NCBI GenBank assembly: GCA_020847635.1 | Contig: JADLBQ010000036.1 | Location: 1-48,669, forward strand | Reading direction: 5' to 3' | Source of the DNA: Bacteroidia bacterium | Lineage (GTDB): Bacteria; Bacteroidota; Bacteroidia; AKYH767-A; OLB10 | DNA: 48,669 nt | Shown here: positions 1 through 48,669 of the stretch, in pieces | Numbering within the stretch: the first letter of the stretch is position 1 | Layout of the letters: each line of letters opens with the position of its first letter | Notes under the pieces: generated by a model | Seen by the model: only the letters and a program-made list of their open reading frames with translations | The model's database searches: none | What the model was told of the DNA's origin: nothing | Program-made: the position numbers and the translations under genes

Positions 1-25
1 GATTTTCCATCTTGTTTCATGGAGT

Positions 26-33
26 TACCTTTG
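26..33 (+). promoter_or_regulatory. Bacteroidota -7 element before ABC-F gene
   Basis: TACCTTTG matches the Bacteroidota consensus TAnnTTTG exactly. Only four bases (TCGG) separate it from the ATG at 38, so transcription should start at or next to the start codon. No clear -33 TTG is visible, partly because the window begins here. Confidence 0.6.
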
Positions 34-37
34 TCGG

Positions 38-1954
38 ATGCTGGCAATTCATAATCTCACTTACGAGATTGGTTCAAGAGTATTGTTTGATAAAGTTTCA
101 TGGCATCTGCAGAATGGTACTAAATACGGTTTAATCGGTCTGAACGGAACCGGCAAATCAACCTTACTCAGAATCATTTCCGGAGAATACCAGGCTGAAA
201 GTGGTACTCTTACCGGCAGTAATGATATGACGATTGGATTCCTGAATCAGGACCTGCTGTCTTATCAGAGCAGTAACAGTATTCTTCATGTCGCTATGGA
301 AGCGTTTGAGGAGATTAACCGGATTCATGATGAAATAGAATCCATTCTTGAAAATCTGGAACATACGCAAAGCAACAAGCTGATTCAGCAATTGAGCGAT
401 CTGCAAACAGCCTATGATGCCGGTGGCGGCTATGCTATTCAGCATAAATCTGAAAAGATCCTGGAAGGGCTTGGATTCAGTACGGAAGATTTGAAACGGC
501 CGCTTAAAGAATTTTCAGGAGGCTGGCGAATGCGGGTCATGCTTGCCAAAATCCTGCTCCGCCAGCCATCGCTGTTAATGCTTGACGAGCCAACGAACCA
601 CCTTGATTTACCTTCCATTGAATGGCTGGAAGCATATCTTTCAGAGTATAACGGCACCCTGATTCTTGTTTCGCATGATCGTTTCTTTCTTGACCGTGTG
701 GTTGATTACATCATTGAAATTGAAGACGGGAAACTGATACCTTATCCGGGAAACTATTCCTTCTATCTTGAAGAAAAGCAACTCAGGCAGGAACTTCAGC
801 AAAACCGGTTTAATAACCAACAGAAATTTATCAAAGAACAGGAAAAATTGATTAACCGGTTCCGTGCAAAAGCTTCAAAAGCAAAAATGGCTCAATCCAG
901 AATAAAAATGCTTGAAAAACTTGACCGGCTGGAGGATGTTCAGACCAATAACCAGGCGATTAAAGTAAGATTTGTGTTTCCCCAAACTTCCGGCCGTGAA
1001 GTTGCACGGATTGACATCAGGGAAAAAAGTTATGGCGATCTGAAAGTATTTGAGAATACTCAGGCTAATATTGAACGGGGAGATAAGATTGCCCTGATCG
1101 GGAAAAATGGGAAAGGAAAATCAACTTTACTCAGAATGCTGGCAGGTACTGAATTTTTTGACGGTTATCTTAAAGATGGATTTAACGTGGTAAAAACATT
1201 CTACGCCCAACACCAGCTAGAGAGCCTGAACCTGAATCAAACTATGCTGGAAGAGCTTCAACAGGCCGACCCGCTGAAATCTGATGGTGAACTTCGGGCA
1301 TTACTGGGAGCTTTTCTTTTTACCGGTGATGATGTTTTCAAAAAAATCAAAGTCCTTTCGGGAGGCGAAAAAGCAAGAGTGGCACTTGCCAGGTCCATGC
1401 TATCCAAAGCCAACTTTCTTCTTCTTGATGAGCCGACTAACCACTTGGACATGCGTTCGGTAAATGTTCTGACTTCCGTTTTAAGAAATTACCAGGGGAG
1501 CATTGTATTGGTATCGCACGACCGCTTCTTTTTCTCTGCAATTGCAAATAAAATCTGGTGGATTGAAGAAAATAAGATCCGTGAACATCCCGGTAATTAT
1601 GAATCGTTTGAATATTTCATGGCGACCAGGAAAAAATTAGCTGACAACAGGTTAAAACAACAGGCTCATTCTGTTCAGAAGCCTAAAAAGGAAGTTAATG
1701 AGCATCATCAGAGGAAAGAACAGTTGAAAAACAAACAAAAAATTCAGAAGGAAATAACTAAACTGGAAGAACAGATTTCAAAACTTGAAATCCAGAGAAA
1801 CGAAATTACCCGGCTTATGAATGACAGTACAATAATGCAGCAGCCAGAAAAATCAGAAAAGATTATTTCCGAATTTCAGACTGTTGAGAACCATCTGAAT
1901 CAGTTAAATACTGAATGGGAATCGCTGATTATTCAACTTGACCATGAAAACTAA
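38..1954 (+). CDS. ABC-F family ATPase
   Basis: Soluble twin-ATPase protein of the ABC-F family, whose members act on the ribosome (translation factors or antibiotic resistance) rather than in transport. No membrane segment is present. The first cassette has a Walker A GLNGTGKST at about residues 34-42, a signature FSGGW near 160 and Walker B/H region LDEPTNHLD near 183. The second has GKNGKGKST near 354, LSGGEKARV near 440 and another LDEPTNHLD near 463. A basic inter-domain linker lies around 250-310. The C-terminal ~80 residues are a Lys/Glu-rich coiled coil, as in the Uup/YheS/YfmR branches. At 638 aa it is full length. The ATG follows a TAnnTTTG element by 4 bases. The next gene overlaps the 3' end. 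The exact ABC-F subfamily is not assigned. Confidence 0.93.
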   Translation: MLAIHNLTYEIGSRVLFDKVSWHLQNGTKYGLIGLNGTGKSTLLRIISGEYQAESGTLTGSNDMTIGFLNQDLLSYQSSNSILHVAMEAFEEINRIHDEIESILENLEHTQSNKLIQQLSDLQTAYDAGGGYAIQHKSEKILEGLGFSTEDLKRPLKEFSGGWRMRVMLAKILLRQPSLLMLDEPTNHLDLPSIEWLEAYLSEYNGTLILVSHDRFFLDRVVDYIIEIEDGKLIPYPGNYSFYLEEKQLRQELQQNRFNNQQKFIKEQEKLINRFRAKASKAKMAQSRIKMLEKLDRLEDVQTNNQAIKVRFVFPQTSGREVARIDIREKSYGDLKVFENTQANIERGDKIALIGKNGKGKSTLLRMLAGTEFFDGYLKDGFNVVKTFYAQHQLESLNLNQTMLEELQQADPLKSDGELRALLGAFLFTGDDVFKKIKVLSGGEKARVALARSMLSKANFLLLDEPTNHLDMRSVNVLTSVLRNYQGSIVLVSHDRFFFSAIANKIWWIEENKIREHPGNYESFEYFMATRKKLADNRLKQQAHSVQKPKKEVNEHHQRKEQLKNKQKIQKEITKLEEQISKLEIQRNEITRLMNDSTIMQQPEKSEKIISEFQTVENHLNQLNTEWESLIIQLDHEN

Positions 1955-3245
1955 CTTAACATTATTATTTCTCTTCCAGGCTGGTTTTCTCCTAACCTGC
2001 CTGGATTTGCCAGCACAGGATTATTATGATAGCCTCTATTTTCGATACGACAATTACATTTATTCCCCGAATGTAAAAACGGTTGTTCTTGAAAAGAAAG
2101 ATCAAAAACTTTCAGACCCAGCCATTCTGTTTAATTCCGGTGAACAGCTTATTCTCTCATTCGATGAATTAGCTGAAAATGCCAATGATTATTCCTACTC
2201 TTTCATCTTATGCAACAGTGATTGGCAGCCGGCATCAATTCCCGAATCGCAGGTCATTGAAGGATTCACCGATGATCGAATCCGCAATTTCAAATACTCT
2301 TTCAATACCCATCAGTTCTATGTTCATTATGAACTTATTTTCCCGAATGAAGAACTCCGTCCGCTGCTTCCCGGAAATTATATTCTGAAAGTATTTGATA
2401 CCAATGATCCGGAGAAGGTAATACTGACCCGGAGATGGCTTTATTACGAAGACAATGTTCAGATTAATGCACTTGTAAAACGCTCAACGGTAGTACAGGA
2501 AAGATTTGCCCGGCAGGAGGTTGACTTCAACCTTGATTTCCCTTTGCTGAATGTTCAGAATCCATTTGAAGAAATCAAGGTAGTTATCATGCAGAATTTC
2601 AGGTGGGATAAAGCTATCTCTGGTCTTAAACCACTTTTTATTATTGATAAAAAACTGGACTATAATTACAATGAGGAGAATAACTTTGATGGCACCAATG
2701 AATTCAGAACCTTTGATACCCGAAGTTATAAATTCCAGAATCAGTATATGGCCCGGTTTGGAGAAGACAGCCTGGGAATGAGTGCCTGGATTAAGCCTGA
2801 AAGAAGCCGTGCAGCCGAACAGTATTCCATTATTGATGACATTAATGGAAAATTTTTGAACACAATCTATGAAGGCCGGGAAGCTGATCTGGAAGCTGAG
2901 TACATGCGTATCCATTTCCAGTTACTGATGGGGGCTCCTCTCGAAAATTCAACAGTTTATGTTTTTGGTGCTCTCACTGACTGGAGAATCCTTCCTCAGG
3001 CCAAAATGATCTATAATTACGATAAAGAAATGTATGAATGCAGCCTGTTGTTAAAACAAGGTTATTACAATTATATCTATGCCGTACTGAAAGATGGTGA
3101 AGACCATATTAATGACACCGAACTGGAAGGCAATCACGCTGAAACCGAGAATGTTTATTCAATTCTGGTCTATCATACACCACCTGGAGCGCGGTATTCA
3201 AGACTGGCCGGATTCAGGAAAGTTTCTTCAAAAGGAATCTTCTGA
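1944..3245 (+). CDS. T9SS plug-type DUF5103 protein
   Basis: Predicted exported protein of the DUF5103 / type IX secretion plug family, by resemblance to the SprA-associated Plug protein of gliding Bacteroidota. It begins with a signal peptide: MKTN, a hydrophobic run, then LPAQDYYDS. The N-terminal half has family-like stretches such as SPNVKTVVL and YSYSFILCNSDWQP, followed by beta-rich sequence to the end. An in-frame TTG at 1938 also opens the frame, but the ATG at 1944 gives the better signal peptide start. That ATG lies inside the last codons of the ABC-F gene (11-base overlap), so the two are probably co-transcribed although functionally unrelated. The gene ends 7 bases from a convergent gene. 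Family assignment is from memory of conserved segments. Confidence 0.82.
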   Translation: MKTNLTLLFLFQAGFLLTCLDLPAQDYYDSLYFRYDNYIYSPNVKTVVLEKKDQKLSDPAILFNSGEQLILSFDELAENANDYSYSFILCNSDWQPASIPESQVIEGFTDDRIRNFKYSFNTHQFYVHYELIFPNEELRPLLPGNYILKVFDTNDPEKVILTRRWLYYEDNVQINALVKRSTVVQERFARQEVDFNLDFPLLNVQNPFEEIKVVIMQNFRWDKAISGLKPLFIIDKKLDYNYNEENNFDGTNEFRTFDTRSYKFQNQYMARFGEDSLGMSAWIKPERSRAAEQYSIIDDINGKFLNTIYEGREADLEAEYMRIHFQLLMGAPLENSTVYVFGALTDWRILPQAKMIYNYDKEMYECSLLLKQGYYNYIYAVLKDGEDHINDTELEGNHAETENVYSILVYHTPPGARYSRLAGFRKVSSKGIF

Positions 3246-3252
3246 ATTCGGA

Positions 3253-4317
3253 TTAGTCAAATAAATGTAAGAAGTTCTTACGGTTGGAACTAACGGAATA
3301 CTCATTCACAATTTTGGGTCTGCAGGCTCCACTCAACCGTTTTAACAGAAGTTGATCTGTCATACATTTCACCAGTGCCTGCTTCCAATCTTCATCAGTA
3401 CGGCAGTGAAATCCGTTTACCTCATGGTCAACAATCCTGAAATTGACACCGACAGGCGAAACCAGAGCCGGGATGCCCAGCGACAAATACTGCAATGCCT
3501 TAAATCCACACTTGCCCTGCGCCCACTGGTCATCTTTAAGCGGCATAATACCAACTGTAAATTCAAGCAGGTCTGCAATTTCAGTTTCCTTTTTCCAGGG
3601 GATAAATTTCAGTGAGGATAAGCTCAATTCAGGCGGGGAATCGGAAATTACCCTGAATTCAAACCTGAATTTCCTTTCAAGTTCTTGAATCACCGGGAAA
3701 ATATCATTCAGATAACGGATCGTAGAATGAGACCCCGTCCATCCGATTACAAACCCGTGTTTATCCGTTGAGGCAATCCGATTATGCTGATGTTCGGTAT
3801 CAATCACCGTAGGGTTATATACAACCCTTGAATTATACAACTTTGCAAAATTGCAGAGATAGTCATTTCCACATGATACTTTATAAGCCCACCGGGAAAT
3901 TGTTTTTACATTGGAGAATCTTTTAAAGTAATTTGTAAATGAATTGCTTTCCGAATAATTGGGAATCCAGATGGCATCATCAAAATCATAGATTATTTTG
4001 ACCGTTGAAATTTTTGTAAGTATCCATAACAAAATTGGCGGACCAAAAGGTGAAAATTCACGATGAATAAAAACAAAGTCATATTGTCGGCATTCCAACA
4101 GATTCCTCCATCTTCTACCATAACCTCTGATCAGACCAATGATTTTTTGAACTAAATTACCTTGTTTATATAAGATGTCCCACGTACGGTTGTCAAAAAA
4201 AGAAGATATCTTAAATTGAAAACCCAACTTTCGGAGATCTTCAAAATAATGTTCAAACCGGAAACGCTGACTGGGTGCTTTCCCCTCAGGATATGGAACA
4301 ATAAACAGAATCCGCAT
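3253..4317 (-). CDS. GT4-type glycosyltransferase
   Basis: Predicted cytoplasmic, GT-B fold glycosyltransferase that would transfer a sugar from a nucleotide donor to a surface glycan or lipid acceptor. It starts with RILFIVPYPEGKAPSQRFR, typical of the N-terminal Rossmann domain of GT4-like enzymes. A second domain begins around residue 180 with FVIGWTGSHST. The donor-site region reads GKCGFKALQYLSLGIPAL near 265-282, where classical GT4 enzymes have a Glu-containing EX7E motif; here the first position is a Lys/Cys context, so the motif is atypical. Length, 354 aa, is normal. Upstream on the reverse strand a TAGATTTG element sits 7 bases from the ATG. The neighbours do not reveal its acceptor. 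Confidence 0.82.
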   Translation of the reverse strand: MRILFIVPYPEGKAPSQRFRFEHYFEDLRKLGFQFKISSFFDNRTWDILYKQGNLVQKIIGLIRGYGRRWRNLLECRQYDFVFIHREFSPFGPPILLWILTKISTVKIIYDFDDAIWIPNYSESNSFTNYFKRFSNVKTISRWAYKVSCGNDYLCNFAKLYNSRVVYNPTVIDTEHQHNRIASTDKHGFVIGWTGSHSTIRYLNDIFPVIQELERKFRFEFRVISDSPPELSLSSLKFIPWKKETEIADLLEFTVGIMPLKDDQWAQGKCGFKALQYLSLGIPALVSPVGVNFRIVDHEVNGFHCRTDEDWKQALVKCMTDQLLLKRLSGACRPKIVNEYSVSSNRKNFLHLFD

Positions 4318-4324
4318 GAGTTGC

Positions 4325-4332
4325 CAAATCTA
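4325..4332 (-). promoter_or_regulatory. -7 element before GT4 gene
   Basis: Reverse-strand TAGATTTG fits TAnnTTTG exactly. Seven bases separate it from the start codon at 4317, so the mRNA would have a leader of only about 0-3 bases. Confidence 0.5.
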
Positions 4333-4349
4333 AAAATATCAGAAATAAG

Positions 4350-4829
4350 TCAGTAGTTTATTCCAAGCTTGTTATAACAAAAACTTAAAACCCAGGCAGG
4401 ACCAATCAATAAAAATTGCAGGTCTTTGAAAAAAGAAGGTTTCTTCCCTTCAAGTTTATGCCCGTAAAACTGACCTGCCCATGCAAGAATAAAAATCACA
4501 AGTGAAACAAGCCCGACCTGTATTCCTTCACGGGTCATCAGGTCAATAAGAAACAGGCATATTAAAGTGAACAGCGCCATTCCAAAAGTCAGCGGTACTG
4601 ACAGCCTCACATAAAACAACAGAACAAACGGAAGTAATAATGTCCCAAAATGAGCATAGCCGGAAAGAGTAGCCGGTAACAACAGGCTCATTGATAAACT
4701 TGGAATCTCAGAAAGTAACCCAAGTGTACTAAAGTAAATGAATGGAACACAAATAAAATGAATAGCCTTATTTTTTCCATTCTCATGACTTTGTCCGTAT
4801 TCTATAAACCATTCATGAATTGTTTTCAT
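4350..4829 (-). CDS. Mpo1-like (DUF962) membrane protein
   Basis: Small polytopic membrane protein (159 aa) resembling the DUF962/Mpo1 family; the yeast member is an Fe(II)-dependent dioxygenase of 2-hydroxy fatty acids. The N-terminus carries the family pattern: a short amphipathic part (MKTIHEWFIEYGQSHENG), then NKAIHFICVP leading into the first membrane segment. The histidines at 15 and 24 are candidates for the metal-binding set. About four hydrophobic segments follow, and GHKLEGKKPSFF near 123-134 is the conserved C-terminal loop with another His. It is transcribed on the same strand as the GT4 gene but upstream of it, with a 32-base gap. The enzymatic role in bacteria is not established, so only the family call is made. 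Confidence 0.82.
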   Translation of the reverse strand: MKTIHEWFIEYGQSHENGKNKAIHFICVPFIYFSTLGLLSEIPSLSMSLLLPATLSGYAHFGTLLLPFVLLFYVRLSVPLTFGMALFTLICLFLIDLMTREGIQVGLVSLVIFILAWAGQFYGHKLEGKKPSFFKDLQFLLIGPAWVLSFCYNKLGINY

Positions 4830-4927
4830 TACTGAATCAGGCGTGCTACGAGATTAGGATAAGAATGAGAAGAAGAAAAATTTTTATCTGTAAGTTGAGT
4901 TTCAACTGCTAAAATACCGAACTTTTT

Positions 4928-4935
4928 TATCTTTG
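4928..4935 (+). promoter_or_regulatory. -7 element of SRP RNA promoter
   Basis: TATCTTTG is an exact TAnnTTTG match ending 4 bases before the paired 5' end of the SRP RNA at 4940, the expected distance to a transcription start. Confidence 0.7.
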
Positions 4936-4939
4936 CAGT

Positions 4940-5035
4940 GGGTAAGTCTTATACGACCAGCTCCCGTGAACCTCCCCAGGGCCGGAAGGCAGCAAGGATA
5001 AGCGGTCGTAGCGGTGCGATGTAAGTAGCTTACCC
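4940..5035 (+). ncRNA. ffs: SRP RNA, small bacterial type (4.5S-like)
   Basis: The RNA component of the signal recognition particle, which binds Ffh and targets nascent membrane proteins. The universally conserved apical part is present: CTCCCCAGG, then GCCGGAAGGCAGCAAGG with the GGAA tetraloop. The ends pair perfectly (GGGTAAG at 4940-4946 with CTTACCC at 5029-5035). The size of about 96 bases fits the small, Alu-less form. A run of T follows directly at 5037-5042, consistent with transcript ending there. Confidence 0.96.
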
Positions 5036-5042
5036 GTTTTTT
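5029..5042 (+). terminator. ffs: SRP RNA 3' end with T-tract
   Basis: The 3' strand of the closing helix (CTTACCC) is followed by GTTTTTT. The long RNA helix itself acts as the stem, so this is a probable intrinsic terminator of ffs. Confidence 0.55.
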
Positions 5043-5114
5043 ATTCATTTAAATACCCAAAGCCATTCAGGGAAATAAATTTCTCATTTTTGCCATCAGA
5101 TAAATTTTTACCGG

Positions 5115-5768
5115 ATGAAATTCTTTATTGATACCGCCAATCTGAACCAGATTAAAGAAGCAGCCAGCCTCGGTGTACTTGATGGGGTTACAACCAATCC
5201 GTCACTGATGGCTAAGGAGGGAATTAAGGGGAAAGACAATATCCTGAAACATTATGTTGACATCTGTAACCTGGTTGACGGAGATGTGAGTGCAGAGGTT
5301 CTGGCAACCGGATTCAGTGAAATCATTCAAGAAGGTGAAATGCTGGCTTCACTTCACGAGAATATTGTTGTGAAAGTACCCATGATAAATAATGGCCTGA
5401 AAGCATTGCGTTACTTTTCGGAAAAAGGAATCAGGACCAATTGCACACTTGTCTTTTCTCCCGGTCAGGCATTGCTGGCTGCTAAAGCAGGTGCTAATTA
5501 TGTTTCTCCATTCATTGGGAGAATTGATGATATCAGCAGTGATGGGCTTCAACTGATTGCTGATATCCGGCTGATTTACGACAACTATGGATTTGAAACA
5601 GAAATCCTGGCAGCCTCCATTCGTCATGCCATGCATATAATTGAATGTGCCCGCCTGGGTGCCGATGTTGCCACCTGCCCGCTCCAGCCCATTTTGGATT
5701 TGTTGCAACATCCGTTGACGGATAAGGGCCTGGAAAAATTTCTGGCTGACTCAAAAAAGTTTATTTGA
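5115..5768 (+). CDS. TalC-type transaldolase / fructose-6-phosphate aldolase family
   Basis: Cytoplasmic class I aldolase of the short transaldolase group (217 aa; the family is about 215-220). It starts with MKFFIDTANL and has the DGVTTNPSL segment near 23-31. The Schiff-base lysine is K87 in IVVKVPM. The stretch NYVSPFIGRIDD puts Phe133 where fructose-6-phosphate aldolase of E. coli has a tyrosine and transaldolase B a phenylalanine. On established structure-function work this favours transaldolase (pentose phosphate pathway, sedoheptulose-7-P/erythrose-4-P) over aldolase activity; that is inference from one residue. A near-consensus promoter element, CATTTTTG at 5085-5092, lies upstream. 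The next gene starts 7 bases after the stop, so it leads a co-directional run. Confidence 0.93.
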   Translation: MKFFIDTANLNQIKEAASLGVLDGVTTNPSLMAKEGIKGKDNILKHYVDICNLVDGDVSAEVLATGFSEIIQEGEMLASLHENIVVKVPMINNGLKALRYFSEKGIRTNCTLVFSPGQALLAAKAGANYVSPFIGRIDDISSDGLQLIADIRLIYDNYGFETEILAASIRHAMHIIECARLGADVATCPLQPILDLLQHPLTDKGLEKFLADSKKFI

Positions 5769-5775
5769 ATGGCAA

Positions 5776-7431
5776 ATGGTTTTAACAAGTAAAAAAAAAT
5801 CCTCAGTTTCAATTTCTAAAATCGAAAAAGGAACTCTGGATGCTGTTCCGGGTTTTGAAAAATTTGCAGTTAAGCATGAAAAGATTTTATTCTGGGTTAG
5901 CCTCTGCCTGGCCTTCGTTTTATCGGTAATGCTTTTTGATGTCAAGATGAGTGAAGGCAATGATGACTCAGATTACATTGAAGGTGCATTCAAATTTTCA
6001 AAAGACTTCAAAAGTTATTATAATGTAAAAGCACCGTTGTATCCGATGCTTTTAAGTATTCCGGTTTCAATCTGGGGAATGAATGTTCCGCTCCTGAAAT
6101 CATTTTCTATTGTTTTTAATCTTTTACAGATTGTTTTGCTGTATTATTCCTTTCGCAAAGTCATTCCGCTAAGTATTCTGTTTGCAGTTTTATTATTTAT
6201 TGCAACCAACAGCTATTTCCTTTACTTTTCCAGTCAGACTTACACTGAAGCATTCTTTTGTTTTCTTCAGGCATTGTTATTCCTTTTTATATATAAATCT
6301 ATTGCTGATCCGAAAAAAGGATTCAGTAAAGAACTTGTGTGGATTGGATTTACCCTGTTTCTGCTGACTCTTACCAAGAATATTTCAATTGGAGCAATCC
6401 TGGCTGTTAGCATATTTTATCTGTTGATCCGAAAATACAAAACCCTGCTTTATGTTCTTGGTACATTTCTTCTTTTCCGGATTCCTTTTGAAATTACCAA
6501 GTCTATGATCTGGGGAACTACCAGTCAGTTCTCCAATCAGTATCAGATTCTGATACAGAAAGATCCTTATAATGCAGCAAAAGGTGTAGACCATTTCTGG
6601 GGATTCATGGGTCGGCTTTCGGATAACACGATGATTTACATCGGCAAGCGATTCTATCAGATTACCGGATTGGTAAGTGATGATACAACAACTTAGTCCC
6701 CCGGTCTGGTTTTTATTTTTTCAATTTTAATTCTGCTGTCCGTTTTTGCAATCATCAGACGTTCCAACCGTTTGTTATTGTTTACTCTGATTTATACATT
6801 AGTGATGGCTGGTCTCACTTTCTTTGTTCTGCAAACCAACTGGGATCAGCCCAGGATGGTGATGGTGTACGTGCCATTTATGTTAATGCTGATCTATAGC
6901 GGTATCTATTATGTATTTAGCAGCCAGAAAATACTCAGAACCTCCATTTTTACAGTTATGGTTATACTGTTTTCATTTGGCGGCCTATTTAAAACAATGG
7001 GTAAAGCAGTTAATAACCTCGGTATTCTTAAGCATAATTTATCAGGTGATAGCTTTTATGGTTATACAGATGACTGGTCAAACTTTCTGAAGTTAAGCCG
7101 TTACTGCGGTGACAGCCTTCCCGAGAAATCGCTGGTTGCCTCACGTAAAGCCCCCATGTCATTTATCTATGCACGAGGTAAAGAGTTCTATCCGGTTTAT
7201 ACGGTGTTCAGCTCAGATCCGGATTCTACCCTGGCTATTTTAAAACGAGATCATGTGACCCATGTATTAATTGCAAGCCTGAGAAGAAACCCGAAAAAAA
7301 AGGATGGCTATGTCATTAACACCTTACATCGGCTGTTTGTCCCTATTGCACAAAAATACCCAGAGAAGCTGAAACTGATCAAACAGGTTGGTGAATCCGA
7401 GCCGGCCTATTTATATGAGATACGATATTGA
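5776..7431 (+). pseudogene. GT39/ArnT-like membrane glycosyltransferase interrupted by one in-frame TAG
   Basis: Polytopic membrane protein of the GT-C type, resembling GT39 enzymes that use polyprenyl-phosphate sugars. The reading frame is open from 5776 to 6693, meets TAG at 6694-6696, and continues open in the same frame to 7431. Read through, it is 551 codons, a normal family length, with a hydrophobic stretch resuming right after the stop (SPGLVFIFSILILL). An acidic loop (EGNDDSDYIEG) follows the first membrane segment, where GT-C enzymes keep catalytic acidic residues, and a soluble C-terminal part follows the last. No frameshift is visible. It could be a recent nonsense mutation (CAG to TAG fits), an assembly error, or read-through. 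The 3' part has an internal ATG at 6772, so two fragments could be made. The downstream methyltransferase begins at the base after its stop. Confidence 0.8.
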
Positions 7432-8157
7432 ATGAATCAACGAATTATAAACGAACTTGAGCATGGGAAAAAGCTGCTTGCCGAGGGTGCCGAGTCAGTA
7501 TGGAATTGGGAAAGCGCGGCAGGAAAAGTCAGAGCGGACAGACGGGCCGGGTTACTGGCCAGCTACTCCAATCTGAAACCCGGTGAGCCTGCTCTTGAAA
7601 TCGGCTGTGGTACCGGATTGTTTTCAAATAAATTTTTTAAACTTACCCATGCTGACATAACGGCAACTGATCTTTCACAGGACCTGTTAAACGTTGCCAG
7701 AATGAAATATCACCAAATCAGATTTAAAGTTGAGGATGCGATGAGTCTGAGTTTTGAGGATAATCGGTTTCAGGCAGTTTTTGGAAGTTCGGTCTTGCAT
7801 CACCTGGACTTAAAAAAAGCGGTTACTGAAATCAGGAGGGTCTTAAAACCCGGAGGCCGGATGGTATTTGCTGAGCCGAATATGCTTAATCCGCAGATTT
7901 TCATTCAGAAGAATATTCCGTTCATTAAAAAGTGGCTGGGTGACTCACCTGATGAAACTGCCATTATCCGTTGGCAATTTAAAAAACTTTTAAAAGAAAC
8001 CGGCTTTAACAATATCCATATCTTTCCTTATGATTTCCTGCATCCTGCAACACCACCCCTGATGATTGGCTTTATCAATTCAATAGGTAAAACCATTGAG
8101 CGAATTCCGGGCTTACGCGAGATTGCAGGGTCTGTCATAATTTATGCTGAAAAATAG
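7432..8157 (+). CDS. Class I SAM-dependent methyltransferase
   Basis: Probable small-molecule or glycolipid methyltransferase of the Methyltransf_11 type (241 aa). Motif I is LEIGCGTG at residues 55-62, the acidic end of strand 2 is in ATDLSQDL, and motif IV/post-motif region reads FGSSVLHHLD followed by EIRRVLKPGGRMVFAEPN. Its ATG directly abuts the stop of the interrupted membrane glycosyltransferase (TGA then ATG), and the next gene starts 2 bases after its own stop, so it is translated from the same message. The N-terminus (HGKKLLAEGAESVWNWESAAGKVRADRR) is typical of methyltransferases found next to polyprenyl-sugar pathway genes. The substrate is not known. Confidence 0.88.
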   Translation: MNQRIINELEHGKKLLAEGAESVWNWESAAGKVRADRRAGLLASYSNLKPGEPALEIGCGTGLFSNKFFKLTHADITATDLSQDLLNVARMKYHQIRFKVEDAMSLSFEDNRFQAVFGSSVLHHLDLKKAVTEIRRVLKPGGRMVFAEPNMLNPQIFIQKNIPFIKKWLGDSPDETAIIRWQFKKLLKETGFNNIHIFPYDFLHPATPPLMIGFINSIGKTIERIPGLREIAGSVIIYAEK

Positions 8158-8159
8158 CT

Positions 8160-9572
8160 GTGCAGTATCTGTCATATTTTGAAAAACTGGCCCCTGATCG
8201 AATCCGTATCCGCAAACGGCATTCCTATTACTGGAATGATATTACGTTTTTCTGTAATTATTTTTCTCATGAAACTCTTTCAGTGCTCGAGATCGGATGC
8301 GGAACCGGAGAATTACTAAATGAAATTAAAGCCGGCCGCAAAACCGGAATTGACTTCAGCCCAGCCATGATTAAAGAAGCAAAAAAGCAATTTCCTGGTC
8401 TGGACCTGAGAGTGATGGCTGCTGAAGACTTAAGATTGGAACAGAAATATGACCTAGTAATCCTCTCAAACCTGATCGGTTATGTAACTGATATTCAAAA
8501 AGTATTAGAACAACTTCATAATGTTTGTCATGAACGGACAAAAATCATTGTCACCTTTCATAATCATTTATGGGAACCCTTACTCAAACTGGCTGAGTGG
8601 CTCGGGATGAGAACCAAATCGCCATTATTGAACTGGCTTACCAAAGATGATATGCGTAACCTGTTAATGCTTTCTGGTTTTGATTGCTATCGCCAGACTG
8701 GCAGAATGATTTTCCCGGTTTACATTCCGTTGCTGTCGGCCTTTCTGAATAAATTTATCGGCAAGCTGCCATTATTCCGGCTGATGTCAATCACAGGATA
8801 TGCTTTTGCAAGACCAACTTCAAGACTCAAACACGAAGAGACACATACGGCCTACTCTGTTTCTGTTGTCATTCCGGCCCGGAATGAAAGTGGAAATATT
8901 GAAGATGGGTTGCTCCGGATTCCTCAATTTGGAAAATGGCAGGAAGTGATTTTTGTTGAAGGAAACTCAACTGATGATACCTGGGAGAAAATCCAGCAGC
9001 TTAAAAGCAAGTATGAAAATAAATATAAAATCAAGGCTGTAAAACAGGAAGGCAAAGGCAAAGCCGATGCCGTTCGAAAAGGATTTTCAATTGCTGAAGC
9101 CGATATTCTCATGATTCTGGATGCCGACCTAACGGTTCCACCTGAAGATCTGGAAAAGTTTTATAATGCCATAGCAACATCAAAGGGTGATTTTATTAAT
9201 GGCTCACGGCTGGTTTATCCAATGGAAAAACAAGCCATGCGGTTTTTAAATATGCTGGGGAATAAATTCTTCAGCCGTGCTTTTTCATGGCTGCTGGAAC
9301 AATCTTTTAAAGATACTTTATGCGGGACTAAAGTTATTTTTAGAACAGATTATCAACGGTTGATCACCAACCGGAAGTTTTTTGGTGATTTTGATCCTTT
9401 TGGAGATTATGATCTGATTTTCGGAGCTTATAAACTCAATCTTAAAATTGTTGAAATACCAATCCGCTATCGTGAACGAACCTATGGTTCAACCAACATT
9501 TCAAGATTCAGACATGGAATGATTCTGCTGTATATGTGCCTGTTTGCTGCCCGTAAAATAAAATTCATGTAA
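8160..9572 (+). CDS. Methyltransferase-GT2 glycosyltransferase fusion
   Basis: A two-domain protein of 470 aa. Residues about 1-200 are a class I SAM methyltransferase (motif I LEIGCGTG at 43-50, IDFSPAMI next). Residues about 233-460 are a GT2 transferase of the dolichyl/polyprenyl-phosphate sugar synthase type: VVIPARNESGNIE, then FVEGNSTDDT, and the metal-binding LDADLTVPPEDL near 320. The C-terminal hydrophobic stretch (MILLYMCLFAA) may touch the membrane. The start is GTG at 8160, 2 bases after the upstream stop; no other early start is available. With the GT-C gene upstream it makes a plausible pathway: the GT2 domain loads a sugar onto polyprenyl phosphate, the GT-C enzyme transfers it, and the methyltransferases modify donor or acceptor. 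That pathway is inference. Confidence 0.88.
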   Translation: MQYLSYFEKLAPDRIRIRKRHSYYWNDITFFCNYFSHETLSVLEIGCGTGELLNEIKAGRKTGIDFSPAMIKEAKKQFPGLDLRVMAAEDLRLEQKYDLVILSNLIGYVTDIQKVLEQLHNVCHERTKIIVTFHNHLWEPLLKLAEWLGMRTKSPLLNWLTKDDMRNLLMLSGFDCYRQTGRMIFPVYIPLLSAFLNKFIGKLPLFRLMSITGYAFARPTSRLKHEETHTAYSVSVVIPARNESGNIEDGLLRIPQFGKWQEVIFVEGNSTDDTWEKIQQLKSKYENKYKIKAVKQEGKGKADAVRKGFSIAEADILMILDADLTVPPEDLEKFYNAIATSKGDFINGSRLVYPMEKQAMRFLNMLGNKFFSRAFSWLLEQSFKDTLCGTKVIFRTDYQRLITNRKFFGDFDPFGDYDLIFGAYKLNLKIVEIPIRYRERTYGSTNISRFRHGMILLYMCLFAARKIKFM

Positions 9573-9578
9573 TACCAG

Positions 9579-10001
9579 CTAACTGACCCGGTTGAAATAT
9601 TCCCTAACAAACGCTTTTAGCTGATTATCGGTTAGGTTATCACAGTTTTGAATCTCTATCCGGACCTTGGCTAATTGCTTGTTATCCCGCAGGTAATTAA
9701 ACAATTCGTTTTTGCCGGTTGAGGGGCCAATCAACACAACATGATCATAGCCGACAATCCGGTCACTAATGAGCTTGTAATAACTATTTAATATGGTTTG
9801 CAGCCGATTACTTTTCCGGTTTTCATTATTGGTTGAATAGCTTCCAAACCTGGAACCGGTTGCTCCCATTCCTTCCACTCTTTCATAACGGTCATAACCG
9901 GACTCGATAGTCTGGATTGTAATTTCATCATTTTTAAATTCTACGAACCTGGCCTTATGGCGGTCAAGCCAAATGCCCAACTGTTTTTCACCGATTGCCA
10001 T
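9579..10001 (-). CDS. Small eRF1/host-attachment-like protein
   Basis: 140-aa soluble protein of uncertain family. The N-terminus (LGIWLDRHKARFVEF) and the later HVVLIGPSTGKNELFNYL resemble the bacterial/archaeal eRF1-related (baeRF, 'host attachment') domain, where a short beta hairpin with a strand-turn W/D-x-x-A-x-hydrophobic motif is followed by a helix near a G-P motif. The middle (GYDRYERVEGMGATGSRFGSY) is polar and glycine-rich. A reverse-strand TATCTTTG promoter element lies at 10025-10032, 23 bases from the ATG. It ends 6 bases from the convergent fusion gene, so it is its own unit. A ribosome-related or stress role would be guesswork. Confidence 0.7.
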   Translation of the reverse strand: MAIGEKQLGIWLDRHKARFVEFKNDEITIQTIESGYDRYERVEGMGATGSRFGSYSTNNENRKSNRLQTILNSYYKLISDRIVGYDHVVLIGPSTGKNELFNYLRDNKQLAKVRIEIQNCDNLTDNQLKAFVREYFNRVS

Positions 10002-10024
10002 ACATTATAAGAGCATTTTAATTT

Positions 10025-10032
10025 CAAAGATA
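10025..10032 (-). promoter_or_regulatory. -7 element before eRF1-like gene
   Basis: Reverse-strand TATCTTTG matches TAnnTTTG exactly and lies 23 bases upstream of the ATG at 10001. Confidence 0.5.
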
Positions 10033-10082
10033 ATACTTCTTCTCTAAAATTGGCTTTACAGTTCTTTATTTGCATTTCCTGA

Positions 10083-11249
10083 ATGAACCGGACTGAACTA
10101 AACTACCTCTACCCTGCCACAGCAGCGATCATCATGGCGGCCTGGGCAGTAATCAGCATCATTCAGTTTCAGGTTGACATCCCACTTCACGTCATGTTCA
10201 TTGAACGCTGGCATCTGGATGATCCTGCTATCAGAATGTATTCCATATACTTCCACGTACTGAATCTGCTTTCTTTTAATTCGGGCAATCAACTGTTGCT
10301 GAATGTTGCAGCAGTCACTCTTCTGGCTACTCTGGTTATTTTGAAATTCATGATAACCTTTAAGGCAATGAACAAATATGCCGGATTCCTTTCTTTTCAT
10401 AATCTGAGATCAGCCACAGCCCTGCCCTTGCGATTTCTCTCCAATGCCGCATTACTGGTATTGTTACTTTGCATCTGCCAGAATCTAGTTTATAAATTCA
10501 GTGCAACGATGGCACTGGGATACATTCCCGTAAACACCTGGCATAATTCAACAACCATTGCATTGATGCCGGTAGCCCTTCTTCTGTTTTTCAGGTCATT
10601 TGACTTTATTATAGCTCAACGCCAATCCGTATTTGAGAGAAACGGAGTTATCCTTCTGCTCTTAACAGTCCTTTCTTTATTAATTAAACCCAGTTACTTT
10701 CTTGTTTTTGTAATTGCATTTCCGGTTTTTTATCTGATTAATCATGGAATAATAAGATCCTTTATCACTGTGATTCTCATCTGTACGGGCGGGTTAGTAA
10801 CCTTATATCTGATTAATCAATACGTTTATTCGGGATCAGCTACTCAAGTTATAATCCATCCGTTTGAAGCCTGGAAAATATGGAGTACGAATATCCCGCT
10901 CAGCTTGCTTATGTCTGTTTTCTATCCGCTGTCGGTAGTAGCTGTCTGGCCTAGGAAAGCTTTAAATGATAAACTTCTGCAGTATGCATGGCTAAACTTT
11001 CTGATTGCTCTTTTGATCTACATACTTTTTTTTGAAACAGGTGAAAGAGCTTACCATGGTAATTTCAGCTGGCAGACTATTGTATGCAACTATATACTAT
11101 TCTTAACTTCAACAATCTTTTTGATCAGGCAAGCAACCAGCAAGGTAAGAGCAGGCCGTAAACTAAAAATAGTTGTACTTATTTTCCTGGCTCATGTATT
11201 TACCGGATTGCTATTTATATTAAAAATGCCATTTTTCGGGCCCCGATAA
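10083..11249 (+). CDS. Polytopic membrane protein, unknown function
   Basis: 388-aa integral membrane protein with roughly nine to ten hydrophobic segments spread over its whole length. The first long non-membrane loop contains IERWHLDDPAIRMYS, and a later loop reads GYIPVNTWHNSTT. A large loop after the first membrane segment plus many following segments is the general plan of GT-C glycosyltransferases or O-unit polymerases, but no diagnostic motif was recognised, so no function is assigned. It is divergent from the eRF1-like gene. A near-consensus TTTATTTG lies at 10065-10072, 10 bases before the ATG. The DNA glycosylase gene starts 8 bases after its stop. Confidence 0.78.
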   Translation: MNRTELNYLYPATAAIIMAAWAVISIIQFQVDIPLHVMFIERWHLDDPAIRMYSIYFHVLNLLSFNSGNQLLLNVAAVTLLATLVILKFMITFKAMNKYAGFLSFHNLRSATALPLRFLSNAALLVLLLCICQNLVYKFSATMALGYIPVNTWHNSTTIALMPVALLLFFRSFDFIIAQRQSVFERNGVILLLLTVLSLLIKPSYFLVFVIAFPVFYLINHGIIRSFITVILICTGGLVTLYLINQYVYSGSATQVIIHPFEAWKIWSTNIPLSLLMSVFYPLSVVAVWPRKALNDKLLQYAWLNFLIALLIYILFFETGERAYHGNFSWQTIVCNYILFLTSTIFLIRQATSKVRAGRKLKIVVLIFLAHVFTGLLFILKMPFFGPR

Positions 11250-11257
11250 TTACAACG

Positions 11258-11863
11258 ATGAAATACCTGAATCGTTTAAAGAAAGATAAAAAGCTGACAG
11301 AGATAATAAATCAACATGGTCAGATCCGGCTGATGAAGAATGAAAATATTTTCTGGTACCTGTGTTCAAGTATTATTTCACAACAGCTATCGGTTAAAGC
11401 TGCCTATACCATAAAAAACAGATTCTTATATCTGTTTGATGGAAAAATTCCAACTGATCACCAGATCCTCAGCCTGAAAACCGAAAAGATGCGAAAAGTT
11501 GGCTTGTCAAACTCAAAATGCCATTACATTAAGAATGTTGCAGCATTTTCAGTTAGTAAGGGTATGTCCTATAAAAAATTGTCAGTAATGGCGGATGAGG
11601 AAATCATCAGCTACCTGACCGAAATTAAAGGTGTTGGAAGATGGACTGTTGAAATGGTCTTAATTTTTGCTCTTCAGCGTGAAGATGTCTTTCCTGTTGA
11701 TGACGGGGGTATTGTAGCAGCAATGAAAAAACTCTACCAGATTAATACGGAGAATAAAAGTGAGTTAAAATCAAATCTCAGTCAGATTGCAGAACTCTGG
11801 TCCCCTTTTCGTTCTTATGCCTGCCTCTATCTCTGGAAATACAAGGATGCTGAAAAGCCCTGA
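11258..11863 (+). CDS. DNA-3-methyladenine glycosylase II-like (HhH-GPD)
   Basis: Base-excision repair glycosylase of the AlkA/HhH-GPD group that would remove alkylated purines from DNA. The early motif IISQQLSVKAA (residues 39-49) is typical, the helix-hairpin-helix is EIKGVGRWTVEM (122-133), and the catalytic Asp lies in FPVDDGGI (Asp148 or 149). It has no N-terminal AlkA extension and no Fe-S cysteines, fitting the short yeast MAG-like branch; 201 aa is normal. The lysine-rich start MKYLNRLKKDKKL is the only reasonable N-terminus. Close spacing to the upstream membrane gene suggests co-transcription without an obvious functional tie. Confidence 0.92.
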   Translation: MKYLNRLKKDKKLTEIINQHGQIRLMKNENIFWYLCSSIISQQLSVKAAYTIKNRFLYLFDGKIPTDHQILSLKTEKMRKVGLSNSKCHYIKNVAAFSVSKGMSYKKLSVMADEEIISYLTEIKGVGRWTVEMVLIFALQREDVFPVDDGGIVAAMKKLYQINTENKSELKSNLSQIAELWSPFRSYACLYLWKYKDAEKP

Positions 11864-12212
11864 ATCCGGCAATTCGTTTCCCCAGGTCTTACCAAATTTT
11901 AGTACAACCGTTATGATCCTGCTGATCAACAGCAACCACTGAACGAACCCTCTTAGCGCAACAGCTGAATGCCTTACCATTGTGAATGCAGTCTAGTGAT
12001 TATTGCATAACGGGCCTGAGCAATTTATATTTGGATAAACAGGAAGCATCACCTGTTGAATTGCTGCAAATAACAGATCCTTGTAAAGCTGACACCTGGA
12101 CCGTTTGAGTTAAAATGACTATTTTATCTGAATGTGTATGGCAAAAAATCATTGCTGATCATTTCAGCCATTCACGAACCTGCCATTCCTTATTTCAGAT
12201 TTTCAAAAACAA
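11864..12212. other. Gene-free stretch, 349 bases
   Basis: Lies between the 3' ends of the convergent glycosylase and anti-sigma-like genes. I see no tRNA-like fold, no strong hairpin with a T-tract and no open frame worth reporting. Confidence 0.4.
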
Positions 12213-13511
12213 TCAGAATTTGACTTTTAATCCTGTCTGAATTCCAAACCCATAAAAGCGCTGTGAGAGCCGGTAAGAGGACTTGGTAATATCAGGCAAC
12301 TGATGTACATACGTTGGCTCAATCACGAATTCAACTTTCTGAGATAAAAGGTAACTCACACCGGCAGAAGTCATAAATGTTAACCCGGTAACCGGTACAA
12401 ACGGTGATCCGGCAGCATCTTTAATGCTAATCAGATAAACCGAATCAGGAGCCAGAATTTTTCCTTGATAAGATGAGCGGAAGTTCAGAGCCAGTCCGGC
12501 TGTAGCATAAAATGAAAACTTACCAGATTTGATTCCGGCTCCGGCAATGAGCGGAAATGAAATAAACTGATATGTAGCCTCATCTTGGAGAATATAGTCA
12601 GCCAGTATTTTATACTGATCATCTTCAGAAAGTGCTAAAACAGCATCAGGGTCACCATTGGGAATTTTTGTACCAATTACCGTATCGGTAATTTCACCGT
12701 TTAGCAGTGTACGGATGTAACGTAAGGCGATATTCTCCCGGATACGGTGATAATGAATCCCAGTCCGGATAAAAAAGTTCCTGTCCAGATCAACCTGGAT
12801 CAGCAGAGCAGCAGTCCATGCATCTGCTCGTTTTTCAGCATTATTTCTGAAACTGATATAGCGCTTATCTCCCGGAAGATCTCTTTTTGACCCAAGCAGC
12901 TTGGTTGCCCATTGGGGCCCGCCCAATGCAAGAATTGAAAAGGTTTTGCCTGGCCCGGTCAGCGGTGTTATTGTCTTTACTGTTGCTGCCGAGAGGCTGG
13001 CAGTTTCAGGAAGAACTGTTAACAACAGATTAGTTAACGTAACAGCCTCCGGATCAGGTTTAAAATCCTCATTGATTAAAGCTGACTGCATCTGAGCTTC
13101 TGACAGATTCACTCCAATTTGAGTAGTTACAAAAGGAACTGATTGCAAACTCTGAGGAGTGTGAATGCGTGGCCGGCTTTGCTTTTTAGTTTGCTGATTG
13201 CCGGCAGCCGGAACAGATTCAGGTAATGGAACAACAGACTGTGGATGTTTTGTTGAATAGGATAACGCTTTCCCATCATTCTTAATTTTCTTACTGGTTA
13301 CTATACCGTTCTCTGCCAGAGGTTTTTTACTAATCCAATAGAGGCCGGCAGGAACCGAAATCAGAATCAACACAACCGGAATCCACCACCATGCAACACC
13401 TTTCTTAGCTGAAGTACGGGAGGCAATTTTATCCCAAATCTCGGCAGGCGGCTTAATTTTAAGCCTTGAAAGCCGGGAATGCAGCAATCTGTCAAATTCT
13501 TCGTTATTCAT
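12213..13511 (-). CDS. Membrane protein paired with ECF sigma factor; probable anti-sigma-like with beta-barrel C-terminus
   Basis: 432-aa protein whose gene overlaps the ECF sigma gene by 4 bases (ATGA). Residues 1-37 are cytosolic and resemble Bacteroidota anti-sigma N-termini (NNEEFDRLLHSRLSRLKIKPPAEIWDKI). One membrane segment follows at about 40-60 (WWWIPVVLILISVPAGLYWI). A Pro/Ser/Gln-rich linker covers about 65-180, and the C-terminal ~240 residues are alternating, aromatic beta strands ending in FGIQTGLKVKF, as in outer-membrane porin-like barrels. A single membrane helix plus barrel-like domain is a recognised Bacteroidota layout for sigma-linked proteins. Whether it inhibits the sigma factor is inferred only from the gene pair. 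Confidence 0.78.
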   Translation of the reverse strand: MNNEEFDRLLHSRLSRLKIKPPAEIWDKIASRTSAKKGVAWWWIPVVLILISVPAGLYWISKKPLAENGIVTSKKIKNDGKALSYSTKHPQSVVPLPESVPAAGNQQTKKQSRPRIHTPQSLQSVPFVTTQIGVNLSEAQMQSALINEDFKPDPEAVTLTNLLLTVLPETASLSAATVKTITPLTGPGKTFSILALGGPQWATKLLGSKRDLPGDKRYISFRNNAEKRADAWTAALLIQVDLDRNFFIRTGIHYHRIRENIALRYIRTLLNGEITDTVIGTKIPNGDPDAVLALSEDDQYKILADYILQDEATYQFISFPLIAGAGIKSGKFSFYATAGLALNFRSSYQGKILAPDSVYLISIKDAAGSPFVPVTGLTFMTSAGVSYLLSQKVEFVIEPTYVHQLPDITKSSYRLSQRFYGFGIQTGLKVKF

Positions 13512-14056
13512 AAAACCGTAATATTCATTAGTGACTTGAGTTTATTAAGAAGTGCTTTTCTTGCTTTGGCTAGGTTTCCACGCGATGTAGATTCATTAAT
13601 CCTGAGCATTTGAGCAATTTCGTGATGCTCAAATCCATCAATGGCATAGAGGCTCAGGATGGTGCGCTGGCCGGGTGTGAGTTGGTTCATGGCTTTTAAA
13701 ACATCGGTTACGCTCAATCTTGCAAAAACAGATGGCTCTGCCGAAGCCTGAACTTCATCACTGCTTGAAAGGTCATCGAATGAAAGCATCTGTTTATTCT
13801 TATTTCTCAATTGATTAATGCAGGTATGAATCATAATCCGTTTAACCCATCCTTCCAGCGATCCTTTAAACTCAAAAAGATGAAGTTTCCGGAAAACTGT
13901 TATAAATCCTTCCTGCATCATATCACTTGCCGCCTGTGCATTTCCGCCATACCGTAAACAAATTGCATACATCACAGCTGAGAATGTATCATAAAACAAC
14001 TTCTGACAGACCCGGTTGCCTCTGATACAGCCTTTAACCAACTCCTTTTCATTCAT
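13508..14056 (-). CDS. ECF-type RNA polymerase sigma factor
   Basis: 182-aa extracytoplasmic-function sigma factor. Region 2 includes YDTFSAVMYAICLRYGGN, ASDMMQEGFITVFRKLHLFEF and GSLEGWVKRIMIHTCIN, the last recognising the -10. Region 4 near 125-170 has LTPGQRTILSLYAIDGFEHHEIAQML and a helix-turn-helix. There is no extra C-terminal domain. Its product, with the overlapping downstream membrane protein, makes a likely signal-transducing pair. The start ATG follows two tandem 10-base repeats by 8 bases. Confidence 0.94.
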   Translation of the reverse strand: MNEKELVKGCIRGNRVCQKLFYDTFSAVMYAICLRYGGNAQAASDMMQEGFITVFRKLHLFEFKGSLEGWVKRIMIHTCINQLRNKNKQMLSFDDLSSSDEVQASAEPSVFARLSVTDVLKAMNQLTPGQRTILSLYAIDGFEHHEIAQMLRINESTSRGNLAKARKALLNKLKSLMNITVL

Positions 14057-14063
14057 GCCTTAT

Positions 14064-14083
14064 GTTTCTAACAGTTTCTAACA
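14064..14083 (-). repeat. Two tandem 10-base repeats upstream of the sigma gene
   Basis: The sequence GTTTCTAACA is present twice head-to-tail at 14064-14073 and 14074-14083 (plus strand). Both copies are in the region just before the sigma gene ATG, one helical turn apart, so they may be regulator half-sites or an autoregulatory motif. Function is not known. Confidence 0.5.
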
Positions 14084-14187
14084 GACACTAAAAATATGAA
14101 ATTGCTTCTTCAGGCTACTAAATATTCATGAAAAAAGAGGTTGGAAGGCGCTGCCTTTATCTCCATCCTCAAGCATCTTTATAAAAA

Positions 14188-14592
14188 TTAAAAATATTCC
14201 TTCAGCCTGCTGATAACCTCAATTGGTGCCGGACAAGGTTTAGCTGTTAACTTATGAATGAATACTAAGGTTGTTTCAGCCTTATTAATCTTTGTTCCTG
14301 AGGGGTTAAATGTTTCATAGCTGAATTTAATTCTTGCTGCAGGAAGCTCAGGTATGGTTGTCTTGATTGTTAAGAGTTCATCATAAAATGCAGGTTTAAA
14401 AAACCTTACTGAATAATCCAGAACCGGGAGAAGGATACCCTTATCTTCCAGTTCACGATATGTAATGGAAAGAGACCTCAGGGTTTCGACCCTGGCAACT
14501 TCAAAATATTCTGCATACCTCCCATAATAAACATACGACATGCGGTCTGTCTCGGCATAGCGAACCCGGATCTGAATTTCATAACTGAACAT
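14188..14592 (-). CDS. Acyl-CoA thioesterase, YbgC/FadM-like
   Basis: Small hotdog-fold thioesterase of the 4-hydroxybenzoyl-CoA thioesterase group (134 aa from this start), which would hydrolyse acyl-CoA or acyl-ACP. The active-site region is VRYAETDRMSYVYYGRYAEYFEVARVE, with the catalytic Asp in ETD and the usual Y-Y-G after it. The start at 14592 (MFSYEIQIRVRY) matches family N-termini better than the ATG at 14610, which would add six residues and run into the divergent gene's upstream region. Substrate chain type cannot be told. Confidence 0.9.
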   Translation of the reverse strand: MFSYEIQIRVRYAETDRMSYVYYGRYAEYFEVARVETLRSLSITYRELEDKGILLPVLDYSVRFFKPAFYDELLTIKTTIPELPAARIKFSYETFNPSGTKINKAETTLVFIHKLTAKPCPAPIEVISRLKEYF

Positions 14593-14617
14593 GCCGCAAA
14601 TTAAATTCATCTTTTTT

Positions 14618-15409
14618 ATGGATTACAAAGAAATTTTTTTTAACCTTGCCGTAGTGATACACTTCTCCCGTATTTTTTTTCTTCTTGCCTCTGTTATTTT
14701 AACTGCTTCGTGCAGTAAGCAATCCGTTATAGTAAATACAACAAAGGTCCAGTACCGTCCAAATGTTCATGATACCATCAAGCCAGACGAAGAAATACGA
14801 TCCTTCATTGAACCCTATAAACAGAAGCTTGACAGCAGCATGAATGAAATCATCTGCGAAAGTGAAACCACGATGCAAAAAGGGCAGCCTGAAAGCCTGT
14901 TGGGAAATTTCGTATCTGACCTGTGCCTGGAATATTGCCAGAAAGTATTTCCTGATTCAATAATTGACTTCTGCTTTTTTAATAACGGGGGATTACGAAA
15001 TCCGATTCCTGCAGGAGCGGTAACTGTTAGAAACATATATGAGCTGATGCCTTTTGATAATGAATTGGTCATTCTGGTTTTAGACGGAGCTACGACACTG
15101 AAACTGATTAACAGCTTTGCAGCCGTTGGCGGTGTTCCGGTTTCAGGAATTCGCTTTCTGATTGACAAAACCACAGCTTCGGCAATTGAGATTAACGGAA
15201 AGAATTTTGAACCGAATAGAAATTATCACATACTGACTTCAGATTATTTAGCCAATGGCGGTGACAAATATGATTTTCTAAAATCAAGAATCGGATACCA
15301 TCAAACGGGAATTCTGGTTCGTAATGCTATTGTTGACTATTGCCGGCATCAATCTGCAGCAGGACATAAAATTCATTCAATCACCGATAATCGGATCCGA
15401 CATGAGTAG
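14618..15409 (+). CDS. 5'-nucleotidase C-terminal domain, lipoprotein
   Basis: Encodes only the C-terminal substrate-binding domain of bacterial 5'-nucleotidase/UshA-like enzymes (263 aa). Diagnostic pieces are ESLLGNFVSDL, CFFNNGGLRNPIPAG, the VTVRNIYELMPFDNELV block, and HILTSDYLANGGDKYDFL. The N-terminus has a hydrophobic stretch ending in ILTASC, a lipobox with Cys32, so it is probably an outer-membrane-associated lipoprotein. An upstream ATG at 14591 is possible but lacks a clear reason. Its stop overlaps the start of the next gene (the metallophosphatase) by 8 bases. Domain order in the genome is therefore C-terminal domain first, catalytic domain second, opposite to the usual single polypeptide. 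Confidence 0.88.
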   Translation: MDYKEIFFNLAVVIHFSRIFFLLASVILTASCSKQSVIVNTTKVQYRPNVHDTIKPDEEIRSFIEPYKQKLDSSMNEIICESETTMQKGQPESLLGNFVSDLCLEYCQKVFPDSIIDFCFFNNGGLRNPIPAGAVTVRNIYELMPFDNELVILVLDGATTLKLINSFAAVGGVPVSGIRFLIDKTTASAIEINGKNFEPNRNYHILTSDYLANGGDKYDFLKSRIGYHQTGILVRNAIVDYCRHQSAAGHKIHSITDNRIRHE

Positions 15410-16328
15410 CCGAAGGTCATTTCTCAAAAAAGCAGCAGCCGCTACAGCTGCAATTGGATTTGGAAATATTCCAACTATCCAGGCTAAACAGAATTTAATT
15501 AAAATCACGATACTCCATACCAATGATGTGCATAGCCGGATAGAACCATTCCCTGACAATGATGCCAAATATCCGGGAATGGGAGGTGCTGCCTTACGTT
15601 CATCCATCATCAAATCAATCCGTCAGCAGGAAGAGCATGTTCTGTTGTTTGACAGCGGTGACATCTTCCAGGGTACTCCTTACTTTAATTTTTACCTGGG
15701 TGAACCGGAATTAAAATTAATGAGCAAAATGGGTTACGATGCGGCAACCATTGGCAACCATGATTTTGACAATGGTGTTGAAGGTCTTGCCCGTCAGCTT
15801 CCGAATGCTGCTTTTCCGTTCATCTGTGCAAACTATGATTTCAGAGGTACTGCCATGGAAGGGAAAACCATTCCTTATAAAGTGTTTGAAAAAGGTGGAA
15901 TCAGAATCGGAGTTTTTGGACTTGGAATTGAACTGAAAGGTTTAGTTCCGGAAAAGCTTTACAACAAAACCGTTTATCTGAACCCGTCAAAAGTTTCAGC
16001 ACAAATGGCTTATCATTTGCGACATAAAGAAAAATGTAACCTGGTTGTGTGCTTGTCTCACCTGGGATTTAAGTATAAGGAAGATAAAATTTCTGATGTG
16101 GTACTTGCCAAACAATCCTTGAACATTGATTTGATTTTAGGAGGGCATACCCATACCTTCATTGACATTCCTTACACCTATTACAACCGTGACAACAAAC
16201 CGTTACTGATCGCACAGGCAGGATGGGCCGGATTACGATTAGGAAGAATTGATTTTTATTTTGAACGTAAATCAAAACTTTTTGCCTATAATGGAGACAC
16301 AGTAAAAATTATGAGAAAACCAAGTTGA
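15402..16328 (+). CDS. 5'-nucleotidase catalytic domain (metallophosphatase), Tat-exported
   Basis: Metallophosphoesterase half of 5'-nucleotidase (308 aa). Metal-ligand motifs are HTNDVHSRIEP, FDSGDIFQG, GNHDFDNG and GGHTHTF. The N-terminus starts MSSRRSFLKK, a good twin-arginine motif (SRRxFLK), followed by an alanine-rich h-region, so it is probably exported folded. The ATG at 15402 overlaps the preceding gene, and the frame is open upstream to 15324 but without reason to start there. It lacks the C-terminal binding domain, which is supplied by the upstream gene. Together they should act on nucleotides or sugar-nucleotides in the periplasm. Confidence 0.92.
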   Translation: MSSRRSFLKKAAAATAAIGFGNIPTIQAKQNLIKITILHTNDVHSRIEPFPDNDAKYPGMGGAALRSSIIKSIRQQEEHVLLFDSGDIFQGTPYFNFYLGEPELKLMSKMGYDAATIGNHDFDNGVEGLARQLPNAAFPFICANYDFRGTAMEGKTIPYKVFEKGGIRIGVFGLGIELKGLVPEKLYNKTVYLNPSKVSAQMAYHLRHKEKCNLVVCLSHLGFKYKEDKISDVVLAKQSLNIDLILGGHTHTFIDIPYTYYNRDNKPLLIAQAGWAGLRLGRIDFYFERKSKLFAYNGDTVKIMRKPS

Positions 16329-16358
16329 AAAAAATTTTTATTTAGTTTTTTTTCAAGA

Positions 16359-16366
16359 AATATTTG
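16359..16366 (+). promoter_or_regulatory. Possible dnaA promoter -7 element
   Basis: AATATTTG differs from TAnnTTTG only in the first base. It sits after an A/T-rich stretch with long T runs (16332-16353) and about 80 bases before the dnaA start. Confidence 0.3.
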
Positions 16367-16447
16367 CAATCGAAGATTTCAAACAGTCAATCAATAAATA
16401 TATTTGAGCACAAAATAAAACTCATCCAAGAACACCGAACAGTTGAT

Positions 16448-17902
16448 ATGCAGACGAAGACTAACACAAAAATCAACCCTGAAAAAATCTGGGATAATTG
16501 CCTGAAGATTATCCGTGATAATGTTTCAGCTCAGAATTTCAAAACCTGGTTTGAACCCATCAAAGCAATTAAACTTGAAAACCATGTTTTGACAATTGAA
16601 GTACCCAGCCAATTTGTTTACGAATGGCTGGAGGAGCATTATATTACCCTACTTCGTAAAACGATCAAAAGCCAGCTTGGTAAAGAAGGGAAACTTGAAT
16701 ACAGTATCCTGATGGATACGACTTCAGGCTCAGGTTCACCCATGACGGTAAAAATTCCGGGAAGAAATGTGAATACTTTAAAGAATCCTTCACTGCTGGC
16801 ACCAATCAACCTAAACAGTACTATTAAGAATCCGTTTATTATTCCCGGTCTTAAAAAAATTGATATTGACTCACAGCTCAATCCAAATTATTCATTTGAC
16901 AACCTGATTGAAGGTGATTGTAACCGCCTGGCCCGTTCGGCCGGCTATGCCGTTGCCAATAAACCCGGTGGAACTTCCTTTAATCCACTGCTCGTTTACG
17001 GAGGTGTCGGGTTAGGTAAAACCCACCTGGCCCATGCAATCGGAGTTGAAATCAAAGAAAAATTTCCTCAGAAAACTGTACTCTACGTTCCATCAGACAG
17101 ATTCATGAATCAGTTTGTTGAAGCTGTCAAGAATAATTCGTATAATGACTTCGTACATTTTTATCAGATGCTGGATGTGCTGATCATTGATGATATTCAG
17201 TTTTTTGCCAGTAAAGAGAAAACTCAAGATGTTTTCTTCCAGATTTTCAACCACCTTCATCAGAATAATAAGCAGATTGTCCTGACCAGTGATAAAGCAC
17301 CGGTTGACCTTTCGGGAATGGAGCAGCGATTGTTATCCCGTTTTAAATGGGGACTGGCTGCCGACCTTACTCCACCTGATTTTGAGATGCGGATCGCTAT
17401 TCTTAGAAAGAAAATGTACATCGAAGGAATTGAACTCAGTAATGATATTGTTGAATACATTGCACTCAGTATTACCAATAACATCCGTGAGTTGGAAGGT
17501 GCACTGATCTCAATTGTTGCCCAGTCATCATTAAACAAAAAACCAATTACCCTCGAACTTACCAAACAGATGATTGATAAGTTTGTAAAAAATACTGTTC
17601 ACGAAATTTCGATTGATTATATTCAGAAAGTAGTTTGTGATTACTTTGAATTACCCCTTGAATTACTTAAATCAAAGACAAGAAAACGCGAAGTTGTTCA
17701 GGCTCGTCAATTGGCTATGTTTTTTTCCAAATCCCTGACCAAATCCTCTTTGTCACACATCGGAATGCACTGTGGCGGTAAAGACCATGCCACTGTTTTA
17801 CACGCCTGCCGTACAGTAAATAACTTGATTGATACCGATAAGAAATTCCGTTCATACGTTCAGGATATCCAGAAAAGAATTAATATCCAGCGCGAAGCGT
17901 AA
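16448..17902 (+). CDS. dnaA: Chromosomal replication initiator protein DnaA
   Basis: AAA+ initiator that binds oriC DnaA boxes and melts origin DNA (484 aa). Domain I is NPEKIWDNCLKIIRDNVSAQNFKTWF. A linker leads to the AAA+ core: FDNLIEGDCNRLARSAGYAV, Walker A GGVGLGKTH near 185, Walker B VLIIDDIQFF near 242, and the EQRLLSRFKWGL box. Domain IV ends with the DNA-binding signature HCGGKDHATVLHACR near 440. The frame is open back to a TTG at 16364, but that lies in a possible promoter; ATG 16448 (MQTKTNTKINPEKIW) gives the standard N-terminus. No cluster of DnaA boxes and no dnaN is seen beside it, so the origin is not shown to be here. Confidence 0.97.
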   Translation: MQTKTNTKINPEKIWDNCLKIIRDNVSAQNFKTWFEPIKAIKLENHVLTIEVPSQFVYEWLEEHYITLLRKTIKSQLGKEGKLEYSILMDTTSGSGSPMTVKIPGRNVNTLKNPSLLAPINLNSTIKNPFIIPGLKKIDIDSQLNPNYSFDNLIEGDCNRLARSAGYAVANKPGGTSFNPLLVYGGVGLGKTHLAHAIGVEIKEKFPQKTVLYVPSDRFMNQFVEAVKNNSYNDFVHFYQMLDVLIIDDIQFFASKEKTQDVFFQIFNHLHQNNKQIVLTSDKAPVDLSGMEQRLLSRFKWGLAADLTPPDFEMRIAILRKKMYIEGIELSNDIVEYIALSITNNIRELEGALISIVAQSSLNKKPITLELTKQMIDKFVKNTVHEISIDYIQKVVCDYFELPLELLKSKTRKREVVQARQLAMFFSKSLTKSSLSHIGMHCGGKDHATVLHACRTVNNLIDTDKKFRSYVQDIQKRINIQREA

Positions 17903-17913
17903 CCACCCACCTT

Positions 17914-17942
17914 TTGAAATTAGGAAAAAGCGCACTACCTTG
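17914..17942 (+). promoter_or_regulatory. Possible promoter inside the dnaA terminator hairpin
   Basis: A TTG (17914-17916) and TACCTTG (17936-17942, one T short of TAnnTTTG) are separated by 19 bases, a Bacteroidota-like spacing. The -7-like part covers the hairpin loop, so the dnaA terminator and the phosphatase promoter would share DNA. Confidence 0.35.
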
Positions 17943-17956
17943 CAGTGCGCTTTTTT
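17925..17956. terminator. Bidirectional-looking intrinsic terminator after dnaA
   Basis: Perfect 7-base stem GCGCACT (17930-17936) and AGTGCGC (17944-17950) around the loop ACCTTGC, flanked by AAAAA on the left and TTTTTT on the right. It ends only 9 bases before the phosphatase ATG. Confidence 0.85.
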
Positions 17957-17965
17957 AATCCTGAT

Positions 17966-18439
17966 ATGAAGATACTGATGGTTTGCCTGGGCAACATCTG
18001 CCGTTCTCCGATAGCCGAAGGCGTACTCCAGGCTCAACTGTTAAAGAGTAGGATTCATTCGGTAACTGTTGACTCAGCCGGCCTCTTATCTTATCATGTG
18101 GGTGAACAGCCTGATAAACGGGCAATGGAGACTGCTGTCCGGTTTGGTGTTGATATTTCACACCAGCAAGCCCGGCAAATCAGAACAAATGATTTCTCCG
18201 AATTTGACCTGCTTTTTGCAATGGACCAAAGTGTATTGAATCAATTGCTCTCCATAAATAAAACAGCAAAATTCCATCAGCGAATTCACCTTTTTTTAGA
18301 ATATGCCGGTTATCCGGAAGGCAGCATTGTTCCGGATCCGTATTATGGTACTTTAAAAGACTTTGAAGAATGTTATAAACTCATTGAGCATGCTTCTGCG
18401 AAAATTTTGAAGCGGATGATTGAGAACGGCTTAAAATGA
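17966..18439 (+). CDS. Low-molecular-weight protein-tyrosine phosphatase
   Basis: Cytoplasmic phosphatase of 157 aa that dephosphorylates phosphotyrosine proteins, in bacteria often tied to polysaccharide export kinases. The P-loop is VCLGNICRSP, with nucleophile Cys7 and Arg13. The general-acid Asp is in VPDPYYG near residue 120, and the DSAGL and ARQI segments are typical. Start chosen at 17966 (MKILMVCLGN); the frame is open back to 17945, but that would place the start inside the terminator hairpin. It is separated from dnaA by that terminator and followed by a long non-coding stretch, so it is probably monocistronic. Confidence 0.94.
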   Translation: MKILMVCLGNICRSPIAEGVLQAQLLKSRIHSVTVDSAGLLSYHVGEQPDKRAMETAVRFGVDISHQQARQIRTNDFSEFDLLFAMDQSVLNQLLSINKTAKFHQRIHLFLEYAGYPEGSIVPDPYYGTLKDFEECYKLIEHASAKILKRMIENGLK

Positions 18440-19173
18440 CTGATGCTCTTGATTCAGGAAAAACTGCAAAAGTAAATTTTCAAAAATCCTTTCTTAAACT
18501 TAATAACAAAAAAACCTCAATTCTGATCTCAGGTTAATTTTTCTAGCGTCATTGTTAGAATGCTTTAATTCCCATTCCTGATAAAAGGCTGCTACCTATT
18601 TCAACTTGTGATAACAGGTAAACAATGATCTGAATGTTTTTCTTGTTCTAAAGAAATACAACTTCCTGCAACCTTTTTTTACTGTTACTTGCGAGGTAGT
18701 AGTTTCTTACGATGACTATCGGCATAACAACATTGATTCTGATACCATCAGATTACCCTAGCATACTTTAAGTACGCAATTCAGCTACCAATACCATCAG
18801 GATGTATGCCAGCCAAACAAAATCTACTGAAGGGAGCAGCCTCCTAACCAGCAGGAAAGCTGTGATTTTTATCCAGCAATACTTCAACTGCTGAACATAT
18901 CAAATGGTTGCCGTACCTTGCTCAATATTTCAAACAGGACAACAAAGAAATTGATTGCAGAATGAGCTTGCAGTGGGGTGTTGCCTGATCAGGAAATAAA
19001 ACGGAATAATAAAGAGACTTACAAAACCAATGACATTACACAGGAAAGTTGTATTGAACCATTTAAATTCTCCCTATTGTGGAAGAAGGCAGATGGGATG
19101 ATTATAATTAATTTCTAATTAAGATTTAATTATATACATTCTTACTTAATATAATCATAAAACCAATACTGTT
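18440..19173. other. Gene-free stretch, 734 bases
   Basis: No open frame of note on either strand, no RNA fold recognised and no perfect repeat found. Short read-through pieces can be translated but do not resemble a known family. It adjoins a pseudogene, so it may be the remains of decayed genes. Confidence 0.45.
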
Positions 19174-20573
19174 ATGAGAAATGCTATTCTTTGTATTTAC
19201 TTTCTTCTGAGTATAACATTAGTAATAGCTCAAAATGAAAATAACATTTGGTATTTTGTCTCTTAGGCTGGAATAGATTTTAATTCAGTCGTACCTGTTT
19301 CCCTATTAAAGAGTCAATTATTCACTTATGATAATTCAAGCACAGTCTCAGATACATCAAGGAATCTTTTGTTTTATACCGATGATGTGAATGTTTGGAA
19401 TGCAAACCAGCAAATTATGTCAAATGGATTAAATATTGGTTGAAGTAATACCGGTGGGCAAGCAGCAGTTATTTTCAAACAACCAATACAACAATCTATT
19501 TATTACATCTTCACTGCTGATACATTTGGGGTATCTGGAGGACTTAAATATTCAGTTGTAGATATGAATGGTTTAAATGGATTAGGAGCAATTATACCAA
19601 AAGCGTTGTTCTTCAAAATCCATCAACTGAAAATCTGGTAGGCATTTCTTCTTGCAGTAGGGAATATGGCTGGTTAACCACACACAAGGGAAATTTAAAT
19701 CAATTTCATTGTTATGCAATTGTGTATAATGGCTTGAATCCCAAGCCTGTTATAAATACTTTCGGGGTATATCATCCGACTGAACCATGGGGCGTGGACA
19801 ATAATACAGCGGGGCAACTAAGTATCTCAAAGTACGAGGTAAAGATAGGTTGTGTACAATTCCTGTCAGGCAATATCGAGGTTTTAGATTTTAATTTAAA
19901 TACAGGAATTGTATCTAATCCCATATTAATTAATACAACTTATCCGGGTGCATAGGGACTGAAATTTTTGCCTGATGAAACAGAAATACATGTAACAGTT
20001 ATACATCTCCGCTTATTCATCAATTTGATGTGACATTAGGAGATACTACTACGAATACAAATTCTGATCTAATGGTAGGTACAATTCCAACAATAAATTG
20101 TCCAGGATTTTGAGGCTCAACTGGTTATATACAACGCGCACATGCTGATAAAATCTACAAAGCACATTGTGAACAGAGCTATATTAGTGTAATCAATGAT
20201 CCTAATCAATCAGGTGTACTATGCAATCTGGTTAATATGGATGTAGCTCTAACAAGCAATCTCTCTGCATTCGGATTATTTAGAGGTGTTGGAGTAGAAT
20301 GTATGTAAACTGGTAAGTTAGAAACCCATATAGAGGATGTATTTAATATCCTCCTGAATTCAAGTAATGGAAAATTTAATTTAACTACAACTTCAAAGAC
20401 TGCAATTAAAGACTTAAAATTGAAAATATATGATACTTTGGGGCAATTGTTTTTTCAGAACCCTGAGTTCTACAAGTATAATAAATATTGAATCTAATCT
20501 TTCAGCAGGGTGCTATACAATATTATTGGATTTGGATAAACAGAAAATTATTAAAAAAATAATTGTGTGCTAG
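19174..20573 (+). pseudogene. Decayed gene for a T9SS-exported WD40/beta-propeller-like protein
   Basis: The frame opens with a signal peptide (MRNAILCIYFLLSITLVIAQ) and NIWYFVS*AGIDFNS, recognisable as the Bacteroidota 'WYFG-x-AGxDF' repeat protein start. There are stops in frame at 19264-19266 (TAG) and 19441-19443 (TGA), a frameshift near 19600, another TAG at 19953-19955, a frameshift around 20000-20030, further stops near 20112 and 20305, and a last frameshift near 20460. Between them the sequence keeps family pieces such as NLLFYTDDVNVWN, NPSTENLV and INTFGVYHP. The end (IKDLKLKIYDTLGQL, then SAGCYTILLDLDKQKIIKKIIV) is a type A T9SS sorting domain. The many lesions mean it is dead. Its last bases overlap the 3' end of the convergent asnB-like gene. 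Confidence 0.88.
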
Positions 20574-22453
20574 TTCATCCACCTTTGACACCATTGCTGC
20601 AGTACAATTATTTTCCATAATCGGTTAAAATCCATGTCGAAGCATGAAAAATATCTCTCTTTAAGTGCAACGACCGATTTATAATTAAACAGACCATAAG
20701 AGTCTATTGTCGTTTTACTTAACAAATTATGAGTAAATTCAGAGAGTTCTGTTCTCATCCACAGCTGCAATGGAACTTGAAATCCCATCTTCTCCCTTTC
20801 CATAATGCTTGCCGGAATATGTTTGTGAGTGATGTGCCGGAGAATGTATTTCCCTGTTCTACCTTTTAGTTTAAATGAAGCAGGTAGTTGTACTGCCCAT
20901 TCAGTAAGTTTATGATCGAGTAATGGCTCACGTCCTTCGAGGCTTACAGCCATTGTAGCACGGTCAACCTTGGCAAGTATGTCATCTGCTAAAAATGTTT
21001 TGTAATCCAGCCATAGAAAATTGTCAAGCAATTCATGTGCATTCAGTTTATCAAATTGGTCAAAAGCAGTTAAAGGGAATTCTGCTTTTACGTTCAGCAG
21101 TTGCCTTACTTCTTTTTTTGTCATGGCCTGTGTGATAATGTTAAACGCTTCAACAGGATGAGCAGATTGTAATAAAAGTAAAAGTTTGTTTGCACGGTCA
21201 GGATTGGCAATGGAGTGTGGAAAAGCATTCCACAACCATACCGGAAGCTGTGCAGGTAATTTTAAAGCTGATAATTTTTTCAGCTTGCTGAGATAACCGG
21301 CTGCCTTGGCGTATTTGGTATAACCTGCAAAAGTTTCATCACCGCCATCAGCACTGAGAGCTACGGTTACCTGCTGCCGTGCCATTTTACTTACCAGGTA
21401 TGTAGGTATGATGGAAGAATCTGCTAAGGGTTCGTCAGCAAGTTCGGGAAGCAATGGAATGATATCCATTGCTTCCTTATAGGTACAGGTGAATTCATGG
21501 TGATCTGTTTGGAGATGAGTTGCAACTTGCCGTGCAAATTCCGATTCATTGTAAGCAGCATCTTCAAAACCTATGGTAAAAGTTTTAAGTTTTTGAGTTT
21601 GCTTTTTTTGAATGAGGGCAGTTACCAATGAACTGTCATAACCTCCACTCAGAAAAATACCCACAGGCACATCAGCCACCATACGATAATTACATGATTC
21701 CTGCAACAGCCGTTCCGTTTCAGTTATGGCATCTTCAAAACTTATGTTGAGTTTGGGTTGGTTGTAAAATGTAGTCACATCCCAGTAACATACTTCATCC
21801 GTTCTTCCGTTTGTTAAATTGATTTGCAGAAAATGACCTGGAAGAAGTTTCCGCGTGTGATTAAAAATACAATGTGGTACCGGAATATAACCATGTTGAA
21901 AGTACAGCGATAATGCTGCATGATTCATCTCCTTCTTAAAAGATGGATGCCTGTGAAATGCCTTTAGTTCGGATGCAAACAAAAACGTTTGCTGATGATG
22001 ATACCAAAACAGTGGTTTTACTCCAGCCCGGTCACGAATCAGATATAAGCATTGTTTCTTTCTGTCGAGCAATGCTATGGCAAACATTCCCCTGAAATGT
22101 TCGATGCAACTGATACCAAAAATTAAATAGGCCTGGAGAAAGACTTCCGTATCACTGCCTGATTTGAAACGGCAACCTTGTTTTTCAAGCGATTTTCTGA
22201 CTTCCTGATGGTTATACAATTCACCATTAAAAATTAAACTTACATGTTCGCTGTGCATGGGCTGATGGCCGGCAGCACTGAGGTCAATAATGGACAATCT
22301 TCGGAAACCAAACCCTATACGGCATGATTCGATATTGAATACTTCATAACCACTATCGTCAGGTCCGCGATGCAGCAATGCATCTGCCATGGCTTGTACG
22401 TCTTGTAAAGATCCCTTTCCGTTAAAATCTGCAAATCCGGCAATTCCACACAT
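20570..22453 (-). CDS. asnB: Asparagine synthase (glutamine-hydrolysing)
   Basis: Cytoplasmic amidotransferase that uses glutamine and ATP to amidate aspartate, or in polysaccharide clusters another carboxyl group (627 aa from this start). The mature N-terminus begins MCGIAGFAD, with nucleophile Cys2. The GATase II domain has RRLSIIDLSAAGHQPM, FNGELYNH and SGSDTEVFLQAY. The synthetase domain has the PP-loop SGGYDSS near 263-270, SADGGDETFAGY, and LDYKTFLADDILAKVDRATMA. An in-frame TTG at 22462 would add three residues and hide the nucleophile, and it lies inside the -7 element, so 22453 is chosen. It is divergent from a methyltransferase, a pairing often seen in surface polysaccharide loci. 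Gene symbol by family only. Confidence 0.9.
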   Translation of the reverse strand: MCGIAGFADFNGKGSLQDVQAMADALLHRGPDDSGYEVFNIESCRIGFGFRRLSIIDLSAAGHQPMHSEHVSLIFNGELYNHQEVRKSLEKQGCRFKSGSDTEVFLQAYLIFGISCIEHFRGMFAIALLDRKKQCLYLIRDRAGVKPLFWYHHQQTFLFASELKAFHRHPSFKKEMNHAALSLYFQHGYIPVPHCIFNHTRKLLPGHFLQINLTNGRTDEVCYWDVTTFYNQPKLNISFEDAITETERLLQESCNYRMVADVPVGIFLSGGYDSSLVTALIQKKQTQKLKTFTIGFEDAAYNESEFARQVATHLQTDHHEFTCTYKEAMDIIPLLPELADEPLADSSIIPTYLVSKMARQQVTVALSADGGDETFAGYTKYAKAAGYLSKLKKLSALKLPAQLPVWLWNAFPHSIANPDRANKLLLLLQSAHPVEAFNIITQAMTKKEVRQLLNVKAEFPLTAFDQFDKLNAHELLDNFLWLDYKTFLADDILAKVDRATMAVSLEGREPLLDHKLTEWAVQLPASFKLKGRTGKYILRHITHKHIPASIMEREKMGFQVPLQLWMRTELSEFTHNLLSKTTIDSYGLFNYKSVVALKERYFSCFDMDFNRLWKIIVLQQWCQRWMN

Positions 22454-22459
22454 TGTGGG

Positions 22460-22467
22460 CAAAGCTA
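22460..22467 (-). promoter_or_regulatory. -7 element before asnB
   Basis: Reverse-strand TAGCTTTG is an exact TAnnTTTG match, ending 6 bases before the ATG at 22453. It argues for the MCGIAG start and a leaderless mRNA. Confidence 0.55.
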
Positions 22468-22544
22468 AATTTTTTCACTCTACCGAGCGGAGTTACTTGA
22501 CCTGGCAGGTTTTCAACGTGACATGCACTTATACTACATTTAGA

Positions 22545-22552
22545 TATTTTCG
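22545..22552 (+). promoter_or_regulatory. -7-like element before methyltransferase
   Basis: TATTTTCG fits TAnnTTTG with C for the third T of the last triplet. It ends 5 bases before the ATG at 22558. Confidence 0.4.
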
Positions 22553-22557
22553 CGCCT

Positions 22558-23505
22558 ATGGTTGACTTTGTAGCTCCTGTTACTGGAAATGCACTTTACA
22601 AAGAAGGCACATCACTAATTTCTGATAAAATGGAAGTTTTCCCTGTAATAGACAACATTCCTCGCTTTGTTGAAATGAATAATTATGCGAATGCTTTCGG
22701 GTTGCAGTGGAAGTCCTTTGCAAAAATTCAGCTTGACAGTTACAATGGAAGCACTATTTCCAAAGACCGATTATTACGTTGTCTCGGTAAGCCTTTGGAT
22801 TCATTAAAAGATAAAGATGTACTGGAGGTAGGTTGCGGTGCTGGAAGGTTTACAGAGTATCTGATAAAATCAGGAGCACATGTACACTCGGTTGACCTGA
22901 GTATGGCTGTTGAAGTGAATGCAGGCAATATGGGAAATCCAGCCAATTACAGAGTAGCTCAGGCTGATGTTTATAGACTTCCATTTCCTTCTGAAAGTTT
23001 TGATACCGTCTTTTGTATTGGTGTGATACAACATACACCTTCTCCTGAGAAAACTATTGAACATTTGTGGAAAATGGTGAAACCCGGTGGGCAACTGATC
23101 ATAGATCATTATACATTCGACTGGATGTATCTGATAAAACCGGTTCTGCTCTACCGTTTTTTCTTAAAAAGAATGAAACCTGAAAAATCAAAAAAAGCAG
23201 TAGAAAAAATTGTAAGATTCTTCTTTCCGTTACACTGGAAATTCCAAAACAGCAGGCTGATGACCCTTCTTCTCAACCGTGTATCACCTTGCTATGTTTA
23301 TATCAAAACATTACCTGGAATGGATTACAGTTTTCATTACCAGCTTTCAAGGTTAGATACTTATGATGGATTAACGGATTATTATAAACACCTGAGAAGT
23401 AAGACACAGATTCATAAAATTCTTATTGCACTGGGTGCTAAAAACATTGTGATACGAAAAGACGGAAACGGGATTGAAGCAAGGTGCCTGCGACCACTGA
23501 GCTAA
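22558..23505 (+). CDS. SAM-dependent methyltransferase with short Trm112-like N-terminus
   Basis: Class I methyltransferase of 315 aa. Residues 1-40 (PVTGNALYKEGTSLISDKMEVFPVIDNIPRF) look like the zinc-ribbon-type Trm112-like lead-in of glycan methyltransferases, but the usual cysteines are absent. Motif I is LEVGCGAG at 89-96, followed by VHSVDLSM, then the FCIGVIQHTPSPEKTIEHLWKMVKPGGQLIIDHY block. The C-terminal third is alpha-rich with a long basic stretch (LKRMKPEKSKKAVEKIVRFF). Start ATG 22558 is 5 bases after a promoter-like element. It faces away from asnB. Probable substrate is a surface polysaccharide or its carrier, but this is inferred. Confidence 0.85.
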   Translation: MVDFVAPVTGNALYKEGTSLISDKMEVFPVIDNIPRFVEMNNYANAFGLQWKSFAKIQLDSYNGSTISKDRLLRCLGKPLDSLKDKDVLEVGCGAGRFTEYLIKSGAHVHSVDLSMAVEVNAGNMGNPANYRVAQADVYRLPFPSESFDTVFCIGVIQHTPSPEKTIEHLWKMVKPGGQLIIDHYTFDWMYLIKPVLLYRFFLKRMKPEKSKKAVEKIVRFFFPLHWKFQNSRLMTLLLNRVSPCYVYIKTLPGMDYSFHYQLSRLDTYDGLTDYYKHLRSKTQIHKILIALGAKNIVIRKDGNGIEARCLRPLS

Positions 23506-23604
23506 GTAACCAACCAGGCGGGAATTAAACCAAAGAAAGATCTGTTCAAAAAACCGGCAGGGCTTTCACTGTCGAGCAATTTGGATTGCACGTAATTCAA
23601 AAAT

Positions 23605-24732
23605 CTATTTAATGCCGGTTGCCTGTTTAAACATTGTTTCAGAAATAGAAACCCGGTCTTTAAAATAAAATACGCCTCCCCATCTGTAGATCACCTTAAG
23701 GTAAATAACTTCCTTCCCGGGAAGTGAAACGGTTGCTTTGATAAGATTACGGCTGTCTTCAGCAATCTCTTCAATAACGATATGCTTTGAAACCTGGCCA
23801 GTCGTTAAGGCATCCTGTTTTTCAGAACCCTGAACGGGAATAGCCGGTTTCAGATTGCGTTTTTCCGATTGTTCAGCCATCAAACTTTTTTGTTTGGCAT
23901 CCTGTTCATTCTTTGCATTGGCAGCTTGTTGTCTTCTTTCTTCCTCCTCTTGTTTTGCCCGGAGTCTATTTCGTTGCTCTTCTTCTGTTTTCATCCTGGA
24001 CTTGTTTTGTTGTTCTTCCTCTGTAGCAATTTTTGCTTTTCTCCGGGTTTCTTCTTCGAGAGCCAGCTTTGCTTTCCGGTCTTCCTCTGCTTTAGCAATT
24101 GCTGATTTACGGGTAGCTTCAACTGAATCGGCAAGAGCCTTCCTGGCAGCCCGGGCCTGAATCAGCGAGTCTGATTTTGCTTGCTCTGCATTTTTTTTTG
24201 CCTGGACTGCATTCTTCTTTTCTTCTTCCTTCCTTTTTTTTAGTTCATCCTCTGCCGCTTTAATTGCTGACTGGATCTGCTTGGTATAATCGGTATCATA
24301 AAATATTTCATCCAGCATCGGGCTGTAATGATAGCGGGCTACCGGCTGATTGAATACAACTATGTTAACCCCTTCAAATTGTTTAAATAAGTACACATCA
24401 AAATTGACCGGATAAAATCCCTGCTCAATTCTTTGTAGGGGAGCATGGGTATCAATCTGGATTTTTTTAGTAACGTATCCGGGTTTGTTAAATGACAAAA
24501 TATAATCACCGTTGTAAGGCAGATTCAGATTAAACCGGGAACTCCCTTTAATGGTCTGTGTCTGATTGGAGGTCAGGTTTTCAAGGACCAGATAACTGCC
24601 TTCAAATGAACCTTCTTCAATCTTAAAATTTGCAATCACAGGCAATGCAGCCTGCCGCTGCGCTTCGGCATTAACCCATGTTAACACAATCAGCCAGCCG
24701 GAGACCAGGAATACCCTGCAGAATTTATTCAT
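23605..24732 (-). CDS. Exported coiled-coil protein with PEGA/carboxypeptidase-like N-terminal domain
   Basis: 375-aa protein from this start (MNKFCRVF, then a hydrophobic run ending in VNAEAQ, a signal peptide). Residues ~35-120 are a beta-sandwich-like segment (YLVLENLTSNQTQTIKGSSRFNLNLPYNGDYILSFNKPGYVTKKI), similar to carboxypeptidase-regulatory/PEGA domains. About 155-300 is a charged coiled coil of alternating Lys/Glu/Ala, TolA-like in composition. The end is a small beta domain (KVIYRWGGVFYFKDRVSISETMF). An earlier in-frame ATG at 24783 adds residues before the signal peptide and is less likely. It is divergent from the next exported genes. Function is not known. Confidence 0.78.
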   Translation of the reverse strand: MNKFCRVFLVSGWLIVLTWVNAEAQRQAALPVIANFKIEEGSFEGSYLVLENLTSNQTQTIKGSSRFNLNLPYNGDYILSFNKPGYVTKKIQIDTHAPLQRIEQGFYPVNFDVYLFKQFEGVNIVVFNQPVARYHYSPMLDEIFYDTDYTKQIQSAIKAAEDELKKRKEEEKKNAVQAKKNAEQAKSDSLIQARAARKALADSVEATRKSAIAKAEEDRKAKLALEEETRRKAKIATEEEQQNKSRMKTEEEQRNRLRAKQEEEERRQQAANAKNEQDAKQKSLMAEQSEKRNLKPAIPVQGSEKQDALTTGQVSKHIVIEEIAEDSRNLIKATVSLPGKEVIYLKVIYRWGGVFYFKDRVSISETMFKQATGIK

Positions 24733-24774
24733 CTTAATCTCGAATAAAAACTGCTTAATTTGCATGACAGCAAA

Positions 24775-25254
24775 ATGTATCATTTGATATTGGCAAAGTT
24801 GAAAAAAATTATCCTTTTTACTTTTTGTTTTCTGAGTCTGAAATTGGCAGCACAGGAAATTACCATGGAATACACACTTGAGTATATCAATTCAAAATTA
24901 GGCAGCTGTTGTACGATTGATATTAGCCGGGGGATACTTTCAGCCGAATATAGAGAGCTGGGTGAAGTTGTCAGAGAAGATAATGTCTCCATTTCTGACC
25001 TTGATCTCAACTCCATCCATTTTGACAGTGAAAACAGAATGGTAGTAATCAACTGTAAGGGAGCACCAGCCAGCAAATGTGTAAGCCGCGAAATCCCGGC
25101 CTATGGCAAGCGAGGCATCTACCGGCCATATTCCCGAATCAGCTGGCAGGTAAACCTCAATGAAAAATCAGTTCAAGGACTCGAAAGAGCATTTGCTCAC
25201 ATGATCAAGCTGGTTTTAAATCCAAAATATTCCAGTTCTGAGCCCTTTGAATAA
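24775..25254 (+). CDS. Small exported protein, unknown function
   Basis: 159-aa protein with a signal peptide (KLKKIILFTFCFLSLKLAAQ), followed by a compact domain with a Cys pair (GSCCTIDI) and two more Cys (INCKGAPASKCVSR). The remainder is beta/alpha mixed (LDLNSIHFDSENRMVVI, RISWQVNLNEKSVQGLERAFAHMI). No family was recognised. The start is ATG 24775; the frame begins at 24760 but that would precede the signal peptide with an unneeded extension. Its stop TAA is directly followed by the ATG of the TPR gene, so the next two genes are probably in the same operon. Confidence 0.75.
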   Translation: MYHLILAKLKKIILFTFCFLSLKLAAQEITMEYTLEYINSKLGSCCTIDISRGILSAEYRELGEVVREDNVSISDLDLNSIHFDSENRMVVINCKGAPASKCVSREIPAYGKRGIYRPYSRISWQVNLNEKSVQGLERAFAHMIKLVLNPKYSSSEPFE

Positions 25255-25758
25255 ATGAAAAGTTTAATTGTTTTCATTCCTCTGCTTATTTCAATTAACA
25301 GCAACAGCCAGTCGGCAGCAGATTATTTCCGGCAGGGAAAAATTAATTATAACAATGCCCGGTATGAACAGGCCATTGAGCAGTACAATCAGGCTATTTT
25401 GCTTGATTCAACCGATGCGAATTACTTTTTGCAAAGAGGATTCTGTAAAGGTTTGCTGAAAGATTATCAGGGTGCAATTGCCGATTATTCATCAGCTATC
25501 CGGTTGAATCCTTCAGATCAGTTTGCTTATGTTTCAAGAGGAAGTGCAAAAAGCAAAATTGGGAACTTCTCAGAAGCCATTGATGATTTTAATCAGGCAC
25601 TGGTTCTGGATCCTGATTATGCAGAAGCTTACAATAACCGTGGATTTGCCAGGAAAGCACTGGGCCGCTTTGCTGAAGCGTGTGAGGATTGGAAGATTTC
25701 ACGGAAACTGGGAAATGAGGAAGCTAAAATTATTCTTAAAAATAACCGGTGTAAATAA
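25255..25758 (+). CDS. Exported TPR protein
   Basis: 167-aa tetratricopeptide-repeat protein with a short signal peptide (MKSLIVFIPLLISINSNSQS). Three to four TPR units follow: SAADYFRQGKINYNNARYEQAIEQYNQAILLDS, ANYFLQRGFCKGLLKDYQGAIADYSSAIRLNP, QFAYVSRGSAKSKIGNFSEAIDDFNQALVLDP and AEAYNNRGFARKALGRFAEACEDW. TPRs usually hold protein partners. It begins immediately after the stop of the preceding gene and ends 6 bases before the next. The partners are likely the flanking small secreted proteins, but that is inference. Confidence 0.86.
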   Translation: MKSLIVFIPLLISINSNSQSAADYFRQGKINYNNARYEQAIEQYNQAILLDSTDANYFLQRGFCKGLLKDYQGAIADYSSAIRLNPSDQFAYVSRGSAKSKIGNFSEAIDDFNQALVLDPDYAEAYNNRGFARKALGRFAEACEDWKISRKLGNEEAKIILKNNRCK

Positions 25759-25764
25759 GCAGAT

Positions 25765-26142
25765 ATGAAAAAAATTCTTAATCTGTTGTTTTTAATTTCA
25801 CTTCCGCTCTGCATACTCAAAGCACAGGAGCCGGATTACTCTGAATGCCTGGTTAAGGTTAAGTCCGAATGGGCAACAACGTGCAGCCAATGCACTCAAA
25901 TGAACAATACATACAGGATTTATCTTAAAAATAATTGTGATCAGTCAATCGAATCGAAAGTCTGTGTGAGAGAAACTTCCAACCGCTGGCGAATTTTCCA
26001 TTTTAAAATGATTGCTCCCGGTGATTCTGTTACTGCGTATGCCTGCGATGGTACCGGGAAATACGTATTGTTCAACAGAAAAGCCGGAGATATGAATATC
26101 CTTCTTCCGGAAGATAATGAAATCCAGCAAAGCAAGTATTAG
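25765..26142 (+). CDS. Small cysteine-rich exported protein
   Basis: 125-aa protein with a signal peptide (KKILNLLFLISLPLCILKAQ), then a short domain with six further Cys in the mature part (ECLVKV, TTCSQC, NNCDQS, VCVRET, YACDGTG). The spacing suggests disulfides in a small beta domain. No family recognised. It follows the TPR gene by 6 bases and closes a three-gene run. It ends 47 bases from the convergent S8 protease gene, with no clear terminator between them. Confidence 0.72.
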   Translation: MKKILNLLFLISLPLCILKAQEPDYSECLVKVKSEWATTCSQCTQMNNTYRIYLKNNCDQSIESKVCVRETSNRWRIFHFKMIAPGDSVTAYACDGTGKYVLFNRKAGDMNILLPEDNEIQQSKY

Positions 26143-26188
26143 TTGAAAAATGGATGTTACACCGGCTAACAGCTAAGTGCAAATGAAC

Positions 26189-29032
26189 CTATTGCCCGGT
26201 TACAATCTTCCCGCTTACTGTTTTCTTTCCAATCTTTATTTCATAAAAATACATCCCATTGCTCAGATTGGCAGAAGGAATTGACACCGTATTCAGTCCG
26301 GCCTGAAGTGAGAGCTGGTTTTCATAAACCTTCCTGCCTTGCAGGTTCATTAATGAGACCGATGCTTTGCTGTTTACAGGCAAGATGACTTCAACCAAAA
26401 TAAAATCTTTTGCCGGATTTGGAAAAACTGCAACAGAAGTCAGAACTTCGGGGTTGCCGTCAATGCCAAGCAGGTTATCATATTTTATCTGAGCATTGGC
26501 AGCATGGGTCGTTAAATCCTGTAAATCATCTCCGGCCAGAATAGCAAATGCAACCTTGACTGAATCACCTGAATTCAGCGAAAAGGGTCCTGTTCCGGTT
26601 ACATCACAGATATCATTACCCGTTCCGTTCTGTCCGGCCTGTGCTCTGTTAGTATTCAAAGTTGTATATTTTTCAGACTTACTGAATCCGTCAGACATGT
26701 TAACCCCGCCTGCCCCACCGCTAATATTATCAATGGCATAGTGCATAAACGGCCCAGGTGTTAAAACCTTAATACCGGCATAGAGACCATTCTGGTCTGT
26801 GTTAAAAGCATATCCCATTTTCAGTGACGGAACTTCATCTGCCCGGTTTTTTGCATAATCCATGATATCCCAGTCAGAAAAAATACCGGCATACAGATTA
26901 TTAAGTGTACTGCTTCCTGAATTCGTAATTATGTATTCTACAATTACATATTTGCGGTCACCCGAAGTGCTCCAGGCATAGGTATTGTGCCTGACAGTAA
27001 CAGGCAAAGGCGATGCGGCAGCATTATCCCTGAATTTACCGGTGAGGTCAAATTCAGAAATAACGGTTGGGTTCACCTGCTGGATAACATTTAATGAGGT
27101 GAAATCGTGTTCAAACGTACTTCCATCACCGCGAACCATATCCGAGACCTTACTCTGGCTGACTCCAAGCATTAATGAGCCTTCATAGGTCAGCTGTTCA
27201 CCATTATAAACAAAACCCAGGCCTTCACCGGGTCCCTCACTGTTAAAAAAGACCCTACCGGTGCTTGTGATGGAAGTCAGCACCTCATTGATTGTAACAT
27301 TGATATAATCTACATTAACCAGAATCTCAAAAGCCTGAAAGTCATTATAGAGCCCGTCTGTTACCGTTAATTTTAGTAAAATTTTTGCATTGATTGGGGC
27401 ATTGTTGTTTACTTTAATTAAGAACGGAGAATTGTTGTTATTAATTGAATCAAAGGTGGAAAGTAAACCTATGTTAAATGAATTGTTTAATATAGAAATG
27501 TAAGCAGATGCCGAGGAAAGTGTAGCAATACAATTTGTTGAAGTAGGAACTAAATAATTTATAAAGTTTCCGGTCATGGCAATGGTATCACCAATTACAA
27601 AAGCTTCATCCTGATTATCAGTAAAATTTACATTCTCAAACCTTACTGATGGTAATGAAGTCATAAGTGCCATTTGCATATTAATCCGACCTCTGCCAAG
27701 TTTATCCTGATAGGCTGCATTACTTCCATAAATGTTATCACATGAGACACGCAACTGCTCACCAACCTGCATTGCACTATAAGATGGGAAATGGGATTTA
27801 ACAATAGCAGCTGCACCGGCAGCAACCGGAGATGCCATTGAAGTGCCGCTGCTGAAATTGTAGTTGTCATTATAATAGGTACTGTAAATATTTGAACCAG
27901 GAGCACAAATATCAATATTGGTTCCATAATTGGAGAAGGAAGATTTCTGGTCACTGTTACTTCCTGTTGAAGCCACTGATAACACATAATCAAAACTTGC
28001 CGGGAAAAAAGCTGCTTCACTGTTGTTATTTCCTGCTGCACAAACTACCAGTGCATCTTTATTAAGTGTAGCATAACTAATTGCCGCCTGACCAAAAGAG
28101 CCTCCCCCTGCGCTGCCCCACGAACAGTTAATAATACTGCAGCCATGATCAGCAGCATAAACAATTCCTTCATATCCACTGATAATATAGGTATTGGGAT
28201 CATTATCCTGGGATGCTTTAACCGGCAAAAACTTACAGTTAAAGCCGGTACTTGCAACACCTGAATTGTTATTAGTTTCTGCAGCCGCACATCCTGAGAC
28301 ATGTGAACCATGGGCAGCCTGGGCACCAATGCCTGTAACTAAGGGATCATTGTCGTTATCAGCAATATCCCACCCTCTGAAATTATCTATGTAACCGTCA
28401 CCATCATCATCAATCCCGTTAACCGGATCATTATAATTGTATTTAATCTTGTTTACCAAGTCAGGATGGTCCCAGTCAGTTCCGGTATCAACAATTCCAA
28501 TCACCACATTGGTATCACCGGTTTCTGTATCCCATGCCTGAAACGCTTTAATTCTGTTTAAATAACTCTGCTGGAAGGTTAAACCCGGATCATTCGGAGT
28601 AAATAACGGTTTATGGAGATACATGGGTTCTGCCCATTCTACAAGTCCGGATGCCAATACTAAATTGATAGATTTAATCAGGTTTGCTTCTTTACTGATT
28701 TTCATTTTATAAATCAAAGAAAGATCCGAAAGCTGCTGACCTGCCTTATTTCGTTCAACTACCGGTGGTTCATGATTGGGGAATATTTTCCGAAGGGATG
28801 AGGTCCCCAGCCGTTGCATCAAATTCTGCATTCTTACATCATTCACCGAGTTGGTGAAACAAACCGGCCTGAATTCAGATTTCATTTTCAGAACAATCAC
28901 CGAGGCCTGGTAATCCTCAGCTGTTACACCCGGTGCCAGCCTGAAGGAAACCTGAGTTTTCCCATTGTTCCGGGCATTTACAGTAATACAAAGCAAGAGC
29001 CCGGCACATAGCAGGTAGAGCTTATTTTTCAT
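26189..29032 (-). CDS. S8 (subtilisin-like) serine protease with T9SS sorting domain
   Basis: 947-aa secreted protease. A signal peptide (MKNKLYLLCAGLLLCITVNA) is followed by a probable inhibitory propeptide to about 130. The catalytic triad is Asp in IGIVDTGTDWDHPDL near 180, His in HGSHVSGCAA near 240, and Ser in SGTSMASPVAAGAA near 395. A long beta-rich middle and Asn/Gly-rich region follows. The last ~75 residues (VFPNPAKDFILVEVIL to KKTVSGKIV) form a type A T9SS C-terminal domain, so the protein is exported and probably attached to the surface. A reverse-strand TACATTCG at 29064-29071 may be its -7 element. It is one of two genes in the window with a T9SS tail; the other is dead. Confidence 0.93.
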   Translation of the reverse strand: MKNKLYLLCAGLLLCITVNARNNGKTQVSFRLAPGVTAEDYQASVIVLKMKSEFRPVCFTNSVNDVRMQNLMQRLGTSSLRKIFPNHEPPVVERNKAGQQLSDLSLIYKMKISKEANLIKSINLVLASGLVEWAEPMYLHKPLFTPNDPGLTFQQSYLNRIKAFQAWDTETGDTNVVIGIVDTGTDWDHPDLVNKIKYNYNDPVNGIDDDGDGYIDNFRGWDIADNDNDPLVTGIGAQAAHGSHVSGCAAAETNNNSGVASTGFNCKFLPVKASQDNDPNTYIISGYEGIVYAADHGCSIINCSWGSAGGGSFGQAAISYATLNKDALVVCAAGNNNSEAAFFPASFDYVLSVASTGSNSDQKSSFSNYGTNIDICAPGSNIYSTYYNDNYNFSSGTSMASPVAAGAAAIVKSHFPSYSAMQVGEQLRVSCDNIYGSNAAYQDKLGRGRINMQMALMTSLPSVRFENVNFTDNQDEAFVIGDTIAMTGNFINYLVPTSTNCIATLSSASAYISILNNSFNIGLLSTFDSINNNNSPFLIKVNNNAPINAKILLKLTVTDGLYNDFQAFEILVNVDYINVTINEVLTSITSTGRVFFNSEGPGEGLGFVYNGEQLTYEGSLMLGVSQSKVSDMVRGDGSTFEHDFTSLNVIQQVNPTVISEFDLTGKFRDNAAASPLPVTVRHNTYAWSTSGDRKYVIVEYIITNSGSSTLNNLYAGIFSDWDIMDYAKNRADEVPSLKMGYAFNTDQNGLYAGIKVLTPGPFMHYAIDNISGGAGGVNMSDGFSKSEKYTTLNTNRAQAGQNGTGNDICDVTGTGPFSLNSGDSVKVAFAILAGDDLQDLTTHAANAQIKYDNLLGIDGNPEVLTSVAVFPNPAKDFILVEVILPVNSKASVSLMNLQGRKVYENQLSLQAGLNTVSIPSANLSNGMYFYEIKIGKKTVSGKIVTGQ

Positions 29033-29063
29033 TTTCCTGAAAGGTTTTTAATTTAAAGAGTGG

Positions 29064-29071
29064 CGAATGTA
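29064..29071 (-). promoter_or_regulatory. Possible -7 element before S8 protease
   Basis: Reverse-strand TACATTCG, one mismatch to TAnnTTTG, 31 bases before the ATG at 29032. The TTCG variant also appears before three other genes here. Confidence 0.3.
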
Positions 29072-29126
29072 CAAAGGAACCGGAATATCTATTTAAAAGG
29101 TTATTAACCATCGTGCCATCTCGAAA

Positions 29127-29927
29127 TCAAATATAATATTGCCCATCGTAAGCTCTTATTGCATTTCCTTCAAGCCATACATCCTGGTAACCGCCTTCTA
29201 AAGATTTAAAATGAACTGATAAAGTACCACCCTTAGCATCTATAACCACGGGGCTTTCCTGCTTAATCCAGTTTTTATGCACAGCAGCAAGTGCAGCTGC
29301 TACGGCACCAGTCCCGCACGACCAGGTTTCATCCTCCACACCCCGCTCATAGGTGCGAAGTGATAATTTGCGGTTACTGATTTCAAGAAAATTAACATTG
29401 ATTCCAGCTTGAGCAAACTGAGGACTGTAACGTATTTTTCTTCCCTGTCTCACTACATCCAGTTGATCTAGTGTACTCACCTTACATACATAGTGCGGAG
29501 AACCGGTATCCAGAATTAAATCATCACCTGCCGGAACCAACTCGGTAACATCCTGCATTTTAAGTTTGATTACCATTTTCTGCTCCCTGAGGTCAGAAGA
29601 CAAAACTTCTGCTTCATGCCTACCATCACTGGCTTTGAACTGAGTCTTGTTTTCAATCATTCTGAGTCGTCTGACATAGGCTACCATGCAGCGCCCTCCA
29701 TTGCCACACATACTTCCGATATGACCGTCTGCATTGAAGTAAATCATTCTGAAATCCAACTCATCATCCGGCTCAAGCAAAAGCAATCCGTCAGCACCGA
29801 TGCCAAATCTCCGGTGACACATACGTGCAATTAATTCAGCATTTGTTTTATCAAAACTAAAACTCCGATTATCAATGATGATGAAATCGTTGCCAGCACC
29901 ATGGTACTTTGAAAAAGCCAGATTCAT
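29127..29927 (-). CDS. dapF: Diaminopimelate epimerase
   Basis: Cytoplasmic, cofactor-independent epimerase converting L,L- to meso-diaminopimelate for lysine and peptidoglycan (266 aa). The N-terminus FSKYHGAGNDFIIIDNR is diagnostic. The two catalytic cysteines are Cys74 in GSMCGNGGRC and Cys204 in TWSCGTGAVAAAL. The DGHIGSM and ETWS regions supply the usual surrounding residues. The ATG at 29927 sits 4 bases after a TAATTTTG promoter element, so a leaderless message is likely. It is not next to other lysine pathway genes. Confidence 0.96.
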   Translation of the reverse strand: MNLAFSKYHGAGNDFIIIDNRSFSFDKTNAELIARMCHRRFGIGADGLLLLEPDDELDFRMIYFNADGHIGSMCGNGGRCMVAYVRRLRMIENKTQFKASDGRHEAEVLSSDLREQKMVIKLKMQDVTELVPAGDDLILDTGSPHYVCKVSTLDQLDVVRQGRKIRYSPQFAQAGINVNFLEISNRKLSLRTYERGVEDETWSCGTGAVAAALAAVHKNWIKQESPVVIDAKGGTLSVHFKSLEGGYQDVWLEGNAIRAYDGQYYI

Positions 29928-29931
29928 GTTA

Positions 29932-29939
29932 CAAAATTA
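29932..29939 (-). promoter_or_regulatory. -7 element before dapF
   Basis: Reverse-strand TAATTTTG is an exact TAnnTTTG match, with only TAAC between it and the ATG at 29927. Confidence 0.55.
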
Positions 29940-30026
29940 ATCTTTCAGCAAGACCCACCACCTGGGAAACTTTCTAAAAATCAAGCATTCGTTTGTTGAA
30001 TATTGTTTATAGCTGCTAAGAGTTAG

Positions 30027-30218
30027 TACCCTGCCATGTTGCTTTGTATCGTTAATCAGGCAATGTCTGCACGAAACCAACTTACTGTACTGGGACCGAT
30101 TTTTTAAGCAGCAATGCCGATCAGCCCTTTTTTAAGGACTGCTTAGAATTACTCCGGCAACTTCTTGAATGATGATTGAACCATCTTTTGGTAGGTAATA
30201 TAAGTTTATACGCAGACT
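30027..30218 (+). repeat. Diverged direct repeat, copy A
   Basis: About 190 bases aligning with copy B at 31489-31668 in the same orientation. A 41-base segment (30138-30178) is identical to 31588-31628, and other shared parts are TTTGTATCGTTAATCAGG, AATGCCGATCAGCC and ACGCAGACT at the end. Weaker similarity may extend ~40 bases on the right. No open frame covers it, so it may be the remains of a mobile element. Confidence 0.8.
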
Positions 30219-30354
30219 GCCTTTCTCCGAAACCAACAATCTACCCATGTGCGAAATTGTCAAAGCACTACGATACAAAACCGCTATGGAAATCAGCAAT
30301 CAAATAAAATGTTGTAACCAAGTATTCATTCTACAGGGTTAATAAAGAAAGTGA

Positions 30355-30362
30355 TATTTTTG
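30355..30362 (+). promoter_or_regulatory. -7 element before WG-like gene
   Basis: TATTTTTG is an exact TAnnTTTG match, about 137 bases before the chosen start at 30499 and 74 before the alternative at 30436. Confidence 0.4.
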
Positions 30363-30498
30363 TTTGGAGATTGAATTGTTAGAGCCAGGCCGAAAACAGA
30401 AAGCAATCATCTCAAAAACATGACACTAAAATTATATGAATATACTAAACCACCAAGAGGAAAACGGTTTCTCTTCAATAACAAATGAAGTCAAAGCC

Positions 30499-31275
30499 AT
30501 GAATATGTCTGGGAAACTATTCAAAATATTTTTTCTGCTTCTCTTTATTTTTAATTATTCTGCTTATTCGCAAACTTATTCAGTACTTGTTTCCGAATTA
30601 AATGGAAAATATGGAGTAAAAAACAATAAAGGAGAAATGATTCTTCCAGAAAAGTATGCCTCCATTGTGCTTCTTTCAGATAACAGCTTCTTGGTTTATG
30701 AAGATAACCCTGGTTGGCCAATGATTATTAATCAAAAAGGTGATATTTTGGTGAGCAAGACAAATCACATAGGAAAAGTTTTGGATACGTTCAATAATCA
30801 TTTCATCTGCCAGTATTACAAAGATGGTAAAATGGCCGATCTTGTTCTTTTTAAAGCCCCTGATATGGTTCTTTATAACTTTCCTATAAAATATATTCAT
30901 GCTGAGTTTGTAAAAGATAGTTGCTATACATATGTGAGTGCTCAAACTTTAACACCAGGCGAAAAACTTGCTATTGATATGAATGGTCTGATATTAACCG
31001 GACCTGACGATATTAATTTCAATTACATCAAGGAATTATTTAAACCATGTAATGGATATGCTGTGGTTCTGAAAAATAAAGGTTATGAAGGTATTCTAAG
31101 TGGTGTTTACGACTTAAATAATAAGAAAATGATAATTCCTTGTAATTTTTCAGATGTTGCATTTGATAAAGAAACCGGATTAATAAAGGCGTACGATAAA
31201 GTTAAAACCTTGACATATAATTTATATGATACCGGGGGACAACTTGTAAAAACTTGGGAACAAATAAAAAAGTAA
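30499..31275 (+). CDS. Exported WG-repeat-like protein
   Basis: 258-aa protein with a signal peptide (MSGKLFKIFFLLLFIFNYSAYSQ). The mature part starts with VSELNGKYGVKNNKGEMILPEKYASIVLL, a good WG-like beta repeat (NGKYGVxNxxGExxxPxxY), then weaker repeats (GWPMIINQKGDIL, YEGILSGVYDLNNKKMIIPCNFSDV). WG proteins are often surface or partner-binding, but their roles are poorly known. The frame opens at ATG 30436; 30499 (MNMSGK) is preferred because the signal peptide then starts correctly. The gene is A+T-rich compared with its neighbours and lies between repeat copies A and B, so it may have been inserted. Confidence 0.75.
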   Translation: MNMSGKLFKIFFLLLFIFNYSAYSQTYSVLVSELNGKYGVKNNKGEMILPEKYASIVLLSDNSFLVYEDNPGWPMIINQKGDILVSKTNHIGKVLDTFNNHFICQYYKDGKMADLVLFKAPDMVLYNFPIKYIHAEFVKDSCYTYVSAQTLTPGEKLAIDMNGLILTGPDDINFNYIKELFKPCNGYAVVLKNKGYEGILSGVYDLNNKKMIIPCNFSDVAFDKETGLIKAYDKVKTLTYNLYDTGGQLVKTWEQIKK

Positions 31276-31488
31276 GTAAAAGATATAAATACTACCAGGT
31301 TCTCACAGCACCTGCCCAAAAGTGACAATTTTGTGATTCAATAAAGCTTTGTAGTTCTTTCAGAGTTTGTGCTTGGTTAACGGTTTCGTGCTTCAAATTC
31401 GCTGTCCTCACCAAATGCTTCACCGTTCGTCAGCCAGTCTAATAACCCATCATCTGTTTTTTCTATTTGCTACGAACTAGCAGCACCC

Positions 31489-31668
31489 TACCCTGTTAGT
31501 TTGTATCGTTAATCAGGCAATGCCTGCTGGAAACCTACCGTACCCGGTCGTATCTTAAGAAGCAATGCCGATCAGCCATTTTTAAGAACTGCTTAGAATT
31601 ACTCCGGCAACTTCTTGAATGATGATTGGTCTTAATTTTGGCTGATCATGTAGGTATTTACGCAGACT
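31489..31668 (+). repeat. Diverged direct repeat, copy B
   Basis: Pairs with copy A 1.45 kb to the left. It contains a perfect palindrome CAGGCA-A-TGCCTG at 31514-31526, where copy A has one mismatch. It ends about 50 bases before the helicase start. Confidence 0.8.
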
Positions 31669-31707
31669 ATCGTTACAAGATTACCAATAGTAAATGCGAT
31701 AGTCGCC

Positions 31708-31715
31708 TAATTTCG
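31708..31715 (+). promoter_or_regulatory. -7-like element before helicase gene
   Basis: TAATTTCG differs from TAnnTTTG by one base and ends 5 bases before the ATG at 31721. The following CAACC resembles the sequence downstream of the GbsR-gene element (ATTCGCAACC). Confidence 0.4.
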
Positions 31716-31720
31716 CAACC

Positions 31721-33004
31721 ATGCCAAAAGACTATTCATGCTTTTCAGATTTTGGACTTAATAAACAATTGCTGCAATCAGTCCAGGAATCAGGTTGGAT
31801 TACACCCACACCTGTTCAACAAAAAGTGATTCCTCAGATTCTTGCCGGGCAACAAGTTGTTGGCATTGCTCACACCGGAACCGGCAAAACCGCAGCTTAC
31901 CTGCTGCCGCTTCTTAAATTATTAAATTATCCGCAGGGTGATGTTCCTCGATGCCTCATTCTTGTTCCCGTTCATGAACTGGCCATCCAGGTGAGTGATG
32001 TTGCCAGTCAACTGGCAGCCCAAACCCGGTTAAGGATTTCGGCCCTGTTTGGAGGCGGAAGTATTAAAAAGCAAAGAGAAGAGCTTAAAAAAGGAACTGA
32101 TATCATTATTGGAACACCAGGCCGGATTTTGGATCTTTATTCGAAAGAAAACTTGATTTTAAAAAAAATCAGGTTTCTTGTTCTTGATGAAGCAGATAAA
32201 CTACTTGATCTTGGATTTCTGCCTCAACTTAACCGGTTGTTTGAAATTCTCCCGATTAATAGAAAGAACCTGCTCTTTTCGGCAACCATGAATAATAAAG
32301 TAAAGGCTCTGGTTGAAAGTTTTATTGCTTTCCCGGTTTATGTTGAAGTGATGCAGCAGTCTAAAACGGCACCTGGTGTTGAGCAACGCTTAGTTGCTGT
32401 TCCAAACTTTCAGGCCAAGGTTGATTTTCTGAAGAAACTGCTTGAAGATGAACAGATGAATAGGGTTATGATTTTCTGCCGTACGAAAACGATTGCCAGA
32501 AATGTAAGTGACAATTTAAAAACGTTTATTCCTGAAAAGAAGGTTAGAAGGATTGACGGGAATCAACAGCAGCAACAACGGGTGAATGCCGTTCATGCAC
32601 TTAATAGCGGTGAAGCCCAGATTCTGGTAGCTACAGATATAGCAGCCCGCGGGTTGGATGTGAAATCAGTAAGTCATGTGATTAATTTTGATGTTCCCCT
32701 CGTTTATGATGATTACATTCACCGCATTGGCCGTACCGCACGAGTTTTTACAACTGGAACCAGTATTACCTTTTGTACCGAAGCAGATCAATGGCACTGG
32801 AAGAGAATTGAGAAACTGACAGGTACCCGGCTTACACCTGAACCTCTTCCTGCAACAATCAGGGTTCAACCTACCCCATTTGAAGAACAGCAATATATGA
32901 ACCGGGAAATTGACTTGCAAAAAAAGAAGGATGATCCTCAATTTAAAGGGGCGTTTCATGAAAGGAAAATCTTAAAAAATAAAAGGAAGAGAACCAGGCA
33001 GTAG
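31721..33004 (+). CDS. DEAD-box RNA helicase (RhlE/SrmB-like)
   Basis: ATP-dependent RNA helicase of 427 aa. The Q-motif region reads FSDFGLNKQLLQSVQESGWITPTPVQQKVIP, motif I AHTGTGKT (50-57), motif II DEAD near 155, motif III SAT near 186, and motif VI HRIGRTAR near 333. The C-terminal 60 residues are basic (PQFKGAFHERKILKNKRKRTRQ), typical of RNA-binding tails. A cold-shock or ribosome-assembly role is usual in this group, but which one is not determined. The gene begins just after repeat copy B, and an alternative start is not available without running into the promoter. Confidence 0.94.
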   Translation: MPKDYSCFSDFGLNKQLLQSVQESGWITPTPVQQKVIPQILAGQQVVGIAHTGTGKTAAYLLPLLKLLNYPQGDVPRCLILVPVHELAIQVSDVASQLAAQTRLRISALFGGGSIKKQREELKKGTDIIIGTPGRILDLYSKENLILKKIRFLVLDEADKLLDLGFLPQLNRLFEILPINRKNLLFSATMNNKVKALVESFIAFPVYVEVMQQSKTAPGVEQRLVAVPNFQAKVDFLKKLLEDEQMNRVMIFCRTKTIARNVSDNLKTFIPEKKVRRIDGNQQQQQRVNAVHALNSGEAQILVATDIAARGLDVKSVSHVINFDVPLVYDDYIHRIGRTARVFTTGTSITFCTEADQWHWKRIEKLTGTRLTPEPLPATIRVQPTPFEEQQYMNREIDLQKKKDDPQFKGAFHERKILKNKRKRTRQ

Positions 33005-33040
33005 ATTAAATTTGCCGGCCTGCTGAGGGTACCATCAATT

Positions 33041-33967
33041 GTGATAAAAGCACTAAAAAGCAATTCGAATAAATGGATATACCTTGCTGTTCTGGCTGTC
33101 ATCTGGGGGAGTTCGTTTATTCTGATTAAACGCGGGCTGGTAGCTCTTGCTCCAACCCAGGTTGCCTCCCTCCGGATGCTGGTTTCATGGCTGGCGCTGG
33201 TTCCGCTGGTTATTCATCGTTTTAAGGAAGTTAAAAAACGGGATTACAGGTATATCCTGGCAACCGGTTTACTAGGCAATGGCATTCCGGCATTTTTATT
33301 CGCCTTTGCTCAAACACGAGTCAACAGTTCACTGGCCGGAATGCTGAATACCCTCACACCTGTTTTTGTTGTAATTGTCGGATTTTTCATATTCAAAATC
33401 CGGTTTCATGTTTCACATATCCTGGGAATCATTGCAGGCCTTACCGGAGCAGTCATTTTAATTTATAACGGTACTGCTGATGATATTTTTTCAGGTGAAA
33501 TCCGTTATGGGCTATTGATTGTTGCAGCCACTATATGTTATTCATTCAGTGTCACCATTATTCGTCATAATCTGCACCACATTGATGCAGTCCTGATAAC
33601 CGGCTTTGCCTTGTTCATTGCAGGTATCCCATGCGGAATTTACCTTTTCACAACAGACTTTCTTTCGCGGTTTGCTTCTCATCAACACACCTGGATGAGT
33701 TTTTTCAGTATTGTCATACTGGCTGTCATGAGTACTTCTTTCAGCACCATCCTGTTTAATAAACTCATTAAGGTTACCTCTGCCCTCTACGCCTCTTCAG
33801 TAACGTACCTGATTCCGGTAATGGCACTGGTGTGGGGGTTGCTGGATGGGGAAACAATTTCATGGATTCAGCTCTTAGGGTTAGTTATCATTCTTTCGGG
33901 AATTTACCTGATCAATTCTGAAACAGTCAGAGAGGTCAAGTCGTTACAAAAAGAACAAAAAATCTAA
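33041..33967 (+). CDS. EamA/DMT-family transporter
   Basis: 308-aa membrane protein with ten hydrophobic segments in two EamA repeats. The first begins WIYLAVLAVIWGSSFILIKRGLVALAPTQVASLRML, the second around residue 150 (GLLIVAATICYSFSVTIIRHNL). Family members move small metabolites such as amino acids or their derivatives; the substrate is not predictable. The start is GTG at 33041 (MIKALKSN), 36 bases after the helicase stop; no ATG lies in a better place. A tRNA follows 24 bases after its stop with its own promoter element. Confidence 0.9.
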   Translation: MIKALKSNSNKWIYLAVLAVIWGSSFILIKRGLVALAPTQVASLRMLVSWLALVPLVIHRFKEVKKRDYRYILATGLLGNGIPAFLFAFAQTRVNSSLAGMLNTLTPVFVVIVGFFIFKIRFHVSHILGIIAGLTGAVILIYNGTADDIFSGEIRYGLLIVAATICYSFSVTIIRHNLHHIDAVLITGFALFIAGIPCGIYLFTTDFLSRFASHQHTWMSFFSIVILAVMSTSFSTILFNKLIKVTSALYASSVTYLIPVMALVWGLLDGETISWIQLLGLVIILSGIYLINSETVREVKSLQKEQKI

Positions 33968-33974
33968 GGCGTCT

Positions 33975-33982
33975 TATTTTTG
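33975..33982 (+). promoter_or_regulatory. -7 element of tRNA-Thr promoter
   Basis: TATTTTTG is an exact TAnnTTTG match ending 9 bases before the mature tRNA 5' end. Confidence 0.55.
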
Positions 33983-33990
33983 CATCTCAG

Positions 33991-34063
33991 GCCTTCTTAG
34001 CTCAGTTGGTAGAGCAGTTCATTCGTAATGAACGGGTCGCAGGTTCAAGTCCTGTAGAAGGCT
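33991..34063 (+). tRNA. tRNA-Thr (anticodon CGT)
   Basis: Full cloverleaf. The acceptor stem pairs GCCTTCT with AGAAGGC, the D-arm is AGCTCAGTTGGTAGAGC, and the anticodon stem GTTCA/TGAAC holds loop TTCGTAA with anticodon CGT. The T-arm GCAGG/CCTGT holds loop TTCAAGT. CCA is not encoded: TCTT follows the acceptor stem. It would read ACG threonine codons. Confidence 0.95.
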
Positions 34064-34064
34064 C

Positions 34065-34262
34065 TTAATGTTTCTTGCAGGATGATGAGTGAGACATAAA
34101 ATTATGTCCTCCCTTCCTGTTGTAAACGGTGTACCACATCCAGTAAAATGCACCGACAAAACCAATAATGATAAAGATTACATCAACCGTCATTCCAATT
34201 GGTTTAACTAAATTAAAAATAAACTCAAAGATTGACTCAATGCCGTACCAGAATGAATTCAT
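34065..34262 (-). CDS. Small membrane protein, DUF6341-like
   Basis: 65-aa protein with one or two hydrophobic segments (SIFEFIFNLVKPIG, VDVIFIIIGFVGAFYWMWYTV) and a basic, His-rich tail. It resembles the small Bacteroidota family DUF6341 (N-terminal G-I-x-x-I/L-F, later F-Y-W-M). It is divergent from a DUF6427-like gene, and these two families are commonly found near each other. Its reverse-strand TACATTTG promoter element is at 34281-34288. The 3' end abuts the tRNA gene on the other strand. Confidence 0.72.
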   Translation of the reverse strand: MNSFWYGIESIFEFIFNLVKPIGMTVDVIFIIIGFVGAFYWMWYTVYNRKGGHNFMSHSSSCKKH

Positions 34263-34280
34263 AATCGTTTAATTTGTCGG

Positions 34281-34288
34281 CAAATGTA
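34281..34288 (-). promoter_or_regulatory. -7 element before small membrane gene
   Basis: Reverse-strand TACATTTG matches TAnnTTTG exactly, 18 bases before the ATG at 34262. Confidence 0.5.
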
Positions 34289-34302
34289 GAAAAACAACCG
34301 GG

Positions 34303-35292
34303 ATGATTACCAGCCTTTTCAAAACCCGTCAACCCGGATTTTACACAATCCTTGTTATGATTGCATTGGGGCTGTTTAGCCTGGGATTGAGAAATAATGT
34401 CCTGGTTATCCGGGATTACTCCATGCCCTTGTATAGCATCATTCTTTCTATCCCGTTGAATGATCAAACATTCTTTTTTTCGGCAATGCTGCTGTTTGTA
34501 CTCCAGGTTATTCATCTCAACTCACTGGTGAACCGGTTTGACATTCTGTACCAGCACTCATATCTTCCCGGGCTGATGTATGCGCTGCTGACTGGCTGCA
34601 TTCCCGAATTCCTAGTGTTTTCACCAACTCTCCTGGTTAATTCATTGTTGTTGCTGATACTCGACCGGCTTTTCCGGATCTTCAAAACAGAAGAAGCCAG
34701 CCGGTATTTATTTGAGGCTGCATGCCTGCTTTCAGTAGCTGCGTTGATTTATTTGCCGGCTGCCGGGTTTTTGGTTGCCTTGCTGGCGGCATTACTCATT
34801 CTGCGCCCTTTTGTAATTCGTGAATGGCTGGCTACCATCCTGGGACTTGTTACCCCGGTTTATATACTTGCATTCAGTTTGTTTTTTGATAATAATATCC
34901 GGATGATCATTCCGGACTGGAAAAATACCGGAATTTCACTATCGTTCGACTGGAAAAATGTGATTCCTGCCAGCTATAAACTTTCTGTTGTATTTATTTC
35001 ACTGCTCATGTTTTTATCGTTGATCAAACTGCGTGAACACTTTTACAAAAATGTAGCCCGAACCCGCAGCTTTCAGCAGGTGATCTTTATCCTCGGAGGA
35101 GTGACTCTTTTAATTTTGTTGTTGACTTCGCGCATGCAACTTTACAGGTATGTGATTCTTGCCCTTCCCTGTTCAGTGATGACAGGTTACTTTTTTATCG
35201 AATCTAAAAAGAAATGGATTGCTGACTCCCTGTTTCTGTTGTTTTTAGTGATTATTCTCATCAATCATTTCACCGGGACATTCCATTTGTAA
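34303..35292 (+). CDS. Polytopic membrane protein, DUF6427-like
   Basis: 329-aa integral membrane protein with about nine hydrophobic segments. The start [24 protein letters not shown] and the central [26 protein letters not shown] segment fit DUF6427 of Bacteroidota, a family of unknown function. It is divergent from the small DUF6341-like gene, and purQ follows after 29 bases with its own -7 element. No enzymatic motif is visible. Confidence 0.78.
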
Positions 35293-35294
35293 AC

Positions 35295-35302
35295 TACCTT
35301 TG
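35295..35302 (+). promoter_or_regulatory. -7 element of purQ promoter
   Basis: TACCTTTG, an exact TAnnTTTG match, 19 bases before the purQ ATG. Confidence 0.6.
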
Positions 35303-35321
35303 CAGTTTAAAATCTTTAACC

Positions 35322-36014
35322 ATGAAATTCGGAGTTGTCGTTTTTCCCGGTTCAAACTGTGACCGTGATATGATCTATGCACTTGAAACCATTCTAAAAC
35401 AAAAAACAGAAGTGTTATGGCATAAAGAACACCACCTGAAGAATTGTGATATAATCATTCTTCCGGGAGGCTTTTCTTATGGTGATTACCTTCGCTCAGG
35501 TGCGATTGCCCGTTTTTCACCGATTATGAATGAAGTTATTGAATTTGCGGAGAAAGGCGGAATCATTGTAGGTATTTGTAACGGATTCCAGGTACTTTGT
35601 GAGTCACACCTGCTTCCGGGTGCTTTATTAGCTAACTATACTAATCAGTTCGTCTGTAAGAATGTCTATATCCGTACCGAAACTGATGAGAGCCTGATTA
35701 CTTCAAAACTAAAAATCGGACAAGTACTTAAGATTCCGGTAGCTCATGGTGAAGGCAGGTATTTTACCGATGCAGCAACCCTTGCAACACTTGTAGACCA
35801 AAACCGGATTCTGTTCCGGTATTGTGATGAGAACGGTAATCTGAATGATGCTGCAAATCCAAATGGTTCATTAAATCATATTGCCGGAATCTGTAACCCG
35901 GGGAGAAATGTTTTTGGAATGATGCCGCATCCGGAAAGAGCTGCCGATTCCTTACTCGGAAATACTGACGGGCTGCACCTTTTCAATTCAATGATTCAGT
36001 TTGCAACAGCTTAA
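35322..36014 (+). CDS. purQ: Phosphoribosylformylglycinamidine synthase subunit PurQ
   Basis: Glutamine amidotransferase subunit of the small-type purine biosynthesis enzyme (230 aa), delivering ammonia to PurL. The class I amidotransferase nucleophile is Cys86 in [27 protein letters not shown] (47-63) is diagnostic of PurQ, and the catalytic His/Glu is in MMPHPERA near 206. It needs partners PurL and PurS, which are not in this window. It precedes gldF but has its own promoter-like element and 136 bases of non-coding DNA after it. Confidence 0.97.
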
Positions 36015-36150
36015 CTAAGTCTTTTCATCAACAGGTTGATAACCGAATCAGCAGCCGCAGAACTCCGGTTACGGTTCCGTTGATTTTTGTAACGCATTGA
36101 TTTCTGAAAATTGATTTGATTTGTACCGGCAATGTGAAAAAAATGATACA

Positions 36151-36882
36151 ATGATATCCCTGCTGTTTAAAGAGATTAACAGTTTTTTGAATTCCCTTAT
36201 CGGGTATATTGTTCTGATTGTATTTCTGAGCGTAATCAGCCTATTTCTCTGGGTCTTTCCCGGGGCATTTAATGTTTTTGAATCCGGGTTTGCATCCATT
36301 GACAGTTTGTTTATAATTACTCCTTGGGTTTATATGTTTTTAATTCCGGCCATTACCATGCGATTATTTGCTGAAGAAAGAAAAGCCGGAACCCTTGAAC
36401 TCCTACTTACCAAACCTTTAACTGAAATGCAGGTTGTACTGGCTAAATACTTTGCCGGAGTCCTGCTCGTTATAATTTCACTGCTTCCTACCCTGCTCTA
36501 TTACCTGTGCATCCGAGAATTAAGTTTTCCGGTTGGCAATGTTGATTCCGGTGCTGTATGGGGCAGTTACCTGGGACTGATTTTATTGGGAGCAGCCTTT
36601 ACTTCCATCGGACTATTTGCTTCTTCCCTGACCGACAATCAGGTTGTTGCATTCGTTATCGCTCTGTTTTTTTGCCTACTTGCTTACACCGGAATTGAAA
36701 CAATTTCAGCCTATGCCGGATGGGGTAAAACCGGATTAGTAATTAACCGGCTTGGCATCAGTTCACATTATGAAAGTATTGGCCGCGGAGTTGTTGATAC
36801 CCGTGATGTTATCTACTTTTTGTCATTTATTACCTTCTTTATTTTGTTAACCCGGTTAAAACTTGAAAGCAGGAAATGGTAA
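36151..36882 (+). CDS. gldF: Gliding-motility ABC transporter permease GldF
   Basis: 243-aa ABC-2-type permease with six hydrophobic segments. ITMRLFAEERKAGTLELLLTKPLTEMQVVLAKYFAG (77-112) is the typical ABC-2/GldF cytoplasmic loop. With GldA and GldG it forms the ABC transporter required for gliding in Flavobacterium, although some gliders lack the genes. Start is ATG 36151 (MISLLFKEIN); an upstream open frame from 36121 would add ten residues of no value. It overlaps gldG by 7 bases. No gldA ATPase is next to it, as usual. Confidence 0.92.
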   Translation: MISLLFKEINSFLNSLIGYIVLIVFLSVISLFLWVFPGAFNVFESGFASIDSLFIITPWVYMFLIPAITMRLFAEERKAGTLELLLTKPLTEMQVVLAKYFAGVLLVIISLLPTLLYYLCIRELSFPVGNVDSGAVWGSYLGLILLGAAFTSIGLFASSLTDNQVVAFVIALFFCLLAYTGIETISAYAGWGKTGLVINRLGISSHYESIGRGVVDTRDVIYFLSFITFFILLTRLKLESRKW

Positions 36883-38588
36883 ACAAACAAAAACCTGCCG
36901 GGAAAGCCAGTCTGAAAAATCAAAACCTGATTCGGTTCGGGCTGCTAGCAGCAATCATTGTAATGATCAACCTGCTCAGTAGCTTTGTTTTTTCAAGGTA
37001 TGATCTGACAACCGACAAACGGTTTACTCTGACCCAATCTTCTAAAGAATTGTTAAAAAACCTCAAGGATATCGTGTATATTAAAGTTTACCTGAGCGGT
37101 GACTTTCCTCCCGGTTTTAAAAAGTTAGAAAATGCAGCCCGTGAAACACTGGATGAAATGAGAATTTTTGCCGGTGATAATCTAAGCTATGAATTCATCG
37201 ACCCTGCTTCCCTGCCTGATGACCAGAAACGCAAAGAACTTTATCAGCAGTTAATGACAAAGGGAATAATACCGACCAATCTTGAAGAACAAGCGAAATA
37301 TAAAAGAAGTGAACGACTCATCTTTCCCGGAGCATTGATTTATTATGGAAGCACAGAACGTACGTTTATGCTGCTGAAAGACCTTACCGGTAATCAGCCT
37401 GAGCAAATGATCAACAACAGCATTCAGAACCTCGAATTTGAAATTATTAATGCAATCCGGAAAATCACTACCATCAAACCAGAGCGGATTGCTTTTATTG
37501 AAGGTCATGATGAGCTCAATCAGAAAAACATAGCAGATATTGCCCAGTCACTTGCCGGAGCTTATGAACTGAGCCGCATTGAAATCAAAAACGAATTAAA
37601 AGCACTGGATGGATTTAAGACCCTTGTGATTGCCAAACCCATGCTGCCATTTGATGAAAAAGATAAATTTATTATTGACCAGTTCATCATGAAGGGAGGA
37701 AGAGTTCTTTGGCTGATTGACGGCATGTATGCTGAAATGGACAGTCTTTCGGATAAAAGTGAAATCCTCGCTGTTTCAAATTCTATAAACCTGGATGATA
37801 TGTTATTTCGTTACGGAGCACGGATTAACAATGACCTGGTGCAGGATGTCATGGCTGCACCCATACCAGTAGTCACCGGATACATTGGGGATAAACCTAA
37901 AACTTCATTACTCCCCTGGAGTTATTTCCCTATTGCTATTCCTGAAAGCAATCATCCGATTGTAAAAAATATCAACCCGGTCAGATTCCAGTTTCCAAGT
38001 TCCATTGATATTATCGGCAACCTGGAAATCAAGAAAACCATTCTTCTGACAACATCAGAATTTGCCAAAACACAAGGCTCACCTGCAAGAGTAAGCCTGG
38101 AAGTCATGCGCGAAAAACCAGATCTGGCAACATTTAATAAGAAGTACCTGAACCTAGCTGTTTTACTAGAAGGTTCGTTTAGCTCGTTATTTGAAAACCG
38201 AATTCCGCCAGCCATTACTGAAAATAAAGAAATCGGGTTTCTCAGCCATGGGAAACCAACCAAAATGATTGTTATCAGTGATGGTGATGTCATTCGCAAT
38301 GACTATATAAAATCAAGAAACCAGGCATTAGCACTTGGCTATGACCGTTATACCGGTGAAACTTACGGAAACAAAACCTTTCTATTAAACGCCATTGACT
38401 ACCTGACTGATGACTCAGGAATTATCTACATCCGAAGCAAAGAACTTAAGCTCCGGATCCTGGATAAGCAGAAACTGGAAACCTCAAAAGCTAACTGGCA
38501 GCTTATTGTAACTGCCGGCCCTATCCTACTGGTTTTGATTTTCGGCATGATGAAAAATTACTGGCGTAAGAAAAAGTTTGCTGCCTGA
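36876..38588 (+). CDS. gldG: Gliding-motility ABC transporter auxiliary protein GldG
   Basis: 570-aa membrane protein with one membrane helix near the N-terminus (IRFGLLAAIIVMINLLSSFVF), a large periplasmic region, and a second near the C-terminus (WQLIVTAGPILLVLIFGMM). The segment RYDLTTDKRFTLTQSSKELLKNLKDIVYIKVYLSGDFPPGFKKL is a clear GldG signature. The DUF4350-like middle (GGRVLWLIDGMYAEMDSLS) is also expected. It starts 7 bases before the end of gldF. Together they form one unit, followed by 98 bases holding the efflux regulator's operator. Confidence 0.94.
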   Translation: MVNKQKPAGKASLKNQNLIRFGLLAAIIVMINLLSSFVFSRYDLTTDKRFTLTQSSKELLKNLKDIVYIKVYLSGDFPPGFKKLENAARETLDEMRIFAGDNLSYEFIDPASLPDDQKRKELYQQLMTKGIIPTNLEEQAKYKRSERLIFPGALIYYGSTERTFMLLKDLTGNQPEQMINNSIQNLEFEIINAIRKITTIKPERIAFIEGHDELNQKNIADIAQSLAGAYELSRIEIKNELKALDGFKTLVIAKPMLPFDEKDKFIIDQFIMKGGRVLWLIDGMYAEMDSLSDKSEILAVSNSINLDDMLFRYGARINNDLVQDVMAAPIPVVTGYIGDKPKTSLLPWSYFPIAIPESNHPIVKNINPVRFQFPSSIDIIGNLEIKKTILLTTSEFAKTQGSPARVSLEVMREKPDLATFNKKYLNLAVLLEGSFSSLFENRIPPAITENKEIGFLSHGKPTKMIVISDGDVIRNDYIKSRNQALALGYDRYTGETYGNKTFLLNAIDYLTDDSGIIYIRSKELKLRILDKQKLETSKANWQLIVTAGPILLVLIFGMMKNYWRKKKFAA

Positions 38589-38621
38589 ACAATCATCTTT
38601 TTTTACAAAACTGTGAATCCT

Positions 38622-38647
38622 AATGGTTCGGAATTTACCGAACCATT
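38622..38647. promoter_or_regulatory. Perfect 10+6+10 inverted repeat, probable operator
   Basis: Half-sites AATGGTTCGG (38622-38631) and CCGAACCATT (38638-38647) with AATTTA between. It lies just before a promoter-like TATATTCG (38650-38657) and the regulator start at 38687. There is no T-tract, so it is not a terminator for gldG. It is the obvious binding site for the GbsR/MarR-like product. Confidence 0.75.
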
Positions 38648-38649
38648 CA

Positions 38650-38657
38650 TATATTCG
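38650..38657 (+). promoter_or_regulatory. -7-like element of efflux operon
   Basis: TATATTCG, one mismatch to TAnnTTTG, three bases after the inverted repeat. A bound regulator would block it. Confidence 0.4.
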
Positions 38658-38686
38658 CAACCATTTTCATACAAACGCCCTCCTTC

Positions 38687-39193
38687 ATGCTTTCTGAAAA
38701 AGATATTTACTCTAAAAAAATTAAACTGATTGAGCGAATCGGGGTTTATTTTGAAAAAGCTGAAAAATTACCCCCGGTAGCTGGCCGGATCCTGGCTTCG
38801 ATTATGCTAACCTGCAAACACGGAATCACATTTGAACAGTTGGTGCAGGAAATGCAAGCAAGCAAGAGTACGGTTTTTACTCACCTGAGTTATTTCGAAT
38901 CAACCGGGAGAATTGATTATTACACCAAATCGGGAGATCGCAAACGCTATTACATTCCTCCGGCTGACGGATTGCTAAACTTTATTAATGAAAAGATTAA
39001 AGAATTGCAATCCCAGTGTACTCTGCATCAGGATGTAATCAGCTACAAAGAGGCTGTAAATCAGAAATGGAAGAATGATCCGGCCCGGCAATGTAATCTG
39101 AAGTTTAACAAAGATATAATTTCTATGTTAGAAGATCATATTAACTTACTCAGTAAACTGAAAACCGAATTAATAAAAGATAAAAAATTATAA
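38687..39193 (+). CDS. GbsR/MarR-type transcriptional regulator of RND efflux
   Basis: 168-aa winged-helix regulator resembling the GbsR branch. The DNA-binding part includes GRILASIMLTCKHGITFEQLVQEMQASKSTVFTHLSYFESTGRIDYYTKSGDRKRYYIPP, with a helix-turn-helix at about 50-75 and a wing. The C-terminal ~70 residues are a coiled coil for dimerisation. In Bacteroidota such genes often sit directly before RND efflux operons and repress them. Its start at 38687 is 40 bases after the inverted repeat. It is co-directional with the efflux genes (12-base gap). Confidence 0.9.
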   Translation: MLSEKDIYSKKIKLIERIGVYFEKAEKLPPVAGRILASIMLTCKHGITFEQLVQEMQASKSTVFTHLSYFESTGRIDYYTKSGDRKRYYIPPADGLLNFINEKIKELQSQCTLHQDVISYKEAVNQKWKNDPARQCNLKFNKDIISMLEDHINLLSKLKTELIKDKKL

Positions 39194-39204
39194 ACCACTC
39201 AGAG

Positions 39205-40323
39205 ATGAATACTAAACTAACAGGCAGTATTGCCATTGCCGTACTTATATTATCAGCCTGTGGAACGAAAAAAGGCGGAATGCCGATAATGAACGCCCCC
39301 CGGCCAATGCCAGTTTTGGAAATCCCGACAAAGACCCTTACCGGATATTCCGTTTATCCTGCCCGAATTGAAGGGGTTGTTAATAGCAATGTAACTGCAA
39401 AAGTCAGTGGATATATTACCCATGTACTCATTGATGAAGGAGAATATGTAAAAAAGGGACAATTACTTTTTAAGCTTGAAACCCAGTCAATGACGGAAGA
39501 AGCTAAAGCTGCAAAGGCAAATATTGATGCTGCACAGGTTCGGGTTAATCAATTAATTCCACTGGTTGAGAAAAACATCATTAGTTCCGTTCAGCTTGAA
39601 ACGGCCAGGGCACAATTGGCCCAGGCCCAAGCTTCCTATGAAAGCATTGTTGCCAATATTGGATATTCTGAAATCCGAAGCCCGGTTAACGGTTATGTAG
39701 GTGCCATTCCTTACCGGACCGGATCCCTGGTTAGCCCCGCAAGCCCAAAACCTTTGACTGTTGTTTCAGAAACAGACCAGGTGTATGTTTATTTCTCAAT
39801 GAATGAAGTTGATTACCTGAATTTTCTTCAGCATTCCGTTGGAAAAACATTAACCGAAAAAATTAAAAATTATCCGGCTGTTAAACTTAAACTTTCTAAT
39901 GGCGACATCTATCAACAGGATGGACGAATTACAACAACAACTGCACAAATAGATCCGGTCACCGGGACTGTGAGTTTCAGGGCAACTTTTCCCAATGCTG
40001 AACACCTGTTAGCTAACGGAAGCAGTGGAACCATTCTGATTCCAAAAAAATATGAAAATGTTCCGACAATTCCCGAATTGTCGGCTTATGAGCAACAAGG
40101 CCGTATCATGGTTTACCAGGTAATCGGAGATTCATTAGGTTCACCGGTCATCATTGAAGAATTAGACCGGATTGACAATAATATTCTTATCAAATCAGGA
40201 TTAAAAGCCGGGGATAAAATTATTGCAAACGGAGCTGACCGGCTACAGGGCCCTACACCGGTAATTCCCCAGCCTGTTTCATACGACAGCCTGATGAATT
40301 CCATCCAGCCTATTTTCCGATAA
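39205..40323 (+). CDS. RND efflux periplasmic adaptor (AcrA-like)
   Basis: 372-aa membrane-fusion protein linking the inner-membrane pump to the outer-membrane channel. The N-terminus has a lipobox ILSAC (Cys19), so it is lipid-anchored. The lipoyl half-motif VSGYITHVLIDEGEYVKKGQLLFKLE precedes the helical hairpin (85-150), followed by the second lipoyl half (YSEIRSPVNGYVGAIPYRTGSLV). The beta-barrel and membrane-proximal domains follow to the end. The pump starts 22 bases after its stop. It is normal length, and the drug spectrum is not predictable. Confidence 0.95.
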   Translation: MNTKLTGSIAIAVLILSACGTKKGGMPIMNAPRPMPVLEIPTKTLTGYSVYPARIEGVVNSNVTAKVSGYITHVLIDEGEYVKKGQLLFKLETQSMTEEAKAAKANIDAAQVRVNQLIPLVEKNIISSVQLETARAQLAQAQASYESIVANIGYSEIRSPVNGYVGAIPYRTGSLVSPASPKPLTVVSETDQVYVYFSMNEVDYLNFLQHSVGKTLTEKIKNYPAVKLKLSNGDIYQQDGRITTTTAQIDPVTGTVSFRATFPNAEHLLANGSSGTILIPKKYENVPTIPELSAYEQQGRIMVYQVIGDSLGSPVIIEELDRIDNNILIKSGLKAGDKIIANGADRLQGPTPVIPQPVSYDSLMNSIQPIFR

Positions 40324-40345
40324 TAAAATTTAAAGAATCAGAATC

Positions 40346-43300
40346 ATGCTAAAGACATTTATTGACAGGCCTGTATTATCAACTGTCATTTCTATCATAC
40401 TGGTCATTCTTGGTATTCTTGGATTAAGCTCACTGCCGGTGACCCAATACCCCGACATTGCTCCGCCAACCGTTCAGGTTATGACTCAGTTTCCCGGTGC
40501 CAATGCTCAGACGGTAATGGGAAGCGTTATCATACCCCTTGAAGAACAGATTAATGGTGTGGAAGGAATGACCTATATGACTTCAGAAGCAACCAACGAT
40601 GGCAGGGCCAATATCACTGTATTCTTTGACCAGGATTATGATCCTGATATTGCTACGGTGAATGTGCAAAACAGAGTAGCTCAGGCACTTCCGCTAGTTC
40701 CCCAGGAAGTAAAGCAGGTCGGTGTCATTACCCGTAAGCAGCAGACAAGTGCTCTGATGTTTCTGAATGTATATTCAACAAACCCTGATTATGATGCCAA
40801 GTTTATTGCAAATTATCTTAATATCAATGTCATTCCTGAAATTCAACGTGTCCGGGGAGTTGGTTTTGTAAATATCTACAGTTCGCAGTATTATACCATG
40901 CGGATATGGATTAAGCCTGATAAGCTGGCTGCTTACGGTCTGGTTCCTGATGATATCCGCAATGCTGTTAATGAACAAAGCCAGGAAACTGCTGCCGGAG
41001 TACTGGGAGAAAGTTCAGGTGAAAGTTTTTCATACACTATCCGCTATAAAGGGCGGCTGCAGAATGAATCAGAATATGCTGACATCATATTGAAATCATT
41101 AGGCAATGGTCAGTTTTTAAGATTAAAAGATGTTGCAGACATTGAGCTTGGTCAGCAGAATTATACCGTGGCATCAAATACGAATGGCTATCCCAGTATT
41201 TCATTAGGGATTTTCCAGACCAAAGGTTCAAATGCTCGTGAGATTATTAAACAGGTAAAGGAGAAGCTTGAAACCGCCCAAAAGAGTTTTCCCCATGGTG
41301 TGAAAATCATGATTAATTATGATACGAATGAATTCCTGGATGCTTCAATTAAGAAAGTTGTTACAACCCTGATTGAAGCCTTTATCCTTGTTTCACTGGT
41401 TGTGTTTATTTTTCTCCAGGATTTCCGATCAACGATTATTCCGGCTATTGCAGTTCCGGTTTCGATAATCGGAACATTCTTTTTTCTTGGTATTTTCGGT
41501 TATTCGGTAAACCTGCTTACGCTGTTTGCCCTGGTCCTGGCAATCGGGATTGTTGTGGATGATGCTATTGTGGTTGTTGAAGCTGTTCATGCTAAATTAG
41601 ATGGTGGCGAGAAAGATCAACGGAAAGCAACCTATGAAGGTATGCATGAAATTGCCGGTGCCATTGTCTCCATTACACTGGTCATGGCTGCTGTGTTTAT
41701 CCCGGTAACCTTCATAACTGGCCCAACCGGTGTATTCTTCAAACAGTTTGGGGTTACGCTGATGACTGCCATTGTTATTTCAGCAGTAAATGCTTTAACC
41801 TTAAGTCCGGCCCTATGTGCTGTCTTTTTGAGAGCCCATTCGAAAGATGAGAAAAAGAAGAACCTGATTCAGCGTTTTCACACTGCCTTCAATGCTACCT
41901 TTTCGGCTACCCTGAATCGCTATGAAAGAAATCTCAGATACATCTACAAGCATAAATGGATTACACCAGTGGTTATTGTTATTGCCGGGCTTGGAATCTG
42001 GTGGTCATCATCAAATATGTCAACCGGATTTGTTCCTTCTGAAGATCGCGGAATTGTTTTTGTAAACCTGGAACTTCCTGTCGGATCATCTATTGACCGG
42101 ACAGAAGCAATTAACCGGAAATTTTATGCAATGGCATCAAAAATTCCCGGTGTGGAAAGTATTTCGCTGGTTTCAGGATTCAGCCTGATAAACGGCCAGG
42201 GAAGTAACAATGGTTTAGGATTTATAAAACTGGAAAGCTTTGAAAAGCGGATGAAAGATAAAAGCAAATCCGTTGATGCCATTGTCGGAAAATTATTTGG
42301 CTTGGCTTCTTCAATCAAAGGGGGCCAGTATATATTCTTTGCTCCACCCAGTATCCCGGGATACGGGGCATCCGGTGGATTTGAAGTTAATCTCCAGGAC
42401 AGAATGGGTGGTAGTTTTGCTGAGTTGAGTGATGCCAACAAAGAGTTTCTGATGAAACTTAATCAGCGTCCCGAAATTCAATATGCTCAATCCTCCTTCA
42501 GTACAAACTTTCCTCAATACCAGCTTGATGTGAATGTTCCGGTTGCTAAAGAATCAGGAGTAAGCCTGAATTCTATTTTCAATACGCTACAGGGGTATAT
42601 TGGAGGTATTTATGCTGCAGATTTTGCCCGTTTCGGAAAGCAGTACCGGGTTTATATCCAGGCATTACCGGAAGACCGGGTAAATGCAGATGCACTTGAG
42701 AAGATGTATGTGAGAACCGGAAGCGGAGAAATGGCTCCTATTTCACAATTCGTCAGCCTGAAACGGATTTATGGCCCGCAAAGTGTAAAACGTTTTAACC
42801 TGTTTAATGCATCCAAAATAACAGGGGCAGCTAACCCGGGCTACTCAACCGGAGATGCCATTAAAGCCATTGAAGAAGTAGCAACCGAGATGCCCAGTAA
42901 TCTTGGAATTGATTACTCAGGCCTTACCCGTGAAGAAGTTATGGCTTCCGGTAAAACCATATTGATTTTTTTGCTCGTAGTAATCTTTGTCTATTTCTTA
43001 CTGGCTGCTCAATATGAAAGCTACCTGTTACCGCTCTCCATTATCTTGTCTGTTCCCTTAGGGATTTTCGGAGCCTATTTTGTGACCATGCTGTTTGGTA
43101 TGGAAAACAATATTTACTTTCAGGTTGCACTCATTATGCTGGTAGGTTTACTTGCCAAGAATGCAATTCTGATTGTTGAGTTTGCCATTCAGCGAAGACG
43201 GCACGGAGAATCCCTGCTGGATTCAGCGATTGACGGAGCCAAGGCAAGGCTGCGTCCAATCCTGATGACCTCATTTGCGTTTATTTTTGGCCTTATGCCT

Positions 43301-43504
43301 TTGGCACTTGCCAATGGTGTAGGTGCAGTTGGCAACAGGGCCATCGGAACAACAGCCGTCAGTGGAATGCTGATCGGAACTGTATTCGGTGTATTTGTGA
43401 TTCCGACACTCTATATCTTCTTTCAATGGATCCAGGAAAAATTTACAGGTCCTCCGGTAGCCGTAAGTCAAACCTTAAATTCAATTAACACAGAAGGGAA
43501 GTAA
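40346..43504 (+). CDS. RND multidrug efflux permease (AcrB-like, HAE1)
   Basis: 1052-aa inner-membrane proton/drug antiporter. The start MLKTFIDRPVLSTVISIILVILG leads into TM1, and SLPVTQYPDIAPPTVQVMTQFPGANAQTV is the HAE1 signature. The proton-relay Asp pair is in GIVVDDAIVVVEAV (about 400) and the matching Lys in LLAKNAILIVEFA (about 935). Two large periplasmic loops are present. No truncation or frameshift is seen. It is the pump of the three-gene efflux set. Confidence 0.97.
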   Translation: MLKTFIDRPVLSTVISIILVILGILGLSSLPVTQYPDIAPPTVQVMTQFPGANAQTVMGSVIIPLEEQINGVEGMTYMTSEATNDGRANITVFFDQDYDPDIATVNVQNRVAQALPLVPQEVKQVGVITRKQQTSALMFLNVYSTNPDYDAKFIANYLNINVIPEIQRVRGVGFVNIYSSQYYTMRIWIKPDKLAAYGLVPDDIRNAVNEQSQETAAGVLGESSGESFSYTIRYKGRLQNESEYADIILKSLGNGQFLRLKDVADIELGQQNYTVASNTNGYPSISLGIFQTKGSNAREIIKQVKEKLETAQKSFPHGVKIMINYDTNEFLDASIKKVVTTLIEAFILVSLVVFIFLQDFRSTIIPAIAVPVSIIGTFFFLGIFGYSVNLLTLFALVLAIGIVVDDAIVVVEAVHAKLDGGEKDQRKATYEGMHEIAGAIVSITLVMAAVFIPVTFITGPTGVFFKQFGVTLMTAIVISAVNALTLSPALCAVFLRAHSKDEKKKNLIQRFHTAFNATFSATLNRYERNLRYIYKHKWITPVVIVIAGLGIWWSSSNMSTGFVPSEDRGIVFVNLELPVGSSIDRTEAINRKFYAMASKIPGVESISLVSGFSLINGQGSNNGLGFIKLESFEKRMKDKSKSVDAIVGKLFGLASSIKGGQYIFFAPPSIPGYGASGGFEVNLQDRMGGSFAELSDANKEFLMKLNQRPEIQYAQSSFSTNFPQYQLDVNVPVAKESGVSLNSIFNTLQGYIGGIYAADFARFGKQYRVYIQALPEDRVNADALEKMYVRTGSGEMAPISQFVSLKRIYGPQSVKRFNLFNASKITGAANPGYSTGDAIKAIEEVATEMPSNLGIDYSGLTREEVMASGKTILIFLLVVIFVYFLLAAQYESYLLPLSIILSVPLGIFGAYFVTMLFGMENNIYFQVALIMLVGLLAKNAILIVEFAIQRRRHGESLLDSAIDGAKARLRPILMTSFAFIFGLMPLALANGVGAVGNRAIGTTAVSGMLIGTVFGVFVIPTLYIFFQWIQEKFTGPPVAVSQTLNSINTEGK

Positions 43505-43507
43505 TGT

Positions 43508-44905
43508 ATGCAACTCCAATTTAAATCACTGATTATTTTGTTTTTTATAGCTGGAATTACCTCATGCCAGGTTTCAAGAAATTACCATCGACCCGAAGGA
43601 GCCTGGCACCCGGGCTCATACAGAAATACGGCTGAATCAGCTGACAGTTCGTCCATTGCAGACCTAAGCTGGGAACAATTGTTTACCGATGTTAAACTCC
43701 GGCAATATATTGCTCAGGCATTAGACAGTAATTTTGATATGCAAATTGCTGTTCAGAACCTGGCAAAGGCCGAATTATATTTAAAACAGGCCAAAGCGGG
43801 TTTCATTCCCCAGGTGAGTGGGCAGGCTACTTACTCTGGAATTCATCCTTCCGGCTACAGTTCACTGGCAGGATTGGGAAAAGATTTTATTAACCAGTAT
43901 GATCTGGGTGCTTCCTTAAGTTGGGAAGCTGATATTTGGGGTAAAATCCGGAATCTGAAAGCAGCAGCTAAAGCTCAGTTTCTGATGACTGAAGAAGCCA
44001 GAAAGACCGTAAGAACAACTTTGATCGCTTCAGTTGCTTCTGTTTACTATCATCTTTTGGCTTTGGATAAACAGGCTTCAATTGCAGCAGCAACCGTTAA
44101 AAGCAGAGAAGAAAGTCTTACAACCATTCAGTTATTAAAAGATGCCGGTATTGTAACAGCAACTGCTGTAAAGCAAACGGAAGCCCAGTTATATGATGCT
44201 CAGATTACACTATTAAATATTCAAAAATTAATAACCCAGTCAGAAAATTTCTTGAGTTTTCTGACTGCAACAGCTCCCCAAACCATTGAGAGAAGTAAAC
44301 TAGAAGATCAGCAGCCAGCTGCCATCTTAAAAACAGGTGTGCCATCCCAACTGCTGGGAAACCGTCCTGATGTAAAAGCTGCAGAATTAAAGTTGATTAG
44401 TGCATTTCATCTTACCAAAGCTGTCAGGGCAAGCTTATACCCATCGCTGAACATATCGCTGGGAGCCGGGCTAAGTGCACTTGAAGTCAAGAATTTGTTT
44501 ACCAGTGATGCGTTTACAGCAACTCTTGCAGGCGGTCTGATTGCCCCGGTACTCAACAGAAGACAATTAAAAACCCAATATCAGATGTCGCTTTCTGACC
44601 AGGAAATTGCCCTGCTTAATTTTAAGCGTACCTTTCTGGATGCAATCCGTGAAGTTTCAGACGCTCTTGAGGACTATAAAACAGCAACTTCAGCACAAGA
44701 AATCCAGGAAAAACAGGTTGCTGCTCTGCTCCTGGCAACTGACTATTCTCAACAGCTCATGAATAACGGAATGGCTAATTACCTGGAGGTGCTTACCGCC
44801 CGACAGCAAACCCTGGCAACACAACTTCAGCTTGTAAACACAAACTACAACCGGTTAAACTCAATCGTTCAGCTGTATCGTGCGTTAGGAGGAGGCAGTG
44901 ATTAA
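43508..44905 (+). CDS. RND outer-membrane factor lipoprotein (NodT/OprM-like)
   Basis: 465-aa TolC-type outer-membrane channel subunit. The lipobox is GITSC (Cys20). It has two outer-membrane efflux repeats (DLSWEQLFTDVKLRQYIAQALDSNFDMQIA and the GNRPDVKAAELKLISAF segment) and the typical ASLSWEADIWGKIRN start of the first. ARQQTLATQLQLVNTNYNRLNSIVQLYRALGGG is the family C-terminus. It begins 3 bases after the pump stop and ends the operon. About 200 bases follow before the M3 peptidase, and I see no clear terminator there. Confidence 0.95.
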   Translation: MQLQFKSLIILFFIAGITSCQVSRNYHRPEGAWHPGSYRNTAESADSSSIADLSWEQLFTDVKLRQYIAQALDSNFDMQIAVQNLAKAELYLKQAKAGFIPQVSGQATYSGIHPSGYSSLAGLGKDFINQYDLGASLSWEADIWGKIRNLKAAAKAQFLMTEEARKTVRTTLIASVASVYYHLLALDKQASIAAATVKSREESLTTIQLLKDAGIVTATAVKQTEAQLYDAQITLLNIQKLITQSENFLSFLTATAPQTIERSKLEDQQPAAILKTGVPSQLLGNRPDVKAAELKLISAFHLTKAVRASLYPSLNISLGAGLSALEVKNLFTSDAFTATLAGGLIAPVLNRRQLKTQYQMSLSDQEIALLNFKRTFLDAIREVSDALEDYKTATSAQEIQEKQVAALLLATDYSQQLMNNGMANYLEVLTARQQTLATQLQLVNTNYNRLNSIVQLYRALGGGSD

Positions 44906-45066
44906 GCCAGATCCTGCCGGATTAAATGGATGTTTACAGTAGCCTGATTCCGGTTTCTTTCATAATTGTAAAAATAATTAAATCCGGCACCTGACCTGAA
45001 TGATAACCGGTTTTGTATAAATACGATTCACTCAAGCCGACAAATTAGCCAACCCAGGCAAATATT

Positions 45067-45074
45067 TACTTTTG
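45067..45074 (+). promoter_or_regulatory. -7 element of M3 peptidase promoter
   Basis: TACTTTTG, an exact TAnnTTTG match, 30 bases before the ATG at 45105. It covers the upstream TTG start at 45072, so that start is rejected. Confidence 0.55.
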
Positions 45075-45104
45075 ACACTCACACCAAAAAAAACAAAGGA
45101 CAAG

Positions 45105-47234
45105 ATGAATCGTTATTCAGCCATTCCAATGCTTGCAGTGCTTGTTATTACTGTATCGTGCAATGATAAAAAGCAGGCAAAACAATCAGCAGCTATTTCA
45201 GCAGACAATCCGTTCCTGAAACAAAGTACCCTGCCCTTTCAGGCCCCGGATTTTACCAAAATCAAAGATTCCGATTTTTTACCTGCATTCGAAGAAGGAA
45301 TCAGGCAACAGAAACTGGAAGTGGATTCAATTGCTGATAATCCTCAATCTCCCACTTTTGAGAATACCCTGGTGGCTCTTGAGAAAAGTGGAAGGATACT
45401 GGCAAGGGTTCAGGGTGTGTTCTCCTTAATTTCCGGTGCTAACACAAATGATCAGTTACAGAAAACCGAAGAAGCAGTAGCTCCGATGCTTGCCGCACAG
45501 CGTGATGCTATATTCTTAAATAAACAATTATTTAACCGCGTCAGAACAATTTATAATAATCGTTCAAGCCTGAATTTAGATGCTGAATCACTTCGGCTTA
45601 CAGAATACTATTATCAGCAATTCCAGATGGCGGGTGCGGAATTATCAGATGAAGGGATTGCAGTAATGAAAAAACTGAATGAAGAAGAAGCATCATTGAT
45701 GACTCAATTTTCGAACAAATTGCTGGATGCAGCAAAAGCAGGAGTTTACGTGACTGATAACAAGGAAAATCTGTCCGGTCTTTCAGAAGGAGATTTAGAA
45801 ACTGCTGCAAAAGATGCAGACCAGGCCGGTAAAAAAGGGAAATGGCAGATTTCGTTACAAAACACCACTCAGCAACCGGTACTTAGCAGTCTGACTAACC
45901 GGGAAGTCCGGCAACAGATTTTTAATAACTCATGGAACCGGGCCGAGAAAAATGATTCGAATGATACCCGAAAGGATATAATCCGAATGGCTGAGCTCAG
46001 AGCTCAGAAAGCTAAACTGCTTGGTTTTAATAGCTATGCAGAATGGAAACTCCAGGACCAGATGGCCAAAACTCCAAAAGCTGTTGATGAATTGTTTGCT
46101 CACTTGTTACCCGCTATTGAGAAAGTAAAATCAGAAGCTGCAGAATTGCAACAACTCATTGAGGAAAGTGGTACTGATTTTCAGTTAGAAGCATGGGACT
46201 GGAATTATTTTGCCGAGAAACTAAGAAAAGCAAAATACGATCTGAATGAAGAAGAGATCAAACCTTACTTCGAAATTAATACCGTTCTTGAGAAGGGTGT
46301 TTTTTATGCTGCTAATAAACTTTATGGAATCACCTTCAAGGAACAGCATGACTTGCCGGTTTATCATGAAGATGTCAGGGTTTTTATTGTATTGGATCAG
46401 GATGGATCACAGATCGGGCTTTTCTATTGCGACTTTTTTAAAAGAGATAATAAAAGCGGAGGTGCCTGGATGTCAAATATTGTTGAACAATCCCACCTGT
46501 TAGAAACTAAACCGGTAATCTATAATGTCTGCAACTTCACAAAGCCGGCTGAAGGGCAACCAGCCCTGATCTCTTTTGATGATGTAACGACTATGTTCCA
46601 TGAGTTTGGCCATGCTCTTCATGGTCTTTTTGCCGATCAGAAGTATCCGAGTCTCTCAGGAACAAATACAGCCCGGGATTTTGTTGAATTCCCTTCTCAA
46701 TTTAATGAACACTGGGCAATTGATCCCGATATTCTGAAAAATTATGCTATTCACTATCAAAGTGGTGAAGGTATACCCGAAGAGCTGATTGAGAAAATCA
46801 GGAAAGCTGCTTCATTCAACCAAGGCTATCTGCTATCCGAACTGGTTACTGCCGCTGTGCTGGATATGCAATGGCATACGATCCCAGAAGGTGAAACTAT
46901 TAAAGATGCAGATCAGTTTGAGCAGGAAGCGTTAACCCGTACTAACTGGTATCTAAAAACAGTTCCTCCCAGATACCGTTCTTCTTATTTTCTGCATATC
47001 TGGGGCAATGGATATGCTGCAGGTTATTATGCTTACCTCTGGACTGAAATGCTCGACCATGATGCTTATGAATGGTTTATGGCTCATGGTGGAATGACAG
47101 CAGAAAACGGACAGCGATTCAGAGACATGATTCTATCAAAAGGAAACACCATTGAATATGCAACCATGTACCGCAATTTTACAGGCCGCAACCCTAAAAT
47201 AACTCCCATGCTGAAAAACAGAGGTTTGCTTTAA
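45105..47234 (+). CDS. M3-family metallopeptidase lipoprotein (Dcp/oligopeptidase-like)
   Basis: 709-aa zinc peptidase. The zinc site is HEFGH in TMFHEFGHALHGLF near residue 500, with the third ligand Glu about 25 residues later in FVEFPSQFNEHW. The N-terminus has a lipobox VITVSC (Cys19), so the protein is anchored in the envelope, unlike cytoplasmic E. coli Dcp. It would cut dipeptides or small peptides. NPFLKQSTLPFQAPDFTKIKDSDFLPAFEEGI is a typical N-terminal M3 segment. The weak hairpin after the stop (47258-47276) is its only possible terminator. Confidence 0.94.
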   Translation: MNRYSAIPMLAVLVITVSCNDKKQAKQSAAISADNPFLKQSTLPFQAPDFTKIKDSDFLPAFEEGIRQQKLEVDSIADNPQSPTFENTLVALEKSGRILARVQGVFSLISGANTNDQLQKTEEAVAPMLAAQRDAIFLNKQLFNRVRTIYNNRSSLNLDAESLRLTEYYYQQFQMAGAELSDEGIAVMKKLNEEEASLMTQFSNKLLDAAKAGVYVTDNKENLSGLSEGDLETAAKDADQAGKKGKWQISLQNTTQQPVLSSLTNREVRQQIFNNSWNRAEKNDSNDTRKDIIRMAELRAQKAKLLGFNSYAEWKLQDQMAKTPKAVDELFAHLLPAIEKVKSEAAELQQLIEESGTDFQLEAWDWNYFAEKLRKAKYDLNEEEIKPYFEINTVLEKGVFYAANKLYGITFKEQHDLPVYHEDVRVFIVLDQDGSQIGLFYCDFFKRDNKSGGAWMSNIVEQSHLLETKPVIYNVCNFTKPAEGQPALISFDDVTTMFHEFGHALHGLFADQKYPSLSGTNTARDFVEFPSQFNEHWAIDPDILKNYAIHYQSGEGIPEELIEKIRKAASFNQGYLLSELVTAAVLDMQWHTIPEGETIKDADQFEQEALTRTNWYLKTVPPRYRSSYFLHIWGNGYAAGYYAYLWTEMLDHDAYEWFMAHGGMTAENGQRFRDMILSKGNTIEYATMYRNFTGRNPKITPMLKNRGLL

Positions 47235-47257
47235 CTTGCTGAGCCAGATTCTATTAC

Positions 47258-47276
47258 TGTTACTCTAAAAGTAACA
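47258..47276 (+). terminator. Weak hairpin after M3 peptidase
   Basis: TGTTACT (47258-47264) and AGTAACA (47270-47276) pair perfectly around CTAAA. The stem is A/T-rich and lacks a T-tract. Confidence 0.3.
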
Positions 47277-47448
47277 TTAATTACAGATATGCATCGTTTC
47301 TGAATTTATCAGTATCCAGCTATGCTGTTACCCATTTCGTGTCACAATCTTTCACAAAGAGAATGGATAGCTGATGCAAGTATGCCATTATTGCGATCAA
47401 TAAGATTCAGTAAAGACACCTCACCGGCTGATAAATGCATAATTCGTT

Positions 47449-48483
47449 TTATTCTTGTTTTTCTAAATCAGCATCATAAAAGAAATGCCGGAGTTGATTT
47501 CTGTTATTTGATTTAAAAGCACGGAAAGGTGCTGACTTACGAAGCAACATAAACTTAATGAGCGGTCGTAAACAAATGGTCAAAAATCTTTGAATCCCAG
47601 AAACAGAATGGCGGACTTGCTGAAAATAGGATTCAGCAGTATCCCTTCGAAAATGCAGGATAGCTTCAAGTTCATCTCCGTCTGCCATGCGTCCACAATG
47701 ATAATTACGGGTTGCAAAAGCAAATTGCGGAAAGTCTAAACTGCCAAGCCCATAGATACGAAATGACCGTGTCAGAAATTCGCGGTAAGACATACAGCAT
47801 GAATCACCACCTCCGAGATTAAACGTTCTGAACTTTAGCTGATCCGGCACTTCAGCAGCTTTACAAAGTGCATAAGCTACATCCCGTGCTGTTGCAAATT
47901 CAAGAGTTGTTTCCAGCGGCATGTGAAACATCAGTCCGGAAATTTTATGACTTTTCATAATTGCTGCCAGCCTGAACATTGTCCATTTTAACGAGCTGTT
48001 ACGGATGACCGTCTCTGCATCCAGTTTGGTCTGGCCATAATGGTCACCTTCACTGATATTAACCGGATCAGTAACATAAATATCGGGAGTTTTAACTCTG
48101 TCACCATAGACAGAAACGGATGAACTGAAAATAATAAATGCTTCCGGAGAGGATGATTGCAAATGGTTAACCAGTAAGCGTGTTCCTTCCACGTTTACCC
48201 GTCTAGCCAACTCGGGATACGTATCAGCCAAAGGTGGAATAATGGCAGCCAGATGAATGACCGAATTTATTCCGGAAGGAATTTTCTTTACATCCTCAAG
48301 GTTAGTGAGATCACCGGTGATGACATTCACCCTGCCAAAAAATCTTTTAGCCAGTTGTCGTAATCGTTTACTTTGAATATCAAAGACAGTTAGCTGGGCA
48401 TGTGGATTCTTTACAAGCAGTTCAATAACTTCTTCACCGATAGCACCTGAAGCACCTGTCAATAAAATTTGGGTTTCTTTCAT
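47449..48483 (-). CDS. NAD-dependent epimerase/dehydratase (extended SDR)
   Basis: 344-aa extended short-chain dehydrogenase. The NAD-binding loop is LLTGASGAIGEEV (residues ~7-19), the strand-2 acidic residue is in FDIQSKRL, and the catalytic pair is Tyr/Lys in YGQTKLDAE near 148-156 with Ser in SSSVSVYGD. The start MKETQILL at 48483 is standard. The C-terminal ~60 residues (RFLTICLRPLIKFMLLRKSAPFRAFKSNNRN) are basic with a hydrophobic piece. The substrate, a sugar nucleotide or other alcohol, is not predictable. It converges with the M3 peptidase gene. Confidence 0.9.
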   Translation of the reverse strand: MKETQILLTGASGAIGEEVIELLVKNPHAQLTVFDIQSKRLRQLAKRFFGRVNVITGDLTNLEDVKKIPSGINSVIHLAAIIPPLADTYPELARRVNVEGTRLLVNHLQSSSPEAFIIFSSSVSVYGDRVKTPDIYVTDPVNISEGDHYGQTKLDAETVIRNSSLKWTMFRLAAIMKSHKISGLMFHMPLETTLEFATARDVAYALCKAAEVPDQLKFRTFNLGGGDSCCMSYREFLTRSFRIYGLGSLDFPQFAFATRNYHCGRMADGDELEAILHFRRDTAESYFQQVRHSVSGIQRFLTICLRPLIKFMLLRKSAPFRAFKSNNRNQLRHFFYDADLEKQE

Positions 48484-48669
48484 TCAATAGTATTTACCTG
48501 CAATCTATCCTTCACAGGCGAACCGGAAACTGATAAAAAACATGACTTTAATTAATTCATATCAGAGGATTAGAGATTCAATAAAGCCAAGTAGTTTTCT
48601 TGAATTCACCGGCATGTAATTAAGATTGATCTTTGGCAAGCAGGATAGTTCAGGAACTGGCAACTTTAA

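Follow-up and report, generated by a model that had tools for sequence, protein, structure and literature searches.

A single in-frame TAG in a conserved GT-C glycosyltransferase-like gene of a Bacteroidia bacterium, probably a recent nonsense allele

A single-copy membrane glycosyltransferase gene in the genome of a Bacteroidia bacterium is interrupted by one in-frame TAG, probably a nonsense allele of recent origin. There is only one stop, the remainder of the gene is conserved, the relatives are intact and TAG is in use as a terminator in this genome; that the stop base is real in the organism we infer. In other words, a very recent nonsense substitution at 6694-6696 would have struck the only copy of this GT-C membrane glycosyltransferase gene. 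Under the standard code, translation would end after 306 residues, short of the last membrane helices and of the conserved C-terminal domain, and the product would presumably be inactive; the allele could be fixed in the population or could be a polymorphism that the assembly happened to catch. A lone nonsense codon in one draft genome is in itself an ordinary event. Its value is as a clean case in which to set a young nonsense allele against an assembly error, with a single-copy gene, a fully constrained remainder and intact neighbours.

The window, by which we mean the whole stretch of DNA analysed (48,669 nucleotides), is all of contig C36 in a genome of 2.58 Mb and 94 contigs. The features that matter here are these:

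4933-5039, + strand: Bacteroidales small SRP RNA (RF04183, 97.2 bits), close upstream of the aldolase gene
5115-5768, + strand: fructose-6-phosphate aldolase/transaldolase family gene, upstream and intact (TIGR00875 over its cut-off)
5776-7431, + strand: GT-C glycosyltransferase-like gene with one in-frame interruption, from frame reading and from the resemblance of the read-through protein's predicted fold to GT-C enzymes
5776-6696, + strand: part read under the standard code, 306 residues as far as the TAG; it includes the acidic residues D63/D64 and all helices through residue 297
6694-6696, + strand: the in-frame TAG, at aligned residue 307; the loop that holds it varies in length and joins helices 274-297 and 309-329
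6697-7431, + strand: part past the stop, 244 residues, still conserved; it contains 48 of the 74 near-invariant columns, along with the last membrane helices and the C-terminal domain
7432-8157, + strand: SAM methyltransferase, downstream and intact, starting on the base after the TGA and ending in TAG
8160-9572, + strand: methyltransferase fused to a family 2 glycosyltransferase, downstream and intact

The frame opens with ATG at 5776, runs through 306 sense codons to the TAG at 6694-6696 and continues for another 244 to a TGA at 7429-7431. A sequence-only reading of this DNA had held that the TAG is the sole interruption, that the frame stays open past it and that intact partner genes follow directly, and each of these statements is borne out, the partners being the methyltransferase and the fusion gene of the list. 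In 4,000 trials of a first-order Markov simulation with the region's composition, an open run of 245 codons was never reached (mean run, 16), and therefore the downstream frame is not a product of chance; the two nearest relatives share 73% and 69% identity with its 244 residues, aligned over their whole length. In the window's own genome the gene occurs once.

What does the gene encode? The window's protein reaches the cut-off of no Pfam or NCBIfam family, but its predicted fold backs the GT-C glycosyltransferase identity given earlier. The model of the read-through protein, made with an alignment of the window and 54 of the 80 related loci described below (55 rows), has a mean pLDDT of 91.8 and a pTM of 0.90. 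Foldseek returns 21 chains at E<=0.001 (best E 3.5e-07), which we read from their descriptions as GT-C enzymes or complexes containing one, and the top rows of VIA-align lie at Z 20 to 23.5, with 306-448 residues aligned at rmsd 3.7-5.5 (ALG12 9s6t: Z 23.5, 411 residues, rmsd 5.5; AglB 3waj: Z 23.3, 425 residues, rmsd 3.9). Both searches lead alike to oligosaccharyltransferase subunits, PMT, ArnT and ALG12. With the solved GT-C enzymes (the STT3/AglB/PglB oligosaccharyltransferases, ArnT 5f15, PMT and ALG12 9s6t) the modelled protein shares the overall fold over most of its length and an early acidic pair, whereas sequence identity is only about 10-16% and the window copy is interrupted. That pair, D63 and D64, is invariant in the 55 aligned sequences and sits in the first loop, between the helix ending at 52 and the helix starting at 63; the acidic motif of the first loop has a catalytic role in GT-C enzymes. 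The model supports a polytopic membrane protein with a GT-C fold. From this fold and the nearby family 2 glycosyltransferase gene, the donor would probably be a polyprenyl-phosphate sugar, and the set of neighbouring genes suggests a role in lipid-linked or surface glycan synthesis. The family is present in many Bacteroidota genomes (loci L038-L117) and may, with a member here for which no Pfam or NCBIfam model passes, serve the specialist more than the stop does.

Among the best 80 of 103 relatives (loci in named genomes, mostly Bacteroidota metagenome assemblies where the nearest are concerned), none has an in-frame stop inside the match and all lengths are divisible by three; retaining the best may favour unbroken copies, and three of the 80 (L104, L110 and L115) are partial matches that start 2-19 bases in from the edge of the stored sequence. 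A survey of 42 genomes of the order gives 13 matches at E<=1e-20, with 11 uninterrupted, the window carrying its one TAG and a further genome, G012, carrying several frame breaks; several of these genomes are the same records as the relatives' loci (G005 and L038, for example), and the two counts are not independent. From the residue alignment we left out the three broken loci of G012 (L017, L021, L023) and the distant L018-L020 and L022, and L008 runs off the end of its contig. The relatives, a set that may omit records of this or very near genomes, yielded no independent assembly of the same species. On G012 contig C26 the GT-C copy (L017) is broken in frame, in places near homopolymers, and the aldolase gene beside it loses its frame near the end in a run of T, as judged by eye; the breaks suggest indel errors in that assembly.

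The stop itself falls in a variable place. Residue 307 lies, in the predicted model, in the loop 298-308 between two helices, and in 81 sequences the loop is variable in length (between 17 and 35 residues in the columns of 298-315), with an entropy of 3.16 bits at column 307. In the best 80 of 103 relatives the residue aligned there is, among others, V in 26, T in 11, L in 9, I in 8, F in 7, E in 6, and Y and Q in 1 each, and the position would, by this alignment, tolerate many residues. It had been proposed that a change of CAG to TAG explains the stop in one step, a suggestion that the nearest relatives do not support: the seven top-ranked have F, F, Y, T, T, T and T at the aligned site, and the one glutamine among these 80 relatives belongs to a distant sequence. 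The site is so variable that the ancestral residue cannot be inferred.

The part of the gene beyond the stop shows no sign of having been released. Counting as near-invariant any column with an identity of 95% or more in the other sequences, we find 74, with 26 before the stop and 48 after it; the window departs from none of them, as do 43 of the best 80 of 103 relatives. Nonsynonymous divergence after the stop relative to before it is 0.236/0.287 (0.82) and 0.208/0.299 (0.70) for the two nearest relatives, and these ratios are not above the range of 0.78-1.08 in six pairs of intact relatives. That is, neither the 74 columns nor the nonsynonymous ratios reveal relaxed constraint past the stop, and a young lesion would show none either. 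Without decay in columns or divergence ratio, the lesion must be very young, not real, or still decoded, and because synonymous sites are near saturation its age cannot be dated. The cost of truncation is easier to judge. The 306-residue product has neither the last membrane helices nor the C-terminal domain with its RKAPMSF stretch, which is invariant in the 55-row alignment; with 48 of 74 near-invariant columns lying past the stop, truncation should destroy function, and the product should be inactive.

Intact relatives and a window copy that is truncated ahead of its conserved parts count for a nonsense allele. Against it count the lack of a second lesion or of relaxed constraint, which is equally expected from an assembly error or from a working read-through, and the adjoining genes, which are still intact. 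The earlier reading had offered a very recent loss, an assembly error or a regulated read-through, and the first two still stand, whereas the third is left without support.

The runner-up is a consensus error or a strain mixture in a metagenome assembly, with the gene intact in the living organism; we regard it as a real contender, if a distinctly less likely one than a recent loss. One isolated base with no other lesion and with constraint kept is what such an error would leave, and the near relatives that we recovered are themselves metagenome assemblies. There is also precedent, in that the portion of PMC11017572 considered here traces many of the supposed pseudogenes of public genomes to errors of assembly; like the window's TAG, they are single isolated lesions in otherwise healthy genes of draft genomes. 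Unlike those cases as that portion describes them, the sampled part of this genome has no excess of such stops, and the stop is known here from the assembled sequence. That sample was the window plus 400 kb of the genome (448,669 bases), and it holds 30 pairs in which two long segments follow each other directly in the same frame, all except 5776-7431 having an ATG, GTG or TTG at most 22 codons from the stop, in a screen that detects single in-frame stops only and is blind to frameshifts and heavily decayed genes. With 1 pair in 30 lacking a nearby start, stops of this kind are not widespread in the assembly as a whole; moreover, the genome scores as 99.8% complete and 0.06% contaminated, and the site lies at least 5.8 kb from a contig end. 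For the nonsense allele, in turn, the part of PMC7918605 considered here describes in-frame stops in bacterial genes as widespread and mostly short-lived, and the window resembles them in its single stop, its constrained downstream part and a likely short life; the focus there is on stops common to two or more species, whereas the window's stop is in one genome. As far as these portions go, both papers fit the window's case and neither decides it.

Could occasional read-through of the TAG yield a little full-length enzyme beside the truncated form? Full constraint after the stop would be explained, and at a site that tolerates many residues and changes of length any inserted residue could be harmless. 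We nevertheless consider this unlikely. No stop stands at the site in any of the best 80 of 103 relatives, no CUA anticodon was found by ARAGORN among the 40 tRNAs from the tRNA places located (an incomplete list, in which at least an Ile tRNA is missing), RF1 is present over its cut-off, and no stem or stable structure stands out 3' of the stop (fold z = -0.51). With TAG an ordinary terminator besides, regulated read-through has no support. A particular form of read-through, a low-level switch in which near-cognate decoding of the TAG, in a tolerant loop, would keep the GT-C enzyme at a low dose, is a shade less likely again; if true, it would account for a C-terminal domain that is still under full constraint. 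A conserved recoding site was rejected, as was the two-gene design once entertained, since stops and splits at the site are both absent from the best 80 of 103 relatives, and the 11 uninterrupted matches in the order show no split either.

Two genes in this one genome, with the C-terminal half restarting on its own and the halves assembling, strike us as slightly more doubtful still. There are potential starts, a TTG 25 codons and an ATG 36 codons past the stop, but both (residues 333 and 344 of the read-through frame) fall inside the model's helix 332-351, and the gene is split at the site in none of the best 80 of 103 relatives.

That TAG is a sense codon in this organism we give almost no credence and have rejected on these data: it has in its favour the open frame beyond this TAG and nothing else, whereas TAG ends 38 of 367 long segments in the 448,669 bases (TAA, 207; TGA, 122), RF1 is retained, the methyltransferase 7432-8157 has its terminal TAG within 0-2 codons of the ends of nine relatives, and a DEAD-box helicase ends in TAG ahead of an EamA transporter gene.

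Elsewhere in the window, at 19174-20569, lies a decayed pseudogene of a 466-residue protein whose frame is open in the relative G005. It is in four pieces (63%, 59%, 41% and 44% identity) over all three + frames, with several in-frame stops, and our screen of long segments missed it. It looks like an old loss, unlike the single TAG at 6694, and gene loss therefore does occur in this genome.

The locus may also have a history of its own. In its tree the aldolase gene at 5115 groups with the same-genus genome (88% identity, support 94/95), and the fusion gene at 8160 is 83% identical to its counterpart in that genome. By contrast, the GT-C gene (support 99/98) and, more weakly, the methyltransferase (86/86) both cluster with another genus. 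Within 5115-9572, the GT-C and methyltransferase genes may, judging by these trees and identities, have been exchanged as a pair between conserved flanks.
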